Shown piece after piece: positions 1 to 64,000 of a DNA stretch of 64,000 nucleotides. The first letter of the stretch is position 1. Every line of letters begins with the position of its first letter. Position numbers and translations under genes: made by a program. The notes below the pieces were generated by a model, which worked only from the letters and a program-made list of their open reading frames with translations, was not told where the DNA came from and did not search any database. Origin of the DNA: Brevibacillus sp. (GTDB lineage: Bacteria > Bacillota > Bacilli > Brevibacillales > Brevibacillaceae); contig JACDOF010000015.1 of NCBI GenBank assembly GCA_017656235.1, forward strand, positions 1 through 64,000, read 5' to 3'.

Positions 1-741
1 TCCTTTAGGTTTACTTTACCAGTTTGGTTGTTCGTAGAGAAGCCTAACAGTACAAAATATATACCTCCGACAACGGATGTAACCGCAGACAACATAAATC
101 GAATGAAAAAGAAAATCCTGCAGCTGTTTGGCATGCTGTTTTTCTTTATTATGATTGTTTCTCTTGTTGACGATTTGACAAACTATGGTTTTCTTTTTTC
201 CATCGTTCTCGTTATTGTTCCCTTCTCCTTATGTTCAGCGTTGGTATTAAAGAAAGTGAAAAGATACCTAACCGTCACCATTCCGCACTGGAAAGAACGG
301 ACAAAACGGCTCTCAAACTACTTCTTCATGTTTTTGAGTGCAGGACTTTTCGTGGACATGGTGTCACAGACGAAATGGGTTCATGAGCTTCAAAACATGC
401 TTGCTCACTATGCCGATCAAACAATGCTTTTCTATCTATTTATCGCTGTTTATTTTGTTGTTACTGCTCTAGTGGGTTTTCATCCACTCGTTTCTTTTTC
501 CCTTGTGATCAACATCCTGCAGCCTATGATTGAGCAAGTATCTTCGATTTCTTTTGCCCTGGTATTGATTTCCTGCAGTTTGGCGACCGTTATGTACAGT
601 CCATTTAATGTTTCCGTCTCCCTGCTATCGAGTGAAATCAAGGTGAATCCATATCGCATCACCCTATGGAATTTCGGTTTTGCCATGTGTTATATGTGGG
701 TCAGTATGGGTGCTGCTTACTTTTTACACCTGCTGGGGTAG
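1..741 (+). CDS. Integral membrane protein, 3' part (5' end outside window)
   Basis: The reading frame is open from base 1, so the gene begins upstream; the TTG at 28 is probably internal. The visible 246 residues hold about six hydrophobic segments separated by short basic loops, including a glycine-and-proline-containing stretch (LVGFHPLVSF) and a later helix with a conserved-looking SPFNVS turn. This layout resembles the C-terminal half of secondary transporters, but I do not recognise the family. The stop TAG lies 64 bases before the shikimate kinase gene on the same strand. No signal for a specific substrate is visible. Confidence 0.6.
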   Translation, partial: SFRFTLPVWLFVEKPNSTKYIPPTTDVTADNINRMKKKILQLFGMLFFFIMIVSLVDDLTNYGFLFSIVLVIVPFSLCSALVLKKVKRYLTVTIPHWKERTKRLSNYFFMFLSAGLFVDMVSQTKWVHELQNMLAHYADQTMLFYLFIAVYFVVTALVGFHPLVSFSLVINILQPMIEQVSSISFALVLISCSLATVMYSPFNVSVSLLSSEIKVNPYRITLWNFGFAMCYMWVSMGAAYFLHLLG

Positions 742-805
742 CCTTTACCCTGGTACGGTAACTCAGATCGTAGACGTTTCTTAATCATATTGTGAGGAGA
801 GTCGG

Positions 806-1378
806 TTGAAGATGATGGGAGATTCCGTAATTCCCCTGCGAGAAAAGAATATTGTATTGATCGGTTTTATGGGGGTGGGGAAAACCACTGTTGGCCAGCT
901 TGTCGCAAAGAAGCTGTATCGGGATTTTATTGATGTTGATCAAGAAATCGAAAGAATCTGCAATATGCCAGTCACGCGCATTTTCAAGGAATGGGGCGAA
1001 GCGCATTTTCGCAGCCTGGAAAGAGAGTTGATCGTAGACATCTGCAAGAACAAACGCTTAAAAATTGTTTCGCTGGGAGGAGGAGCATATCAACAAGAGG
1101 AGATCAGAAAGATTTGCCTGTCCACGTCCATCGTATTTTTCCTTGATTTATCGTGGGAATCCTGGAAGGACCATCTTCCATTCATTATCGATAGTCGGCC
1201 CGTTCTGCAAAATAAAACGTTGGACGAGATCGAAGCTTTATTTTTCCAGAGACAAGACGCCTATTCGTTTCACAATTCCAAAATCGCGACCAGCAATCTC
1301 GATCTTGAGACGGTAGCAAATCGAATTGTTGAATCGTTAAAACTTGCGTGGGAAATCTATCAACCGCAAAGTGAATAG
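806..1378 (+). CDS. aroK: Shikimate kinase
   Basis: Phosphorylates shikimate to shikimate 3-phosphate with ATP in the chorismate pathway; cytosolic. The P-loop GFMGVGKTT lies near residues 15-23, the shikimate-binding DVD motif near 43-45, an arginine-rich FR.LE..L segment near 70, the GGGA motif near residue 90, and the lid-region arginine in DSRPVL. At 190 residues it is slightly longer than the usual 165-175. The TTG start at 806 is chosen because GAGGAG lies six bases upstream; an ATG at 812 is the alternative. The DAHP synthase of the same pathway is at 19.6-20.7 kb, so the genes are not clustered. A repeat element begins within about 80 bases of the stop. Confidence 0.9.
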   Translation: MKMMGDSVIPLREKNIVLIGFMGVGKTTVGQLVAKKLYRDFIDVDQEIERICNMPVTRIFKEWGEAHFRSLERELIVDICKNKRLKIVSLGGGAYQQEEIRKICLSTSIVFFLDLSWESWKDHLPFIIDSRPVLQNKTLDEIEALFFQRQDAYSFHNSKIATSNLDLETVANRIVESLKLAWEIYQPQSE

Positions 1379-1458
1379 TCCCGAAGGCCCCACTTGTCCT
1401 GCTCGCGCTGCGGCCTGGCCAGCAACGATGCACGACTGCCCGCTGACGGCGCTCCTCT

Positions 1459-1670
1459 GTGCAGCGTGTAGACGAAGGTGTCTGGATAGGGGGAGGAGGC
1501 TATTTTCCTTGCCTCTCTCCGTTGCCAACCGCCCATAAAGCCGTACTGCTCGCTTCGCCATCCCGAAGCGGGCGGGCGCAAAAGCAGCGCTGCTCCGCCG
1601 CTTGTCCAGGTTGCGCCCGTATGCCCCCGCTTCGGGCTTGCTCCGCTTGTGGAGTTGGCAAAGTCGAATA
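1459..1670. repeat. Dispersed palindromic repeat, copy A (partial)
   Basis: This G+C-rich stretch between aroK and the sugar operon aligns base for base at roughly 80 percent, by eye, with 26627-26832. Nested complementary arms are visible: TTGCCAACC at 1522-1530 against GTTGGCA at 1654-1660, and CCCGAAGCGGG at 1562-1572 against CCCGCTTCGGG at 1626-1636. It lacks the second half seen in the copy at 26.6-27.2 kb. Open frames across it are artefacts of its composition and lack ribosome sites. The flanks, 1379-1458 and 1671-1747, contain no gene I can support. Confidence 0.8.
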
Positions 1671-1747
1671 GGGAGAACATAAGTGAAGCAGCCCCTTCTC
1701 GCCTTTAAGGAGGAAACTTGGTCGTTCACATCAAGGCTGATCATTGT

Positions 1748-2680
1748 TTATGCTATTTTTTCAATTCGAATTTGTTCATAAAACTCGTAAAAGCGACGCA
1801 CTTCAACCCAACCGGTTTTCTCCTGGATCGCGTTCAAAATGCCGCAAGTGGTTCCCACTTTCAATATTTTCTCAAAACTGCTGTGATTATGAATTTCTTT
1901 CACCATTCCCGCCACCATCGCATCCCCCGAACCGACCGGATTTATCGCATACACCCGCGGCACCGACACTTTGTATATGTGATCCTTACAGAAGGCGATG
2001 CATCCGTCCTTTCCCAACGAGACCACAATCATTTCCATACCGTAAGTTTGAAGTTCCTGCAGGGCGGAAATGAGCTCCCTTTCGGAATGAATTTTTGTTT
2101 TCAACAGATCTTCAATCTCGGTGACGTTGGGCTTAATGAGATAAGGGGAGGCGGCCAGTGCCTCTTTTAAAAAATCGCCGCTTGTATCCAACACAAATTT
2201 GATGTTTCTTCGTTTGGCCTCCCGTATGATTCGTGCGTAATAATCCGGTTCCAAACCTGGGGGTAAACTTCCGGAGGCGGCCACTACCCGAATGGGGCAC
2301 TTGTCCATCAAACCTGTTAGCTTCTGGATAAAGGTTTCAGACTCTTCCTTTGTGATACGGGGACCAGATTCGAGAATTTCTGTCTGGGTTCCGTTTGCAA
2401 GAATAGCGATGCAATTTCTTGTATGCCCTTCAATTTGAACAAAATCTGTGATCACGGACATGTTCTTCAGTTCTCTTTCAATCAACTGTCCTGTCTCCCC
2501 ACCCAGGAAACCGGTGGCAACCACCTCACAACCCAGCGCTCTCAGCACCTTAGTGACATTGATGCCCTTTCCGCCGGCGTTTTTTATGCATCGATCGCAA
2601 CGGTTCACTGCGTTGATGTTGAATTCGTCAATGAAGTAACTAATGTCCACAGAAGGGTTTAATGTAACGGTTGCTATCAT
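1748..2680 (-). CDS. PfkB-family hexose-phosphate kinase (1-phosphofructokinase / tagatose-6-phosphate kinase type)
   Basis: Likely phosphorylates a ketohexose monophosphate to the 1,6-bisphosphate using ATP. PfkB signatures are the N-terminal glycine motif GGKGINVTKVLRALG (residues about 38-52) and the C-terminal NPVGSGDAMVAG with the catalytic aspartate. MIATVTLNPSVD at the start is typical of the LacC/FruK branch. The ATG at 2680 is preferred over the GTG at 2710 because a purine-rich AGGGGA/GGGAG site precedes it. It is the last gene of the sugar operon, downstream of a second PfkB kinase, which suggests two consecutive phosphorylations before the aldolase at 7314-8168. Fructose-1-phosphate versus tagatose-6-phosphate specificity cannot be read from sequence alone. 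Confidence 0.8.
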   Translation of the reverse strand: MIATVTLNPSVDISYFIDEFNINAVNRCDRCIKNAGGKGINVTKVLRALGCEVVATGFLGGETGQLIERELKNMSVITDFVQIEGHTRNCIAILANGTQTEILESGPRITKEESETFIQKLTGLMDKCPIRVVAASGSLPPGLEPDYYARIIREAKRRNIKFVLDTSGDFLKEALAASPYLIKPNVTEIEDLLKTKIHSERELISALQELQTYGMEMIVVSLGKDGCIAFCKDHIYKVSVPRVYAINPVGSGDAMVAGMVKEIHNHSSFEKILKVGTTCGILNAIQEKTGWVEVRRFYEFYEQIRIEKIA

Positions 2681-2734
2681 TCTCCCATTTCCCCTGTCAT
2701 TATGCACCAAGTTGCACTCTGTATCCGGATTTTC

Positions 2735-3688
2735 TCAAACCGGCTTCTGATTATAGTGTTCCTCATACATTCTTTTCAGTTCCTCAAGTGTCGTATTGCC
2801 TTCCATCGGCCCTTTTTTTGTAACCGCCTTCGCCCCGGCAAGAGATGCCAGTCTCACCGCCACCTCCGGCCTCAATCCCTGGTTGATGCAAGAAACAAAG
2901 GTTCCGCCAAAACAATCACCGGCCCCGGTCGAGTCCACTTCCTCAACGGGGTAAGCTCCCACGTGAACCGTATTGTTTGGGGTATATAACGTAGCCCCCC
3001 TTTTTCCTCTTTTGACAATGATCATTTCCGCCCCACGCCCTAAAAGCGTCTCCACGTTCTTGCGTTCCTGTTCTTCCCCCATCAGATAAGACAATTCTTT
3101 TTCCCCAAGCAAAATAATGTGCGATTGATAGAGGATCTCTATCAAGAGATTTCTTTTCTCATTATCCGTAATGATTTCTTTTCGCACATTGGGATCGAAA
3201 GAAATCTTCCCGCCTTGCTTGAGACACAGCTCTATGCCCTTCGTAATGGCGAGGTATGTGTTCCTGTTGTAAATGGAGGAGCCCATCACATGGAAAAAAT
3301 GGCAATCCCGAAAATCTTCCTCGCACACATCTTTTTCATCGATATATCCACACGCCGCATTGGAAATATGGTATATAAAATCCCGTTCCCCGTCTTTTTG
3401 ATAGGTGACAAACGCCACTCCCGTCGTTTGTCCTTCCAGCACTTTGATTCGCGACACATCCACTCCGTCTCTTTGCAAACGGTGCAAATTCATCCGGCCG
3501 AACCCGTCGCTGCCAATCGCGGAAATAATCAGTGAGCGGCTTCCACATCGGGCTGCCTGATCGATAAAAATAGCCGGAGCACCACTTGGAAAGGGGCCCA
3601 CATATTCCCCTGTTTCTTCGAACTTTTGGTCGTTGTTCTTTGCCATCACTTCAACCAGAATTTCTCCGATCGTGATAATTTCAGCCAT
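2735..3688 (-). CDS. PfkB-family sugar kinase, probably ketohexose (tagatose-type) kinase
   Basis: A 317-residue ribokinase-fold enzyme that probably makes the first phosphorylation of the sugar imported by the adjacent ABC transporter. It starts MAEIITIGEILVEVMA as in many fructokinase/KDG-kinase relatives and carries the anion-hole and catalytic motif DSTGAGDCFGGTF near residue 250. The ATG at 3688 follows the permease stop by about 40 bases, and 54 bases separate this gene from the second kinase. Agrobacterium-type tagatose 6-kinases have this size and context, so a tagatose role is a reasonable inference; 2-keto-3-deoxygluconate or fructose kinases are alternatives, although the downstream bisphosphate aldolase argues against a KDG pathway. 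Confidence 0.75.
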   Translation of the reverse strand: MAEIITIGEILVEVMAKNNDQKFEETGEYVGPFPSGAPAIFIDQAARCGSRSLIISAIGSDGFGRMNLHRLQRDGVDVSRIKVLEGQTTGVAFVTYQKDGERDFIYHISNAACGYIDEKDVCEEDFRDCHFFHVMGSSIYNRNTYLAITKGIELCLKQGGKISFDPNVRKEIITDNEKRNLLIEILYQSHIILLGEKELSYLMGEEQERKNVETLLGRGAEMIIVKRGKRGATLYTPNNTVHVGAYPVEEVDSTGAGDCFGGTFVSCINQGLRPEVAVRLASLAGAKAVTKKGPMEGNTTLEELKRMYEEHYNQKPV

Positions 3689-3725
3689 TTATGCCCCCCG
3701 CTTTGTTTCGTTTTTTATATTTGTA

Positions 3726-4688
3726 TTATTTTCCCAGCATCCGCTGTTTGTTTCTAACATCAATATACACAGCAATGATAATAATGAGTCCTTTTACAAT
3801 TTGCTGGTAAAAATAGGGCATGCCAATCAAATTCATCCCATTGTTGATAACTCCCATAATCAAGGCTCCGATAAAGGTTCCCAATACTGTGCCGTATCCG
3901 CCGGTCAAACTTGTTCCTCCCAAGACTGCGGCGGCAATCGCGTCCAACTCATATCCTCCTGCGGCGTTGGGCTGGGCAGAATACAATCTGGAGGCCATCA
4001 GTATCCCGCTAATCGCGGCGGCAATCCCCGAAACGACGAATATTTTCATCTTCATCGTTTTGGTGTTCACACCAGCATATTCTGCAGCCAGCCTGTTTCC
4101 GCCCATCATTTTGGCGCGTCTTCCGAAAGTGGTCTTAGCAAGGATGACATGAAACAAAATCAGTAAAAAGAAGACAATCAATACGGGAACGGGAAGGACG
4201 CCGAATAATTTTTGATTCCCGATGAACAAAATAACAGGGTTGTCGATCTGAATCGGCTTCGCATCGGTGACGGCGTATCCAATCCCCCGGAAGATTCCCA
4301 TCGTGGCAACCGTAACGATAAAAGTGGGAATGCTGAACCGGGCACTGACAATCCCGTTAAACAATCCGGCCAATGCACCCGTCAGCAACGTCGCTGCGAT
4401 GGCAATCCATTCGTTGAAGCCGCTGTACAACATCACGCCTAACACAAGCCCGCACAAGGCCAAAATGGAGCCTACGGACAAATCGATTTCCCCGATCATC
4501 AGCACAAACGTCATGCCGAATGCCAAAATGGCAATAATAGAAACCTGGGAAAAAACTGTTAATATATTGTTTGCATTCAAAAAATTTGGACTTAGAAAGG
4601 AAAAAAGAATTACCAATCCGACTAAAGCCAACAACACTCCGCCATAGTTTTTCATAAATTTATTCTCTGGAAATGTCCTGCTTCCCAT
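3726..4688 (-). CDS. Sugar ABC transporter permease, RbsC type
   Basis: Membrane subunit of a CUT2-family (ribose/xylose-like) importer. At 320 residues it has the usual family length, with about eight to ten hydrophobic helices and the characteristic GEIDLSVGSILAL loop near residues 66-78, AAVLGGTSLTGGYGTV near 240, and a final helix ending in a basic tail. The ATG directly follows the stop of the ATPase gene with no gap, indicating translational coupling. With the ATPase at 4689-6191 and lipoprotein at 6283-7278 it forms a complete importer. Confidence 0.93.
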   Translation of the reverse strand: MGSRTFPENKFMKNYGGVLLALVGLVILFSFLSPNFLNANNILTVFSQVSIIAILAFGMTFVLMIGEIDLSVGSILALCGLVLGVMLYSGFNEWIAIAATLLTGALAGLFNGIVSARFSIPTFIVTVATMGIFRGIGYAVTDAKPIQIDNPVILFIGNQKLFGVLPVPVLIVFFLLILFHVILAKTTFGRRAKMMGGNRLAAEYAGVNTKTMKMKIFVVSGIAAAISGILMASRLYSAQPNAAGGYELDAIAAAVLGGTSLTGGYGTVLGTFIGALIMGVINNGMNLIGMPYFYQQIVKGLIIIIAVYIDVRNKQRMLGK

Positions 4689-6191
4689 TTACGATTCACC
4701 CCGTCGTCCGGTAATATGCATCATGATTTCCTCCGGTGTAGTCCGCTTGGGATCAAGTTCGGTGACGATTCTGCGATCTTTGACGATCAACAGCCTGTCG
4801 GACATGTTTAACACTTCGGGAAGTTCCGAGGATATCAGAATGATCCCTACCCCTTTTTTGGCGAGGTCGATCATCAGTTTGTATATTTCGTACTTTGCCC
4901 CGATGTCAATTCCCCGGGTTGGTTCATCCAGTATCAGGATCTCCGGTTCGATTTCAAACCATTTGGAAAGAACGATTTTCTGTTGGTTTCCCCCACTCAG
5001 GTTATTTACCATTTGATAAATGTTCGGTGTTTTTATGCGCAAATGGTCTACATGTTCTTTGGTGATGTCCGCTTCTTTTTTGTGGCTGATTAATTTTATG
5101 GCATTCAAAACCTTATGGAGGTTGGCAAACGTCACATTTTCATAAACACTCGCCGTCAACACAAGACCTTCATGTTTTCTGTCTTCGGTGACGAAAGCAA
5201 TTTTATGTTTGATCGCGGAAATGGAACTGTCGACATGGACCTCCCGGCCACGAATAAACATTTGCCCACTATCTTTTTTTAACATGCCGAAAATTCCCCG
5301 GGCGATTTCCGTTCTTCCGGAACCCATCAATCCGTAAAGACCCAATATTTCCCCCGGTCTGACGAATAAATTGACATCATGGTAATAACCTTTTTTCGTG
5401 TAGTTTTTCACTTCCAGCAATTTTTCATCTTTCACAAACGTGAACTCTTTTTGCGGATAAAACTGGTTCATCTCTCTCCCGACCATCATTACGATTAATT
5501 CATCCGGATCGGTGTTTGCAGTTTCGACGGTTCCGATGTATTTTCCATCCCGCAGCACACTGATGCTGTCCGAAATCTCAAAAATCTCTTCCATCCGATG
5601 GGAGATATATATGACGGAATTCCCCTTATGTTTGAGCTTGCGGATGATCTTGAACAGAAGTTCCGTTTCCTTGCTGCTCAAAGCAGATGTGGGTTCATCC
5701 ATGATGATAATTTTCGGCTGCATCGACAACGCCTTGGCGATTTCCACCAACTGTTGGTTGGAAATGGACAATTCGTTTACCGGTTTGGAGGGAGAAATGT
5801 CGATTTCAAGTTCATCCAGCAATGTTTTCGCCTGGCGATTTAACTCTTTGTCATTTATCAGGCCAAACCGAGCCGGTTCCCGCATGGCGAAAATATTTTC
5901 GGCCACCGTCATATTCGGACTAAGACTGAGCTCCTGGTAAATGATGCTGATTCCGAGACTTCTGGCATGATTTACGTTCTTGATTTCAACCTTCTTTCCA
6001 TAAAGATAAATGTCTCCCCCGTCCGGTTGGTATGAACCAGACAATATTTTCATCAGAGTGGATTTTCCAGCCCCATTCTCCCCCAAAAGTGCCAGAACTT
6101 TTCCTTCCTCGAGCTTCAAATCCACCCCGTCTAATGCGACAACACCAGGAAACTCTTTGTGTATTCCCTTCATTTCTAAAATGACTCCCAC
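4689..6191 (-). CDS. Sugar ABC transporter ATP-binding protein, RbsA type
   Basis: Double-domain ATPase energising CUT2 sugar uptake on the cytosolic face. The first half has Walker A GENGAGKST, signature LSISNQQLVEIAKAL and Walker B IIIMDEPTSAL; the second half has the degenerate P-loop GLMGSGRTE, signature LSGGNQQKIVLSKW and LILDEPTRGIDIG, as in RbsA. The GTG at 6191 is chosen because GGAAG lies seven bases upstream and the resulting 500 residues match the family; the frame is open upstream to 6245 without a better start. It abuts the permease gene exactly and follows the binding-protein gene by about 90 bases. Confidence 0.93.
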   Translation of the reverse strand: MGVILEMKGIHKEFPGVVALDGVDLKLEEGKVLALLGENGAGKSTLMKILSGSYQPDGGDIYLYGKKVEIKNVNHARSLGISIIYQELSLSPNMTVAENIFAMREPARFGLINDKELNRQAKTLLDELEIDISPSKPVNELSISNQQLVEIAKALSMQPKIIIMDEPTSALSSKETELLFKIIRKLKHKGNSVIYISHRMEEIFEISDSISVLRDGKYIGTVETANTDPDELIVMMVGREMNQFYPQKEFTFVKDEKLLEVKNYTKKGYYHDVNLFVRPGEILGLYGLMGSGRTEIARGIFGMLKKDSGQMFIRGREVHVDSSISAIKHKIAFVTEDRKHEGLVLTASVYENVTFANLHKVLNAIKLISHKKEADITKEHVDHLRIKTPNIYQMVNNLSGGNQQKIVLSKWFEIEPEILILDEPTRGIDIGAKYEIYKLMIDLAKKGVGIILISSELPEVLNMSDRLLIVKDRRIVTELDPKRTTPEEIMMHITGRRGES

Positions 6192-6282
6192 AATATCACT
6201 TCCGTTCCTTTTCAAGCTCGTAAAAATTTGAAGAAATACCGTCAAAGCGGTATTTCTTCAATAAACGAAAAGTTCGGAACAC

Positions 6283-7278
6283 TCATTCTAACTCGAGAAT
6301 GACTTTGTCATTTTCCACTTTGACGTCAACAAATCCTTTGCCATTGACGTATAGGCCCGGCGTGATCGGAATCTCTTTTTCCACTGCCTCGCCTTTTGCC
6401 AACTTCACCGCGTTGATTACGCCTTGTGCCCCCATTTTGTCCGGGAACTGGACAACGACAGCCTTAAAGGCATTGTCTTGATCCACAGATTTTCTTGCTT
6501 CTTCGAGACCGTCGAATCCGACCACTATCGTATTGGATTTTCTTTCGGCAATGGCGGCAGTGGCGGCAATGGCCATATCGTCTCCGAAACCGAAAATCCC
6601 GTTCAGGTTCGGATGGCTTGTCAACATGTCTTCGGAAGCAGACTTGGCTTCTTCTCTCGTTCTTCCAGGCAATTCTGTAACGATTTTCATATCGGGATAG
6701 GTTTGTGCCCATTTCTTAAATCCGTCGATGCGGTCTCTTACGGACTGCACTTCAGGGTATGTGATCAACCCCACATCACCTTTCTCCCCAAGATAATGGG
6801 CCATGGCTTCCGCTGCGATCATGCCCCCCGAAAAGTTGTCCGTGGCAATATGGGAGTCCACTTCCACGCCGTTCGCTTTAATATCGACCGTGACCACGGG
6901 AATATTCGCTTCCTTCGCCCTCATGATGGCGCCTTTAACACCGTCAGAATCAACCGGCGTAATAATGATGGCGTCCACTCCTTTATTGATAAAATCCTCA
7001 ATTGCGGATATTTGCCGGTTCAAATCCTGATCCGCCACTGCAATATCGATGTCCACTTTTTGATTCGCCGCTTCTTTTTCCATGGCATCCTTAATGGCAA
7101 CGTAAAACGGATGGGATTGTGTTAAAATAGATGCGCCAATTGTGATGGTTTTTTGTTGATTCCCTTCATTGTTGTTTCCTCCAGTTGCTTCCTCATTGCT
7201 GCCTCCGCATCCAGCCACAAAGACGGCCAACAGTACAACGGCCATGATGGTTGTTATCGCTTTCATAACCTTGTTCAT
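6283..7278 (-). CDS. Sugar-binding lipoprotein, RbsB/periplasmic-binding type 1
   Basis: Extracellular substrate receptor of the adjacent importer. A lipoprotein signal (charged MNKVMK, hydrophobic core, lipobox VAGC with Cys at residue 24) is followed by a Gly/Asn/Glu linker and a type I binding-protein fold starting TITIGASILTQSHPFY. The motifs VDAIIITPVDSDGVKGAI and IPVVTVDIKANG are typical of ribose/allose/xylose-type receptors. The ATG is preceded by AAGGGGG. It is the third gene of the operon, 35 bases after the aldolase gene. The ligand is unknown; the kinases and aldolase make a ketohexose likely. Confidence 0.92.
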   Translation of the reverse strand: MNKVMKAITTIMAVVLLAVFVAGCGGSNEEATGGNNNEGNQQKTITIGASILTQSHPFYVAIKDAMEKEAANQKVDIDIAVADQDLNRQISAIEDFINKGVDAIIITPVDSDGVKGAIMRAKEANIPVVTVDIKANGVEVDSHIATDNFSGGMIAAEAMAHYLGEKGDVGLITYPEVQSVRDRIDGFKKWAQTYPDMKIVTELPGRTREEAKSASEDMLTSHPNLNGIFGFGDDMAIAATAAIAERKSNTIVVGFDGLEEARKSVDQDNAFKAVVVQFPDKMGAQGVINAVKLAKGEAVEKEIPITPGLYVNGKGFVDVKVENDKVILELE

Positions 7279-7313
7279 CTACTATTCCCCCTTAATAATC
7301 AATTTTTTATGGA

Positions 7314-8168
7314 TCAAGCACGGCCAATACAGCCGGCCATTTCCATTTTTTGAATCACAATTTTCTTTACAGCTTCTTTGGCTGGTATCAAATACTTCCT
7401 AGGATCAAACTCTGTAGGATTTTGGGCAAAAAAGTCCTTGATAGATTCGGAAAACGCATTTTTCAGTTCTGTTGCCACATTGATTTTGGCAACCCCCAAG
7501 GATACACACTGTTTTATCTGTTGGACGGGTATCCCCGACCCGCCGTGCAACACAAGAGGCACATCCACCCTCCTGGATATTTCCTCCAGTCTTGGGAAGT
7601 CGATTTTGGGTTCACCTTTGTAAAGACCATGCGCCGTCCCGATGGCCGGAGCAAACGATGTAATGCCGGTCTGTTTAACAAACTCTTCACATTCTGCGGG
7701 ATTTGCCAATAAGGCATCCTCATCTTTAACGACCAGATCATCTTCTACTCCGCCCACTTTTCCGAGTTCGGCTTCCACATTGACTTGAAAAATTTTAGCG
7801 ATGTCGGCAACCCACTTAGTCCTTTGGATATTTTCTTGAAACGGATGCATCGACGCGTCAATCATGATGGAAGTATATCCCGCGCGCAAACACCGGACAA
7901 TGAGATCAAAATCATGGCAGTGATCCAGATGAAGCGCAATCGGAATACGGGCGTTTTGGGCTGCCGTTTTTGCGGCAGACACGACATAATCAAGGCCCAA
8001 ATGTTTAACGGTTCCCACCGTTGTTTGCAAGATCAGCGGCGAACGGCATTCTTCCGCCGCTTCGACGACAGCCTGCATCATCTCAAGGGTATGAAAGTTG
8101 AACGCCACCACCGCATACCCGTTCTTCCTCGCTTCGTTCAGCATGGAAACAGAAGAAACCAGCTCCAT
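7314..8168 (-). CDS. Class II ketose-bisphosphate aldolase (GatY/KbaY/FbaA family)
   Basis: Zinc-dependent aldolase cleaving a ketose 1,6-bisphosphate to dihydroxyacetone phosphate and glyceraldehyde 3-phosphate. Zinc and catalytic motifs are visible: AFNFHTLEMMQAVVEAAEE near residue 23, HLDHCHDF near 80, VEAELGKVGGVEDD near 130, the histidine in GTAHGLYKG near 178 and VLHGGSGIP near 205. The 284 residues match tagatose-bisphosphate aldolases. The GAGGAG site lies ten bases before the ATG. It sits between the regulator and transporter genes, so it probably serves the imported sugar; fructose-bisphosphate specificity is possible. Confidence 0.88.
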   Translation of the reverse strand: MELVSSVSMLNEARKNGYAVVAFNFHTLEMMQAVVEAAEECRSPLILQTTVGTVKHLGLDYVVSAAKTAAQNARIPIALHLDHCHDFDLIVRCLRAGYTSIMIDASMHPFQENIQRTKWVADIAKIFQVNVEAELGKVGGVEDDLVVKDEDALLANPAECEEFVKQTGITSFAPAIGTAHGLYKGEPKIDFPRLEEISRRVDVPLVLHGGSGIPVQQIKQCVSLGVAKINVATELKNAFSESIKDFFAQNPTEFDPRKYLIPAKEAVKKIVIQKMEMAGCIGRA

Positions 8169-8197
8169 CTTTCCAGCTCCTCACCATTCATGTTTTT

Positions 8198-9199
8198 TTA
8201 AAACAACCGTTTCACGGAATCCGTTGTGATCAATTTCGTTTTCAACCTTTGAATTTGTGGATGACCGCCAAAATCGCCGTTCATTCGTTTGAGCAGGATT
8301 TCCGCGGCACTGATGCCTATTTCCCTGCAAGGCTGGACGACAACGGATAGAGGGGGATGGAACATCTGAAACAAGTCCGTTTGATCATATCCGCATAACG
8401 AGATATCCTCACCGATTTTAAGTCCTTTTTCCATGATGACTTTCATGGAGTTGACCGTTGTCGGATAGTTCGTGGTGAAAACGGCCGTGGGCTTGTCCTT
8501 CAGGCTCAGCAATTGGTTCAACGCTTCAATCCCGCCATCTTTCTTGTATTCGGCGTATACAATGTAGTCCTCGTTGATCTCAATGTTGTAATCCGTAAGA
8601 GCTCGCAGATACCCCGTCAACCTTTCCTGGGCCGTGTAAATGTCCTGAGGACCAGCGATAATGCCGATCTTGCGGTGTCCCTTGTTGATGATCATCTCAA
8701 CGGCGGAATACGCGCCATTTACGTTATCGCAAACCACCGCATCCAATTCGCAGTTTTTCACCAGCCTGTCTATTAAAACCACCGGAATCCCGTCGTCGAC
8801 GATCTCTTCCACATCCAGCTCCAGGGAATTGACGGGCATGACAATCATGCCGTCAACATACTTACTTTTTAAATATTTCAGCTTTTCCGATTGCTGCTCG
8901 GGACTGTCGTTTGCACTGCAGATTACAATGCTGTAATTTAAAGGATTCAACACTTCCTCAATGCCCTCGATGACCTGCGTACAAAAAATGTCCGTAATCC
9001 GGGGGATTAGCACCCCTACTGTTAAGGTTTTGTTGGTCCGCAACCCCCGCGCAAAAGGATTGGACTTAAAATTGAGTTGATGGATCGCTTCTTCGATCTT
9101 CCGCCGATTCTCCTCCTTTATCCTGTGCCCGTTAATATACCGTGAAACAGTCCCAACCGAAACATTGGCAAGTTTGGCGACATCCTTAATCGTTGTCAT
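8198..9199 (-). CDS. LacI-family transcriptional regulator of the sugar operon
   Basis: DNA-binding repressor with N-terminal helix-turn-helix TIKDVAKLANVSVGTVSRYINGH, hinge region around residues 48-60 and a type I periplasmic-binding-like sensor domain starting TVGVLIPRITDIFCTQVIEGIEE. At 333 residues it has the usual length. ATG 9199 is chosen because GGAGAGGG ends a few bases upstream; an earlier ATG at 9211 lies inside the untranslated leader. First gene of the operon, 29 bases from the aldolase gene. Two CG-centred palindromes lie just upstream, consistent with autorepression lifted by a sugar or sugar phosphate. Confidence 0.9.
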   Translation of the reverse strand: MTTIKDVAKLANVSVGTVSRYINGHRIKEENRRKIEEAIHQLNFKSNPFARGLRTNKTLTVGVLIPRITDIFCTQVIEGIEEVLNPLNYSIVICSANDSPEQQSEKLKYLKSKYVDGMIVMPVNSLELDVEEIVDDGIPVVLIDRLVKNCELDAVVCDNVNGAYSAVEMIINKGHRKIGIIAGPQDIYTAQERLTGYLRALTDYNIEINEDYIVYAEYKKDGGIEALNQLLSLKDKPTAVFTTNYPTTVNSMKVIMEKGLKIGEDISLCGYDQTDLFQMFHPPLSVVVQPCREIGISAAEILLKRMNGDFGGHPQIQRLKTKLITTDSVKRLF

Positions 9200-9212
9200 A
9201 TCCCTCTCCATT

Positions 9213-9295
9213 AAAACGTTTTCTAATTAATCTTATCAAAAATTGAAACGTTTCATTTTCTTCAAATGATACACTCCTTCTGGCGAAACTGTCAA
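9213..9295 (-). promoter_or_regulatory. Promoter and LacI-type operators of the sugar operon
   Basis: On the minus strand a -35 TTGACA (9290-9295) is followed after 18 bases by TATCAT (9266-9271). Downstream lie two CG-centred palindromes, GAAACGTTTC at 9245-9254 and AAAACGTTTT at 9213-9222, the first near the expected transcription start and the second just before the ribosome site. Positions and symmetry fit repression by the adjacent LacI-family protein; CcpA binding to the same CG-centred sites is an alternative. Confidence 0.7.
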
Positions 9296-9364
9296 GCGTT
9301 CATACCCCACAACGACGAATGACCATGATGGCAATATTGTATGCATTTAAGCAAAAATGCGTAT

Positions 9365-9389
9365 AAAAAAGCCGGGCACTCAACCCGGC
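9365..9389 (-). terminator. Intrinsic terminator of aas-lplT
   Basis: GCCGGG (9371-9376) pairs with CCCGGC (9384-9389); read on the minus strand the stem is followed by a run of six T. It lies about 85 bases after the lplT stop. Confidence 0.8.
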
Positions 9390-9472
9390 GTGAATAATCA
9401 TCCAATATGAGAGAACATATTTTTTACTCTACTACTGCCCACGGGGGCAATATAGTCTAAACATACCGGTAC

Positions 9473-10669
9473 TCAAGCCGCTTTCACCACTCTTTTCACC
9501 GTCTGCAGGTAGACGAGGAACAGACACAACAGCAAGCCCTGCACCATAATCGCCCCGGATACGGACAGGCCCAGGTAAACCACGGTGTAGTAACATCCGG
9601 AGCCAATCAGCATCAGCAGGTTTTCCAGCAGGTTCTGCACCGCAATCGTCTTCCCCGCTCCGATCAGCCTGCTGCCTTCTTCCTGGAGGATCGTATTCAT
9701 CGGTACGATAAACACGCCGCCCATAAAACCGACCGCCAGCAAAAAGAGAATGGTCAGGCTCGTTACGGGAACGTGCGGGAACAGCAGGATCAACACCATC
9801 ATGCCGAATCCGTACAGCACAGACCGGTAGAAGCGGCTCAGCGGTATCATCCGGGTGGACAGAAACGCGCCGACGATGATCCCGACCGACGTCGTGGCCA
9901 GGATTAGCGAGACGGAGACGTCCTTTGGATTCAATCCCAGCGCAAGCGGGATCCAGGCCAGCACCGCAATGCGCAGCACAGCCGAACTCATCCAAAAACT
10001 GCTGGTCCCAATCAGACAAAACCTGGTCGATGGATGGCACAGCAGCTGCTGCACATTCCTGAAAAAGCGGGACACCTCCGCAGCGTAGTGAATGGTTGGA
10101 TCTCCGCCGCTGCGCGGGATCCAAAAAGTCATCAGCACGGACGTAAGGTACATCGTCAGGCAGACCAGCGAAGAGGTCGCTGCCGTCGTCAGCGAAGCGA
10201 CAGCTCCTCCCCCGCCGATGCCGGTCAGGATGGCAATAATGGTGTAGGCTTCGATCCGTGCATTGGCCCGAAACAGTTCCTGGTCATCGCCGGTTAATTC
10301 CGGCAGAATGCCGTACTTGGCCGGTGAGTAGATCACCGCCCCCACCCCGACGGTGAAGTAGCACAACATCAGAAGCAGGATATTGGCCGGATCAATCATC
10401 ATCAACAGCAGGACACCCAGCACTTTTACCAGATTGCCGATGACCAGCACCAGTGCCTTCGGATGCTTGTCGGCGAAGGGGCCGACCAGCGGCGCAAGCA
10501 GGATATAAGGCAGGAAAAAGGCCATCGAGACCAGCGCCAGGGCGGCGGAGGAGAATCCGTTGTCGGTCAGCAGATTGGCGATGACGAACAAAATCATGTT
10601 GTCGGCAAAAGCGGACAGAAACTGGGTCAGATACAGCGCCGAAAGCGGATTAAGCCGTTGTCGTCTCAC
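9473..10669 (-). CDS. lplT: Lysophospholipid transporter, LplT-like MFS protein
   Basis: Twelve-helix major facilitator protein expected to flip lysophospholipids to the inner leaflet for re-acylation by Aas. The start region LNPLSALYLTQFLSAFADNMILFVIANLL and GPFADKHPKALVLVIGN (the MFS loop 2-3 motif) are as in LplT. The GTG at 10669 is chosen: AAGGAGG lies eight bases upstream and the 398 residues match the family, whereas the longer frame to 10927 merely runs antisense-like through the aas 3' end. It overlaps the aas gene by 20 bases, so the two are translationally coupled. Confidence 0.9.
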   Translation of the reverse strand: MRRQRLNPLSALYLTQFLSAFADNMILFVIANLLTDNGFSSAALALVSMAFFLPYILLAPLVGPFADKHPKALVLVIGNLVKVLGVLLLMMIDPANILLLMLCYFTVGVGAVIYSPAKYGILPELTGDDQELFRANARIEAYTIIAILTGIGGGGAVASLTTAATSSLVCLTMYLTSVLMTFWIPRSGGDPTIHYAAEVSRFFRNVQQLLCHPSTRFCLIGTSSFWMSSAVLRIAVLAWIPLALGLNPKDVSVSLILATTSVGIIVGAFLSTRMIPLSRFYRSVLYGFGMMVLILLFPHVPVTSLTILFLLAVGFMGGVFIVPMNTILQEEGSRLIGAGKTIAVQNLLENLLMLIGSGCYYTVVYLGLSVSGAIMVQGLLLCLFLVYLQTVKRVVKAA

Positions 10670-12779
10670 GAATGCCGCCTCCTTGTTCTGCCATCTGTCT
10701 GAGTGTGACGTAATCGGTTTTGCCGCTGGCAAGCAGCGGAAGTCTCTCCAGCACCTGCACGGTGTGGGGCAAAAGGAGCGGCGAGTAGCCGTTGTCCGCC
10801 AGGAACTGCCGCAGCGGGGCGATTTGTACAGCGGGATCGGTCGTATAGAGGATGATCCGCTCTCCCTTTCTTTGATCACCAATCGAGACGCAGGCCACTT
10901 CGGCGTGCCCAAAACATTGTTCCGCAAGCGACTCCACCTGATTCAGCGAAACCATCTCTCCGCCAATCTTGGCAAACCGCTTCAGGCGCGACTGAATCGT
11001 CAGGAAACCCTGTGAATCGATGCTGACCACGTCGCCCGTCCTGTACCAGGTGTCCGCCGCCACGAACCCTTTGCCGTGAAGCAAATAGCCCTTCATCACA
11101 TTGGGGCCCTGTACAAGCAGTTCGCCGCCGTCGGCGATCCCTTCCACCGCTTCCAGCCTGTAGGCAATACCCGGCAGGAGCCGCCCCACCGTTCCCTTCT
11201 GATGGGCCAGCGGCGTGTTGAGCGAAAGGATCGGAGAGGTCTCTGTCGCACCGTATCCTTCAAAGATGCGTACGCCAAACTTCTCCTGCCACAACTGGCG
11301 CACCTCGTCCTTCAGCTTTTCCGCTCCGGCGAAGACGTACCGCAGCGCGTAAAAGTTGTAGGGATGTGCCTGTTTGCCGTATCCGGCAAGGAACGTAGAG
11401 GTGCCAAACAGGATTGTCACATTCTGGTCGTAACAAAGCTCGGCAATGACCTTGTAGTGCAGCGGACTGGGATACAGAAAAACCGGCACCCCGGACAAGA
11501 TGGGCAGGAGTGTCCCCGCTGTCAGTCCGAAACTGTGAAACATCGGCAGCGCATTTAAAATCTTGTCGCGCGATGTGAAATCTATCACGCTTTTGACCTG
11601 CTGGATGTTGGCGTAGAGATTTTCATGCGTCAGCACGACTCCCTTGGGCTTGCTTTCGCTGCCGGAGGTAAACAGAATCAGTTCTCCCGTCTCCGCTGCC
11701 GCTTTTTTGCCCAGCAGATAAGCGAACAGACCGCCAAGTTTGTCTTTCGGCGTGATTGTCTCACGGATATCCTCCAGATAAAGAAGTGATACCTGCTGCT
11801 CCAGTCCGTTAACCAGCCGATCCAGTTTCCCTTTTTCCACAAAGGTGCGCGAGGTGATGACGGTGTAGACACCGGCCGTTTCGCAGCAGTCGAGCAGGGT
11901 GCGTGCCCCATGCGAGAAGTTCAGGATGGCCGGTGTTTTTCCAATCTGAAACAAGGCAAACAGGAGTACCGTGTGTCCAACCGAGGTGGGCAGCAGAATC
12001 CCCACCTGTTGATTGGCGGTCAGGAGGGGCTTCAGCTTCCTGCCCAGCACGTAGCTTGCCATCAACAGCTTGCGGTAGCTGACTCTTGAGCTGAGGTCTT
12101 TGGCAATCTCCCGGCTTTTGCCGTGTGTCCTGGCCGCTTCGAGCGCTTCATCAAACAGGTTCACCCGCGGTTTCATCCGGGAGGCAAACAGTTCTTCCTG
12201 CATCGTCCGCAGGATGTAGTCGCTCGCGGCTGCCTTTTGCTCTCTCATCGGTTTGTGTTCGTCCCGCTTCAGCGTAAACGGTGCCCCCACCCGGATTGTA
12301 ACCGGCGGAAACCACCGGCGCTTCACTTTTCCTTTCAGATAGGAAAACCGGGAGTGTTCCAGTCCGATGATCGTTACCGGATAAACCGGCACACCGGTTT
12401 TGAGCGCCAGATAGCCGACACCGCTGTACATCTTCATCAATCCGCCTGTCGTCGTAATCCGCCCCTCCGGGAAGATGACCAGCGACCCTCCCGCATTGAT
12501 CACCCGGAGCATGCGGCGAATCGAATACGGATTGAGCGGATCGACGGTGATGTGGCGGCAAAAGCGCATGACAATTGCGAACTTGCGGGCAATCTCCGTG
12601 TTGGCCACAAATGTCACCGAAGGCGGCAGATACAGTGACAGCAAGACAGCATCCAACAACGAGACGTGATTGGGAATAATCAAAGACGGTTGTGAGAAAT
12701 CGATGTTTTGGATGCCCTGCATGCGAATCCGAAAGCAAAGAGTCAGAATCCACTTGATTAACGGTCGAATCAAAACCAT
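10650..12779 (-). CDS. aas: Bifunctional lysophospholipid acyltransferase / acyl-ACP synthetase
   Basis: Activates fatty acids on ACP and transfers them to 2-acyl-glycerophosphoethanolamine-type lysolipids at the membrane. The N-terminal PlsC-like domain has the HX4D motif in NHVSLLD (His 38, Asp 43) and FPEGRIT near 100; the C-terminal AMP-binding half has LILFTSGSESKPKG, YGATETSPI and YRTGDVV. ATG 12779 gives 709 residues, near the 719 of E. coli Aas; the in-frame extension to 12941 would run through a predicted FapR site. Upstream of lplT in one operon. The predicted lipid-responsive operator 86 bases before the start suggests control with fatty-acid synthesis. Confidence 0.92.
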   Translation of the reverse strand: MVLIRPLIKWILTLCFRIRMQGIQNIDFSQPSLIIPNHVSLLDAVLLSLYLPPSVTFVANTEIARKFAIVMRFCRHITVDPLNPYSIRRMLRVINAGGSLVIFPEGRITTTGGLMKMYSGVGYLALKTGVPVYPVTIIGLEHSRFSYLKGKVKRRWFPPVTIRVGAPFTLKRDEHKPMREQKAAASDYILRTMQEELFASRMKPRVNLFDEALEAARTHGKSREIAKDLSSRVSYRKLLMASYVLGRKLKPLLTANQQVGILLPTSVGHTVLLFALFQIGKTPAILNFSHGARTLLDCCETAGVYTVITSRTFVEKGKLDRLVNGLEQQVSLLYLEDIRETITPKDKLGGLFAYLLGKKAAAETGELILFTSGSESKPKGVVLTHENLYANIQQVKSVIDFTSRDKILNALPMFHSFGLTAGTLLPILSGVPVFLYPSPLHYKVIAELCYDQNVTILFGTSTFLAGYGKQAHPYNFYALRYVFAGAEKLKDEVRQLWQEKFGVRIFEGYGATETSPILSLNTPLAHQKGTVGRLLPGIAYRLEAVEGIADGGELLVQGPNVMKGYLLHGKGFVAADTWYRTGDVVSIDSQGFLTIQSRLKRFAKIGGEMVSLNQVESLAEQCFGHAEVACVSIGDQRKGERIILYTTDPAVQIAPLRQFLADNGYSPLLLPHTVQVLERLPLLASGKTDYVTLRQMAEQGGGIRETTTA

Positions 12780-12864
12780 ATGAGACCACACCTTTTTTGA
12801 AATGATGAACCTGTTTATGTACCATTCTAAGGTGCGGCCGATTTTGGAAAAGTACCAACTTTCT

Positions 12865-12881
12865 TTGGTACCTGGTCCTAA
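12865..12881 (-). promoter_or_regulatory. Predicted FapR operator upstream of aas
   Basis: On the minus strand the 17-mer TTAGGACCAGGTACCAA differs at two or three positions from the palindromic FapR consensus TTAGTACCTGGTACTAA known from Bacillus lipid genes. It lies 86 bases upstream of the aas start codon, in front of a gene pair for phospholipid repair. No clear sigma-A promoter was identified around it. Confidence 0.6.
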
Positions 12882-12943
12882 CCGCTGATCGTAATAGCCT
12901 GTGCAGGGTTGGAGACGGGGCTGCATAACGGCCGAATCCATGC

Positions 12944-12969
12944 AAAAAGCTCCCCGCCACGGAGGAGCT
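12944..12969 (-). terminator. Intrinsic terminator of the two-component operon
   Basis: AGCTCC (12948-12953) pairs with GGAGCT (12964-12969), and on the minus strand the stem is followed by five T. The stem overlaps the response-regulator stop codon region. Confidence 0.75.
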
Positions 12970-13606
12970 ACAACATTTTCTTCTGTTTGGCAATCTGGGC
13001 CGCTTCTTTGCTTGATTTGGCGCCCATTTTTTTTAAAATGCGGTTGATGTGGTTTTTGATCGTCCGCTTGGTGATGTGCAGGGTTTTTTCGATTTGTGAT
13101 TGGGTATGCCCCTGGTAGATCAGCTGCAGGATCTCTTTTTCAGCGGGAGAGAGCAGCCGCTGGTTTTCTTCCTGTTTCATTCGGACGAACTCGCTGCGAA
13201 GCGCTTCGGCGGCAGTTGGGTGGATCGCCGACTGTCGCTGATGGGCGGCTCGAATGGCGCCCGGAATCGCTTTAAAGTCCACTTTGCTGATGTAGTTCAC
13301 CACGCCTGCGGAAAAGGAGTCGATGATCACGTCCTGCTGCGTCAGCGAGGTCAGCATGATAATCGTACAGTCCGGATTGAACCGGGTCAGTTCGTAGGCG
13401 ACCTCGATACCGTCCAGGTTGTTCTCCGTCAGGTTAATGTCCAGCAGGACGACATCCACCTCCAACTGCCGGTACAGCCCAATCGCCTCTTCGCCCGTTG
13501 CCGCTTCTCCCGCGACGATCAGATCAGCCTCCTGTGACAGGTAATCGACCAATCCCCTTCGCCATGCATCATCATCTTCCACCACCAGAATCCGGATCTT
13601 GTCCAT
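12968..13606 (-). CDS. Response regulator, NarL/LuxR type
   Basis: Receiver domain (residues 1-125) with acidic pocket EDD at 10-12, phosphoacceptor Asp 56 in VVLLDINL, Thr/Ser in MLTS and the conserved Lys in YISKVDF. A C-terminal LuxR helix-turn-helix follows: LSPAEKEILQLIYQGHTQSQIEKTLHITKRTIKNHI. The ATG at 13606 follows AAAGGAGG and overlaps the kinase gene by 35 bases. Target genes are unknown; the neighbours do not identify the stimulus. Confidence 0.92.
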   Translation of the reverse strand: MDKIRILVVEDDDAWRRGLVDYLSQEADLIVAGEAATGEEAIGLYRQLEVDVVLLDINLTENNLDGIEVAYELTRFNPDCTIIMLTSLTQQDVIIDSFSAGVVNYISKVDFKAIPGAIRAAHQRQSAIHPTAAEALRSEFVRMKQEENQRLLSPAEKEILQLIYQGHTQSQIEKTLHITKRTIKNHINRILKKMGAKSSKEAAQIAKQKKML

Positions 13607-14999
13607 CGTATCCCTCCTTTCGGGACGGCTGGTCTCGAAGCACGCGCTTCTGCGGGAAATACAGGTAGACGGTCGTCCCTTCTCCCTTGACGCTCTCAAT
13701 CTCCAGCATGCCCTGGTGTTTCTGCATCACGTTGTAACAGTAAGACAGACCCAGTCCGTAGTTCTGTCCCTGCTTTTTGGTAGAAAAAAACGGATCCATC
13801 ACATAGGGCAGATTTTCTTTGGAAATCCCCGCTCCCGTGTCGGCAACTGCCACAACCAGATATTTGCGGGTCTCATACATGCGAACCGTCAGCAGTCCAC
13901 CCGGATGCAGCGCTTCCAGCGCATTCATGCAGAGGTTGGCGAGCACTTCCTTCAGATGGACGGGATCAGCCAGGATGGTGACAGATTCATCCAGATCCAT
14001 TTGCACCTCTGCCTGTACCTTCTCGACGTACGGCGTCAAATCATGCAGGACGCGCTTCACCAGTGAAGAGAGGGGGATCGCTTCTTTTTTCAACACGATG
14101 TCCTGAATCTGACCCTGGATCCGCTTGGCCATCTCCAGGATGTTGTGGGTGGATTGCAGCAGGACCCCGATGTCCTCTTCCATCTGCTGCTGCTTGTTCG
14201 GGGAGGCGTAGGAACGTATCCGTTCCGCATACAGCGAAATCTTGCCCAACTCGTTCTTGATCGTGTGATTGACAATCGCGGCACCTGATGTCATCGCGCG
14301 CAGCGTACTGTCCAGGCGCCTTTTTTCCAGCCGCAGCTTAACCCCCAACAGCCCGTATTTCACGCTGATCAACAGAAACAGCACAAACTGGATGGCGACG
14401 ATGATGATGTTGTAACGCCAGGCATCGTAATTGTTCAGAATCCGCATCACGTAAATCGAGATAAAGACAAACGACAGAGGCAGAATCACCAGAATATTGT
14501 TGATAAAGCGGCTTTTGCGAACAATCGGGTCGCGCTCCGTCAGATACAGATACACCAGAATCCAGCAGGCCAGAAGAAAATACGGGATGACCCACAGCAC
14601 CATGGCCCAGTAGTTGATGGCCAGCACCGGGTAGATCGGTGTGATGGCCAGCATGATCAGCGGCGGAACCAGGGCTGCGTACGTAACCAGCCGCTTCACC
14701 CTGCGGGACCAAAACTCGCCGTAATGGACGGCAAACATGAGAAAGGTATACGGCAGTCCCGTTTGACAGACAAAAGACGAGACGCGGCTGAGCATCGCCA
14801 GCGCCGGCTCAAGCAGTGGATGGGCTGCCATGTACGGCCTGAAGAACGGATACAGTTCCTCATCAATGACGGCGGCGAAGTACCCCAGTCCGCCGACAAA
14901 GGCTGTCGCACTGCCCCAGCGGATGGAGGTGCGTTTGGGATCGGTAAACAACACCAGCAGCGCAAAGGTCCAAATGGCAATCAGAATGGCAACGAGCAC
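13572..14999 (-). CDS. Membrane sensor histidine kinase
   Basis: A 475-residue kinase partnered with the response regulator at 12968-13606. Residues 1-225 hold about seven hydrophobic segments with no extracytoplasmic sensor domain, so the stimulus is probably sensed within or at the membrane. The H-box is VNHTIKNELGK with His 245; N-box NLCMNALEAL, G1 VADTGAGI, F-box DPFFSTKKQG and G2 NYGLGLSY follow. The HTIKNELGK form of the H-box and seven-helix topology resemble 7TM-type kinases. GTG start at 14999 with AGGGG eight bases upstream. Confidence 0.9.
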   Translation of the reverse strand: MLVAILIAIWTFALLVLFTDPKRTSIRWGSATAFVGGLGYFAAVIDEELYPFFRPYMAAHPLLEPALAMLSRVSSFVCQTGLPYTFLMFAVHYGEFWSRRVKRLVTYAALVPPLIMLAITPIYPVLAINYWAMVLWVIPYFLLACWILVYLYLTERDPIVRKSRFINNILVILPLSFVFISIYVMRILNNYDAWRYNIIIVAIQFVLFLLISVKYGLLGVKLRLEKRRLDSTLRAMTSGAAIVNHTIKNELGKISLYAERIRSYASPNKQQQMEEDIGVLLQSTHNILEMAKRIQGQIQDIVLKKEAIPLSSLVKRVLHDLTPYVEKVQAEVQMDLDESVTILADPVHLKEVLANLCMNALEALHPGGLLTVRMYETRKYLVVAVADTGAGISKENLPYVMDPFFSTKKQGQNYGLGLSYCYNVMQKHQGMLEIESVKGEGTTVYLYFPQKRVLRDQPSRKEGYDGQDPDSGGGR

Positions 15000-15361
15000 G
15001 ATTTAAAACCCCTATACATGTCAGATCGGTCTTGCGAGCACCAAGTGTGAACAAGAGATTGATGCAGATTGCTATCATGTATTATATCAGAGAAGCGGAT
15101 GCACGTTTGTACCGATCCGTTTGCATTCAAAAAAAACAAAGCGTGGCGATTCCCGGCAGACAGCCAAAGAATTGCCCCACATCCAAGCGTCCGTATCCGT
15201 TGTGCTGTCATCTCTGGCGAAGTATACTGATGAATAATAGTTGATCAAGCTGGGTACGATGCGTTTTTCCTGATAAAGCTCGTATGACGGGGCCAGTTTT
15301 TTTGGGCACGATCCTGTCACGGATGGCTCCATGTACTTTGCCAAGGAAGGAGACTTCTAGC

Positions 15362-15544
15362 ATGACCACGATCTTGATTGCTGTCATTCTTCTCGCGGCG
15401 GTCATCGGCACGTTGGCCATCGGCCTCTCGCCGCAGGAAAAGGACTATGGCAAGAAAACAAAGCGAAACCTGACCAGATTAAGCTGGCTGTACGTGGTGG
15501 GGACGATCATTTTCATTGCGATTTTTATTTACGGCGCCGAATGA
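15362..15544 (+). CDS. Small two-helix membrane protein, unknown function
   Basis: Sixty residues: a hydrophobic N-terminal helix (TTILIAVILLAAVIGTLAIGL), a charged KDYGKKTKRN loop and a second helix (WLYVVGTIIFIAIFIYG). The ATG follows AAGGAAGGAG by about eight bases. I do not recognise the family. The 360 bases upstream (15000-15361) hold no gene I can support. Confidence 0.65.
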   Translation: MTTILIAVILLAAVIGTLAIGLSPQEKDYGKKTKRNLTRLSWLYVVGTIIFIAIFIYGAE

Positions 15545-15649
15545 CGCCCCTTCTTGTGAATCCTGACTGCTCCGCCTGTGACATCGTCCCTCTTTCCCGA
15601 ATAGGCTGAAACATAGCCGAAACCAACAGGGGAAAGGAACGGGAGATTT

Positions 15650-16267
15650 GTGGAACTGAATCAACTGCCCAGTACAATTTTGACGCGAACCATTACGCAT
15701 CCCAAGGTGACCATTTACATTCCGCAGCTCGCCAATCTGCAAAACAGGCAGGCGGAGGCTCACATCAACAAAACGATCAACCGCCACGTCAATGAGATGA
15801 TCAAACGGCAGGGCTACTACGAGCATCCGGCCCAGACCGAGATGCAGGGCATGTACGAGATCAAAAGCAACGAAAGAGGACTTGTCAGTCTCACCCTGAG
15901 CAACTATGCCTATACCTACCCCATGGCCCACGGCTTGACCTTGATGAGATCGGTCACAGCCGATGTGCAAACGGGGCGAATCTATTCGCTGTCTGAGCTG
16001 TTCAAGCCTGGCAGCGACTATGTGGGGGTGCTGTCGGAGATGGTTCGCCAACAGATCAGGCAGCGGCAAATCCCCACGCTCAGCGAGTTTGTCCGCATCC
16101 GGCCCGACCAGGATTATTACATCGCGGACAAGGCATTGGTCCTGTATTTTCAGACGTACGAAATCTCACCGTACTACGTGGGGCTGCCGATGTTTCCCAT
16201 CTCCGTATACGACCTGCAGTCGATCATCGACGAAGACGGACCGCTTGGCATCATGTCCGCGCAGTGA
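15650..16267 (+). CDS. DUF3298/DUF4163-type (RsiV/PdaC-like) protein
   Basis: A 205-residue protein whose pattern, INKTINRHVNEMI early, then SLTLSNYAYTYPMAHGLT near residue 90, TGRIYSLSELFKPGSDYVGVLSEMV near 115 and a YYIADKALVLYFQTYEISPYYVGLPMFPISV end, matches the DUF3298 fold found in anti-sigma factor RsiV and deacetylase PdaC. No signal peptide or membrane helix is visible, unlike secreted relatives, so it may be cytosolic. GTG start with GGAAAGGAACGGGAG upstream. It may bind a protein or glycan ligand, as the domain binds lysozyme in RsiV; here this is inference. Confidence 0.65.
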   Translation: MELNQLPSTILTRTITHPKVTIYIPQLANLQNRQAEAHINKTINRHVNEMIKRQGYYEHPAQTEMQGMYEIKSNERGLVSLTLSNYAYTYPMAHGLTLMRSVTADVQTGRIYSLSELFKPGSDYVGVLSEMVRQQIRQRQIPTLSEFVRIRPDQDYYIADKALVLYFQTYEISPYYVGLPMFPISVYDLQSIIDEDGPLGIMSAQ

Positions 16268-16272
16268 CCGCA

Positions 16273-16674
16273 TCACTCTTGCCGGGGTGTAAACAACCGT
16301 TCCACTGCATACACCCGGCTGCCATTCAGGCAGAGATGAAGGGATGCGGCCAGGAGAATCAGATCAAACTCGTATCCCGCTCCTTGTCCGCTGCCCAAGA
16401 ATCCCGCCCGGGCCTTAACCGTGACAATTGCTCCCAGCATCAACAGCACAAACAATCCGCTCACCAGACGTGTACCCATCCCGGCGATGAGCAGCGCTCC
16501 TCCGGCCACCTCCAGCAGGACGACCGGGTATGCAAGCTGCCCGGGAAGGCCCAAACCGGAAAAGTGCGCGGCTACGTGGGGAAGACCCGTCTTTATTTTG
16601 GCCAATCCGTGTACCAAAAAGATCGTGCCCACCACAATCCGCAAGATAAACGTACTCCATTCCGCTTTTTTCAT
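16273..16674 (-). CDS. DoxX-family membrane protein
   Basis: A 133-residue four-helix membrane protein beginning with STFILRIVVGTIFLVHGLAKI, followed by FSGLGLPG and a final helix, all typical of DoxX/MhqP-like proteins. Family members are linked to quinone or thiol-stress tolerance, but the role is not established. It converges with the DUF3298 gene, ending six bases from it. No partner gene is visible. Confidence 0.8.
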   Translation of the reverse strand: MKKAEWSTFILRIVVGTIFLVHGLAKIKTGLPHVAAHFSGLGLPGQLAYPVVLLEVAGGALLIAGMGTRLVSGLFVLLMLGAIVTVKARAGFLGSGQGAGYEFDLILLAASLHLCLNGSRVYAVERLFTPRQE

Positions 16675-16712
16675 TCTTCCACCCTCCGCTCGCAGCCGTT
16701 AATCTCTATACG

Positions 16713-16955
16713 ATGGGCGGGCGAGGGGCTATTCAGAAAGAAGGTAGATGCTTGCAACGATTGCTGGACAACGCCTATCTGATCATCATCCTGATTCCGC
16801 TTACCTACAGCATTGTGGACGGCATGGCATTCGGCTTCATCGCCTATCCCGTGCTTAAGCTGCTGCTTGGCAGGACTCGGGATGTATCGGCTGCACTGTA
16901 CGTAATCGCCGGCCTGTTCGTTCTCCACTATGTGCTGCAGGCTGTCAGTCTGTGA
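16713..16955 (+). pseudogene. C-terminal remnant of an NCS2 (AzgA/PbuG-type) purine permease
   Basis: The segment DNAYLIIILIPLTYSIVDG and the following MAFGFIAYPVLKLLLGR reproduce the last two helices of guanine/hypoxanthine permeases, which are normally about 430-450 residues. Only about 65-80 residues are present; the bases upstream run into the DoxX start region and there is no ribosome site. This looks like the 3' stump left by a deletion. Confidence 0.75.
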
Positions 16956-17028
16956 GGAATGTCAGAGCAGCGCCGAGTTGCCCTCGCTTTTCCCCGCCTC
17001 CTTGAGGTAAGGAACGCTTATGCGCAAA

Positions 17029-17064
17029 CAAAAGCCCGTATCACCGGAAAGTGGTACGGGCTTT
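17029..17064 (-). terminator. Intrinsic terminator
   Basis: AAAGCCCGTA (17031-17040) pairs with TACGGGCTTT (17055-17064), followed on the minus strand by TTTTGTTT. It lies just after the HXXEE gene. Confidence 0.75.
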
Positions 17065-17075
17065 ATCACGAAAGT

Positions 17076-17357
17076 TCACGCGATCACACGTCCGATATAC
17101 AGCGCCAGGAACAGCACGGGGAGAAACAAGAAGATTACGGCCACAGCGACCGTGAACTGCCGTGTCGTTGTGTTTGTCGCAGCCAAGAACAGCGGACTGA
17201 CCACACTGTCGCCGACCAGCGCGTGCAGTTCGTCCCGGTGTTCCCTCATCCAACTGGAATAGGTGAGGATTTCCTCCCCATCATGAATCAAAAAGACAAG
17301 CGGAAAGAGCCAAATCAACTGTTTGATCGAAATTTTCTGCCCCCATTTTCCCAACAT
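17076..17357 (-). CDS. HXXEE-domain membrane protein, short form
   Basis: Starts with a basic KWGQKISIKQL segment, then LIWLFPLVFLIHDGEEILT, the HxxEE motif in the first helix that defines this family of putative membrane enzymes. Known members are usually around 150-200 residues with four or more helices; this one stops after 93 residues and two to three helices, followed at once by a terminator. It is therefore either a minimal member or truncated. The NCS2 stump nearby supports local decay. Ribosome site upstream of 17357 is weak. Confidence 0.6.
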   Translation of the reverse strand: MLGKWGQKISIKQLIWLFPLVFLIHDGEEILTYSSWMREHRDELHALVGDSVVSPLFLAATNTTTRQFTVAVAVIFLFLPVLFLALYIGRVIA

Positions 17358-17384
17358 GCCGACTCATCTGTTTCCTTATCCTTT

Positions 17385-18320
17385 TTATCCTTTTTGCAAA
17401 AGTTGATCAAGTTCCGCCGGATTGTACCCCTTTACTGCCTTGTCACCTACAACGGTAACCGGTACACCGAGGAAGCCGAACCGTTCCACTTCGTCGCGGT
17501 ACTCCTGCCGTTCCATCACATCGCGCACTTCATGGTCAATTCCCCGCTGCTTCAGGTACTGTTTTACCAAATCACAGTCGATGCATCCCTTGGTCGAGTA
17601 AACGATTACCTGTGCGGACTGCGGTGTCATATTCTGCAGCATGCCGCTGACGATTGCAAAGGAGCGCTCGGCAGCCAGTTTGGTAAACTCCACGAAGTTA
17701 ACGTGAGCGGAACCATCTGCCTTGTCCGACATCGAGCGAACAATGACAAAGGGGATCTCGTTCATTGCACAGACCTGGGCTACTGCCGCCCCCTCCATCT
17801 CCGTGCAGTGGGCGGAAAACTGCTCATACAGCCGCTTCACTTTCTCCCGGTCCGCCAGGAATTGATCACCCGAGAGAATCCGTCCTTCGATGACGCGGCT
17901 CTCCCCCCCAATCGTCTCTCCAGCGCGAACCGCCAGCCTCACCAATTCGGCATCAGCTTCCCACACCCACTTTTCCTGATACGGAATCTGGCCCGGTTGA
18001 AAACCGAGTGCCGTTACATCCATGTCGTGCTGGAGACAGTCGGTGGAGACGACGATATCGCCAATCTCCAGTTCAGGATGAACCGCTCCTGCCACGCCGG
18101 TAAAGATGACCCGATCCACCTGGTATTGATCGATCAGGATTTGCGTGCAGACGCTGGCGTTTACCTTTCCCACGCCCGACTTGCAGAGGACAACGTTCTG
18201 ACCGGCGAGAATCCCTTCCCAGTATGTGATTCCAGCTCTCACTGATGATGTCGTCTTTTTCATCGCTGCTTGATACAGTGCGATCTCTTCATCCATCGCG
18301 CCGATGATCCCGATACGCAT
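17385..18320 (-). CDS. MTA/SAH nucleosidase fused to a C-terminal glutaredoxin-like domain
   Basis: Residues 1 to about 232 are a complete 5'-methylthioadenosine/S-adenosylhomocysteine nucleosidase: IGIIGAMDEE with the Glu 12 position, FTGVAGAVHPELEIGDIVVS, CTEMEGAAVAQV (catalytic-site Glu near 174) and VRSMSDKAD with the catalytic Asp near 197. Residues about 237-311 form a glutaredoxin/NrdH-like domain: VIVYSTKGCIDCDLVKQYL with a CxxC pair, and GVPVTVVGDKAVKGYNP with the cis-proline. The usual enzyme is about 230 residues. ATG 18320 follows AGGAGG. The frame is continuous, so this is a true fusion unless misassembled. It would release adenine from MTA, SAH or 5'-deoxyadenosine; the redox domain may regulate or accompany this step. 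Confidence 0.88.
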   Translation of the reverse strand: MRIGIIGAMDEEIALYQAAMKKTTSSVRAGITYWEGILAGQNVVLCKSGVGKVNASVCTQILIDQYQVDRVIFTGVAGAVHPELEIGDIVVSTDCLQHDMDVTALGFQPGQIPYQEKWVWEADAELVRLAVRAGETIGGESRVIEGRILSGDQFLADREKVKRLYEQFSAHCTEMEGAAVAQVCAMNEIPFVIVRSMSDKADGSAHVNFVEFTKLAAERSFAIVSGMLQNMTPQSAQVIVYSTKGCIDCDLVKQYLKQRGIDHEVRDVMERQEYRDEVERFGFLGVPVTVVGDKAVKGYNPAELDQLLQKG

Positions 18321-18360
18321 GGCTGGTACTCCTCCTGTTTTTTCTGTATCCGATCCTGTG

Positions 18361-19377
18361 TCACTTCTCTTTGCTTTGCGACCTCGTACTTTCGCGATGC
18401 TCAATCCGATGCGGCAGGACAACAACATGCTCATCCACATGCTCGTTGTTCATGTACTTGGTCAAGAGGCGCATCGCCACCGCGCCAATATCATACATGG
18501 GCTGTACCACACTGGTCAGGCGCGGCCGCACCATTTCGGCCAGGCGAACGTTGTCAAAACCGATAACTTCGACATCTTCCGGTACGCGCAGCCCTGCATC
18601 CTGGACGGCGTGAATGGCTCCGATCGCCATCTCATCACTGGCGGCAAACACAGCCGTGGGCGGCTGGTCCAGCTTGAGGAAGTTGTTCATCGCCTTCAGC
18701 CCGGAGTCGTACTGGTAGTTCCCGCTGGCCACCAATTCCTCATGGTACTGGATTCCCGCATCAGCCAGTGCCTGCTTGAAGCCCTCGAAACGCAGCAAAC
18801 CGCCGAGCGGATCATTGAGCGGGCCGGTGAGCATCGCGATCCGGCGATGCCCGTCCCGAATCAACAGGCGAGTCGCGTCGTAGGCCGCCTGAAAGTGGTC
18901 AATGGTCACCGATGGCAGCGAACTCTCCACGTCGCGGGTCGCGGCCAGTACAACTGGCACGGCAGCCGTCGACAGAACCTGCAGATGGGCGTCTTTTACC
19001 TCGGCACCCATGAACAAGAGCCCGTCCACCTGCTTTTCCAACAGGGTGTTGATCAACTGCAGCTCCTTTTCCAACCGCTGGTCAGAGTTGCACAAGATGA
19101 TGTTGTATTTGTACATGGTGGCAATATCTTCAATTCCGCGCGCCAATTCGGCAAAGAACATGCTGGAGATGTCCGGAATAATCACACCGACAGTGGTCGT
19201 CCTTTTGCTGGCAAGCCCTCTCGCCACCGCATTCGGCCGATAGCCCAGGCGCTCAATTGCGGCCAGCACTTTTTTCCTCGTAGTCGGCTTGACATTGGGA
19301 TTACCGTTGACGACACGGGAGACTGTGGCCATCGAGACGCCTGCTTCCCGTGCCACATCGTAGATCGTAATCGGCAT
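18361..19377 (-). CDS. ccpA: Catabolite control protein A
   Basis: LacI-family global carbon regulator acting with HPr-Ser-P at cre sites. The [24 protein letters not shown] and the hinge [18 protein letters not shown] are essentially the CcpA signature, and the sensor domain begins [23 protein letters not shown]. With ATG 19377 it has 338 residues. Location beside aroA(G) matches the Bacillus order. A weak GGTGG site precedes; the in-frame GTG at 19389 is an alternative start. A terminator at 19523-19561 separates it from aroA(G), so it may have its own promoter. Ends 40 bases before the nucleosidase fusion gene. Confidence 0.93.
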
Positions 19378-19522
19378 CGTAGAACCACTCACTTTCCACC
19401 ATTTTTTGGCTTTCAAAATTGTTTTCATAAATGGTATGGACATATAATACGACAGGAATCTGTTACTTGCAATCGTTTTCTCGTTTTTTGTGTCAATCCT
19501 TATCGTACCCGTTTTGCTCAGA

Positions 19523-19561
19523 CAAAAACCGGCTTCCCAGGTTGAAAAAGGGAAGCCGGTT
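19523..19561 (-). terminator. Intrinsic terminator after aroA(G)
   Basis: ACCGGCTTCCC (19528-19538) pairs with GGGAAGCCGGT (19550-19560), with T5 following on the minus strand. Separates aroA(G) from ccpA. Confidence 0.85.
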
Positions 19562-19620
19562 CAAACGGAGCAATCGTGCAAAATCAAGAAGTACAGTTCC
19601 TGTTCCCGAGCCGCCAGCTT

Positions 19621-20715
19621 CTACTTGGCAGCAGCCGCTTCCTGCTTGTAGAGACCGGAGGCGATGAGTTCATCGAGGATTTCGTTGAACTGCGGGATCG
19701 TCACCTGCTGCTTGGCGTCAGAAAGGGCCACGTCCGGGTCAGGATGCACTTCGATCATGATGCCGTCAGACCCTACGGCCAGTCCCGCTTTTGCCGTTGG
19801 CAGCAGCAGATCACGGCGACCGGTGGAATGGGTTACGTCGACGAAGACAGGAAGGTGCGTCTCCTGCTTCAACAGCGGTACCGCCGAGATATCCAGGGTG
19901 TTGCGGGTTGCTTTCTCATAGGTGCGTATGCCCCGCTCGCACAGCATCACCTGGGTATTGCCTTCCGATACAATGTACTCCGCTGCGTAGATGAATTCTT
20001 CGATCGTCGCCGAAAGGCCGCGCTTCAGCAGAACCGGGTGGTTAACCCGACCGGCCGCTTTCAATAGCTCGAAGTTCTGCATGTTGCGGGCACCGATTTG
20101 AATCACATCGATATACTTGGTAGCCAGTTCGATATCGTTCGGGTTGACGATTTCACTAATGGTCACCAGGTTGAATTCTTCGCCAATGCGCTTGAGGATC
20201 TCCAGTCCTTCCACACCGAGGCCCTGGAAGTCGTACGGCGAGGTGCGCGGTTTAAACGCTCCGCCGCGCAGGACGCGCAGTCCCCGTTTGACGTGGTTTT
20301 CGGCCACCATCCGTACCTGCTCGTAGCTCTCTACGGAACAAGGACCGGCGATCATGATTGGCGCAGGACCGCCAAACGAGACTCCTTTCACGTTGATGAC
20401 GGTGTCTTCCACTTTCTTTTTGCGGCTGACCAGCAGTACCTTTTTGTTGTCATCCTTCTGCAGGTCAAGCGAAGCTTTAAAAATCTGCTTGAACAAGTGG
20501 CGAACGGTATCATCGCTGAACGGTCCCTTGTTGTGCTCCACCAGCAGGTTAAGCATCTGACGCTCGCGCTCGGGGTCGAAGCGGTTGATCCCCTGTTTCA
20601 GCTTCTCCCTGCCCAATTCCTGAACGAGTTCAGCCCGCTTGCTGATCAATTCAAGAATTTTCAGATTGATCTCATCCACCTGTTTGCGCAACAGCTCCAG
20701 TTGTTCGTTGCTCAC
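19621..20715 (-). CDS. aroA: Bifunctional chorismate mutase / DAHP synthase
   Basis: First enzyme of aromatic biosynthesis with an N-terminal AroQ-type chorismate mutase (residues about 1-85; [30 protein letters not shown]) that serves as the feedback sensor, and a type I-beta DAHP synthase barrel ([86 protein letters not shown]). GTG 20715 with GGTGGAG five bases upstream gives 364 residues, the length known from Bacillus. In B. subtilis this gene, aroA(G), also neighbours ccpA. Confidence 0.95.
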
Positions 20716-20854
20716 TCTTCTCCACCCCTTCTCGGTACGGTTCAACTTCTTCTATTATTTCGGGTACCCGACAAGTTAGGGATTATTATAATGGAAGCCG
20801 TGTATTTTGTCAGCAATTTAGCGCCAAAAAGCGCGAAAGTGTTTGTAAAGAAAA

Positions 20855-20868
20855 TTAAAGCGCTTTCA
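20855..20868. promoter_or_regulatory. cre-like site
   Basis: TTAAAGCGCTTTCA matches the CcpA consensus TGWAANCGNTNWCA except at the second base and is near-palindromic around CG. It lies 140 bases upstream of aroA(G) and 134 bases upstream of the FtsA-like gene. Which gene it would serve is unclear; it is a weak prediction. Confidence 0.35.
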
Positions 20869-21001
20869 CAATAGCGAGACAAGACAAATCCTGGCGTTTT
20901 TCGACAGGATTCTCCGCCATGAAGGCGAATACATACGACAGATCGAAAATATTGCCAGAAAAACAGCATGTTTTTTGCCAGAGTAAAGGAGTGACGACAG
21001 C

Positions 21002-23176
21002 ATGTCACACGATTCCCAACAAGAGACGATCTTCGCTTTGGATATTGGCACACGCAGCGTCGTTGGCTTGATCGTTGAACCGGACGGCGAACACTTTCGG
21101 GTCATTGACTGCGAAATCCAGGAACACGACGAACGTTCCATGCTGGATGGCCAGATTCACGATGTGATCGCGGTGGCAAAGGTGATCGAACAGGTGAAAA
21201 ACCGCTTCGAAGTGAAGCACGGCCCGCTGAAAAAAGTAGCGGTCGCCGCCGCCGGACGCTCCCTGCGCACCCGCCGCGTCCAGGTGGAGCTGGAGATCAG
21301 CCATCGCACCAGCCTGACGCGTGACGATATGCTAACCCTGGAGTTCTCCGCTGTACAGGAAGCACAGGCCCAACTCGCCCAGGAACTGAACGAACAGGAC
21401 ACAACGCGCTACTACTGCGTCGGCTACAGTGTGGTCAATTACTATCTGGATCATGAGGTGATCGGCAGCCTGGTTGACCAGCGCGGCGACAAGGCCGGTG
21501 TCGACGTCATTGCCACTTTTCTGCCGCGCGTGGTCGTCGATTCACTCTTGGCCGCCCTCAAGCGCTGCGATCTGGAGATGCAGGCGCTGACCCTGGAGCC
21601 GATTGCGGCGATCAACGTGCTGATTCCGGTATCGATGCGCCGCCTGAACATCGCCCTGGTTGACATCGGTGCGGGAACGTCCGACATCGCCCTGACCGAA
21701 GAAGGAACGATTACCGCTTACGGCATGGTGCCCATTGCCGGCGACGAAATCACCGACGGCTTGATGAACGCCTTCCTGCTCGACTTCTCCGTGGCCGAAG
21801 CGGTGAAGCGCAAACTTTCCCGGGAGGAAACGATACAGTTTCAGGACATTTTGGGAATGGAGCACACCCTGACGCGTGAGGAGATCGTGCAGGCCATCGA
21901 GCCGGAAGTAGAACGTCTGGCAGCCAGGATCGCGGAAAAAATCATCGAGCTGAACGGCAAACCACCCCAGGCCGTGATGCTGGTTGGAGGAGGCAGTCTT
22001 ACGCCGAAGCTGCCGGAAAAGCTGTCAACCGCACTCAAACTGCCCGTTAATCGCGTCGCGGTTCGAGGGGCGGATGCGATTCAGCAGTTTATCGGCCGCG
22101 ACCCGCAGATCAGCGGGCCGGAATTCGTCACCCCGCTTGGAATTGCGGTCGCCGCCCGCAAGCAGGCAATCAAGTACCTGACGGTGACGGTCAACGAAAA
22201 ACCCGTGCGCATCTTCGACCTGCGCAAGATGAGTGTCGGCGACGCCTTGCTGGCCGCAGGCCTGGACATCCGCCGCCTTTACGGCCGCCCCGGGCTGGCC
22301 AAGACGGTCACGCTGAACGGACGGCTGCGCATGGTGCCGGGCGGTCACGGTACGGCCCCCGTCATCCTGCAAAACGGCAAAGAGGCCCAACTGGACGCTC
22401 CCTTGTCGGACGGAGATGTGATTACCGTTGTACCGGGCCAAGACGGCGAGGAGGCGGAAGCGACCATCGTGAAACTGTTGGACGAAGTGGATACGCTTGA
22501 TCTGACCGTAAACGGCGAGCCGCTCTCGCTGGCCCCCCTGGCCACGGTAAACGGACAGTCCTATCCACTCGATGCCCCGCTTGCCGACCGTGACCAAATC
22601 GAGGTGCGGCTGCCGCGAACAGTGGGCGAAGTGCTGAAAGAGGCGGGATTGATCGCAACTCCCGATGCCGTCGAGGAGACACGCTATGCCCGCGTCACGC
22701 TTAACGGACAGCCGTACAACATTCCTCAAACCCGGGTACAGCTGACCTTGAACGGCAGTCCGGCTAAGGTGAACTCACGTGTCCGCTCCGGAGACGACCT
22801 CTGTTACACGGTGGAAACGCTGCCCCTGCCGACGATCAAGGAGCTGGCCCCACCAGAGGCATGGGGACACCTCTCCATTCATGTCACGTTTAACGGGCAG
22901 CCGGTCTCCATACGCACCACACAGCTTTCCATCACGATGGACGGCAAACCCGTCGGGGAAGAGGCCGTGGTGTACGACGGTGCGGTGATCAGTATCGGAG
23001 TAACCGCAGGTCCCCCGCCCGTCTTCAACGACATCTTCCGCTATGTGGATGTGGAGATGAAGCCCCAACCCGGAGAAGGACTGCGGCTGGTGACAACCAT
23101 AAACGGAGAACCGGCTTCGTTCCAAACCCCGATCAAGGATGGCGACGTGCTGGAGTTGTATTGGGGGGAAGCCTGA
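21002..23176 (+). CDS. Large FtsA-like actin-fold ATPase with beta-rich C-terminal repeats
   Basis: Residues 1 to about 390 are an FtsA/PilM-type actin fold: ALDIGTRSVVG (phosphate 1), the 1C-like insertion after LTRDDML, LVDIGAGTSDIAL (phosphate 2) and VMLVGGGSLTPKLPE (adenosine motif). Unlike FtsA (about 420 residues, ending in an amphipathic membrane helix), this protein has about 330 further residues with repeated units of the form VTVNGxx...APLxDGDxIxV, recalling beta-grasp or stacked beta domains. No membrane helix is visible. ATG 21002 follows AAAGGAGTG. Annotated relatives in Brevibacillus are called FtsA, but the canonical ftsA-ftsZ context is absent here. Probable role: envelope or division scaffold, by inference. 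Confidence 0.75.
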   Translation: MSHDSQQETIFALDIGTRSVVGLIVEPDGEHFRVIDCEIQEHDERSMLDGQIHDVIAVAKVIEQVKNRFEVKHGPLKKVAVAAAGRSLRTRRVQVELEISHRTSLTRDDMLTLEFSAVQEAQAQLAQELNEQDTTRYYCVGYSVVNYYLDHEVIGSLVDQRGDKAGVDVIATFLPRVVVDSLLAALKRCDLEMQALTLEPIAAINVLIPVSMRRLNIALVDIGAGTSDIALTEEGTITAYGMVPIAGDEITDGLMNAFLLDFSVAEAVKRKLSREETIQFQDILGMEHTLTREEIVQAIEPEVERLAARIAEKIIELNGKPPQAVMLVGGGSLTPKLPEKLSTALKLPVNRVAVRGADAIQQFIGRDPQISGPEFVTPLGIAVAARKQAIKYLTVTVNEKPVRIFDLRKMSVGDALLAAGLDIRRLYGRPGLAKTVTLNGRLRMVPGGHGTAPVILQNGKEAQLDAPLSDGDVITVVPGQDGEEAEATIVKLLDEVDTLDLTVNGEPLSLAPLATVNGQSYPLDAPLADRDQIEVRLPRTVGEVLKEAGLIATPDAVEETRYARVTLNGQPYNIPQTRVQLTLNGSPAKVNSRVRSGDDLCYTVETLPLPTIKELAPPEAWGHLSIHVTFNGQPVSIRTTQLSITMDGKPVGEEAVVYDGAVISIGVTAGPPPVFNDIFRYVDVEMKPQPGEGLRLVTTINGEPASFQTPIKDGDVLELYWGEA

Positions 23177-23205
23177 CGGACTTGTGCAGATCACCGGAAA
23201 TCAAT

Positions 23206-23253
23206 AAACAAGCATCCCGTCCCACTGTTGTCAGGGGGACAGGATGCTTGTTT
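23206..23253. terminator. Bidirectional terminator
   Basis: AAACAAGCATCC (23206-23217) pairs with GGATGCTTGTTT (23242-23253), giving A and T tracts on both sides. It can end both the FtsA-like gene and the convergent phhB gene. A near copy lies at 62015-62058. Confidence 0.85.
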
Positions 23254-23291
23254 GCCGATTGGGAGCACTCCTTATCGGGAGTTTTGGCCGT

Positions 23292-23585
23292 CTACCTGAC
23301 CTGCTCGTACAGTTCGTTGCACTCCACGGCCATCCGCAGATCCAGATCGGTCAGCCCGCCGGCATTCCAGGAGGAGAGCCGCAGCGTTACCAGCTTGTAG
23401 TCAATGGCAATCAACGGATGATGGTCGTGCTGTTCGGACAATTCCGCCACCTTGTTGACGAAGGCGATCCCATCCATGAACGACTTGAAGCGATATTTTT
23501 TCTCGATCCACTTCTCGTCTGTCCGTACCCAGCCGGCAGCAGCGGTCAACTGCTCCGCAATCTGCTGATCCGTCAGGCGTTCCAT
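23292..23585 (-). CDS. phhB: 4a-hydroxytetrahydrobiopterin dehydratase (pterin carbinolamine dehydratase)
   Basis: A 97-residue PCD/DCoH protein. Signature residues of the active site are visible in ELSEQHDHHPLIAIDYKLVTLRL (the HDHHP block) and WNAGGLTDLDL. It dehydrates pterin 4a-carbinolamine, normally after aromatic amino acid hydroxylase, or may assist pterin/molybdopterin metabolism. ATG 23585 follows a strong GGAGGGGGAG. Downstream of brxC by 16 bases, probably one operon. Confidence 0.9.
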   Translation of the reverse strand: MERLTDQQIAEQLTAAAGWVRTDEKWIEKKYRFKSFMDGIAFVNKVAELSEQHDHHPLIAIDYKLVTLRLSSWNAGGLTDLDLRMAVECNELYEQVR

Positions 23586-23601
23586 CGCGCTCCCCCTCCT
23601 G

Positions 23602-23931
23602 TCAGGCGTTAACAGCTTCCGCAATCGCCTGTTTGGTAATTTTCCAGTGTGATGCATGCCACTTGACCGCACCATCTTCGAGCAAAAAGATCTGTGGGGA
23701 CTCGTGCTTGATCCCGTACCGGTCCTCCACCTCGTTGGAAACGGGCCGATCTTCCCGGACCAGAATGACGGCAGCAGGGATATCGTTGGTTTCCAGATAA
23801 GCGGTAAACTCGTCGTGCGCTGCCGTACTGATCGGGCAGATCGTGCTGTGTTTAAACAGCAGCCGCTTGCCTGGTTGGTTGACGAATTGGTCAAGCTCCT
23901 CAATGGAGTGCAGCTCGGTAAGCGTCGGCAT
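23602..23931 (-). CDS. brxC: Monothiol bacilliredoxin, YtxJ/BrxC family
   Basis: A 109-residue thioredoxin-fold protein with the family motif TCPIS (single active cysteine near residue 31), the cis-Pro region in IKHESPQIFLLEDGAVKWHASHW and an acidic N-terminus. BrxC proteins reduce S-bacillithiolated proteins in bacillithiol-producing Firmicutes. ATG 23931 follows GAGGAGGAGG. First gene of a probable pair with phhB. Confidence 0.88.
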   Translation of the reverse strand: MPTLTELHSIEELDQFVNQPGKRLLFKHSTICPISTAAHDEFTAYLETNDIPAAVILVREDRPVSNEVEDRYGIKHESPQIFLLEDGAVKWHASHWKITKQAIAEAVNA

Positions 23932-24084
23932 GTTTTCCTCCTCCTCTCTCATTGACGAAAAGCATGAAGCACGTAGGCTCATTCACAGTATAAGAGAAAA
24001 CGGCAGCCAAAGCCAGCTTACCCGCCACCGGCGAGAAAAAAGACAGCGCCTCCTCTCACCTTGCCAGGTGAAAGCGGAGCCACT

Positions 24085-24483
24085 CTAACAGATCAAACAG
24101 GTCAGGCGCTCACGGATTTCATGCATCCACTTTTGGTCGCCAAGCGAATGAGCCAACAGATACAAGTCCAGCAAATCCCTCACCTTCTGCTCAACCGAAG
24201 ACGTAACGGCCGTTTCCTCACAATGTTCCGCGACCATCACCAGCAGCTTGGAAAACTCGCAGATTCGTTCAAACTCAATATCTTGACGGACCGGTTTGTG
24301 TCCGAGATCATTCATTAACGATTTCAGCTCATCCTTCACTGCTTCCACGACTTGAGAATGGGCACACTGTTTGTTTGTACAGACGTGGACCGGTACGTTT
24401 TTGATTTTCACCCGGTTCCGATACACCACGTTGCGCAGCGTTATGCCCATCTCGCGTCCACAGCGGCTGCATGTCTTCAGCAT
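24085..24483 (-). CDS. Zinc-finger protein with YgiT-like N-terminus
   Basis: A 132-residue protein. Two cysteine pairs near the N-terminus (TCSRCG at residues 4-9 and HVCTNKQCAHS near 34) form a probable zinc ribbon, followed by an all-helical acidic region to residue 132 ending CLIC. ATG 24483 is preceded by AAAGGAGGG. I do not recognise the C-terminal part. The arrangement recalls the zinc ribbon of antitoxin MqsA/YgiT, but no toxin partner or HTH is visible. A weak hairpin at 24056-24071 follows the gene. Confidence 0.6.
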   Translation of the reverse strand: MLKTCSRCGREMGITLRNVVYRNRVKIKNVPVHVCTNKQCAHSQVVEAVKDELKSLMNDLGHKPVRQDIEFERICEFSKLLVMVAEHCEETAVTSSVEQKVRDLLDLYLLAHSLGDQKWMHEIRERLTCLIC

Positions 24484-24656
24484 GAACCCCCCTCCTTTCT
24501 CAGCTTCCTGCCATACCACCTAACTACATTTCGGGGCTCCTGTGCAAAATCCTCCCCTTTTTTCGGTGGTACATAGTGGGTAGGGTACCAAGACTGAGAA
24601 GCGAGGGGGGGAACACGGCACGGCCTTCTTCGAGCCGGCAGCCGCCCTTTGGGATG

Positions 24657-24899
24657 TTACGTATAAATGGCGTTTACCTTTTCACACTGCGGGCAAACGG
24701 CCACTTTGCCGGCTACGCCAGACTCGTCTTCCACGCGGTAGCCGGTAATTCTCTCCGAATAGCAGAACAGACACTCGGTGTCGAAATCCATGTCGTACTC
24801 CGCTTTCCAGACGATCGATTTGAATCCATCACCAACACTGATGGTAATCGACAGCGGCTCCTTGTGAACGAGGTGTGACTGGGAAAAATTCCTGCTCAT
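24657..24899 (-). CDS. Small cysteine-pair protein, unknown function
   Basis: Eighty residues with two CxxC pairs (CLFC near 54 and CPQC near 72), likely one zinc site, and an acidic middle region. ATG 24899 is preceded by AAAGGGTGA. No HTH or membrane segment. It follows no obvious operon; the zinc-finger gene lies 170 bases downstream on the same strand. The interval 24484-24656 holds nothing I can support. Confidence 0.55.
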   Translation of the reverse strand: MSRNFSQSHLVHKEPLSITISVGDGFKSIVWKAEYDMDFDTECLFCYSERITGYRVEDESGVAGKVAVCPQCEKVNAIYT

Positions 24900-25071
24900 A
24901 AAAATATCACCCTTTCCTCTAGCAAAGTCATTTCGTATCCTCCAGCTTTTCCCTGTTTTCTGAATAATATTCATGGCGGAAATGGGCGAATGCCGTTCCT
25001 CCTCGTGAGCCGTACCCATATGTTATGGATGTAAGCAGAATAGATCTGGAAAACAAAAGAGGAGGGAAAGC

Positions 25072-25164
25072 ATGAGCAGCATTTTCAAGGGCGACTTCGA
25101 CGACTTTGTGATCATTCTCGTTCTGTTCATCCTGTTGGTGATTGTCGGCGCTGCCAACGATTAA
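25072..25164 (+). CDS. YjcZ/SscA-type small sporulation protein
   Basis: A 30-residue peptide beginning MSSIFKGDFDDFVIILVLF and ending in ILLVIVGAAND. A short N-terminus followed by a single hydrophobic helix ending IVGAA is the signature of the YjcZ/SscA family of spore assembly peptides. The ATG at 25072 is preceded by a strong AGAGGAGGG. Monocistronic, ended by the terminator at 25342-25370. Confidence 0.8.
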   Translation: MSSIFKGDFDDFVIILVLFILLVIVGAAND

Positions 25165-25341
25165 AGCGGCATCCGCATGTTCCGGCGATCAGGTGACAGC
25201 AGAGAATCCGGTACTCTTAAGGGGGATCAACGGCAACAGGCCATTCCCCCTTGCGCCAGCTGACCCAAAAAATATGGAAAAACCGGGCTTTTATCAACGT
25301 ATATATGAAAAACCGAATCCAATTGGCGCGTTTCACGTGGC

Positions 25342-25370
25342 AAGCTGCTCGCGGAGGGCAGCTTTTTTTT
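25342..25370 (+). terminator. Intrinsic terminator
   Basis: AGCTGC (25343-25348) pairs with GCAGCT (25357-25362), followed by eight T. It ends the small sporulation gene unit before the aminopeptidase gene. The stretch 25165-25341 contains one further inverted pair (AAGGGGGA / TCCCCCTT) but no gene. Confidence 0.8.
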
Positions 25371-25465
25371 CTTCAAAAAATTTTTTATCGTTTTTCGCTG
25401 TTCGTGTACGAATTCCATCATTTTTTGTGTACAATAGGAACGACGCAACAGAAAGAGAGGTAGTC

Positions 25466-26584
25466 GTGTTTATGAAAGATCCACGTGTAGAAAAGCTGGC
25501 TGGGATCCTGGTAAACTACTCCGTCCGAGTCCAACCAGGGGAAAACGTGTTGATTTACGCCGTCGGCCAGGTGTCTGACATGGTCACGGCAGTGATTGAA
25601 AAAGTGTACCAGGCGGGTGGGTATCCGTACGTCCAGTTGATTGACCCCGTGATTCAGCGGGAACTGCTGCTGAATGTAAAAGAAGAGCAGCTTGCCGTCA
25701 TGCGTGAAGCAGATGTCAGCTTTATGAAGAAGATGGACTGCTATATCGGCATTCGCGGAGGAGACAATATCAACGAACTCTCCGACGTTCCCGCCGATCG
25801 GATGAGCATGTATTCCCGACTGCTGCAGCGCCCGGTTTTGGACGTCCGCGTACCGGAAACCAAATGGGTCATCCTGCGCTATCCAAACGCGTCGATGGCA
25901 CAGCTTGCCAGCATGAGTACAGCAGCCTTTGAAGACTTCTACTTCAAGGTATGCACACTTGACTACAGCAAAATGGAAAAAGCGATGGACAACCTGGTGG
26001 CGCTGATGCAGCAAACGGACAAAGTGCGCATCACCGGTCCGGGAACCGACCTTACATTCTCCATCAAGGGAATTCCGGCGATCAAATGTGCCGGCCACAA
26101 CAACATTCCGGATGGCGAAGTGTTTACCGCCCCGGTAAAGGATTCCGTCAACGGCGTGATCAGCTACAATACCCCTTCGCCATACCAGGGGTACACGTTT
26201 GAAAATGTCAAACTGAGATTTGAAAACGGGCGGATCGTGGAAGCGACAGCCAACAACACAGAGCGGCTGAACCAGATCCTGGACGAAGACGAAGGAGCGC
26301 GCTACGTCGGCGAATTTGCCATAGGCGTCAACCCCTTCATTCAAAACCCGATGAAGGACATCCTGTTTGATGAAAAAATTGACGGCAGCTTCCACTTTAC
26401 ACCTGGCCAATGTTATGATGAAGCACCCAACGGCAACAAATCGTCCGTGCATTGGGATCTCGTCTGCATCCAGCGGCCAGAATGGGGCGGCGGCGAAATC
26501 TACTTCGACGACCGCTTGATCCGCAAAGACGGGCGATTTGTCGTGCCCGAACTGGAATCGCTCAACCCTGAAAACCTGAAGTAA
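25466..26584 (+). CDS. M29-family aminopeptidase
   Basis: A 372-residue metallo-aminopeptidase of the AmpS/AmpII (thermophilic) type removing N-terminal residues in the cytosol. It begins DPRVEKLAGILVNYSVRVQPGENVLI, typical of the family, has the metal-ligand Glu region EGARYVGEFAIGVNP and the His/Tyr/Asp ligand region GQCYDEAPNGNKSSVHWDLVC. GTG 25466 lies five bases after AGAGAGG; ATG 25472 is the alternative. The stop is followed within 13 bases by a terminator hairpin that is also the left end of a repeat element. Confidence 0.88.
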   Translation: MFMKDPRVEKLAGILVNYSVRVQPGENVLIYAVGQVSDMVTAVIEKVYQAGGYPYVQLIDPVIQRELLLNVKEEQLAVMREADVSFMKKMDCYIGIRGGDNINELSDVPADRMSMYSRLLQRPVLDVRVPETKWVILRYPNASMAQLASMSTAAFEDFYFKVCTLDYSKMEKAMDNLVALMQQTDKVRITGPGTDLTFSIKGIPAIKCAGHNNIPDGEVFTAPVKDSVNGVISYNTPSPYQGYTFENVKLRFENGRIVEATANNTERLNQILDEDEGARYVGEFAIGVNPFIQNPMKDILFDEKIDGSFHFTPGQCYDEAPNGNKSSVHWDLVCIQRPEWGGGEIYFDDRLIRKDGRFVVPELESLNPENLK

Positions 26585-26596
26585 TGCACACGTACC

Positions 26597-27218
26597 AAAA
26601 AGAGCCTGACAAACCTGTCAGGCTCTCAGCATGTAGACAAAGGGGGTCTGGATAGGGACAAGCGGCCATTTTCCTCTTCACTCCGTTGCCAACCACCAAT
26701 GGAGCCGGACTGTCCGCATCGCTCACCCGAAGCGGGCGGGCGCAAAGGCAGCGCTGCTGCGCCGTTTGTCCAGGTTGCGCCCGTATGCCCCCGCTTCGGG
26801 ACGGCTCCGCTTGGAAGGTTGGCAAAGTCGTTCATGCGGAAAATGGCTGCTCTCCTGTCAGAGCTCGCTTTGAATGCAATCTGAAGGATGTCCAAGACAT
26901 TTTTTGGGCCTACAGTCCTCCATACGTTACTGGTTGAGTTTTAAAGCTCTGGCATGGGACGAGTGCGGGCGGTTTTTCGCCAGCGAACGGGTTTGGCCAA
27001 CCTGCCAGCGAAACGGCGTATCCGCAGGGAAATCGCAGCGGCAACAGCATCACGTCGCTGCCGGACATCGTTTTGCCGCTGCCCCTGCGGATCGGCGTGG
27101 AGCGATCCTGGACTGCTTCTTCGCTGGTTGGCCACCTTACGTGAGCGCGAAAAACGCCCCACTCGTATGCACGACACGTTGTCTGCAATCTGAGAGCAAC
27201 CCTGTCAGGTTCTTTTTT
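26597..27218. repeat. Dispersed palindromic repeat, copy B (apparently full length)
   Basis: A 620-base non-coding element between the aminopeptidase and protease genes. Its ends are inverted copies of each other: A5GAGCCTGACA... then GCTCTCAG and AGACAA on the left (26597-26640) face TTGTCT...CTGAGAGC...CCTGTCAGG..T6 on the right (27179-27218). The left half folds on itself: GCGGCCATTTTCC (26662-26674) with GGAAAATGGCTGC (26838-26850), TTGCCAACC (26686-26694) with GGTTGGCAA (26817-26825), CCCGAAGCGGG (26726-26736) with CCCGCTTCGGG (26790-26800). 26627-26832 matches copy A; 27102-27180 matches copy C in inverse orientation. No coding capacity is credible. Confidence 0.85.
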
Positions 27219-27318
27219 CTCCTGTCATCAACCGGTTCTGCTCGATAAATGGGCGTCCCATTGGATGTGATCCACCATAAGATGATACATACCTATCGCG
27301 ATGGGGGGATAGATTGTT

Positions 27319-28035
27319 TTGAAGCGAAAGAAATGGGCCAGCGTCGTACACAAGAAGTATCCGGCGAAAAGCAGCCTTCACCCTTACAATTTCTTTGTTC
27401 CCCTGGTAGAGCAGGTGAAAGATGGTGTCGTCTCCATCGTGACGGAAGGATCGTCGATGCCCTCCGATCTGAAACAGTTCATCAATCAGCTATTGGATGG
27501 CCAACAGCTAACTGAAACAATGAAGGAAAGAAGTTTTGGTACAGGGTTTATCTTTCATCCCGATGGGTACATCCTGACAAGTGAGCACGTCATCAACAAA
27601 TCGAAAAGCGTGCTGGCCAAACTGTGGAACGGTCGGGTGTTTCGTGCACGTCCTGTCATCACAGACTTCAACCGGGACTTCGCTGTTCTCAAGATCGATG
27701 CGGATTGCCCGCTTCATCCCTTGCCGCTCGGCAGTTCACGGCGGACGCAGGTAGGCGAATGGGTCGTTGGCATCGGTGCCCCGCTGGGGCTGGAAAACTC
27801 CGTCACCGCCGGGATTATCAGCGCCAAAAACAGGCGGCTGAACGTTGCCAAACGAGTCTATGAGGAAGTACTGCAGACAGACGCGGCGATCAATCCGGGA
27901 AACAGCGGCGGACCGCTGATCAACCTGCACGGGGAAGTGATCGGGATGAACGCCTTTATTATCCAATCCAGCCAGTGTCTCGGCTTTGCGATCGGAATCG
28001 ATTCCCTGAAAGGACATCTGCGCGACTTTTATTAG
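27319..28035 (+). CDS. HtrA/DegP-like trypsin-fold serine protease, minimal form
   Basis: A 238-residue S1C-type protease domain. The triad is visible: His in GYILTSEHVINKS (near residue 90), Asp in DFNRDFAVLKI (near 123) and Ser in INPGNSGGPLI (near 200). It lacks both the N-terminal membrane helix and the C-terminal PDZ domain of normal Bacillus HtrA/HtrB (about 400-450 residues), and has no signal peptide, so it may be cytosolic. TTG 27319 follows GGGGGGA. A terminator at 28131-28177 ends it. It may be a processing protease or chaperone-like enzyme; substrates are unknown. Confidence 0.8.
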   Translation: MKRKKWASVVHKKYPAKSSLHPYNFFVPLVEQVKDGVVSIVTEGSSMPSDLKQFINQLLDGQQLTETMKERSFGTGFIFHPDGYILTSEHVINKSKSVLAKLWNGRVFRARPVITDFNRDFAVLKIDADCPLHPLPLGSSRRTQVGEWVVGIGAPLGLENSVTAGIISAKNRRLNVAKRVYEEVLQTDAAINPGNSGGPLINLHGEVIGMNAFIIQSSQCLGFAIGIDSLKGHLRDFY

Positions 28036-28130
28036 TGGATGCTGTTGCTGGGTGGCTTCGCCAAGGTGCACGCCTGCCTTGTTCTAAAACCAGCCGAAGC
28101 AGAGGATGTGGCAGGCCCCCGGACACAAGC

Positions 28131-28177
28131 GTACCCACTTTTCCCCTTAAGATAAGAGCAAAAGTGGGTACTTTTTG
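28131..28177 (+). terminator. Intrinsic terminator
   Basis: GTACCCACTTTT (28131-28142) pairs with AAAAGTGGGTAC (28160-28171), followed by TTTTTG. Ends the protease gene. Confidence 0.85.
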
Positions 28178-28194
28178 TTATCGTGTCGGGTCTG

Positions 28195-28359
28195 CTACTC
28201 ACCCTCACGTTGCTTCGTTTGCCCTTGGGCAAAGGCAATCAGGTACACCGGATTGCCTTCCTGATTCAGGCGAATCTCCGCCTGCTGCAAATCCCGAAGC
28301 TGTTCTTGCGTCAACTGCGCAAGCGGCAGCTGCCCCAGCTCATGTTGAGCTCCCATCAT
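28195..28359 (-). CDS. Small soluble protein, unknown function
   Basis: Fifty-four residues, rich in Gln and Leu, predicted helical (LAQLTQEQLRDLQQAEIRLNQ) with a beta-like end VYLIAFAQGQ. ATG 28359 (or 28356) follows GGAGGTGGGGG, a convincing ribosome site. I do not recognise it. It lies downstream of the DUF2325 gene on the same strand, 128 bases away, and could be read from the same Fur-controlled promoter. Confidence 0.55.
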   Translation of the reverse strand: MMGAQHELGQLPLAQLTQEQLRDLQQAEIRLNQEGNPVYLIAFAQGQTKQREGE

Positions 28360-28486
28360 TCCCCCACCTCCGCTGTACAATGAGAATGTCATCCGGTACG
28401 TATAGTCTGTCCGGCCCATGCCGTTCCTACAACAGGATGATGGTCCCTTATGTATCACCGTTCGGGAGTCCGGGATGGACTGCTCT

Positions 28487-28768
28487 TCACGCTACCTGCT
28501 GCAAGGCCTTGATGATCGCCGCACATGAGCGCTTGCAAAAAAGAATGGGCATTTGACGTTCCTTGGCCTGATTCTTGACCGTCCTGGCCAGGTTGTGGTT
28601 GACAAAATCGGTCAAAACGAGAATCAGTTGAACACCGTTGGGGATTTTCAACCCCGTCTGCGAGCTTTTCCGTCCTGTCACGTGATAGATTTGATCAAAA
28701 CCTTTCTCGTGCAGGAGATCCACAATATTGCCTAGTCGGTCGCCACCAATGACCATAATGGCTGACAT
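28487..28768 (-). CDS. DUF2325 protein under Fur control
   Basis: A 93-residue alpha/beta protein opening MSAIMVIGGDRLGNI, then HVTGRK near residue 30, then ILVLTDFVNHNLA and PILFCKRSCAAI with conserved cysteines. This is the DUF2325 pattern; function is unknown. Translation starts at ATG 28768 behind AAAGGAGG. The promoter carries two Fur boxes (28811-28847), so expression should rise under iron limitation. It is divergent from the IMEF cargo gene, which ties it to iron handling by context. Confidence 0.8.
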   Translation of the reverse strand: MSAIMVIGGDRLGNIVDLLHEKGFDQIYHVTGRKSSQTGLKIPNGVQLILVLTDFVNHNLARTVKNQAKERQMPILFCKRSCAAIIKALQQVA

Positions 28769-28810
28769 GCTGCACTCCTCCTTTGCAAAGCAGTTGCTAT
28801 ATTGACTAAT

Positions 28811-28867
28811 TGATAATAAGTATCATTATTATTGATAAATATTATCATTCCCAACTAGCTTTGACAA
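28811..28867 (-). promoter_or_regulatory. Promoter with two Fur boxes for the DUF2325 gene
   Basis: On the minus strand TTGTCA (28862-28867) and TAATAT (28839-28844) are spaced 17 bases. The 7-1-7 Fur boxes TGATAAATATTATCA (28833-28847, overlapping the -10) and TGATAATAAGTATCA (28811-28825, at the start site) nearly match TGATAATNATTATCA. Placement predicts iron-dependent repression. Confidence 0.85.
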
Positions 28868-28928
28868 TACTCTTTTCCTGATAAGTTTTCTTCTGACGCA
28901 TACACTAGGTGAGAAGCGAGAGATCTGC

Positions 28929-28958
28929 TTGCCGGGTTGATTTTTTCAGCGGTATAAT
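28929..28958 (+). promoter_or_regulatory. Predicted sigma-A promoter of the encapsulin operon
   Basis: TTGCCG (28929-28934) and TATAAT (28953-28958) are spaced 18 bases, leaving a leader of roughly 30 bases to the IMEF start. The Fur boxes lie about 80 bases upstream and do not overlap it. Confidence 0.6.
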
Positions 28959-28992
28959 AAAAAAAACCTTGGCCAAAGGAGGTGGAGTTCAT

Positions 28993-29613
28993 ATGGAGGA
29001 GTTTTCCCGACTCCACAACATATTTGAGCAGACAAAAGAGGCAATCGGCACATTCATGGGGATGCTGCAGCCGATTATTGACAACGCGCAGGACGAGCAC
29101 ACCAGGCTGTATTACCATCACATATACGAAGAAGAAGAGCAGCGCCTGGAGCGGCTCAATGAACTGCTTCCCACGCTGGAGGGAATCATTCAGGAAAACA
29201 GAGGAGATCAATTGAGCAATCGTGAGCTGTCCCGGCTGCTCTCAGACCTGAATCTGGAGCGGTTTGGTCTGCATAATTTCCGCGAACATCTGGAACTGGC
29301 CATGTACGAATTCACGGCCGATGAAGATCGCGAGCGACTAAAAAACATGCGCGACATGACGCAGTCAGATTACCTGGCAGTGAAAGAGATCATGGCTGCG
29401 CTGAGCGAAAGAGTGGATGACGTAGCTGTCGGCAAGCTGGTTGATCATGACGAAGGACACACCATCCACCAAGTGGATCATGCAAAAGCCTCGGCCAAAG
29501 CCCAGGGAAAAGCCATCGGGCAAACAGACCAACCCGGTGAGTCTGCAAAAGAGGCACACCGGCTGTCAAAAGTCAGGAGAGGCTTGACGGTGGGCAGCCT
29601 GCGCCACTTGTAG
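28993..29613 (+). CDS. IMEF encapsulin cargo protein (iron-mineralizing ferritin-like)
   Basis: Cargo of an iron-storing encapsulin: a ferritin-like four-helix protein expected to oxidise Fe(II) and seed mineral inside the shell. Helices carry acidic/His clusters DEHTRLYYHHIYEEEEQRLE (residues about 33-52) and NLERFGLHNFREHLELAMYEF (near 88-108). A flexible Ala/Gly/His-rich linker follows (about 145-195), and the last residues LTVGSLRHL reproduce the IMEF cargo-loading peptide (TVGSL core). ATG 28993 follows AAGGAGGTGG; 206 residues. The shell gene lies 67 bases downstream, the known IMEF order. Confidence 0.93.
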   Translation: MEEFSRLHNIFEQTKEAIGTFMGMLQPIIDNAQDEHTRLYYHHIYEEEEQRLERLNELLPTLEGIIQENRGDQLSNRELSRLLSDLNLERFGLHNFREHLELAMYEFTADEDRERLKNMRDMTQSDYLAVKEIMAALSERVDDVAVGKLVDHDEGHTIHQVDHAKASAKAQGKAIGQTDQPGESAKEAHRLSKVRRGLTVGSLRHL

Positions 29614-29680
29614 CGGCCTTTGCCTGCTTTGGAATACAGTGGCTGAACGTCAATACGACACGTACATGGGAGGAACGATC

Positions 29681-30529
29681 ATGGACAAGCTTCACAAATA
29701 TCCCGATTCCCCTCTCTCCAAGGAGGAATGGGAGCAGCTGGATGAAACGATCGTGGAGATGGCACGGCGGCAACTGGTTGGCCGCCGGTTTATCGACATC
29801 TACGGCCCGCTCGGGGAAGGGGTTCAGACCGTAACCAACGACATTTATGAAGAATCCCGTTTCGGCAATCTGAGCCTGCGCGGCGAATCGCTGGAGATGA
29901 CCCAGCCGAGCCGTCGGGTCAGCCTGACGATTCCGATCCTCTATAAGGATTTCATGCTGTACTGGCGCGATGTGGCGCAGGCCCGCACCCTGGGCATGCC
30001 GCTCGACCTGAGCGCAGCCGCCAATGCCGCGGCAGGATGCGCCCTGATGGAAGACGATTTGATTCTGAACGGCTCCCCTGAATTCGACCTGCCCGGCCTG
30101 ATGAACGTAAAGGGACGGCTGACACACATCAAGAGCGACTGGATGGAGTCGGGGAACGCGTTTGCCGATATTGTCGAAGCGCGCAACAAACTGTTAAAAA
30201 TGGGACACAGCGGCCCCTATGCACTGGTCGTATCCCCGGAGTTGTACTCCCTGCTGCACCGCGTCCACAAGGGCACCAATGTGCTGGAAATCGAGCACAT
30301 CCGCAGCCTGGTCACCGACGGAGTCTACCAGTCACCGGTCATCAAGGGCCGAGCCGGTGTGCTGGTGGCAACCGGACGACACAATCTTGACCTGGCGATT
30401 GCCGAAGACTTTGACTCCGCGTTTTTGGGCGACGAGCAGATGAACCACTTGTTCCGGGTCTATGAATGTGTCGTACTGCGGATCAAGCGGCCGAGCGCGA
30501 TTTGCACCTTGGAAGAGGCGGAAAGCTGA
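29681..30529 (+). CDS. Encapsulin shell protein (family 1, IMEF type)
   Basis: HK97-fold nanocompartment shell, 282 residues. It begins with an N-terminal helix (PLSKEEWEQLDETIVEMARRQLVGRRFIDI), has the GPLGEGVQTV segment, ALVVSPELYSLLHRV in the P-domain and the characteristic FRVYECVVLRIKRPSAICTLE C-terminus. IMEF-associated shells characterised elsewhere form very large (T=4) capsules storing thousands of iron atoms; that this one does so is inference. ATG 29681 follows GGGAGGAACG. Operon with the cargo gene; ended by hairpins at 30549-30573 and 30594-30637. Confidence 0.95.
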   Translation: MDKLHKYPDSPLSKEEWEQLDETIVEMARRQLVGRRFIDIYGPLGEGVQTVTNDIYEESRFGNLSLRGESLEMTQPSRRVSLTIPILYKDFMLYWRDVAQARTLGMPLDLSAAANAAAGCALMEDDLILNGSPEFDLPGLMNVKGRLTHIKSDWMESGNAFADIVEARNKLLKMGHSGPYALVVSPELYSLLHRVHKGTNVLEIEHIRSLVTDGVYQSPVIKGRAGVLVATGRHNLDLAIAEDFDSAFLGDEQMNHLFRVYECVVLRIKRPSAICTLEEAES

Positions 30530-30548
30530 ATTCATGTGACGTAAGGAA

Positions 30549-30637
30549 AGCCCGGAGCTTCTCGCTCCGGGCTCGGCTTGTAAGACGGGTAACAAAAAAA
30601 GCGGCACGCCGGAACGGGCGATGCCGCTTGTTTTTTT
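30549..30637. terminator. Tandem terminators between encapsulin and the convergent gene
   Basis: AGCCCGGAG (30549-30557) pairs with CTCCGGGCT (30565-30573). A second stem GCGGCA (30601-30606) with TGCCGC (30622-30627) has A7 before and T7 after, so it can stop transcription in both directions. Confidence 0.85.
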
Positions 30638-30655
30638 CCTTGTCTGCGGTTATCA

Positions 30656-31126
30656 TCAGGCAATCCGCACGACCTTCGTCCTGTCTTCCGACGGGAGAAA
30701 CGGCAGATCAACATGCTGACGGGCCAGTTCTTGCCCGATGTCCTGGGTCAGCATCAGCACTTCTTCACGGAACGGGGGCGTACTGGTGCCTTCGTTTAGT
30801 TCACACAAGCGCTTCAGGTGGCGCAGACGTTCAGCCAGCTTTTGTTCGCGCATCGTTTCGTTCTGCAAGTCGCAGACGTTGACGTGCCGGGCATCGGCAA
30901 TCATGGCAACCTCGTTTACGTGTACGATCAGACGCTGCCCCGTGTCAGTCACAAAGCCGATCGAACAAAACTGGGATGCGGCCATCTCCAGACGGGTAAT
31001 CACAACATTGTGATACTCTTCGCCCGAACGCAGCCGAACGAGGCCAGCCTCGACCGCTCCTCCAACTTTTCGCTCATTGGCAATCACCGTGTACATGTCC
31101 GTGTAGCCGTTGATCTGATACCGCAT
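30656..31126 (-). CDS. Uncharacterised Fur-regulated protein
   Basis: A 156-residue protein I do not recognise. The N-terminal half looks beta-rich (MRYQINGYTDMYTVIANERKV, then GQRLIVHVNEVAMI), resembling a PilZ-like or small barrel domain; the C-terminal half is helical and charged (LAERLRHLKRLCELNE, EEVLMLTQDIGQELARQ). No signal peptide or metal motif beyond isolated Cys/His. ATG 31126 is preceded by GGGAGG. Two Fur boxes in its promoter and its position convergent to encapsulin suggest a role in iron physiology. Confidence 0.75.
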   Translation of the reverse strand: MRYQINGYTDMYTVIANERKVGGAVEAGLVRLRSGEEYHNVVITRLEMAASQFCSIGFVTDTGQRLIVHVNEVAMIADARHVNVCDLQNETMREQKLAERLRHLKRLCELNEGTSTPPFREEVLMLTQDIGQELARQHVDLPFLPSEDRTKVVRIA

Positions 31127-31160
31127 AGCGCCCTCCCGTGTTCGAAGCAATTCTGAGGAA

Positions 31161-31217
31161 TGATATTCATTATCACCCATTTGCTGATATCGTATAATGA
31201 AAATCATTATCTGTCAA
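31161..31217 (-). promoter_or_regulatory. Promoter with two Fur boxes for gene 30656-31126
   Basis: On the minus strand TTGACA (31212-31217) and TACGAT (31189-31194) are spaced 17 bases. The spacer is filled by a 19-base Fur site (31193-31211) matching GATAATGATAATCATTATC at all but two positions, and a 7-1-7 box TGATATTCATTATCA lies at 31161-31175. Strong prediction of iron repression. Confidence 0.88.
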
Positions 31218-31396
31218 CACGCCGGTGAGTAAAACATGCGTGATCTCCCGCTGCCTCCACTTTAGTATCGCCCAATCCGACCAGATTATCCTCGCGAGGT
31301 CACTAACACGATATGCCCAAACGCGACAAAAAGTGAAGTCTCGGCTATTTTTCGACATAAAATTCTAAATTTACTGTTTTCACGTGAAACAACATA

Positions 31397-31421
31397 AGAA
31401 AACCCGGGCGAAACCCGGGTC
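31397..31421 (-). terminator. Intrinsic terminator after the aminotransferase gene
   Basis: ACCCGGG (31402-31408) pairs with CCCGGGT (31414-31420); TTTTCTT follows on the minus strand. The region 31218-31396 holds no gene I can support. Confidence 0.8.
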
Positions 31422-31505
31422 AGACTTTGGAAAAGAAAGAAAACAAGAATCACCGTCGAGCAACCCCTCATCCGGACGCCGCTCCTTGCTGGTGAGCTGC
31501 TTTGG

Positions 31506-32684
31506 TTATACCGAGGCAAACAATCGCAATCTGGCGATACGCTCCACTGCTTCTACCAGCCGCTGTTCGGATGTGAGCAGGGCCACGCGCACATAGCCTT
31601 CTCCGTGTTGGCCAAAACCGATACCAGGGGCCACCACTACATGCGCTTTCTCGAGCAGCAGGTCGGCAAACTGAGCCGATCCCATTCCGCTTGGAACGGG
31701 CAGCCAGGCAAAAAAGGACCCTTGTGAAGGGGCCGCTTCCCAGCCAATCCGCGCCAAGCCGCGAAACAGCGTATTGCGGCGGCTCTCGTAAATGGCTACC
31801 AATTGGCGCACACATTCCTGCGAGTCGGTCATTGCTCTCGCTGCCGCCATTTGTACGGCGCCAAACAGACTGACAAAATAGTGATCCTGAATCAGATTGA
31901 TCAGCCGCACCAGTTCCCGGTTGCCGACCATCGCACCTACCCGCCAGCCGGCCATATTATACGTTTTGGACAGGGTGTAAAACTCGACCCCCACTTCCCT
32001 GGCCCCAGGGATTTGCATGAAGCTGACCGGTTTTTGGCCATCGTAGCTGATCGCCCCGTAGGCAAAGTCGTGACAAACGACAATTTCGTGCCGTCGGGCA
32101 AAGCGAACGGTCTCTTCAAAAAATTCTGCCGGTGCGTTGACCGCCGTTGGATTATTCGGGTAGTTGAGGAACATCAGTTTCGCTCGTTCCAGATCTTCCG
32201 CGGCCAACTCCGCGTAATCAGGCAGAAACCGGTTTTGCGCGCGAAGCGGCATCATCACCATCCTGCCGCCGGAAATCGCCACACCCGACCAATAGTCCGG
32301 ATATCCGGGATCTGGCACCAGCGCCACATCGCCAGGGTCCAGCAGCACCTGACAGATCTCGACCAGTCCGGTCTTGCTGCCGAACAGGATGGCCACTTCC
32401 TCTTCCGGTTCCAGGTCAACGTCGAACTCCTCTTTGTACCAGCGGGCAACAGCTTCTTTCAGTTCCCGCCTGCCCTGAAAGGGCGGGTATTTGTGGTGTA
32501 ACGGATCGGCCGCCTGCTTCTGAAGCTCCTCCACGATGTGCGGCGGAGTGGGCAGGTCAGGGTTGCCCTGGCCGAGATTGATGATATCGTGTCCTTCCGC
32601 CATCACCTTGTTTACCTTGCTGACCAGCGTGGAGAAAAATTGTGTGGGAAGTTTGTCGATCATCGAAGCCGGTCTGATACGCAT
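31506..32684 (-). CDS. mtnE: PLP aminotransferase, MtnE-like (methionine salvage)
   Basis: Class I/II aminotransferase, 392 residues. Substrate and PLP motifs: INLGQGNPDLPTPPHIV near 36-52, LFGSKTGL near 100, LNYPNNPTAV with the PLP Asn near 173, DFAYG near 205, SKTYNMAGWRVG with the PLP lysine near 238 and a C-terminal arginine in YVRVALLT. It resembles B. subtilis MtnE, which makes methionine from 4-methylthio-2-oxobutyrate. The SAM-I riboswitch upstream is strong functional support. LL-diaminopimelate or other aminotransferases are the alternative. ATG 32684 follows AAGGAAGG. Confidence 0.82.
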   Translation of the reverse strand: MRIRPASMIDKLPTQFFSTLVSKVNKVMAEGHDIINLGQGNPDLPTPPHIVEELQKQAADPLHHKYPPFQGRRELKEAVARWYKEEFDVDLEPEEEVAILFGSKTGLVEICQVLLDPGDVALVPDPGYPDYWSGVAISGGRMVMMPLRAQNRFLPDYAELAAEDLERAKLMFLNYPNNPTAVNAPAEFFEETVRFARRHEIVVCHDFAYGAISYDGQKPVSFMQIPGAREVGVEFYTLSKTYNMAGWRVGAMVGNRELVRLINLIQDHYFVSLFGAVQMAAARAMTDSQECVRQLVAIYESRRNTLFRGLARIGWEAAPSQGSFFAWLPVPSGMGSAQFADLLLEKAHVVVAPGIGFGQHGEGYVRVALLTSEQRLVEAVERIARLRLFASV

Positions 32685-32714
32685 CGTCTGTCCTTCCTTT
32701 CAAGCAAATGAATA

Positions 32715-32744
32715 CACCCCTTCTCCCATACAGAAGAAGGGGTG
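32715..32744 (-). terminator. Terminator stem of the SAM riboswitch
   Basis: CACCCCTTCT (32715-32724) pairs with AGAAGGGGTG (32735-32744) between the aptamer and the ribosome site. The U tract is interrupted (TATTCATTTG), so termination may be moderate. Confidence 0.7.
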
Positions 32745-32761
32745 GGCTTGTATCGCACAAC

Positions 32762-32870
32762 CTTATCTGTCAGGAAGAAATCCTGCTGGAATTGGCACAG
32801 CATCCCGCATTTTCTCGCAGGACCCGCTGCCGGGCTTCATCGGGCCAGTCCCTCCGCCGCTCTCGATAAG
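32762..32870 (-). ncRNA. SAM-I (S-box) riboswitch
   Basis: On the minus strand the leader runs from CTTATCGAGAGC (from 32870) through the GGAGGGACTGGCCC and GATGAAGCCCGGCA core, the TGCCAATTCC segment, and closes with GACAGATAAG (to 32762), all diagnostic S-box sequences. P1 pairs CTTATC with GATAAG. Followed by a terminator and the aminotransferase gene: SAM binding should switch the gene off. Confidence 0.95.
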
Positions 32871-32954
32871 TGATTTTGTTTTTTGTTTTCTGAAATCAAT
32901 CATTTTTTATACTAGCCTTGGACAGTGGCGATGTCAATCCCCGGCGGGCCTGAC

Positions 32955-34193
32955 CTAGTTGCTGTTTTGCTGCACCTCTACCTTGATGCCGTCTTTCAGC
33001 ATCGTCTGCCCTCTTACCACGACCTGATCGCCTTCGGCCAGTCCTTGTTTCACCTCGATCAGATCGCTAGATTCCTGTCCGGTGACAACCTCCACTTTTT
33101 TCGCTGCTTCGCCTTCCAGCTTGTAGACGTAGCGTTTTCCGTTTTCGTCAAAGGCAGCTTTTCGCGGAATAATCAGCATACGATCTGCCTGTTGGCTGAC
33201 CAGTTTGACGCTGACCACCATGTCCGCCTTCAGTTCGTTGGAGGAATTGGCCAGTGAAATCTCCACCGGGTACGCCTTCACGCCGGGATCCATCACCGGA
33301 CTGACCGCGGTAACGGTTCCCTCCACCTCTTTTTGCAAGGCGGCAATTTCCACTTTCACCTTGTCTCCTACTTTGACCCCGGTCACCTCTTGTTCCGACA
33401 GATTCGCCTTCACAAGCAGCGGATCGGTATTGACGATGGTGACGACCGGCTGCTGCGGAGCGGCCATCTCCCCGACTGCTCCGTTGACGGAGGAGATGTA
33501 ACCGGAAATCGGCGCGACCACGGTTGCATTGGCCAGCTGCTCGCGGGCGTTGTCCAGCGCTACTTTTGCCTGTGCCACGGACGCCTCCGACACCTCGATG
33601 GGTGCCTGCTTTTCTGCCGCCTCGAGTGACTGCTTCGCGTTTTCGTAGGCGTTTTGCGCGTTGATCAAAGCTGTTTTTGCCTGCTCCATCTGTTGGGAGG
33701 AAATCGCTCCGGCCTTATACAATTCGCTCATCCGCTGTTCATTTATTTGGGCGTCTGCCAGGGCCTGCTCGGCTTGGCGCAATCCTGTTTTTGCCGCTTC
33801 CAGGCTTTGGCTGGCACTGGTCTTGCTTTGGTTGAGGTTGGCCAGCGCCAGCTTGTATGCAGCTTCAGCCTGCTGGACGCCCTGCATCAAATCCGTTTTG
33901 TCCAGGGAAAACAACACCTGGCCCTTCTTCACATACTGGCCCAGCTCTACGTTTATGGAAACGATTTTCCCCGATATTTTCGGCGTCAAGGCAACTTCCT
34001 CACTGGGGGAGAGCTTCCCGGTAATACCCGACGCATCGTTTAGCGTTCCCAGTTTTACCGTCTCAATCTGTACCGGAACCGGTTTGGTCTCCTCGTTGTT
34101 GTTGTCTGTCGCAGCCGGCGCTTCCGGGCTGCATGCAGATAAGGCGAGGGACAGGGCAACCAGCATTCCAACCCGTTGCATTCTTTTTTTCAT
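32955..34193 (-). CDS. RND efflux membrane-fusion lipoprotein
   Basis: Periplasmic-adaptor-type (HlyD) protein for the RND pump at 34208-37342, anchored to the outer face of the membrane. Lipobox LSAC with Cys at 21, then an acidic linker, a barrel-sandwich half ITGKLSPSEEVALTPKISGKIVSINVELGQYVKKGQVLFSLD, a long helical hairpin rich in Ala/Gln (about residues 105-215), the second lipoyl half APISGYISSV and a beta-barrel with a membrane-proximal domain. 412 residues. Translation begins 14 bases after the pump stop, so it is co-expressed. Confidence 0.9.
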   Translation of the reverse strand: MKKRMQRVGMLVALSLALSACSPEAPAATDNNNEETKPVPVQIETVKLGTLNDASGITGKLSPSEEVALTPKISGKIVSINVELGQYVKKGQVLFSLDKTDLMQGVQQAEAAYKLALANLNQSKTSASQSLEAAKTGLRQAEQALADAQINEQRMSELYKAGAISSQQMEQAKTALINAQNAYENAKQSLEAAEKQAPIEVSEASVAQAKVALDNAREQLANATVVAPISGYISSVNGAVGEMAAPQQPVVTIVNTDPLLVKANLSEQEVTGVKVGDKVKVEIAALQKEVEGTVTAVSPVMDPGVKAYPVEISLANSSNELKADMVVSVKLVSQQADRMLIIPRKAAFDENGKRYVYKLEGEAAKKVEVVTGQESSDLIEVKQGLAEGDQVVVRGQTMLKDGIKVEVQQNSN

Positions 34194-34207
34194 CGCTTTT
34201 TCGCCTC

Positions 34208-37200
34208 CTATCCAATCGTCGGAATCTCTTCGGCAGCAGTTGCTTTGCGTTTGCGCCTGCGGTTTTTAAACTTGCGGCCGATGTCGTCAAACCAGGTATA
34301 GACAACCGGTACCAACACCAGCGTAATCAGTGTGGAGAAACTTAACCCGAATACGACAACCACGGCCATCGGGGCATTGGACTCGTTTCCTTCCCCGCCG
34401 CCGAAGGCAAGCGGCAAAATCGCCAGGATCGTGGCCAGCGTGGTCATGGTAATCGGACGCAGGCGAAGCGGTCCAGCTTTCAGTATCGCTTCGTTGCGCT
34501 CCATTCCTCTGCTGCGCAGCGTATTGACATAGTCGATCAGAACGATCGCGTTGTTGACGACGATACCAATCAGCAGGATATAACCGATCAGCGCCGGCAC
34601 GCTCAGCGTCTTGCCCGTAACCAGGAGCCCTACGACCACCCCGATAAACGTTGGCGGGATGGAAAACATGATCACAAACGGCGTAAACAAGGACTCAAAC
34701 TGTCCTGCCATGACCATGTACACGAGGACGATCGAGAGGATGATCGCCAATCCCAGGCTGGCGAACGACTCGGCCATCTCTTGGCTTTGCCCGCCGAATT
34801 CGATTGAATAGCCATCGGGCAGATTCAGCTTGCTCAATCGCTCCTGAATGTCCCGGTTGATCGAACCGAGGTCTCGGCCGGCAATGTCACCGGTAATCGT
34901 GATCTCCCGTGTCTGGTTGGCCCGTTTGATCAACTGCGGCACGTCCTCCTGGACAATGCTGGCCACGGACGTGAGCGCAATCTGCGCGCCGCCGGGGGTC
35001 GGAATCCGCAGCCGCTGCAGATATGAGATATCCTCCTGGAAGTCGCGCGGCATCATCAACCGGACGTCAATCTGATCGTCGCCGGTTTGATAGGTGGTGA
35101 CGGTTTGCCCTTGAAACGCCGTTCTGACACTGGACAGGATCTGCCCGGTGGTCAGGCCGTAGTAACTCGCTTTGGCCGGATCAACCACGACTTGAATCTC
35201 GCGGCGTTTCTCTTCCAGCGTAGAGGTAACGTTGCGGGTCCCCTCCACCTGCTTCACTTCGCCGACGATGATGCTGCTGATGTCCTCCAACACATCGAGA
35301 TCATCGCCGCGCAAGCTGATTTGAATCGGTTCGCCCACTCCGCCGCCGCTTTCATTCGCTTCTTCTACCCTGATTTCCGCACCCGCGATGTGGGCGAGCT
35401 TCTCGCGCAGATATTCCGCGACCTCAGCCGTCGGGAGTGGCCGCTCGTCTTTATTGATCAGGGTAACGTCTACCTGTGCCCGATTCGTCGCGGCAAGGGC
35501 CAAAACGTTTGCCGGGCCGCCGCTGCCGATGGACGTGTACATTTCTTTAAAACCAGGCGTTTCTTTGGCGATTTCCTCAATCTGGGCAACCACTTTCTCG
35601 GTTTCCTCCAGCACCGTACCGTTGGGCAGTTCCACCGAGATCGAGACTTTCCCTTCGTCAAATGCCGGCATGAATTCCATCCCGACCAAACCGACTAGCG
35701 AACTGGCTCCGACAAACAGCGCAATGGTCGCTGCCAAGATCGTCTTGCGATGGCCCAAAGCCCACTTCAGGAAACGGCCGTAGCCTTTTGCCACTTTCTC
35801 AAAGCCGATGTTAAACCAAACGGCCGGATTAAACCCCCGGTACTTTCCGGAGTGATACAGCTCTTCATCCGGAATACGCTTCAGCCAGCGTGCACTGAGC
35901 ATCGGAACCAGTGCCATGGATACAACCAATGCGGCGATATGTGAATAGACAACGGTCAATGCCAGCGGACCGAAGATCTCGGATGCAATCCCTTCTACGA
36001 ACACGATCGGCAGAAAGACGCAGATTTGTGCCAAAGCGGAGGCCATCACCGCGTTCCCTACCTCGCGGGAACCGAACAGGGCAGCCTCTACCATTCCTTT
36101 GCCCTCCTGGCGATGGCGGAAAATGTTCTCCAGGATGACGACGGCAAAGTCAACCAGCGACCCCAAACCGAGCAGCAGACCCATCAACGAAATCAGGTTG
36201 ATGGTCTGACCGGTAAAGTACATCAGACAGAAGGTGGCCACCACTGATATGGGCAGCACAATCGAGGCGACCAGCGTCGAACGGAAATTGTTCAGAAACA
36301 GGTAAAGGATCAGCACGGAAAAGAATCCACCGATCAGCGCATGCTCACCGACGGTGTAGATGGAATCCTTGACAAACTGCGAAGTATCGCTCACAAGATT
36401 GACTTTGATATGCTGCGGCAAATCGGCCTGCAGATCGGCAACCACCTCTTTTACCTGGTCGGCCACCGTGATCGTGTTGCCGCCCGATGATTTGGTGACG
36501 CTGATGCCGACACTTGGCACCCCGTTAAAGTACGCCTTCTGGGTTACTTCCTTATACGTGTCCGATACAGTGGCGATGTGCTTCAACGCGATGCTGCCCT
36601 GCTGCAGGGGGATCGGCGTTTCCCCAATCACTTCTGTACTTTTGTACTCACCCTGTACGCGAATGCTCAGCCTCTCGTCGCCGATACGGACCACGCCGGC
36701 TGCCCCGGACAGGTTTGTGGCCGAAAGCGCTTGTCGGACCTGGTCGATGCTTAACCCGTACGCAGCCAACCGGTCGGGATCAAGAACCACGTCAATAACC
36801 CGCTCTTTGCCGCCGGTAACACTGACGGAAGCAACCCCGTCAATTCGTTCCAGCCGCGGTTTGATGACGTCCTCGGCAATCGATTTCAGCTTGGCTGTAT
36901 CTTCCTCGCCGGTCAGCGAGTACGTGATGATGGGCAGGCTGTTTGGATCAAACTTGAGAATGCGGGGGGAATTGGCCGAATCAGGCAGAATTCCGCGAAT
37001 AAGGTCCACCTTGTCGCGCATATCCAGCGTAGCCTGATTCAAATCCGTTCCCCAGTTAAACTCCACGATTACCTGTGAAGCCCCCTCTGCCGAGTTGGAG
37101 GAAATCTGCTTCACATTGGGGACGGTTCCCATCGCTTCCTCGATGGGGCGGGTAATCAGCTTCTCCACTTCGGCGGGAGGACTCCCTTCCGCGCTGGTCA

Positions 37201-37342
37201 CCACGACCGCCACCGGAAAGTTTAAATCGGGAAAGAGCTCAACCGCTAACTTTGGCAGTGACACGAACCCAAAAATCAGCAGAGCGATGACCAGCATCAA
37301 GATCGTTACCGGTCGTCTGATGGAAACCTCGGAAAGCTTCAT
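34208..37342 (-). CDS. RND-family efflux transporter (SwrC/AcrB-like)
   Basis: A 1044-residue proton-driven exporter with two groups of six helices (helices 1 and 7 near residues 12-30 and 520-540) each followed by a large extracytoplasmic loop, starting MKLSEVSIRRPVTILMLVIALLIFG and including GLLLGLGSLVDFAVVILENI in helix 4, where the proton-relay acidic residue lies. In Gram-positives such pumps (SwrC of B. subtilis) expel surfactin-like amphiphiles and steroids. Operon with the fusion protein, downstream of a MarR regulator by 150 bases, on the same strand. Confidence 0.92.
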   Translation of the reverse strand: MKLSEVSIRRPVTILMLVIALLIFGFVSLPKLAVELFPDLNFPVAVVVTSAEGSPPAEVEKLITRPIEEAMGTVPNVKQISSNSAEGASQVIVEFNWGTDLNQATLDMRDKVDLIRGILPDSANSPRILKFDPNSLPIITYSLTGEEDTAKLKSIAEDVIKPRLERIDGVASVSVTGGKERVIDVVLDPDRLAAYGLSIDQVRQALSATNLSGAAGVVRIGDERLSIRVQGEYKSTEVIGETPIPLQQGSIALKHIATVSDTYKEVTQKAYFNGVPSVGISVTKSSGGNTITVADQVKEVVADLQADLPQHIKVNLVSDTSQFVKDSIYTVGEHALIGGFFSVLILYLFLNNFRSTLVASIVLPISVVATFCLMYFTGQTINLISLMGLLLGLGSLVDFAVVILENIFRHRQEGKGMVEAALFGSREVGNAVMASALAQICVFLPIVFVEGIASEIFGPLALTVVYSHIAALVVSMALVPMLSARWLKRIPDEELYHSGKYRGFNPAVWFNIGFEKVAKGYGRFLKWALGHRKTILAATIALFVGASSLVGLVGMEFMPAFDEGKVSISVELPNGTVLEETEKVVAQIEEIAKETPGFKEMYTSIGSGGPANVLALAATNRAQVDVTLINKDERPLPTAEVAEYLREKLAHIAGAEIRVEEANESGGGVGEPIQISLRGDDLDVLEDISSIIVGEVKQVEGTRNVTSTLEEKRREIQVVVDPAKASYYGLTTGQILSSVRTAFQGQTVTTYQTGDDQIDVRLMMPRDFQEDISYLQRLRIPTPGGAQIALTSVASIVQEDVPQLIKRANQTREITITGDIAGRDLGSINRDIQERLSKLNLPDGYSIEFGGQSQEMAESFASLGLAIILSIVLVYMVMAGQFESLFTPFVIMFSIPPTFIGVVVGLLVTGKTLSVPALIGYILLIGIVVNNAIVLIDYVNTLRSRGMERNEAILKAGPLRLRPITMTTLATILAILPLAFGGGEGNESNAPMAVVVVFGLSFSTLITLVLVPVVYTWFDDIGRKFKNRRRKRKATAAEEIPTIG

Positions 37343-37492
37343 TTTCGTCCACTACCCCTTTCTCTCCACTACGTATCACAATTTCTCAGGCACAGAATAA
37401 AGCAGGTGCAGCAAGCGGACCTGCTCATCCCTTCTTCGAAATGCCGGTATTGGCTTGAGAGAGCTGCCTGTCGTCCCGACGGATGCACGGCT

Positions 37493-37945
37493 TCACTTCC
37501 TCTCTTGTTCCGCATGTGTCGCTCGGTTTTCCCTGAGATACGCGTTGATCAGCACGAGGGATTCGCAGATTTGGTTTACCTCTTCCACCGGCATCCCTTT
37601 GAACATCTCGCCGATGTAGGTTTTGCGCAGAAATGGCAGACGTGACTCCAATTCAGCCCTGTCCCGGGCAGGATATACCCAAACCACGCGCCGATCGTGT
37701 TGATCCTTTTTTCTGACCACGTAACCGTCCCGCTCCAGGCGATCGACCACACCGGAAATCGTGCTGTACGGCAGGGCGGACACTTTGCTTAAGTCGCCGA
37801 TTGTCTTGGGCGACTCCAGGATGTGATAGAGGATAAAGACTTCCACATTGGAAACCTCGTATTGCGAGAAGACTTCACTAAAGATGTCCTGAAACAACTT
37901 GTTTGTCTGAATCAGCAGGTCGGACAGTCGAACCAGGTGTTCCAT
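37493..37945 (-). CDS. MarR-family transcriptional regulator
   Basis: A 150-residue winged-helix protein: LYHILESPKTIGDLSKVSALPYSTISGVVDRLERDGYVVRKKDQHDRRVVWV contains the recognition helix and wing. ATG 37945 follows GAGGGGG. It precedes the RND pump and adaptor genes on the same strand, so it likely represses them and is lifted by an amphiphilic ligand. A 37-base inverted repeat just upstream is its probable operator. Confidence 0.9.
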   Translation of the reverse strand: MEHLVRLSDLLIQTNKLFQDIFSEVFSQYEVSNVEVFILYHILESPKTIGDLSKVSALPYSTISGVVDRLERDGYVVRKKDQHDRRVVWVYPARDRAELESRLPFLRKTYIGEMFKGMPVEEVNQICESLVLINAYLRENRATHAEQERK

Positions 37946-37959
37946 GGGTACCCCCTCAA

Positions 37960-37996
37960 ATATTTCGTCACTCGAACATTTCGAGCTACGAAATAT
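37960..37996. promoter_or_regulatory. Inverted-repeat operator of the MarR gene
   Basis: ATATTTCGT (37960-37968) and ACGAAATAT (37988-37996) frame a second palindrome CTCGAA...TTCGAG (37971-37985), together one long dyad immediately before the regulator's ribosome site. Typical of autorepression. Confidence 0.7.
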
Positions 37997-38139
37997 TATC
38001 TCACAACACTGGAAGCCGGGCAAGGGTGCGTGGTCAACCGCGTTCTCGTTCTGCTCACGTTACAAGAAAACAACAGCCAACCTCATTAGGAATTACGAAT
38101 GAGTTCTACCAGAATTTGTGACAATTCTATGAACAAAAC

Positions 38140-38364
38140 AAACCGTCGAATTGGTTCGACGGTCTCAGCGGGTGAACAAAGTGTCGTGAGCACGAGTGGG
38201 GCGTTTTTCGCGCCCACTCTCGGTGGCCAACCAGCGAAGAAGCAGTCCAGGACCGCTTCGGGATGGCGAAGCGGACTTGTCCGGCTCCATCGGAGGTTGG
38301 ACACGGAGTGAGGTAAGGAAAATGGCCGCCTTCCCCGTTGAACCTTCGGTTAATTCGACGGTTT
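38140..38364. repeat. Dispersed palindromic repeat, copy C (short, inverted)
   Basis: A 225-base element bounded by AAACCGTCGAATT (38140-38152) and its complement AATTCGACGGTTT (38352-38364). Its left half, 38176-38256, is the reverse complement of copy B 27102-27180, and its right half, 38267-38330, is the reverse complement of copy B 26661-26726. It is thus a copy-B-like element lacking the middle. The right terminus contains the moaC stop codon. Within 38161-38340 the halves themselves also pair, e.g. AGTGGGGCG with CGCCCACT near 38195-38218. The surrounding 37997-38139 holds nothing I can support. Confidence 0.85.
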
Positions 38365-38841
38365 GTCGGTACGGATGAAATCCCCGCTCTTTCCACCGGT
38401 TTTGGATACCAGATAAGTAGGCCCCAGAACCATTTCCTTGTCCATCGCTTTGCACATGTCGTACACGGTCAGGACGGCTGCACTCGCCGCAGTCAACGCC
38501 TCCATTTCGACACCTGTCCGGCCCGTGGTCTTCACCGTCGTCTCAACCATCAGGGTGTCCTCCCCGGCAAAAGCAAAGCGGATGTCGATACCTGAAAGCG
38601 GCAGCGGGTGGCACATGGGGATGATTTCCCACGTTTTTTTGGCCGCCATGATTCCCGCCACCTGAGCCACCGCCAGCACATCCCCCTTGTCCGTGCTCCC
38701 CTCGCGAATTCGCTGCAGTGTCTGCGGCTTCATCTTCACCTGGCTGCAGGCCACGGCAACCCGTTTGGTCGTTTCCTTATCCGAAACATCCACCATTTTC
38801 GCTCTGTTTTGTTCATTGAAATGAGTCAACTGATCGCTCAA
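38350..38841 (-). CDS. moaC: Cyclic pyranopterin monophosphate synthase
   Basis: Second step of molybdenum cofactor synthesis, forming cPMP. Motifs: [47 protein letters not shown] (active-site cysteine/histidine), [31 protein letters not shown] and [10 protein letters not shown]. The TTG at 38841 is preferred because GGGAGGG lies seven bases upstream and the resulting length (163) matches the family, whereas ATG 38880 has a poor site. The gene end overlaps a repeat element. The E1-like gene at 39193 is divergent, suggesting a small cofactor locus. Confidence 0.93.
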
Positions 38842-39192
38842 CAGCTTTCCCTCCCGGTTGTACATCAATCCTGTCGGCATTTCTACCCTGTATTTTTGTA
38901 TCCTTCCCCATCTGCTTCCTTAAGGTATGGCAGTGGTGTGAAGAAAATCTCTTGTTCAATTCGCAGTGAAATCGAAAATCCCTTTTTTGGACTCTTCAGC
39001 GCTTTCGCGTTATCATGAAGCTAGGCACAGGTGGGTGTTGGACAGCACCCAAAACCGCCCTTTATCGGGAATGTTTGGCAAAGAGCTGCAACAAAACAGC
39101 CTGTATTGGACAAAAAGAATAGGAAGGGGAGGTGCGGGAAACTCTGCTCCCGCAGACCTGCATCCGCTTCCGCTGGAAAGGAAGAGGTTCAC

Positions 39193-40218
39193 GTGGATAT
39201 ACGTTACTCCCGTCAAATCCTGTTTGCCCCGATTGGCCCCACCGGTCAGGAGAAACTGGGGACAAGCCGGGTGGCCATCGTCGGCATGGGGGCATTGGGG
39301 ACCGTGCTCGCCAATCACATGGTCCGCGCCGGAATCGGTTTTGTGCGGCTGATCGATCGCGACTTTGTCGAACCGAGCAATCTGCAGCGGCAGATGCTGT
39401 ACGACGAGGATGACGCCAGACAGCACCTGCCCAAAGCGATGGCTGCCGGTGACAAGTTGAAGCGGATCAACTCGCAGGTCACGATCGAGCCCATCGTCGC
39501 CGATCTGACACCCTATAACGCAGAACGCTTGCTGACCGACGTCGATCTCGTCCTGGACGCGACCGACAATTTCCAGGTGCGCTATCTGATCAACGACGTG
39601 TGCGTAAAACATGAGATCCCCTGGGTATACGGCGGGGCTGTCAGTGCCAAGGGGATGTTTGCCGCCATCCGACCGGGCATCACACCTTGTCTGCGCTGCC
39701 TGTTTCCGGAGGCGCCCAAGCCGGGTGAGACGCCGACCTGTGACACGGCCGGCGTCATTGGACCGATCATCCACGTCATCGCCTCCTACCAGGCGGCGGA
39801 AGCGATGAAACTGCTGATCGGTGCCGACGATGCCCTCAATCCCCATCTGGAACACGTTGACCTGTGGCTCAACCAGCACCAGCAGCTGAGCATCTCCTCC
39901 GCCCGGCGCAGCGATTGTCCGACCTGCGGATTGCGGCAGTTTGTCTACCTTGAGCCCACTTCGGACGAGGGGCTGGCCACTTCCCTGTGCGGCCGCAATA
40001 CCATCCAGATCAGCCCTGCTGTGGAAACGCGGCTTGACCTGGAGCAGTTGGTCGAGCGACTGTCCCCTCTGGGCAAAGTGGAGCGGAATCCCTTTTTGCT
40101 CCGCTTTCACATCGGCGAGCATACGCTGGTCGTCTTTCCCGACGGACGGGTGCTGGTCCAGGGAACGGATGATCCGGCCCTGGCACGGTCGCTGCACGCC
40201 AGGTATATCGGAGCATAG
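39193..40218 (+). CDS. E1-like sulfur-carrier adenylyltransferase (MoeB/ThiF family)
   Basis: Adenylates the C-terminal glycine of MoaD or ThiS so that it can be thiocarboxylated. The nucleotide-binding motif GMGALGTVLANHMVRAG is near residue 33, catalytic Asp/Arg region DRDFVEPSNLQRQ near 57, DATDNFQVRYLIND near 120, and two zinc cysteine pairs CLRC and CPTC. A C-terminal extension of about 75 residues follows the last cysteine pair. GTG 39193 is preceded by GGAAAGGAAGAGG and gives 341 residues. Divergence from moaC favours a molybdopterin role (MoeB), but ThiF cannot be excluded. The 300-base leader contains hairpins that match no riboswitch I know. Confidence 0.85.
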   Translation: MDIRYSRQILFAPIGPTGQEKLGTSRVAIVGMGALGTVLANHMVRAGIGFVRLIDRDFVEPSNLQRQMLYDEDDARQHLPKAMAAGDKLKRINSQVTIEPIVADLTPYNAERLLTDVDLVLDATDNFQVRYLINDVCVKHEIPWVYGGAVSAKGMFAAIRPGITPCLRCLFPEAPKPGETPTCDTAGVIGPIIHVIASYQAAEAMKLLIGADDALNPHLEHVDLWLNQHQQLSISSARRSDCPTCGLRQFVYLEPTSDEGLATSLCGRNTIQISPAVETRLDLEQLVERLSPLGKVERNPFLLRFHIGEHTLVVFPDGRVLVQGTDDPALARSLHARYIGA

Positions 40219-40393
40219 GGAGGCAAGCTGGGTGTTGATGAACTTTTTGTTACCATCCTGTGAAAATTCCTATGGTAGATGTAACACAAATCGAGTATAA
40301 TGGAGGCGTAACGGTAGAAACGAAACTTGGTTTCATCTGATGAAACATCATCGTTTCCACAGTACTGCGACACGAACAAGGAGGGTGATCGGT

Positions 40394-43123
<2,730 letters not shown>

Positions 43124-43154
43124 TCGACTTCAAACCGTACCGCACGAGAAATGC

Positions 43155-43189
43155 AAAGAGGACACCTTTTGCGAGGTGTCCTCTTTTTT
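43155..43189 (+). terminator. Intrinsic terminator of acnA
   Basis: AAAGAGGACACCT (43155-43167) pairs with AGGTGTCCTCTTT (43174-43186), ending in T6. Its A tract also allows use by the convergent MerR-type gene. Confidence 0.85.
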
Positions 43190-43201
43190 GACTATAGGCG
43201 C

Positions 43202-43954
43202 TTACGAATCCTGCTTGTTCGCCCGGTAGATCGCCAGCGCCTGTTCGATAAAGCCCCCTTCCTCTTTGCCGTAAGGAGCGGGAAAAGCCGAATGGGCGTA
43301 CAGCTTTTTCAGTCCTTCCTCGATTTCCGGATCGCCCTGGGTAAACTCGTACACCAGCTCATCAAATCGCTTGGCCAAAACCTGTACCTCCGCACTGGCC
43401 GGATCTTTTCCTTCCGCGTAAGCCTGCTTCATGTCGCGAATCAAATCGGCCCAGCGCTGCGCGTCCCGCTTCTGCTCTTCTTCGGAGTAGTTTTTTTGCC
43501 GTTCCTCCAGTTTTCTGATCGCACTTTCGGAATAATACTGCTTCCACCAGTCTTTCTCTTCCATTTGCATCGCCTTGATCAGAGTGGCTGCCAGATTCCA
43601 ATCAACGGCCGATTCGCCCTGTACGGCCATCTGTGCGTACTCGATCGCTGCGATCACCGCATCAAGCTGTCTTTGTTTGGCCAACAGCATCTCTTTTTGC
43701 ACGCGCAGAGACTCGGAAAAGGAAAGCGCCTGCCCGTCCAACAGCCGCCGGATCGTCTCCAGCGGAAAGCCAAGAAACTTGAGGGCCATGATCTGCTGCA
43801 GCCTGATCAGGTCACGATCCGTATACAGACGGAAGCCTGTATCCGTATGTGCCGACGGGACAAGCAGTCCCACCTTGTCGTAGTAACGCAGCGTGCGGAT
43901 GGTCACACCCGCTTTTTTGGCGAATGCGCCGGTGTGGTAGTAGCGCTGATCCAA
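43202..43954 (-). CDS. MerR-family regulator with TipAS-like drug-binding domain
   Basis: A 250-residue TipA/Mta-like activator. N-terminal winged HTH YHTGAFAKKAGVTIRTLRYYDKVGLL, a coiled coil around residues 80-110 and a C-terminal TipAS domain (WWKQYYSESAIRKLEERQKNYSEEE... and FTQGDPEIEEGLKKLYAH). Relatives bind hydrophobic or thiopeptide drugs and induce their own gene and exporters. ATG 43954 follows AAAGGAGGG. Its own promoter has the 19-base spacer characteristic of MerR targets. Confidence 0.9.
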   Translation of the reverse strand: MDQRYYHTGAFAKKAGVTIRTLRYYDKVGLLVPSAHTDTGFRLYTDRDLIRLQQIMALKFLGFPLETIRRLLDGQALSFSESLRVQKEMLLAKQRQLDAVIAAIEYAQMAVQGESAVDWNLAATLIKAMQMEEKDWWKQYYSESAIRKLEERQKNYSEEEQKRDAQRWADLIRDMKQAYAEGKDPASAEVQVLAKRFDELVYEFTQGDPEIEEGLKKLYAHSAFPAPYGKEEGGFIEQALAIYRANKQDS

Positions 43955-43977
43955 GGCCTTCCCTCCTTTCGACTCCG

Positions 43978-44008
43978 ATCATAAAAGATGACGTTACGTC
44001 ACAGGCAA
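43978..44008 (-). promoter_or_regulatory. MerR-type promoter with 19-base spacer
   Basis: On the minus strand TTGCCT (44003-44008) and TATGAT (43978-43983) are spaced 19 bases, with the dyad TGACGTAACGTCA centred in the spacer. Over-long spacer plus central dyad is the hallmark of MerR-family activation, here autoregulation. Confidence 0.75.
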
Positions 44009-44081
44009 GGGGGGAATCAGCAAATTTATTGTTTCCATCACTTCCAGATTTCGTACAATGGTAAAGAAGGAGTGATTCGAG

Positions 44082-44287
44082 ATGGAACTGCTCATGATTC
44101 TGGCTCAACCTACGCCAAACTCTTGGCAAACGGATTCCGCTGCCGGATGGAACACTCCTCCCCGCTGTTCAGTCATTCGGAGATGGTGGGACATGCACGC
44201 AGTTTCACCCTGGGGCGGGTGTACGTGGCCAAAGGGCAGTATGCGGCGGCTTGTCGGCTTTTGCTGGAGTTGCAGGCTGGGGAGTAG
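44082..44287 (+). pseudogene. DUF2007-like small protein gene with frameshift
   Basis: AAGGAG precedes ATG 44082, which starts MELLMILA; after about 25 bases the homologous frame shifts by one, continuing as TYAKLLANGFRCRMEHSS and, further on, SFTLGRVYVAKGQYAAACRLLLEL to 44287. The intact paralogue at 57779-58069 starts MELLSILL and has YAYLQANGIRCRLRT...VRVEVSKKDRNKAYELL, so both pieces belong to one gene. Either a real frameshift or a sequence error near 44105-44115. Confidence 0.6.
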
Positions 44288-44315
44288 AGCAGAAAACGGG
44301 AATGGTTTTGCTTCT

Positions 44316-45347
44316 TTATCCCATCATTGACTCCAACATTCCCTGCTTCGCTTCTTCCAATCGAAAAAGGACAGGAACACGTTCGATTTTGATCTTCAAC
44401 GCTTTTGCCGTTAACTCGAACAGATCATAAGTCTCCATATTGGACACGAATATTCGCTGCGGTTTTCCACCCGATTTTTCAATTAACTGCAAAAAATGTT
44501 GAATGAACTCCTCCAGGTTATCCCTTCCTTTAAGGATGTGAAATCCATACACATAACCCGTATCACGATCGATCCACATGGTCATACGCGGATAATACGG
44601 CCTTTCTTTGTCTCTGATCGGAAACGGTGCAAAGAAACAATCAACCTCCCAGGCCCCCAATTTCCTCTGTACCGCGTCTGAGATACGTTTCAGGTGCAAT
44701 TCATCCTGATACTTCACTTTGACCGGCGGTTTAACTGGAATCGGATCAGGTTTCAACCATTCATCTTCCCAGGTTCCATCTTCTCTCTGAACTCGTACGA
44801 GATACATTCCCTTGTTCGGAGGCTGCAGCAAGAAAGGATTCTCTTTTACTCTTACAGCCATATGACAAGCTTGTTCCAAAGCAACAGTCAAAAAGCGAAC
44901 CTGATCCGCTTGAAGGAACCAGGGAAAAAATCCCGGTTCATATGAACGAAACATTGGCCATGCATTTGCTCCCCGAAATTTGAGTCCCAGTTGTTTAATC
45001 TCGTTACGGTCACGCTGTTCCAGTGCATCTCGATTTTCAAAAGAAGCTTGCAGACATTTTTGGATGTACAACAGCTTGTCCGTTTCTATACTTCCTTCTT
45101 GAATGCGATACATTCCCTCCAAGCCTTCGCTGCCCAGATATACATTAAGGGCGAATACTTCCCCCAACGCTCCCAGCACACAGCAGTACCCGATTTCTCC
45201 TGTCTCGGGATTCTGTACACCGAAAAGATCCGTATCATCCATCCAATTCCAACACTCTAATTTTTTAAAAGCAATCGCAGCCTCGTATAATTTTTGCAGT
45301 TCAATTAATGTGGGTTGCAAGCTACGTGACCTCCCCAATCCATTCAT
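44316..45347 (-). CDS. DUF6930/DUF7309-like protein next to the CRISPR array
   Basis: A 343-residue soluble protein. The N-terminal half (ATIAFKKLECWNWMDDTDLFGV-like opening, GYCCVLGALGEVFALNVYLGSEGL near residue 55) and the C-terminal half (RMTMWIDRDTGYVYGFHIL, FIQHFLQLIEKSGGKPQRIFV) recall the paired DUF7309-DUF6930 architecture found in Bacillales; function unknown. No nuclease or nucleic-acid motif is evident. ATG start at 45347 with a weak ribosome site. It lies 184 bases from the CRISPR array, on the strand of array transcription; 45348-45530 holds no gene. A role in defence is not shown. Confidence 0.65.
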   Translation of the reverse strand: MNGLGRSRSLQPTLIELQKLYEAAIAFKKLECWNWMDDTDLFGVQNPETGEIGYCCVLGALGEVFALNVYLGSEGLEGMYRIQEGSIETDKLLYIQKCLQASFENRDALEQRDRNEIKQLGLKFRGANAWPMFRSYEPGFFPWFLQADQVRFLTVALEQACHMAVRVKENPFLLQPPNKGMYLVRVQREDGTWEDEWLKPDPIPVKPPVKVKYQDELHLKRISDAVQRKLGAWEVDCFFAPFPIRDKERPYYPRMTMWIDRDTGYVYGFHILKGRDNLEEFIQHFLQLIEKSGGKPQRIFVSNMETYDLFELTAKALKIKIERVPVLFRLEEAKQGMLESMMG

Positions 45348-45530
45348 ATGCTTGATTAAGATATGGAAGATTTATCCCCACCATATTTCTCCTCTTAATT
45401 GTGTCCTCATGCTTGCTCTCAGGATATAAAAGACTTGTTCTTTCCCTGCCATTCCTCAAAACCTTGTTTGTTCCAGGTATTAGAAATCATTCCTTGGTCC
45501 ATCTTTGACGATGAAATATACTCAATGTTT

Positions 45531-46917
45531 GTTTCAATTCCTCATAGGTACGATCTAAACGTAGCACACGGTATTTCCACGCTTTGAACCGGTCGCGAGT
45601 TTCAATTCCTCATAGGTACGATCTAAACGAAATCCCAGAACCGCGCGTGCTGCGTATCTGGGAGTAGTTTCAATTCCTCATAGGTACGATCTAAACTCGT
45701 ATCTCTCGCGCCTAAATTTCGGTAAAGCTACCGTGTTTCAATTCCTCATAGGTACGATCTAAACCACCTTCATACGCACCTTCTTTGTCGCCATGCTATC
45801 ACCTCGTTTCAATTCCTCATAGGTACGATCTAAACGATGAACTGTAACCCGGAAGGGCCATACCACTACATGTTTCAATTCCTCATAGGTACGATCTAAA
45901 CCGCAAACTGGCTGAGGGTGATAGGCGATTTCTCTGCACTGTTTCAATTCCTCATAGGTACGATCTAAACACGCTACAGATCGGATCCCGTCCACGTCGT
46001 GGAACTTGGTTTCAATTCCTCATAGGTACGATCTAAACCTACCGCAGTTGCAGTACATGACCGGAGCCAAACAGGTTTCAATTCCTCATAGGTACGATCT
46101 AAACGGACGGACGAGTCGAGTACAATTCCTTGGCACAGATGTTTCAATTCCTCATAGGTACGATCTAAACTGGAAACACACATTCATTGCAACACAGGAG
46201 ATCATGTTTCAATTCCTCATAGGTACGATCTAAACAAATACTTCGTTGCCCGACTGTTGGACAAAGGATACTCCGTGTTTCAATTCCTCATAGGTACGAT
46301 CTAAACCAGGGCGGAATCTCAAACCATGAGACACGTAAATTGTTTCAATTCCTCATAGGTACGATCTAAACGGATGTCATTCAACCGGAGGTATTTGACC
46401 CATATGTAATCGTTTCAATTCCTCATAGGTACGATCTAAACGGCAGTTCCTATGAACGAAATTTCCGACCTCAAAAACGTTTCAATTCCTCATAGGTACG
46501 ATCTAAACTGGGTTGGTTCAAGGTACATCACCATACACGATACAGCGTTTCAATTCCTCATAGGTACGATCTAAACTAGTTGAGGTTGACCATCAGAGTA
46601 AGATGGTCGCTTTACGTTTCAATTCCTCATAGGTACGATCTAAACTCGTAAGGTTTCTGTTACACTTCCAGATGAAGTGTGGTGTTTCAATTCCTCATAG
46701 GTACGATCTAAACAAACACCTCCTGCACCCTCGCTGTTACGGGGGGATCAAGTTTCAATTCCTCATAGGTACGATCTAAACGAGGTAATTTTAATCTGAT
46801 ATTAAGAGAGATTTTTCCAGTTTCAATTCCTCATAGGTACGATCTAAACGAACGGCTGCCGGAGAAAAAACGGGAGCTGGTGAAGCTGTTTCAATTCCTC
46901 ATAGGTACGATCTAAAC
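45531..46917 (-). CRISPR. CRISPR array, 21 repeats and 20 spacers
   Basis: The 30-base repeat reads GTTTCAATTCC...GATCTAAAC on the plus strand; all 21 copies I checked look identical, at 45531, 45599, 45667, 45735, 45806, 45872, 45941, 46009, 46075, 46141, 46206, 46277, 46342, 46412, 46479, 46547, 46616, 46684, 46752, 46820 and 46888. Spacers are 35-41 bases. On the minus strand the repeat ends ATTGAAAC, the usual 8-base crRNA tag of type I-B/III repeats, so transcription is right to left with the leader at 46918-47100. No cas gene lies in the window. Confidence 0.98.
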
Positions 46918-47100
46918 CCCAAAAAACCCTTGTAATATCGGCTTTCTCTTAGCATACATGATCGCAGAAAAAAATGCCAGACTCTTGCCCTTAACCGCCT
47001 GAATCCCTTGTCCCGCAAGTATTCCGCGATAAAAGTAGCTGTCGTCGATCCCCCGGACTTTTTGAATGATTGGAGGTCGACGACAGCTTCTTGCGGTATA
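46918..47100 (-). promoter_or_regulatory. CRISPR leader
   Basis: The region between the array and the IclR gene ends at the first repeat with a T-rich, G4 boundary on the minus strand. It contains a long hairpin: AGCTGTCGTCGA (47037-47048) pairs with TCGACGACAGCT (47077-47088), extended by C5/GGAGG inside. Such a hairpin and the crRNA-tag polarity mark this as the adaptation end. No gene is supported in 46918-47156. Confidence 0.7.
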
Positions 47101-47156
47101 CCCGCAACATCCCGCATTGAAACGAGCAGGCGCCTGTCCAGCAAGAACGTGTTTGC

Positions 47157-47900
47157 TCACTTGATCATCTTGCCCATGCGCCAGGCCGCTTCCATCACCG
47201 GACCGGAGATTTCCCGCATCTTTTCAAATGTCAGGCGGTTGGACGGACCGGAGACGGCCAAGGCAGCCACAATCTTGCCAAAGCGGTCAAAAATGGGGGC
47301 GGAGACAGCAGCGGCTCCGGCTTCCCGCTCTTCCATACTGGTCGCATAGCCCAGTTGGCGAATCTGTTCCAGCTGCTCGATATATTTGGCTCGATCAACC
47401 GTATCGGGCCAGTCCGGATCGGACAAAATTTCCCGCTGGGTCTCCTCATCGGCATAGGCGACCAGCACCTTGCTGGATGCGCCAACGGCCAGCGGCATCC
47501 GCGCACCGACGGGAGCAACACGGCGGATGGCCTGGTTGCTCTGCACGGCCTGAATCCGAATCCGCTCCTTGCCGTCACGAACGTACAGGCTGACCGTCTC
47601 TCCCACCAGATCCCGCAGCCGCTCCATCTCCGGCAGCAGGATTTGCGCGGGGTCATCGGAGCGGCTCATGCTTGCGGACAGCTCCCAGATCCGAAAGCCC
47701 AGCCGGTACTTCTCCGTATGCGGATCGCGTACGACGAATCCCTTTCCCTCCAACGAGGCCAACAGGCGGTGGACCGTACTTTTGTGCAAGTTGATCCGAT
47801 TGGCGATTTCGCTCAGGCCCAGTTCCCCGGTCTCGGTAAAACAGAGCAAAATGTCCAACGCGCGCTCAACGGCACGTACGGTCGTTTTTTGTTCTTCCAC
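47157..47900 (-). CDS. IclR-family transcriptional regulator
   Basis: N-terminal winged HTH (VERALDILLCFTETGELGLSEIANRINLHKSTVHRLLASLE) and a GAF-like effector domain (ETVSLYVRDGKERIRIQAVQS, PVGARMPLAVGASSKVLVAY, AAAVSAPIFDRFGKIVAALAVSGPSNRLT). GTG 47900 follows GGGGGAG; 247 residues. No metabolic gene cluster is adjacent, so the effector is unknown. It lies directly behind the CRISPR leader on the same strand. Confidence 0.9.
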   Translation of the reverse strand: MEEQKTTVRAVERALDILLCFTETGELGLSEIANRINLHKSTVHRLLASLEGKGFVVRDPHTEKYRLGFRIWELSASMSRSDDPAQILLPEMERLRDLVGETVSLYVRDGKERIRIQAVQSNQAIRRVAPVGARMPLAVGASSKVLVAYADEETQREILSDPDWPDTVDRAKYIEQLEQIRQLGYATSMEEREAGAAAVSAPIFDRFGKIVAALAVSGPSNRLTFEKMREISGPVMEAAWRMGKMIK

Positions 47901-48066
47901 GACTCTCCCCCGCTTTCGCAGCAGCGTAATAGGTTTCCATACATCCCCTTGTTGTTTCACAGGCTGAAATCTTGTTTTACATCTAAGTATACTGAAAAAA
48001 TGCCTGATTTGACATCTGTCACGCACGCCATGCGCACATGGGGGAAGAGGTCATTCCGCCGATCCC

Positions 48067-50652
48067 TTACAACAAGCTGCTCCCTTCCAGCAGCGCCTTG
48101 GCATCTTCTGACGAAATCAGCACGGTCCGCGGCTTGCCCCCGCTCTGACCGGAAACGTATCCGTCCGCCTCCATCATCTCGATCAGCCGCGCGGCCCGGT
48201 TGTAGCCGATCCGGAAACGCCGCTGCAAGGCCGAAGCAGATGCCTGTCCCTGTTCCGCCACGTGGACGAGAGCTTCCATGTACAGCGGATCTTCGCCCAT
48301 GTCGTACGACTGGACAGACTGCTCCAACTCTTCCTTGGTAAACAGATAGTCCGGCTTTCGCTGTCGCTTGATCATCTCGGTAACGCGTTCGATCTCATCA
48401 TCAGAGACGAAGTTGCCCTGCAAGCGGAGCGGTGCCGCCCCGCTTTCCAAAAAGAGCATGTCGCCGCGCCCAAGGAGTCGTTCCGCCCCTGTCTGGTCGA
48501 GAATGGTGCGGGAATCGATCTGGGAGAAGACGGCGAACGCCAGTCGAGTCGGGACATTGGCCTTGATGTTGCCGGTAATGACATCGACGGAGGGGCGCTG
48601 GGTGGCCAGCAGCAGGTGGATGCCGCAAGCTCTCGCTTTTTGCGCGATGCGGATAATCGCGTCTTCCACATCCTGTGGCGACACCATCATCAGGTCGGCC
48701 AGCTCGTCGATAATGATCACAATGTACGGCAGCGATTCCTCCGCCACCCGGTTGTAGCGCTCGATGTCGCGGGCCCCGGCGTCGACGAACAACGCGTAGC
48801 GCCGCTCCATTTCTTCCACTGCCCACTTCAAGGCTGCCGTCGCCTGTTTGGCATCGGTCACGACCGGAGTGACCAGGTGCGGCAGATGGTTGTAGGGAGC
48901 CAGTTCCACCATCTTGGGATCGATCAACAGCAGGCGGACCTGCTCGGGGCTTGCTTTGTACAGCAGGCTGACAATGATCGAATTGATGCAGACACTTTTT
49001 CCCGACCCGGTCGCACCGGCGATCAGCCCGTGCGGCATCTTTTTGATATCGGCGACGATCGCCTCGCCCCCGATGTCCATGCCAAGCGCAACGGCAAGCG
49101 GCGAGGGGTGTGCCTGGAATGCATCAGATTCGATGATCTGCCGGATAAACACCGGCTGGCTGCTGCGGTTGGGTACCTCGATGCCGACCGCGTTGCGGCC
49201 GGGGATGGGTGCTTCAATGCGGATGTCCTTGGCACTGAGGCTCAACTTGATGTCATCGGACAGGCTGGTGATCTTGTTCACTTTCACGCCTGGAGCCGGC
49301 TGCACTTCAAAGCGGGTGACGGTCGGCCCTTTCACAATCCCGACCACCTGTGCCTGTACATGAAAGTTTTCCAGTGTTTCCTCCAGCAGCCGCTTCTGCT
49401 CGGCAGTCGATTCTTCATCCGCTAGATCCGCCTGCGGCGGCTGCGCCAGCAGATGAAGGGGCGGATACAGGTATCCTTCCCTGCCACCGACGGACAGCGT
49501 CTCTCCCCCTGCCAGCCCGGACGGTTCCGGATCTGCCGCTTGCGGCAGTTGATACGCAACGGGATGGCCTGCGGGCCGCTCCGGTCCGATCAGGTACGGT
49601 GGATGTTCCGCAGCCCTCACCGCCTCCTCCGCAGCCTCTCTCCCATTTCTCTGGTCGTATTCGGGGCGTCGCGGTGAAACAAGCGGCGTCTCTTCTGCCT
49701 GCTCTGCTGCATAGGACTCTTCGGAGTCGGCAGACGGAGCACCATCCGTTTCCCCTTTCGTCATGCCTTCCGTACCAACCGGATCATCTTCTGCCGCTTT
49801 GGCACGGTCCCATTCAGAATGGTCTGCGTCATGGTCAGCGTCGATAAAGTCAACCGCCTCCGCTCCCGCCAATCCGCTGTGATCCTGCCTGTCCTCGGAT
49901 GGCGTATCACCGCCGTTAGCTGCCATCGGCTCTTCGTCTGTCCGGCTCTCTTTTTTGATTGATGCAGGCGACGGCTCACGCTCCATCCGAGCGGACGTTA
50001 CCGCCGGGCGCGTTTCCTCCTCTACCGTAACCATGCCCTGTGTCATTGGCTGCTCCGCTTCCTTCGCGGGGGGGTCTGCGTTATTTTGGCGCAAGGGACG
50101 AGACAGCATCTCCCGATCGTACCGGCGATTGGGGTCAAGCCTGCCGAACACAGGCGAGATGATCTCCGTCGCCTGAAAGGGACGGTTCTCCTGTTCCGCT
50201 GCCGGAGCGGCTTCCCTTGTCCGCACACGCTGTTCGGGATCGTGCCCGCTCCGTGGCTCGCTTGTTTCACGCTGTTTCGCATGGACGGCTGCATTTGGTT
50301 TGGACGGCTGCTTCCTGTCTTCCTTTGTATGGGGCGATTCTGCCTGGCCTCGCTGTTTGGCTGACTCCGCATACATCTCATACGGTGCAGGAGGGTCTCC
50401 AGCTTCGGCCCGACGTGACAATTTCTTCGGCTGGTCGGGAATGACGGGAAACCGAAACTGCGGGCGCCGTGCCGGCTCTCTCTCCCGGTCCGCAGCTTGC
50501 TTGCGCCGCAGCCGTTCCCTGGGATAGATGTTTTTGGAACGAGCCTGCAGCTGGCGGGGCTTGACCCGGGGCAATACGTCCTCCGCGCGCCGCTCTTCCA
50601 GCGGGTCGTTGACCAGACGTTTCCACAGTTGTACAATCCATTTCCACATCAT
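48067..50652 (-). CDS. sftA: Soluble FtsK/SpoIIIE-type DNA translocase
   Basis: Septum-associated DNA pump that clears chromosomes from closing septa. No N-terminal membrane helices are present, unlike SpoIIIE, which identifies SftA. Residues 1 to about 430 are low-complexity and charged; then come the FtsK beta domain, Walker A GATGSGKSVCIN, Walker B IVIIIDELADLMM, and a C-terminal gamma winged helix (ALQRRFRIGYNRAARLIEMMEADGYV). 861 residues versus about 950 in B. subtilis. ATG 50652 follows AAAGGA. Confidence 0.93.
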   Translation of the reverse strand: MMWKWIVQLWKRLVNDPLEERRAEDVLPRVKPRQLQARSKNIYPRERLRRKQAADREREPARRPQFRFPVIPDQPKKLSRRAEAGDPPAPYEMYAESAKQRGQAESPHTKEDRKQPSKPNAAVHAKQRETSEPRSGHDPEQRVRTREAAPAAEQENRPFQATEIISPVFGRLDPNRRYDREMLSRPLRQNNADPPAKEAEQPMTQGMVTVEEETRPAVTSARMEREPSPASIKKESRTDEEPMAANGGDTPSEDRQDHSGLAGAEAVDFIDADHDADHSEWDRAKAAEDDPVGTEGMTKGETDGAPSADSEESYAAEQAEETPLVSPRRPEYDQRNGREAAEEAVRAAEHPPYLIGPERPAGHPVAYQLPQAADPEPSGLAGGETLSVGGREGYLYPPLHLLAQPPQADLADEESTAEQKRLLEETLENFHVQAQVVGIVKGPTVTRFEVQPAPGVKVNKITSLSDDIKLSLSAKDIRIEAPIPGRNAVGIEVPNRSSQPVFIRQIIESDAFQAHPSPLAVALGMDIGGEAIVADIKKMPHGLIAGATGSGKSVCINSIIVSLLYKASPEQVRLLLIDPKMVELAPYNHLPHLVTPVVTDAKQATAALKWAVEEMERRYALFVDAGARDIERYNRVAEESLPYIVIIIDELADLMMVSPQDVEDAIIRIAQKARACGIHLLLATQRPSVDVITGNIKANVPTRLAFAVFSQIDSRTILDQTGAERLLGRGDMLFLESGAAPLRLQGNFVSDDEIERVTEMIKRQRKPDYLFTKEELEQSVQSYDMGEDPLYMEALVHVAEQGQASASALQRRFRIGYNRAARLIEMMEADGYVSGQSGGKPRTVLISSEDAKALLEGSSLL

Positions 50653-50880
50653 GCTTCGTCCTTTCTTCGTCTTCCAGGGTAGCGGGAATCGTTCTGCATC
50701 GCCCTTTTATCTTATCATGAAATGTCTCCTTTTTTTGCCTTTCGCAATTATTTTCTCTTCCCCGAAACTTTCCACGTATTGGCACGTATAACCTAATTGG
50801 GTGTTGAATCAGCCGATTTGGTGTTCCTTTCGGGAACCGCGAAACATCTGCCACAAATCTATCTGAAAGAGGTGTATCAC

Positions 50881-52452
50881 ATGTTCTGGAAAAAAGGGAG
50901 CCTTCTTGTTCTGGCCGTCTTCCTGGTGTTGACCGGATGCGCCGGAGAAGCGTCTCTTGTCCGTGACGCCGTGGTCAAGTCGATCGAAACGCCAAACTAC
51001 GACTTCCAGGGCACGCTGAAGCTCACGGGCAACTTTGAAGAACTGCTCGCCCTGTCCGGCGAGGAAGTGGACGAGGAGGCCAAGGCAGTCCTCGCGGCAC
51101 TTCAGGCGGGGGTAACCCTGAGCGGTTCGCAGCTTGATCTGAATCGGATGAAGCTGGTGCTGGAAGCAAATGACGACAGCCTGCTGCGCCAACACAACCT
51201 GTGGACCGGAGACGACAAGGCATCGCTGGAGGTATTGTTCGATACCAGCATGACCTATCTGAAGTCTCCGCTTGACGAAAAGTACATCGCATTTGACCCG
51301 AACGCAGTTGACGGAACCGAGATCGACCCGGAAACTGCAGAAGCTTTTCAGGAAAAAGTAAACAAGCTGACGCTCGATTTCATCAAGAAGTACGTGGCCG
51401 ACTACGGCTTCACCCTGTCCCAGGCAAAGGATAACGGAACGAAAACCGTTACCCTGCCGAATGGCGAAAAGGTGGACGCCACCCACATCTCCATCACCCT
51501 GGACACCAAAGAGCTGATCAACCTGTTCCTCTACACGGCCAAAGACGCGTATACCAACCAGGAAGTACGCGCTTTTGCCATTGAGCTGATGACCGCCATC
51601 AGCGAGTTTGCGGCAGCCGCCGGAGAAGACATGATGGGCCCGCTGTCGGCGGAAGAGCGCAAAGCGCAGATTGAGCAGATGGTAGATGAAGGGCTTGCCG
51701 CATTAAAGGGCATGGTTGAAGAGCTGGAGCAGTCCTATACGGTCGATGAGATGGTGGAAATGGCAAAAGAAGAAGGGCTGACCTCGCTGGAAATCAAGCT
51801 GGACTACTACATCAATGAAGAGAAACTGCCGGTCCGCTCCATCAGCACGTTTGATATCGCGTTTACCGTTCCGAAAGAGCCGGTGGCGGTTCCGGTTGAA
51901 CTCGGCCTGGAAGTGGACAGCTACGCATGGAACTTCGGCAAAGCAACCGAATTCCGTTATCCGGAAGCTGACGAAGTCATCCCCGCGGAGCAGTTGGCAG
52001 AAGACATGGATGCGGTCGAAGGCCTGAACAAAGACGGTTTCCTGTACGCCCTGGTAAAGGAAATGAACAAGGAAACCGGCACGATCGTGTTTGACATGAA
52101 CGAAAAGTCGACCACGCTGAATGGCCAGCCGGTTGACGCAAAACCGTACCAGGACCCGCAAACGGGTACCACCATGGTACCGTTCCGTTTCATCGGAGAA
52201 GCGATGGGCGCCGAGATCGGCTTCGATGCCGACAGCAAAGCGGCGATCTTTGAGAAAGACGATGTCCGCATCGTTCTAACCAACGGCAGCAAGACGGCCG
52301 AAGTAAACGGTGAGACTGTCACCCTGCCGCAGCCTGCGGTCATTCGCGACGGCTCCCTTTACGTTCCGCTCCGCTTCGTCAGCGAACAGCTGGGTGCTGA
52401 AGTGATCTGGATCGACGAGGTAAAACAGGCGCTGATCCAATTCGAACGGTAA
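50881..52452 (+). CDS. Lipoprotein with C-terminal copper-amine-oxidase-like stalk domain
   Basis: Secreted and lipid-anchored: MFWKKGSLLVLAVFLVLTGC with Cys 20. The middle (about 30-390) is an acidic protein of unknown fold. The C-terminal about 120 residues form a stalk domain: TLNGQPVDAKPYQD, MVPFRFIGEAMGAEIGFDADSKAAIF, then LYVPLRFVSEQLGAEVIW, a repeat common in Paenibacillaceae surface proteins. ATG 50881 follows GAAAGAGGTG; 523 residues. Ended by the terminator at 52471-52506. Probably binds the wall or a partner protein; no catalytic motif is visible. Confidence 0.8.
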   Translation: MFWKKGSLLVLAVFLVLTGCAGEASLVRDAVVKSIETPNYDFQGTLKLTGNFEELLALSGEEVDEEAKAVLAALQAGVTLSGSQLDLNRMKLVLEANDDSLLRQHNLWTGDDKASLEVLFDTSMTYLKSPLDEKYIAFDPNAVDGTEIDPETAEAFQEKVNKLTLDFIKKYVADYGFTLSQAKDNGTKTVTLPNGEKVDATHISITLDTKELINLFLYTAKDAYTNQEVRAFAIELMTAISEFAAAAGEDMMGPLSAEERKAQIEQMVDEGLAALKGMVEELEQSYTVDEMVEMAKEEGLTSLEIKLDYYINEEKLPVRSISTFDIAFTVPKEPVAVPVELGLEVDSYAWNFGKATEFRYPEADEVIPAEQLAEDMDAVEGLNKDGFLYALVKEMNKETGTIVFDMNEKSTTLNGQPVDAKPYQDPQTGTTMVPFRFIGEAMGAEIGFDADSKAAIFEKDDVRIVLTNGSKTAEVNGETVTLPQPAVIRDGSLYVPLRFVSEQLGAEVIWIDEVKQALIQFER

Positions 52453-52470
52453 GTGAGTCAGACAAATCAA

Positions 52471-52506
52471 AAGGGCGGCACTTCTCTGCAGGAGTGCCGC
52501 CTTTTT
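52471..52506 (+). terminator. Intrinsic terminator
   Basis: AAGGGCGGCACT (52471-52482) pairs with AGTGCCGCCTTTTT (52493-52506). Confidence 0.88.
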
Positions 52507-52526
52507 ACTGGTAAGGAGGAAACGGG

Positions 52527-52970
52527 ATGACCAAAGAGAGATTCAAAGCACCGGTGGCCGTCCACCTTTTCCTGATCCGGGACGCACAGATCCTGCTGTT
52601 GCGCCGTTACAACACCGGCTACGAAGACGGCAGCTACAGTGTCATCGCCGGCCACCTGGACGGAAATGAACAGGTAGTCGACGCGGCCATCCGTGAAGCG
52701 CGGGAGGAAGCGGGGATCACGATTGAACCAGAGGATGTGGAGATCGTTGGGGTGATGCACCGCAAAGCGGCGGACGAGCGGATCGACTTCTTCGCCGTCG
52801 CTCACCGATGGCACGGCCATGTGGTCAACAACGAACCGGACAAATGCGATCAACTGGCCTGGTTCCCGCTTGACCGCCTGCCGGACAACCTGATTGGCTA
52901 TGTGCGAAAGGCAATCGACAACTATCGGCAGAATGTCTGGTTCGACAGCTTTGGCTGGACAGCCGGATAA
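52527..52970 (+). CDS. Nudix hydrolase
   Basis: A 147-residue pyrophosphohydrolase with a complete Nudix box: GHLDGNEQVVDAAIREAREEAGI (starting near residue 47) fits GX5EX7REUXEEXGU. Begins KAPVAVHLFLIRDAQILLLRRYNTGY. Substrate unknown; the fold cleans up nucleotide or sugar-nucleotide pyrophosphates. ATG 52527 follows AAGGAGG. Confidence 0.93.
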   Translation: MTKERFKAPVAVHLFLIRDAQILLLRRYNTGYEDGSYSVIAGHLDGNEQVVDAAIREAREEAGITIEPEDVEIVGVMHRKAADERIDFFAVAHRWHGHVVNNEPDKCDQLAWFPLDRLPDNLIGYVRKAIDNYRQNVWFDSFGWTAG

Positions 52971-53092
52971 TGGCTCCGGCTGCCTGTCCAGTCATGGAGC
53001 AAAAAACGTTTATCCGCTTTTGGAGCGGTCCGGGCAGACTAGGGTTTGTCAATCTTGAGCTGCGTTTGTTTCATCCACTCGTCAAGAGCTGT

Positions 53093-53314
53093 CTAGTAAA
53101 AGATGTATTTGATGCCGATAGCCACATAGGGGATCCCTGACTCGGACCGTTGGACAAGATCAGACAGCTCTTGATACTCCATGCCCAAATAATCTGCGGC
53201 ATCTGTCATGTACAGATACGCTTGTTCTTCTTTCCTGGGCTCTTCAAGTCGGACAGCCACTTCCCGGATGGCCCGGGCCTCCAAACACAGGCAGCGTGCA
53301 TCAAGCTCCTGCAC
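53093..53314 (-). CDS. Small excisionase/MerR-like HTH protein
   Basis: About 73 residues. The C-terminal part YMTDAADYLGMEYQELSDLV, followed by GIPYVAIGIKYIFY, has the form of the AlpA/excisionase HTH (tyr-x-x-x-x-ala-ala-x-x-leu-gly ... ile-pro-tyr-x-x-ile-gly). GTG 53314 is a tentative start, 14 bases after the suhB stop, with only AGGGGG at a distance as ribosome site. No integrase or phage gene is nearby. It may be a free-standing regulator translated with suhB. Confidence 0.5.
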   Translation of the reverse strand: MQELDARCLCLEARAIREVAVRLEEPRKEEQAYLYMTDAADYLGMEYQELSDLVQRSESGIPYVAIGIKYIFY

Positions 53315-53327
53315 GCCGCGAAGAGAG

Positions 53328-54107
53328 TTACCCCCTGATGAGCCTGCGCACTTCCTCATGCAAGCGACCGTTGCTGGCCATCATCGACGGCAGATGCTCC
53401 GGGTCAAATGGCGTATGCCGGTACGGCTCTCCCTGCCAATCCGTAATCCTGGCCCCCGCCTCCCGGGCAATCAGTATGCCGGCGGCCACGTCCATTACGC
53501 TGGAACGATGCAAAATGATGTAGTCAATCCAGCCATTGGCCAACAGGCACCAGTCCAACGCCGGAGCAATCGTGCGCAGCAGTCGTTTGGTATGAAGCAC
53601 AAACGGCTCGGTAAATACCAGCTCCTCTTTGCGGGTAAGGGAGTCCCGCCCGCGGATGTAGGAGCCGACCGCTCTGGACAAGTCATTTCGTGTGTTGACG
53701 GAGATCGGCTTTCCATTGAGGTATGCCCCCCGTCCGCGTTCAGCCCAAAACATCTGATCGGCAATCGGGTTGTACACCACGCCCAGCACGATCTCGCCCG
53801 CGTGTTCCAGCGCAATCGAAACCGAGAAATAAGGATAGCCGATAAAGTAGTTGTTGGTTCCGTCCAACGGGTCGACAATCCAGACGTACTCTTTTTCCCG
53901 GGCAATGTGTCCCACTTCCTCCGAGATGATCGTGTGAGCGGGAAAGTGGCGATGCAGGTGCTGGATGATCCGCCGTTCGCTCTCCTTGTCTTCCGGCAGT
54001 TTGACATCGTTGTGCGACTCCAGATCGGGGATGAGCTGCTGCATAAAACGCTGCTTCAGATATTCTCCTGCATCACGCGCTGCTTGTTTGGCAACTTCTA
54101 ACATCAT
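53328..54107 (-). CDS. suhB: Inositol-1-monophosphatase family protein
   Basis: Mg-dependent phosphatase, 259 residues. Metal motifs: SEEVGHIAREKEYVWIVDPLDGTNNY (Glu, then DPLDGT) near residues 62-88 and MDVAAGILIAREAGARITDW near 205, as in SuhB. Removes phosphate from myo-inositol or related monophosphates, or 3'-phosphoadenosine-type substrates. ATG 54107 follows AGGAG at some distance. Followed closely by the small HTH gene. Confidence 0.9.
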   Translation of the reverse strand: MMLEVAKQAARDAGEYLKQRFMQQLIPDLESHNDVKLPEDKESERRIIQHLHRHFPAHTIISEEVGHIAREKEYVWIVDPLDGTNNYFIGYPYFSVSIALEHAGEIVLGVVYNPIADQMFWAERGRGAYLNGKPISVNTRNDLSRAVGSYIRGRDSLTRKEELVFTEPFVLHTKRLLRTIAPALDWCLLANGWIDYIILHRSSVMDVAAGILIAREAGARITDWQGEPYRHTPFDPEHLPSMMASNGRLHEEVRRLIRG

Positions 54108-54305
54108 GGCCCTGACTCCTTTTTTGTGGTTTTCCAGATTCCTTATCAGGTCAGACCCGCCTTAGACGGCCTCCCACTCGGTATCGGGCTCAGTCCATCC
54201 GCCCTTTTGCCCTTTGACTGGAGGTTGGCACCAATTTCCCTTGCCTTTTGGCAGCCGCAGTGACTATCATAAGAAAAGCTGTCCCAAGGAAGGGAGGTAG
54301 ACGCC

Positions 54306-54683
54306 GTGAACCGAGATTTTATTCGCCTGAAAAACCTGGAAGGCGAGTTGAAGCTGACTCAGATGAACAGAAGCTTCAGTTGTTCGGTTACCAGCAAGGA
54401 ACTGGTGTTTCAGAAACCGCACATCACCTATCACCTGTTTTTGCGCGATATTCTCAGCATCGTACCGGTCCCGGCGAATCAACGCATCGCCTCATTTCGC
54501 CGCTCTGCCGACTTGATTCAGCCCTTGTGCGATCGCGATTCGTATAAACTTACCGCCAAGTGGGTTCGCCTGGTGACCCGCTCCGGAATAGCGGAGCGGG
54601 AGGATATGGAGTTCATCGTACCCCTCTCGTCCAAAATGCTTGCCTACATCGTCCGCTACAGCGGACTGACAGTTATTCCGTAG
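54306..54683 (+). CDS. Uncharacterised soluble protein
   Basis: A 125-residue beta-rich protein (LKNLEGELKLTQMNRSFSCSV, then YHLFLRDILSIVPVP and SYKLTAKWVRLV), resembling a small PH- or GRAM-like barrel, but I cannot assign it. GTG 54306 follows AAGGGAGGTAG. Its 3' end overlaps the convergent thioesterase gene by 11 bases. Confidence 0.65.
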   Translation: MNRDFIRLKNLEGELKLTQMNRSFSCSVTSKELVFQKPHITYHLFLRDILSIVPVPANQRIASFRRSADLIQPLCDRDSYKLTAKWVRLVTRSGIAEREDMEFIVPLSSKMLAYIVRYSGLTVIP

Positions 54684-55167
54684 CTTCCCGGTTCCGGCTG
54701 AGGATCATAAATGTGCCGGTCGCATGGGCAACCAACCGGTTTGCGTCATCGTACAGGCTGCTCTGACAGACGACCAGCGTTTGCCCGCGATGCAGGATGG
54801 TCGCCTCCACTCGCAGTTGTTTGCCTGTTCCCGGACGGATGTAGTTGATTTTGAGTTCCGTGGTGACGGCAAAACGTCCCTGCGGCAGCGAGCGATTGAC
54901 CAAAGATCCCATCGCCGAGTCGATCAGCGTTGCGGTAATGCCGCCGTGCACGACGCCCAGCCGGTTATACATAAACGGCGTCACCGGCACGATGAACTGA
55001 TAGGTCCGCTTCTCTTCGTCCAGGTACTGCCCGGACAGCCCGAGAAAACCGGACATGTAGGCGCTGTTTCGCTCCCTTTTTTGGCGGATGGCTTTGACGG
55101 CCAGTGTCAGCAGTTCCCGCTCTTCTTCCGAGCCGCTCTCCCAAATCTCCCGCAACTCGTCCAGCAT
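54673..55167 (-). CDS. Hotdog-fold thioesterase, PaaI/YiiD type
   Basis: A 164-residue acyl-CoA thioesterase-like protein with the hotdog helix in NRLGVVHGGITATLIDSAMG (near 72-91) and TTELKINYIRPGTG, a typical 4HBT segment. An N-terminal helical extension of about 45 residues (LREIWESGSEEERELLTLAVKAIRQ) precedes the hotdog. ATG 55167 follows GTGGAGGAG. Substrate unknown. Confidence 0.85.
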   Translation of the reverse strand: MLDELREIWESGSEEERELLTLAVKAIRQKRERNSAYMSGFLGLSGQYLDEEKRTYQFIVPVTPFMYNRLGVVHGGITATLIDSAMGSLVNRSLPQGRFAVTTELKINYIRPGTGKQLRVEATILHRGQTLVVCQSSLYDDANRLVAHATGTFMILSRNREATE

Positions 55168-55294
55168 GTCTCTCTCTCCTCCACTTCTCGACAATCTTTC
55201 TCTACAAGCCTTATTCATTGTACCTCAATCACTAGAAAACGGGCAAAAGCAAAAAGCGCCTGGCACATACTGCCTTTGACGCTCTCCGAAAATC

Positions 55295-55322
55295 TTGAAA
55301 ATTTCTGATTTTGATGTATGAT
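55295..55322 (+). promoter_or_regulatory. Predicted promoter of ilvD
   Basis: TTGAAA (55295-55300) and TATGAT (55317-55322) are spaced 16 bases. The 185-base leader to the ilvD start has no T-box consensus (no AGGGTGGNACCGCG) that I can find. Confidence 0.5.
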
Positions 55323-55506
55323 AGGAATTTATAAGGCTTGAGGTAAAACGACACGTTGGCCCGTCGTTCTTCCCCAAGCAGTTCGGATTGCGAACGAAGC
55401 GACAAGAAGGCGGAAGTCCCGTACGGGCAGCCCTGAACCTGCTCCACGTGCAGAAGCAGTACGACGCCGCATTCGCCAGAGTAGATTTCAAGAGGAGGAA
55501 GAAACC

Positions 55507-57183
55507 ATGCCAAAACGTAGAAGCGACATGATCAAGAAAGGTTTTGACCGCGCACCTCACCGCAGTCTTCTGCGGGCAGCGGGAGTAAAGGAAGAGGATT
55601 TTGACAAACCGTTTATCGCGATTTGCAACTCCTATATCGATATCATCCCCGGCCATGTCCACTTGCAGGAGTTCGGCAAGCTGGTCAAGGAAGCGGTTCG
55701 CGAAGCCGGCGGCGTACCATTTGAATTCAACACGATCGGCGTCGACGACGGGATTGCGATGGGCCACATCGGAATGCGTTATTCACTGCCCAGCCGGGAG
55801 ATTATCGCTGACAGCTTTGAGACAGTGATCAATGCGCACTGGTTCGACGGCGTAATCTGTATCCCCAACTGCGACAAGATTACGCCCGGAATGATGATGG
55901 GCGCGCTCAGGGTCAACATCCCCGCCATTTTCATCAGCGGCGGTCCCATGGCGGCAGGCAGGACCAGTGACGGACGGAGCATCTCACTTTCGTCTGTATT
56001 TGAAGGTGTGGGCGCCTATCAAGCGGGCATCATCAACGACGACCAATTGAAGGAACTGGAGCAATACGGCTGTCCAACCTGCGGCTCCTGTTCCGGCATG
56101 TTTACCGCCAACTCGATGAACTGCCTGGCGGAAGTACTTGGTCTGGCCCTCCCCGGCAACGGTACAATCCTGGCTACCTGGCCGGAGCGCAAGGAGCTGG
56201 CCAAGTCGACGGCAGCCCATCTGATGTACCTGATTGAGCACGACATCAAGCCGCGGGACATCGTAACCGCCGAAGCCATAGACGACGCTTTCGCCCTGGA
56301 CATGGCGATGGGCGGTTCCACCAACACCGTCCTGCATACGCTGGCATTGGCTCACGAAGCGGGCATCGACTATCCGATCGAGCGGATCAACCAGGTAGCA
56401 GAACGCATCCCGCACCTCTGCAAGCTGAGCCCGGCTTCTGACTACCATATCGAAGACTGCCACCATGCAGGCGGCGTCTCCGCGATCCTGCGCGAGCTGT
56501 CCAAAAAAGAAGGGGCTCTGCACCTGGAGCGAATTACCGTTACGGGCAAGACGCTGGCAGAGAACATCAAGGATGCCGAAATCAAAAACGAAGACGTCAT
56601 TCGCCGCCTGGACAATCCATACAGCCAGCGGGGCGGACTGGCGGTGCTGTTCGGCAACCTGGCTCCGGAAGGGGCGATCATCAAGGCCGGAGCGGTGGAC
56701 CCTTCGATCAAGAAACACGAAGGCCCGGCGATCTGCTTCGATTCCCAGGAAGAAGCCCTGGCAGGCATCGCCAACGGCAAGGTAAAAGAAGGACACGTAG
56801 TCGTCATCCGCTATGAAGGGCCAAAGGGCGGACCGGGCATGCCGGAAATGCTGGCACCCACCTCCCAAATCGTGGGCATGGGGCTTGGCACCAAAGTAGC
56901 GTTGATCACAGACGGTCGCTTTTCCGGCGCCTCGCGCGGCATCAGCGTCGGACACGTCTCCCCGGAAGCAGCCGAAGGCGGACCGATTGCCTTCGTTCGC
57001 GACGGCGATCTGATTACCATTGACATCGAGCAGCGCACCATCCAACTGCATGTCTCGGATGAAGAACTGGCCAAGCGCAAGGCGGAATGGCCCGGTTTTG
57101 AACCGAAGATCAAGACCGGCTATCTCGCCCGCTACACCAAGCTGGTCACCAACGCGAGCAAGGGCGGCGTTATGAAAATCTAA
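55507..57183 (+). CDS. ilvD: Dihydroxy-acid dehydratase
   Basis: Third common enzyme of isoleucine/valine synthesis, an Fe-S dehydratase of 558 residues. Cluster and metal motifs: [55 protein letters not shown] and [18 protein letters not shown] 55507 follows AGAGGAGGAAG. No other ilv gene is in the window. A leader of 185 bases lies between its promoter and start. Ended by the terminator at 57235-57282. Confidence 0.96.
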
Positions 57184-57234
57184 GAGTAGTGACAGACTGC
57201 TGCTGCGTATGAGATCTGTCATACACGAAAAAAG

Positions 57235-57282
57235 AACCCTAGTAACGGACTCTTTCAAAAGCCCGTTACTAGGGTTCCTTTC
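57235..57282 (+). terminator. Intrinsic terminator of ilvD
   Basis: AACCCTAGTAACGG (57235-57248) pairs with CCGTTACTAGGGTT (57263-57276), then CCTTTCC. The interval 57283-57554 is lower in G+C than its surroundings and holds no gene I can support. Confidence 0.85.
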
Positions 57283-57554
57283 CGTTTGGACATAGAATGC
57301 ACAAGCTTCACCGACTTCGCTTTCTGTACTCGGGGACAAACCCAAACGCCCTCCAAAAATCACGCGTTACTGAGGCCAATATGCAGGAAACCGTGAGTTG
57401 GGTCAAGCTCTCCGTAGTGAAGGTCATCCCATCCAGCAAATTACCTCTGCCTTCAACTGAATTCAACGTTTTACTATCCCCTGTTGACTTAGGACAAAAC
57501 AAGTGGTACCATATAATACATAAATTTTAAAATATTTCAAATTATGAGGGGATT

Positions 57555-57698
57555 GTGGGGATTTCCCTGGTTTTTAATGGAACTCAGGGGGTTAGTTTAG
57601 CTGACTCAAAAAAGTTTTCAACTGAGCAACTTAAAAAAATAAAAGATGAAGGAGAAAAAATCCAACATCTAGTTCAGTCTGGAAGAAAAACGCGGTAA
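57555..57698 (+). CDS. Small A+T-rich ORF, unknown peptide
   Basis: A 47-residue frame starting GTG, opening GISLVFNGTQGVSLADSKKF and then STEQLKKIKDEGEKIQHLV before a basic end SGRKTR. The helix-forming second half alternates charges. GAGGGG lies three bases upstream, tight but usable, and a TATAAT occurs at about 57513. Base composition is more A+T-rich than neighbouring genes, suggesting foreign origin. No family recognised; could be spurious. Confidence 0.35.
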   Translation: MGISLVFNGTQGVSLADSKKFSTEQLKKIKDEGEKIQHLVQSGRKTR

Positions 57699-57778
57699 CT
57701 AAGCGTTGGGGGTGAGTGAAAAAGCTCACCCCCTACTTTCCTATCAAATCAAAAAGAATGGAACGGGGAGGAAGGTTT

Positions 57779-58069
57779 TTGGAACTTTTAAGCATACTAT
57801 TATTCCTGGTTTTTCTTGCTTCCCTCTTCTATATGAGCAGTGCGGAAAGGAGACGGGAAACGGTCTACGAAACGTCGGGAATGCATGCCGAAGAAGCACA
57901 GGCAAGGTATGCTTATTTGCAGGCAAACGGGATTCGCTGCAGGCTGCGAACGATTACCTCGGCTGGCATCCAGGAAGTGAACAGTCCTGCCATGATCAGC
58001 ACGGTGCGAGTAGAGGTTTCTAAAAAAGATCGCAACAAAGCATATGAGCTACTTTCAAAATACAAATAA
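57779..58069 (+). CDS. DUF2007-like small membrane-anchored protein
   Basis: A 96-residue protein: an N-terminal membrane helix (MELLSILLFLVFLASLFYM) followed by a small alpha/beta domain, EEAQARYAYLQANGIRCRLRT ... STVRVEVSKKDRNKAYELLSKY, the layout of DUF2007 putative signal-transducing proteins. TTG 57779 is preferred over ATG 57758 because GGGGAGG lies seven bases upstream and because the paralogue at 44082 also starts MELL. Function unknown. Confidence 0.65.
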   Translation: MELLSILLFLVFLASLFYMSSAERRRETVYETSGMHAEEAQARYAYLQANGIRCRLRTITSAGIQEVNSPAMISTVRVEVSKKDRNKAYELLSKYK

Positions 58070-58090
58070 AGATTACGGCTTTGGACAAAT

Positions 58091-59251
58091 TTAAGCAACA
58101 TACCGCAGCGCCATTCGACAAAGCCATTCCGCCGCCAGCGGCAGAGCGCGCTCGTCGATCACAAAGCGCGGGTGATGGTGCGGATAGACGGGCTGATCCG
58201 GTTGTCCCGCGCCGATGAAGCAAAAAGCGCCGGGCACGTTTTGCAGGTAATAGGCGAAGTCTTCTCCAGCCATGTTGGGCGGCATGATCCCGACGTTCTG
58301 CGCGCCAAACACCTGCTCCGCCTCTGCCAGCGCAGCCTGTGCTTCCGCCTGGTGGTTGACCACAGGCGGATAACCGCGGACATAGTCCACTTGAATGCGG
58401 GCACCGTACAGCTGCGCGATTGCCTCCGCCGTCTGTTCCAGACGCTGCTGCAGGTATTCTCTCACCTCAGGCCGAAAACTCCGCACCGTCCCTTTCAGTA
58501 CCGCGCTGTCTGCAATAACGTTGAAAGCGGAGCCGGAGTTCAGTGTGCCAAACGTAACGACGCCCGTGTCCAGCGGATCAATCTGCCGGCTGATGATCTG
58601 CTGCGCTGCCATCACCAGATGGGAAGCCACCACCACAGAATCAACCGTCTTGTGCGGCAGCCCGCCGTGTCCCCCTTTGCCGTTGACCGTGATTGTAAAC
58701 ATATCGGCCGCCGCCATCATTGGCCCAAGGGTGGTGTAAAACGTGCCCAGCGGATATTCAGACCAAAGGTGCAGGCCAAATATCGCGTCTACTCCATCCA
58801 GTGCACCCGCCTCAATCATCCCTTTTGCCCCGCCGGGTGGAATCTCCTCCGCCGGCTGAAAAAGAAAGCGGACCGTGCCGGCAATCTTTTCCCGCATGCC
58901 GCTCAATACGCGGGCCGCTCCCAGCAAAGCCGCCATATGCCCGTCATGACCGCAGGCGTGCATCACGCCGGGCACTTCCGAGGCGTACGGCAGCCCCGTC
59001 TCCTCCACAATCGCCAGCGCATCCATGTCAGCGCGAAGGGCAATGGTTTTCCCCGGTGCCGCTCCGACCAGATCGGCCACCACGCCGTACCCGTTCACCC
59101 CTTCCCGCACGTCAAGTCCCCACTGCCTGAGAAAACCGGCCACCACACCTGCTGTCCTGCTCTCAGCATACGACAGTTCCGGGTGCCGGTGAAAATCCCT
59201 GCGCCATGCCACAATATCCGCTGCCAACGCCTGACAGGTTGCTTTTACCAC
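58091..59251 (-). CDS. M20-family amidohydrolase
   Basis: A 386-residue binuclear metal hydrolase of the hippurate/N-acyl-amino-acid (M20D) branch. Metal motifs: RADMDALAIVE, HACGHDGHMAALLGAA (Cys and His ligands), FLFQPAEEIPPGGAKGMIEAG (catalytic Glu) and the final His in PHHHPRFVIDE. GTG 59251 follows GGGAGGGAG. Candidate reactions include N-acetyldiaminopimelate deacetylation or acyl amino acid hydrolysis; no lysine genes are nearby, so specificity is open. Confidence 0.9.
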   Translation of the reverse strand: MVKATCQALAADIVAWRRDFHRHPELSYAESRTAGVVAGFLRQWGLDVREGVNGYGVVADLVGAAPGKTIALRADMDALAIVEETGLPYASEVPGVMHACGHDGHMAALLGAARVLSGMREKIAGTVRFLFQPAEEIPPGGAKGMIEAGALDGVDAIFGLHLWSEYPLGTFYTTLGPMMAAADMFTITVNGKGGHGGLPHKTVDSVVVASHLVMAAQQIISRQIDPLDTGVVTFGTLNSGSAFNVIADSAVLKGTVRSFRPEVREYLQQRLEQTAEAIAQLYGARIQVDYVRGYPPVVNHQAEAQAALAEAEQVFGAQNVGIMPPNMAGEDFAYYLQNVPGAFCFIGAGQPDQPVYPHHHPRFVIDERALPLAAEWLCRMALRYVA

Positions 59252-59422
59252 CGTTATCTCCCTCCCGATCAGATCACCTAAATCACTGTACAGATCGTGT
59301 CATCTACCCGCATTGTAACAGAAATCGGCGCCGGTGAGACGTTCTCTTGAATTGCGCTGGCGGACAAGATAACATGTAGAAGGAATTTTTTCTTGCCTTA
59401 CCCGTACATGAGGAGGATTCAC

Positions 59423-60064
59423 ATGCGATTACGCAATATCCCCGGAGCGGAGGAAGCGCTCCGGCAGTACCCTGTGTTTGTGGAAGATCCGGCATCGTAC
59501 AAAGGGCGCTGGCAGGAGCGTTTCGGCAACACGCAGCCGCTGCACCTGGAGATTGGCTGCGGCAAGGGCCGCTTCATTACCACCCTTGCCGAACGCCATC
59601 CCGAGATTAACTTCATCGCCCTGGAAGTGAAGGCGGAAGTGCTCTACCGGACAGCCCAGCGGACCCAGATGCGCTCCATTCCCAATCTCGCCCTGGTCCA
59701 GTACAACGCTGCCCAGCTAACCGATCTGTTCGCAGAAAACGAGCTGGAGCGGATCTACCTGAACTTCAGCGATCCCTGGCCCAAGCGGCGCCATCACAAA
59801 CGACGCCTTACCTACGTCACCTATTTGCGGATGTACAAGCAGGTGTTGAAACCGTACGGCGAGATACACTTCAAAACAGACAACGAGGGACTGTTTGAAT
59901 TCTCGCTCAACCAGTTTTCCGATGAGCGCTTCCAGCTGCGCAACATCACCTTTGACCTCCATCACTCTCCATTTGCCGAAGAGAACGTGATGACCGAATA
60001 CGAGGAGCGGTTCTCCGCTCGCGGTCAGCGCATCTACCGGACGGAGGCGATCAACGTACCATAA
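59423..60064 (+). CDS. trmB: tRNA (guanine-N7)-methyltransferase
   Basis: Methylates G46 of tRNA using SAM; 213 residues. SAM motif LEIGCGKGRFITTLAERHPEINFIALEVK, then NFSDPWPKRRHHKRRLTY with the catalytic Asp and substrate-binding block, and a TEYEERFSARGQRIYR C-terminus. ATG 59423 follows GAGGAGGA. Convergence or operon partners are not evident. Confidence 0.95.
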   Translation: MRLRNIPGAEEALRQYPVFVEDPASYKGRWQERFGNTQPLHLEIGCGKGRFITTLAERHPEINFIALEVKAEVLYRTAQRTQMRSIPNLALVQYNAAQLTDLFAENELERIYLNFSDPWPKRRHHKRRLTYVTYLRMYKQVLKPYGEIHFKTDNEGLFEFSLNQFSDERFQLRNITFDLHHSPFAEENVMTEYEERFSARGQRIYRTEAINVP

Positions 60065-60159
60065 GCGCTGGTTGAACCCCGGTGAGCCTCGGTCGAACCG
60101 CCCGCCGGACAGCAGCATATGGTAATACAGATACGGTTGGTGCAAAGAGGCGATGCGCT

Positions 60160-60282
60160 CTGAAAAACAAGAACGGGGATGGAGTTTCCAAGGAAGATCT
60201 CGCGCTGTTGTCCGCCCTGTTGGTGCTGCTTGGCGATTTTTTGGCTTTTTTGGCGGTGTTGAAAGAAAGAAAGGACGGGTAA
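60160..60282 (+). CDS. Possible small hydrophobic protein
   Basis: Forty residues: KNKNGDGVSKEDLALLSALL followed by a helix VLLGDFLAFLAVLKERKDG. An AAAGAGG lies nine bases before the CTG at 60160, an uncommon start, and no ATG/GTG/TTG is better placed. The helix is convincing, the start is not. A terminator at 60356-60389 follows. The remaining bases 60065-60535 hold nothing else I can support. Confidence 0.35.
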   Translation: MKNKNGDGVSKEDLALLSALLVLLGDFLAFLAVLKERKDG

Positions 60283-60355
60283 TATCCTTCCCCCGATTGG
60301 TGCACGGGCAATCTCTGCACTGCCTTTCGGTGAAGAGGCCCCTTTACCTCGTTCC

Positions 60356-60389
60356 CGGCTGCCGATCGTTTCGGCAGCCGTTTCCTTTT
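60356..60389 (+). terminator. Intrinsic terminator
   Basis: CGGCTGCCGA (60356-60365) pairs with TCGGCAGCCG (60371-60380), followed by TTTCCTTTT. Confidence 0.75.
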
Positions 60390-60535
60390 GTGCTGATTAA
60401 ACGGCAGAGCAATTCCATTCTTCACTCCCGGTCCTGCGGCGATTCGCCATCGGCAGGCGGTGATCCATTCGCGCATTTCTCCGCTAACCGGATGGACGAG
60501 CCCGTCCGATATGGTAAATAAGGGGAGGGGTGGAT

Positions 60536-61990
60536 GTGAACAAAGGCGAGTTCCTCAAAGAAAAGATGGAATATTTCATCCGCCACCCGCAGCATACGGA
60601 GATGGACTTTTTCCACTATCTGTCCAAACGATATCCGGACGAAGCCGCCGGATGGTTTCACCTGGGACAGGAATGGGAGCTGCGCGGCAAACCTGCCAAA
60701 GCCTTGGCCTTCTATCGCCAAGCGGTTCGCAGTCAGGCAAACAGCCTGTTTTACGATCAAGCCCGCGAGGCGTACCACCGAATGCTGCGTGAGCGGAGGC
60801 GGCAGCGACTGAAGACGGCAGCAAGAGGGCTCATCTCATTTGTCCTGTCCGTCGCTGTCCTGTTCTCATTCGTTCCGCAGCTCACCCTGGCACCCGCGCT
60901 TGGAGAGCACCTCCAGCCGCCTGCTGTGCCAGATCCTCCTTCACCCGGGCAGCCGCTTGTCCACACGGAAGTAATCGCCGTTCCCGCTCATTTGGAAGGG
61001 AAAGAGTTATCCGAACAGGTAAAACGATATCTGGTCAAGCGCCGCCCGTACTTCCGTACCCCGTTTACGCTGCTGCTGGTTCCGGAAGGCGAAGGACTGC
61101 CGCTGTTTTCGCCGCTCGTATTTTACCGGCCGCATCAGGTAAAGGGCGTCATTCGATACGACACGACCACAAACAAGCTGATACACGAGCAGTACTTCTC
61201 TCCTGCCTGCGACTGTGCCGATCAGCCGGAGGTGACAGCAGCAAAAAAGGCACTCGCCCAGGAACAGCTTGCTTTGGAACAGGCCGCGATCCTGCGCAAT
61301 GCACTCTACCGCTATTATCAACAAACGGGCCGACTGCCAAGGCACCTGTCCGACCTGCATCAACCCCATCCGGCCAACATGTTGTCGGCTCTGCCGCGTT
61401 GGCCGCACCCCGCCGCGGGCGTGAACGAAAACCAGCCGGCGGCAAGTGAATGGGACTACTTCCCTGACAGGTTTCAACCGGCAAATGCCTGGTCCAGCTT
61501 GCAGGAGGTGCTGCCGCTTCGCTACTATCCCGAGCCGAGCACCCCTCTCGAACCGCTGCGGATCGTGGTGCACAAACCAACCTACACGCTGCTTTTGCTC
61601 AGCGGGTCCCATCTCGTTCGCCGCTACCCGGTCGGCATCGGCAAAAACAATGCCACTCCGGACGGGTATTTTACCATCCTGCAAAAGATCAACCAGCCGG
61701 ACGGCAAAGGCAATATCTACGGGACACGAGGCATGACCTTCAAAAACACCTCATACGCCATCCACGGCACCAACAACCCGGACAGTATCGGCAGGGCCAT
61801 GTCGCTCGGCTGCATCCGGTTGTACAACCGCGATGTGGAAGAGCTGTACAGCTTCGTCAGTCCGGGTACCGATGTCGTCATTACCTCACAGCCGCAACCG
61901 TCCCTCGCCTGGTCAAACGGTGATCGGCTGCTGCTGCCGGCAGGCGCACGCGAACAGACACCGGGGATCACCTACCGCTGGCTGCATTGA
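60536..61990 (+). CDS. YkuD-type L,D-transpeptidase with cytosolic N-terminal helical domain
   Basis: Type II membrane protein. Residues 1-85 are helical and TPR-like (FHYLSKRYPDEAAGWFHLGQEWELRGKPAKALAFYRQAV), a membrane helix follows near 92-112, then an extracytoplasmic region. The C-terminal YkuD domain has RIVVHKPTYTLLLLSG, the histidine in YAIHGTNNP and the active-site SLGCIRLYNRD near residues 430-445. It cross-links or anchors peptidoglycan. GTG 60536 is preferred over GTG 60530 for spacing from GGGGAGG. An intracellular TPR-like part on an L,D-transpeptidase is unusual. Confidence 0.88.
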   Translation: MNKGEFLKEKMEYFIRHPQHTEMDFFHYLSKRYPDEAAGWFHLGQEWELRGKPAKALAFYRQAVRSQANSLFYDQAREAYHRMLRERRRQRLKTAARGLISFVLSVAVLFSFVPQLTLAPALGEHLQPPAVPDPPSPGQPLVHTEVIAVPAHLEGKELSEQVKRYLVKRRPYFRTPFTLLLVPEGEGLPLFSPLVFYRPHQVKGVIRYDTTTNKLIHEQYFSPACDCADQPEVTAAKKALAQEQLALEQAAILRNALYRYYQQTGRLPRHLSDLHQPHPANMLSALPRWPHPAAGVNENQPAASEWDYFPDRFQPANAWSSLQEVLPLRYYPEPSTPLEPLRIVVHKPTYTLLLLSGSHLVRRYPVGIGKNNATPDGYFTILQKINQPDGKGNIYGTRGMTFKNTSYAIHGTNNPDSIGRAMSLGCIRLYNRDVEELYSFVSPGTDVVITSQPQPSLAWSNGDRLLLPAGAREQTPGITYRWLH

Positions 61991-62014
61991 TGCGTGACGA
62001 TATCCGATCAAAAG

Positions 62015-62058
62015 AAACAAGCATCCCGTTTTCCTGATGGGAAACAGGATGCTTGTTC
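62015..62058. terminator. Terminator, near copy of the one at 23206-23253
   Basis: AAACAAGCATCC (62015-62026) pairs with GGATGCTTGTT (62047-62057). Serves the convergent transpeptidase gene and the gene at 62081-62431. Confidence 0.8.
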
Positions 62059-62080
62059 GTTCATGCTGGTGATGGTCTGT

Positions 62081-62431
62081 TTACTCATTAAACTGCTGCA
62101 GCTTTTCTTCCTGAAGATTGTCTTCTTCCGGGTACCAGTGGTCAAGCACTTTGCCCTGCAGCACTTTTTCCTGGATAAAGGAAACCTGCCGCTCGGTAAA
62201 CAACGCCTTCCAGTCGATTTCCAGTTCCTCCGCCAGTTTTACCACGGTCAGCAGCTCCGACCAGGCAACATAACGTTTGTACCAGAAAAATTGCGGCTGC
62301 TCGCTCATGTATGGGTAGAGGTCGTCAAAGTCCGTATGCTTGCAATCGAGGGCCCGCTCAAAGTGGGTCTTCGCTTGCTGTATTTTTTCATGGAAAAACT
62401 TCTGCAGATCCAATTGTACCAAATCGGTCAT
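62081..62431 (-). CDS. Uncharacterised soluble helical protein
   Basis: A 116-residue acidic, helical protein: LQKFFHEKIQQAKTHFERAL, HTDFDDLYPYMSEQPQFFWYKRYVAWSELLTVVKLAEEL. No motif recognised. ATG 62431 follows GGGAGGGG. Lies between the transpeptidase and PBP genes, hinting at a wall link only by position. Confidence 0.6.
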   Translation of the reverse strand: MTDLVQLDLQKFFHEKIQQAKTHFERALDCKHTDFDDLYPYMSEQPQFFWYKRYVAWSELLTVVKLAEELEIDWKALFTERQVSFIQEKVLQGKVLDHWYPEEDNLQEEKLQQFNE

Positions 62432-62552
62432 GAGTATCCCCTCCCGTCTATCATCACTGAGCCTCGTCATCACCACTGGCGATCAGGTTACAGGTTTCTT
62501 GTATTGTAACATGCAAGCCGAAACGTGCAAATAGTCCAACACTTGACAATAC

Positions 62553-62583
62553 AAAAAAAGAGAGGCAAGCCCTGAGCTTACCT
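62553..62583 (-). terminator. Intrinsic terminator of the PBP gene
   Basis: AGGCAAGC (62563-62570) pairs with GCTTACCT (62576-62583, one G-T pair), with T7 following on the minus strand after CTC. Confidence 0.75.
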
Positions 62584-62610
62584 TCTCCTTTTGCCTGCTT
62601 CGAGCAGGGG

Positions 62611-64000
62611 TCAGTTACTGCGGCCGGACGTGTCGGCGCCCGGTGGTATCGTGACTGGCGGGATGTCGGGTGGAGGGGAATCCCCGCCGGGGGAGATGAT
62701 TCCACCGTTCGGCTGATTCCCCCCATTGATTCCATTCTGAGTATCGGAATCACGGTGATTGGTTCCATCTCCCTGACCGCCGTGAGGATCCGTCAAGTCA
62801 CCTTGCTGGCCATTCCCGGTTTGTCCGTCACCGCCATTCGGGTCATCCCCGTCACTCGGCCACCAACCGTTTTGATCCGGATCGCCTTCGCCGCTGCCGT
62901 CTTCAGGCACGCTTTCATCCTGCTCCTGGTGATGCTGCTCGGCATCCCGCAAAAACTGCTCCAACTGTAACATGTCGACTTCGGCAATGTTGGACGGCGG
63001 TCCTTCCTGGCCATTTTCGTCTTTCGGAATGACCAAGTACTTGTACAGGGTCGGTCCGGTGACCGGATCGATGTGCGTGTAGCCGGTGAGCCCTTCGGCA
63101 ATCAGCTCTTTCTCCTCTGGAGAATCGACAAAACGGTACACATCGTAGGTTAGGTTCAGCCCTTCATTGCCAATCCAGCTCAGCAGTACGATCGGCTCCT
63201 GTCCGTTCAGCGACAGTACCGCTGTCAACTGCGGAGACTGCATCTCCACCGGCATCTCCGGCTGCTCCACGCCCGCCGGAGGCGTAAAGTCAGTCACTTT
63301 AACCCCTCTCAGTCCCTGCTCGAACACGCGCTTGAACAACTGGGCCGGTTTGCTGCTGCCCTGGCTCATCACGTGCTCCTTGTCTTCGGGGTCGAAGCCC
63401 ATCCAGATCGCTCCCACGTATTCGGGTGTGTAGCCGACAAACCAGGCATCTTTGTTGTACTTGGTGCTGTTTTTGTACACTTCCGACTCGGTCGTTCCGG
63501 TTTTCCCGGCGACGGGACGACCGCTGAGCCGGGCTGCCCGTCCGGTTCCTTCTTTGACGGCCGCTTCCAGCATCAGGTGCATCTCCCAGGCCGCCTGCGG
63601 TGAGAGGACAGTGGTCTGCTGCGGCTCAGCGGTTGCGACCGTACCCAATTCCACCGAATCGATCCTGGTGATGGCGTGAGCATGCGCCATCCGGCCGCCG
63701 TTGACAAAGGTGGTGTAAGCCTGAGCCATCGCCAGCGGCGAAGTTCCCTTGTTCAGCCCGCCCAAGGCGATCGCCAGGTTGTGGTCTTCCGGCCCCAGCG
63801 GGATGCCGAACTTCTCCAGGTACTGCTTCGCCTTGCCGACTGTTATCTCGTTCAGCAGCCAGACAGCCGGGACGTTCAGCGAGTCTTTGACCGCATCCCG
63901 CATCGTGACCCATTGGCTGTACTTGTTGTTGTAGTTGCGCGGCCTGTACCCGTTGAAGTCCTGCTGCTGATTGCTCAGTTTGGAGTACATGTGCCACTCC
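62611..64000 (-). CDS. Class A penicillin-binding protein, C-terminal part (5' end outside window)
   Basis: The frame continues past base 64000. Visible: the SxN-side region of the transpeptidase (DSLNVPAVWLLNEITVGKAKQYLEKFGI), GRPVAGKTGTTESEVYKNSTKYNKDAWFVGYTPEYVGAIWMGFD with the KTGT box, then a fibronectin-III-like domain (IVLLSWIGNEGLNLTYDVYRF ... GYTHIDPVTGPTLYKYLVIPKDE) and a C-terminal tail of about 110 residues rich in Gly, Asp, Asn, Pro and Gln, ending IPPGADTSGRSN. Such tails occur in Bacillus PBP1. It synthesises and cross-links peptidoglycan. Terminator at 62553-62583. Confidence 0.93.
   Translation of the reverse strand, partial: EWHMYSKLSNQQQDFNGYRPRNYNNKYSQWVTMRDAVKDSLNVPAVWLLNEITVGKAKQYLEKFGIPLGPEDHNLAIALGGLNKGTSPLAMAQAYTTFVNGGRMAHAHAITRIDSVELGTVATAEPQQTTVLSPQAAWEMHLMLEAAVKEGTGRAARLSGRPVAGKTGTTESEVYKNSTKYNKDAWFVGYTPEYVGAIWMGFDPEDKEHVMSQGSSKPAQLFKRVFEQGLRGVKVTDFTPPAGVEQPEMPVEMQSPQLTAVLSLNGQEPIVLLSWIGNEGLNLTYDVYRFVDSPEEKELIAEGLTGYTHIDPVTGPTLYKYLVIPKDENGQEGPPSNIAEVDMLQLEQFLRDAEQHHQEQDESVPEDGSGEGDPDQNGWWPSDGDDPNGGDGQTGNGQQGDLTDPHGGQGDGTNHRDSDTQNGINGGNQPNGGIISPGGDSPPPDIPPVTIPPGADTSGRSN

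Follow-up and report, generated by a model that had tools for sequence, protein, structure and literature searches.

A methylthioadenosine nucleosidase with a C-terminal glutaredoxin-like domain, as a fused or split gene pair, across Brevibacillaceae

The closest described relative of the protein considered here is the MTA/SAH nucleosidase MtnN/Pfs (MTAN; NCBIfam PRK05584; PDB 4qez, 4f1w, 1jys), with which it has fold, catalytic motifs and a family-level score in common. It departs from MtnN/Pfs in adding a C-terminal redoxin, and in belonging to a host that has an AdoHcyase-family protein and no match to LuxS. For the second half, the nearest described proteins are NrdH and YruB (TIGR02194, TIGR02196; PDB 3ic4, 1h75), which likewise have a glutaredoxin (Grx) fold, a CxxC, a cis-proline and an end resembling G[FY].P..L; however, the present Grx scores under both curated cut-offs, its family mostly reads CVDC or CIDC, and members are either fused to MTAN or, when unfused, linked to ytxJ (12 of 28 loci). 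Bifunctional MTANs have been named before in the MTAN-phosphatase models PRK06698 and PRK14697, but there the second activity is named as a phosphatase, and our protein falls short of each (191.9 bits against a cut-off of 768, and 194.8 against 260). Firmicutes also offer a precedent for joining Grx to a metabolic enzyme: the Grx-NrdB of Facklamia ignava, where the Grx reportedly reduces its own enzyme, NrdB (PMC6187632). Searches of open-licence PMC papers turned up no mention of an MTAN-Grx fusion, nor did passages of the methionine-salvage review PMC6302742. Both domains belong to known families; what is new is their combination, its spread, and the mosaic of split and fused states.

The gene lies in a 64,000-nucleotide stretch of a Brevibacillus sp. 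contig (JACDOF010000015.1), hereafter the window, and reads from an ATG at 18318-18320 to a stop at 17385-17387 on the minus strand, with no internal stop in the open reading frame. The features referred to below, all on the minus strand, are as follows.

17385-18320, minus strand: mtnN-grx fusion ORF, 311 residues plus stop, one frame (Pfam and NCBIfam matches)
18331-18336, minus strand: AGGAGG ribosome-binding site of mtnN-grx, 10 nt ahead of the ATG
17634-18320, minus strand: MTAN domain, residues 1-229 (Pfam, NCBIfam, AlphaFold model, solved structures)
17610-17633, minus strand: linker, residues 230-237, joining the last modelled MTAN helix (209-229) to the first modelled Grx strand (238-242)
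17394-17609, minus strand: glutaredoxin-like domain, residues 238-309 (Pfam, NCBIfam, model, nearest solved sequences)
17574-17585, minus strand: CIDC (CxxC), residues 246-249; CxxC in 39/39 family members
17457-17468, minus strand: cis-proline motif GVPV, residues 285-288; G[VI]PVT in 39/39 family members
18361-19377, minus strand: ccpA, adjoining the fusion gene upstream across a 40-nt gap (Pfam, NCBIfam; a neighbour kept in relatives); start at MPITIYD picked by eye, alternative ORF start 19443
23602-23982, minus strand: ytxJ/brxC, bacillithiol-system redoxin, 5.3 kb upstream of the fusion gene (Pfam, NCBIfam)

Directly downstream of the fusion gene sits a small gene for an HXXEE-motif protein (17076-17357, minus strand), which among all fetched loci occurs only in the window and in the genus-mate G035 (54%).

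The product of mtnN-grx is a genuine two-domain protein. An in-frame fusion of MTAN to a Grx with CxxC and cis-proline, as described in an earlier note on this DNA, is borne out by the 311-residue frame and by scores above both Pfam cut-offs: PNP_UDP_1 at residues 2-228 (198.2 bits; cut-off 25.1) and Glutaredoxin at residues 238-295 (47.7 bits; gathering cut-off 22.9). An AlphaFold model built from a 78-row alignment, which comes without an interdomain error map, has a mean pLDDT of 91.6 (against 37.8 from the single sequence) and a pTM of 0.75, with MTAN secondary structure through residue 229 and a Grx-like pattern from residue 238.

The nucleosidase half looks intact. It scores 273.5 bits against the NCBIfam MTAN equivalog PRK05584 (cut-off 169), and the model superposes on solved MTANs with Z up to 35.7 over residues 1-234, a comparison whose listed Foldseek and VIA-align matches are MTAN and other phosphorylase-fold chains and which barely tests the Grx part. 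Residues E12, E176 and D199 align with the E. coli catalytic residues E12, E174 and D197, the first and last of which appear in PDB titles. The EMEG and SDxAD motifs are found in 39/39 family MTANs, and EE at positions 11-12 is invariant in the consensus of those 39. For the Grx half, the nearest solved sequences are 3ic4 and NrdH proteins, yet it reaches 58.2 bits against a cut-off of 85.75 for the NrdH model TIGR02194, and 61.4 against 88.55 for the YruB-type model TIGR02196. Among the 39 family members its CxxC reads CVDC in 20, CIDC in 12, CIEC in 5, and CSDC and CVEC in 1 each.

A domain search over relatives, as the earlier note had suggested, places mtnN and grx together in each of the 39 family genomes searched (Brevibacillus and its kin). 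The junction is a single ORF in 33 of them, several single-contig assemblies included, and the fused matches that carry a species name come from Brevibacillus panacihumi (two) and B. fulvus (one). The same join in 33/39 genomes rules out assembly error, sequencing error, chance and strain-specific stop loss. In the remaining six (G027, G029, G030, G031, G033 and G034) the genes are adjacent, and a separate ATG opens grx no more than some tens of bases from the mtnN end, preceded by Shine-Dalgarno (SD) matches to AGGAGG of 6, 6, 5, 5, 4 and 4 of 6. The earlier note had reasoned that homologues with a stop here would imply an assembly error; these six do have the stop, but a separate grx start follows it, with an SD match of 5-6 of 6 in four and 4 of 6 in two, so the split is a natural alternative state rather than an assembly artefact. 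Across the 33 fused genes, in-frame ATGs within the 60 nt that precede the Grx strand have SD matches of at most 4/6, and a single GTG, in G035, reaches 5/6; with no strong internal SD-ATG in those 60 nt, Grx is evidently made as a fusion, and an internal start yielding free Grx was set aside, the G035 GTG excepted.

The fusion appears confined to the family at the depth searched. An order-wide search returned the same 39 genomes and none from other families, and 16 MTAN loci outside Brevibacillus all stop after the MTAN. Across the phylum, 29 of 398 genomes gave matches as strong as E 1e-60; among these strong MTAN matches, the other 28 end by query residue 267, counting G096, whose match extended only through stops. 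The Grx-search matches listed run down to about E 3e-14, with at most 14 candidates scored per genome, and fusions more distant than that may exist. Long Grx-containing frames in G260 and G363 were judged by eye to be spurious upstream readings, and five fetched frames of about 420-430 residues proved to join Grx to a thioredoxin-reductase-like protein and are not MTAN fusions. In these five (L181-L185, from other Bacilli) it is a different glutaredoxin that is joined to the flavoprotein, with scores below NCBI's TRX_reduct cut-off; in Brevibacillus L149 a similar Grx is, by eye, a separate gene between trxB-like and peroxiredoxin-like genes.

What might such a protein do? The host genome encodes four other PNP_UDP_1 proteins, namely two purine-nucleoside phosphorylases, a futalosine hydrolase and a uridine-phosphorylase-like protein, and since these are other enzymes the fusion carries the genome's only recognised MTAN. 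The reading we favour, with confidence somewhat better than even, is that this sole recognised MTAN of the cell carries a tethered, independently acting dithiol redoxin belonging to a BrxC-linked thiol network, both activities being those predicted from the domains. By family membership, the MTAN half would carry out ordinary hydrolysis of 5'-methylthioadenosine, and also of 5'-deoxyadenosine and SAH, to adenine and the ribose product, with methylthioribose (MTR) passing to MtnK. The Grx half would act as an independent thiol-disulfide reductase whose CxxC attacks disulfides, or mixed disulfides with low-molecular-weight thiols, on other proteins, and it may be re-reduced by bacillithiol/BrxC or by a thioredoxin-reductase system. 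The covalent join would fix co-production and 1:1 stoichiometry and put the redoxin on the MTAN dimer, without gating the nucleosidase.

The metabolic setting is consistent with these assignments. That the host uses bacillithiol, as had been supposed from the window, agrees with BshC in 38/38 family genomes searched, one BrxA/B-family protein in the host's own genome, and YtxJ/BrxC inside the window itself. MtnK and the AdoHcyase family are each found in 38/38 family genomes, the latter by a Pfam match split in two pieces, and LuxS in just 1/38 (L154, G022), the host having no match. With no LuxS match and an AdoHcyase-family protein, the host does not use this MTAN to supply LuxS. As MTR has a route through MtnK and S-ribosylhomocysteine has none through LuxS, MTA and 5'-deoxyadenosine are likely the main substrates.

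One competing account is a neutral operon fusion, in which neighbouring mtnN and grx were joined by loss of a stop, both parts work as before, and the join brings no benefit. In keeping with this, grx already sits in the frame of mtnN in three of the six split genomes (G031, G033 and G034), with a lone stop between. The linkers, too, are variable: from the last MTAN helix to the Grx strand, the 33 fused genes have 7 residues in 7 genomes, 9 in 8, 10 in 4, 11 in 13 and 17 in 1, and the sequence is equally unconserved, with many linkers rich in Ala, Ser, Thr and Pro. Both halves are under purifying selection, with a median omega of 0.042 for MTAN and 0.062 for Grx, whose highest value is 0.31, drawn from the 51 of 528 fused-fused pairs inside the set dS limits. 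What tells against neutrality is the retention of the join in so many genomes, together with evidence that the state has changed more than once. The MTAN + CcpA tree requires a minimum of two switches between the states, and a tree built from five proteins in 20 genomes (a named B. panacihumi and 19 of the 39, with fewer than half the columns filled in three rows) rejects a single switch (AU p=0.0009), although the smaller MTAN + CcpA data set (two proteins, 49 rows) does not, with p=0.054 when fused genes form one clade and p=0.26 when split genes do. There has thus been more than one change, whether by fusion or by fission, with the larger data set rejecting one and the smaller not. In a poorly resolved Grx tree (77 columns), the Grx of split G034 comes out next to the fused ones of the host genus (96/92). 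If the join were useless, or its halves uncoupled as in the favoured reading, 33/39 fused genomes and two or more switches of state would be unexpected, and a coupling that escaped this analysis may exist. We rate the neutral account as unlikely.

One such coupling would be redox gating or protection, in which the tethered Grx prevents oxidation or bacillithiolation of an MTAN cysteine (C172, C46, C95 or C184) and MTA/SAH turnover thereby tracks thiol state. The cysteines are certainly there: C172 and C95 occur in 39/39 family MTANs and C46 and C184 in 38, and C172 adjoins the catalytic loop, two residues before the EME motif. Moreover, MetE, the methionine synthase of B. subtilis, is a known target of S-bacillithiolation (PMC4360819). 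The idea that adenine release is coupled to thiol state, put forward in the earlier note, is not supported, however. Among 35 unfused relatives C172 is present in 35, C184 in 29, C95 in 18 and C46 in 14, such that no cysteine is specific to the fusion, and the linker between the domains varies from 7 to 17 residues. A purpose-made switch would be expected to have a fusion-linked cysteine or a fixed linker, and neither is seen, which favours an independently acting redoxin. MTAN hydrolysis, in contrast to NrdB, requires no reductant, and the Grx therefore cannot be its electron donor in the manner of Grx-NrdB. On this evidence gating is distinctly unlikely. C172 may possibly be a thiolation site of this MTAN subgroup, judging from its position in the alignment; the corresponding residue is alanine in structure 4qez and cysteine in 39/39 family and 35/35 related MTANs. 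Finally, the Grx domain is very improbably an NrdH-type electron donor of ribonucleotide reductase that happened to land on MTAN: NrdH is among its nearest solved structures, and Grx fused to NrdB serves as an RNR reductant (PMC6187632), but its TIGR02194 score and those of three unfused relatives (L128, L122 and L062) lie below NCBI's NrdH cut-off, and nrd genes were not recognised in the neighbourhoods examined, a weak check by eye.

The BrxC link within the favoured reading of an independent, tethered redoxin draws on the unfused relatives of the Grx. The earlier note also suggested that the redox domain could act on a methionine-cycle partner, but the surroundings of these relatives point to BrxC and bacillithiol at 12 of 28 loci. 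A model of the Grx alone was searched against 398 Bacilli genomes, and 28 loci outside the family were fetched (the 24 best and 4 weaker matches). At 12 of these 28, ytxJ lies directly before the stand-alone grx on the same strand, with matched parts 8-14 nt apart, and the three YtxJ proteins scored from these loci all pass NCBI's YtxJ cut-off. The 12 loci come from 11 genomes of genus g10, whose CcpA-MTAN sequences group among named Paenibacillus (2 genomes examined), and from G117. At the other 16, including 4 of the 16 closest relatives, ytxJ was not found in the stretch fetched. YtxJ similarity in the class sample has a gap between a close subtype (E below 1e-40) and the next match (4e-36), and the close subtype is made up of 36 family genomes of the sample, the 12 grx-linked genomes and G305. 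Outside the family, then, grx stands beside ytxJ in 12 of 13 genomes with the close subtype; G305 has no grx match at 1e-10. A role as monothiol bacilliredoxin, with the motif TCPIS, has been proposed for YtxJ (PMC4360819). The window protein reads ICPIS.

Nearness to ytxJ within Brevibacillaceae is a different matter. There the distance to ytxJ, upstream and on the same strand, is 4.9-8.5 kb in 35 of 36 sampled genomes, and G025 has the gene on another contig; outside the sample, it is 10.4 kb away in split G033, and the 8.2 kb of upstream sequence fetched for split G034 does not contain it. The order ytxJ-aroG-ccpA, which we take to be that of B. subtilis, is probably old in Bacilli, so this proximity is no independent evidence. 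Relatives without grx have either ytxJ-ccpA-mtnN (L044, L045, L095-L097) or ccpA-mtnN (L041-L043, L098, L099) at their mtnN loci, and from this gene order mtnN was probably already next to ccpA before grx arrived. A broader proposal, which we advance tentatively and would not yet call likely, is that BrxC/YtxJ has in this Grx subfamily a partner so far overlooked: a dithiol redoxin serving the bacillithiol system and accompanying one YtxJ subtype across Bacilli. Within Brevibacillaceae it would have left the side of brxC for a place behind mtnN and there become joined to MTAN, perhaps repeatedly, which would connect methionine salvage with redox repair by bacillithiol.

Brevibacillaceae thus hold a stable combination of two well-known protein families across a whole bacterial family. 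Because fused and split states exist side by side, the value of the covalent join is directly testable. Some of the unfused relatives, in turn, suggest a CxxC redoxin that may work next to BrxC in bacillithiol users, a lead that can be pursued genetically.
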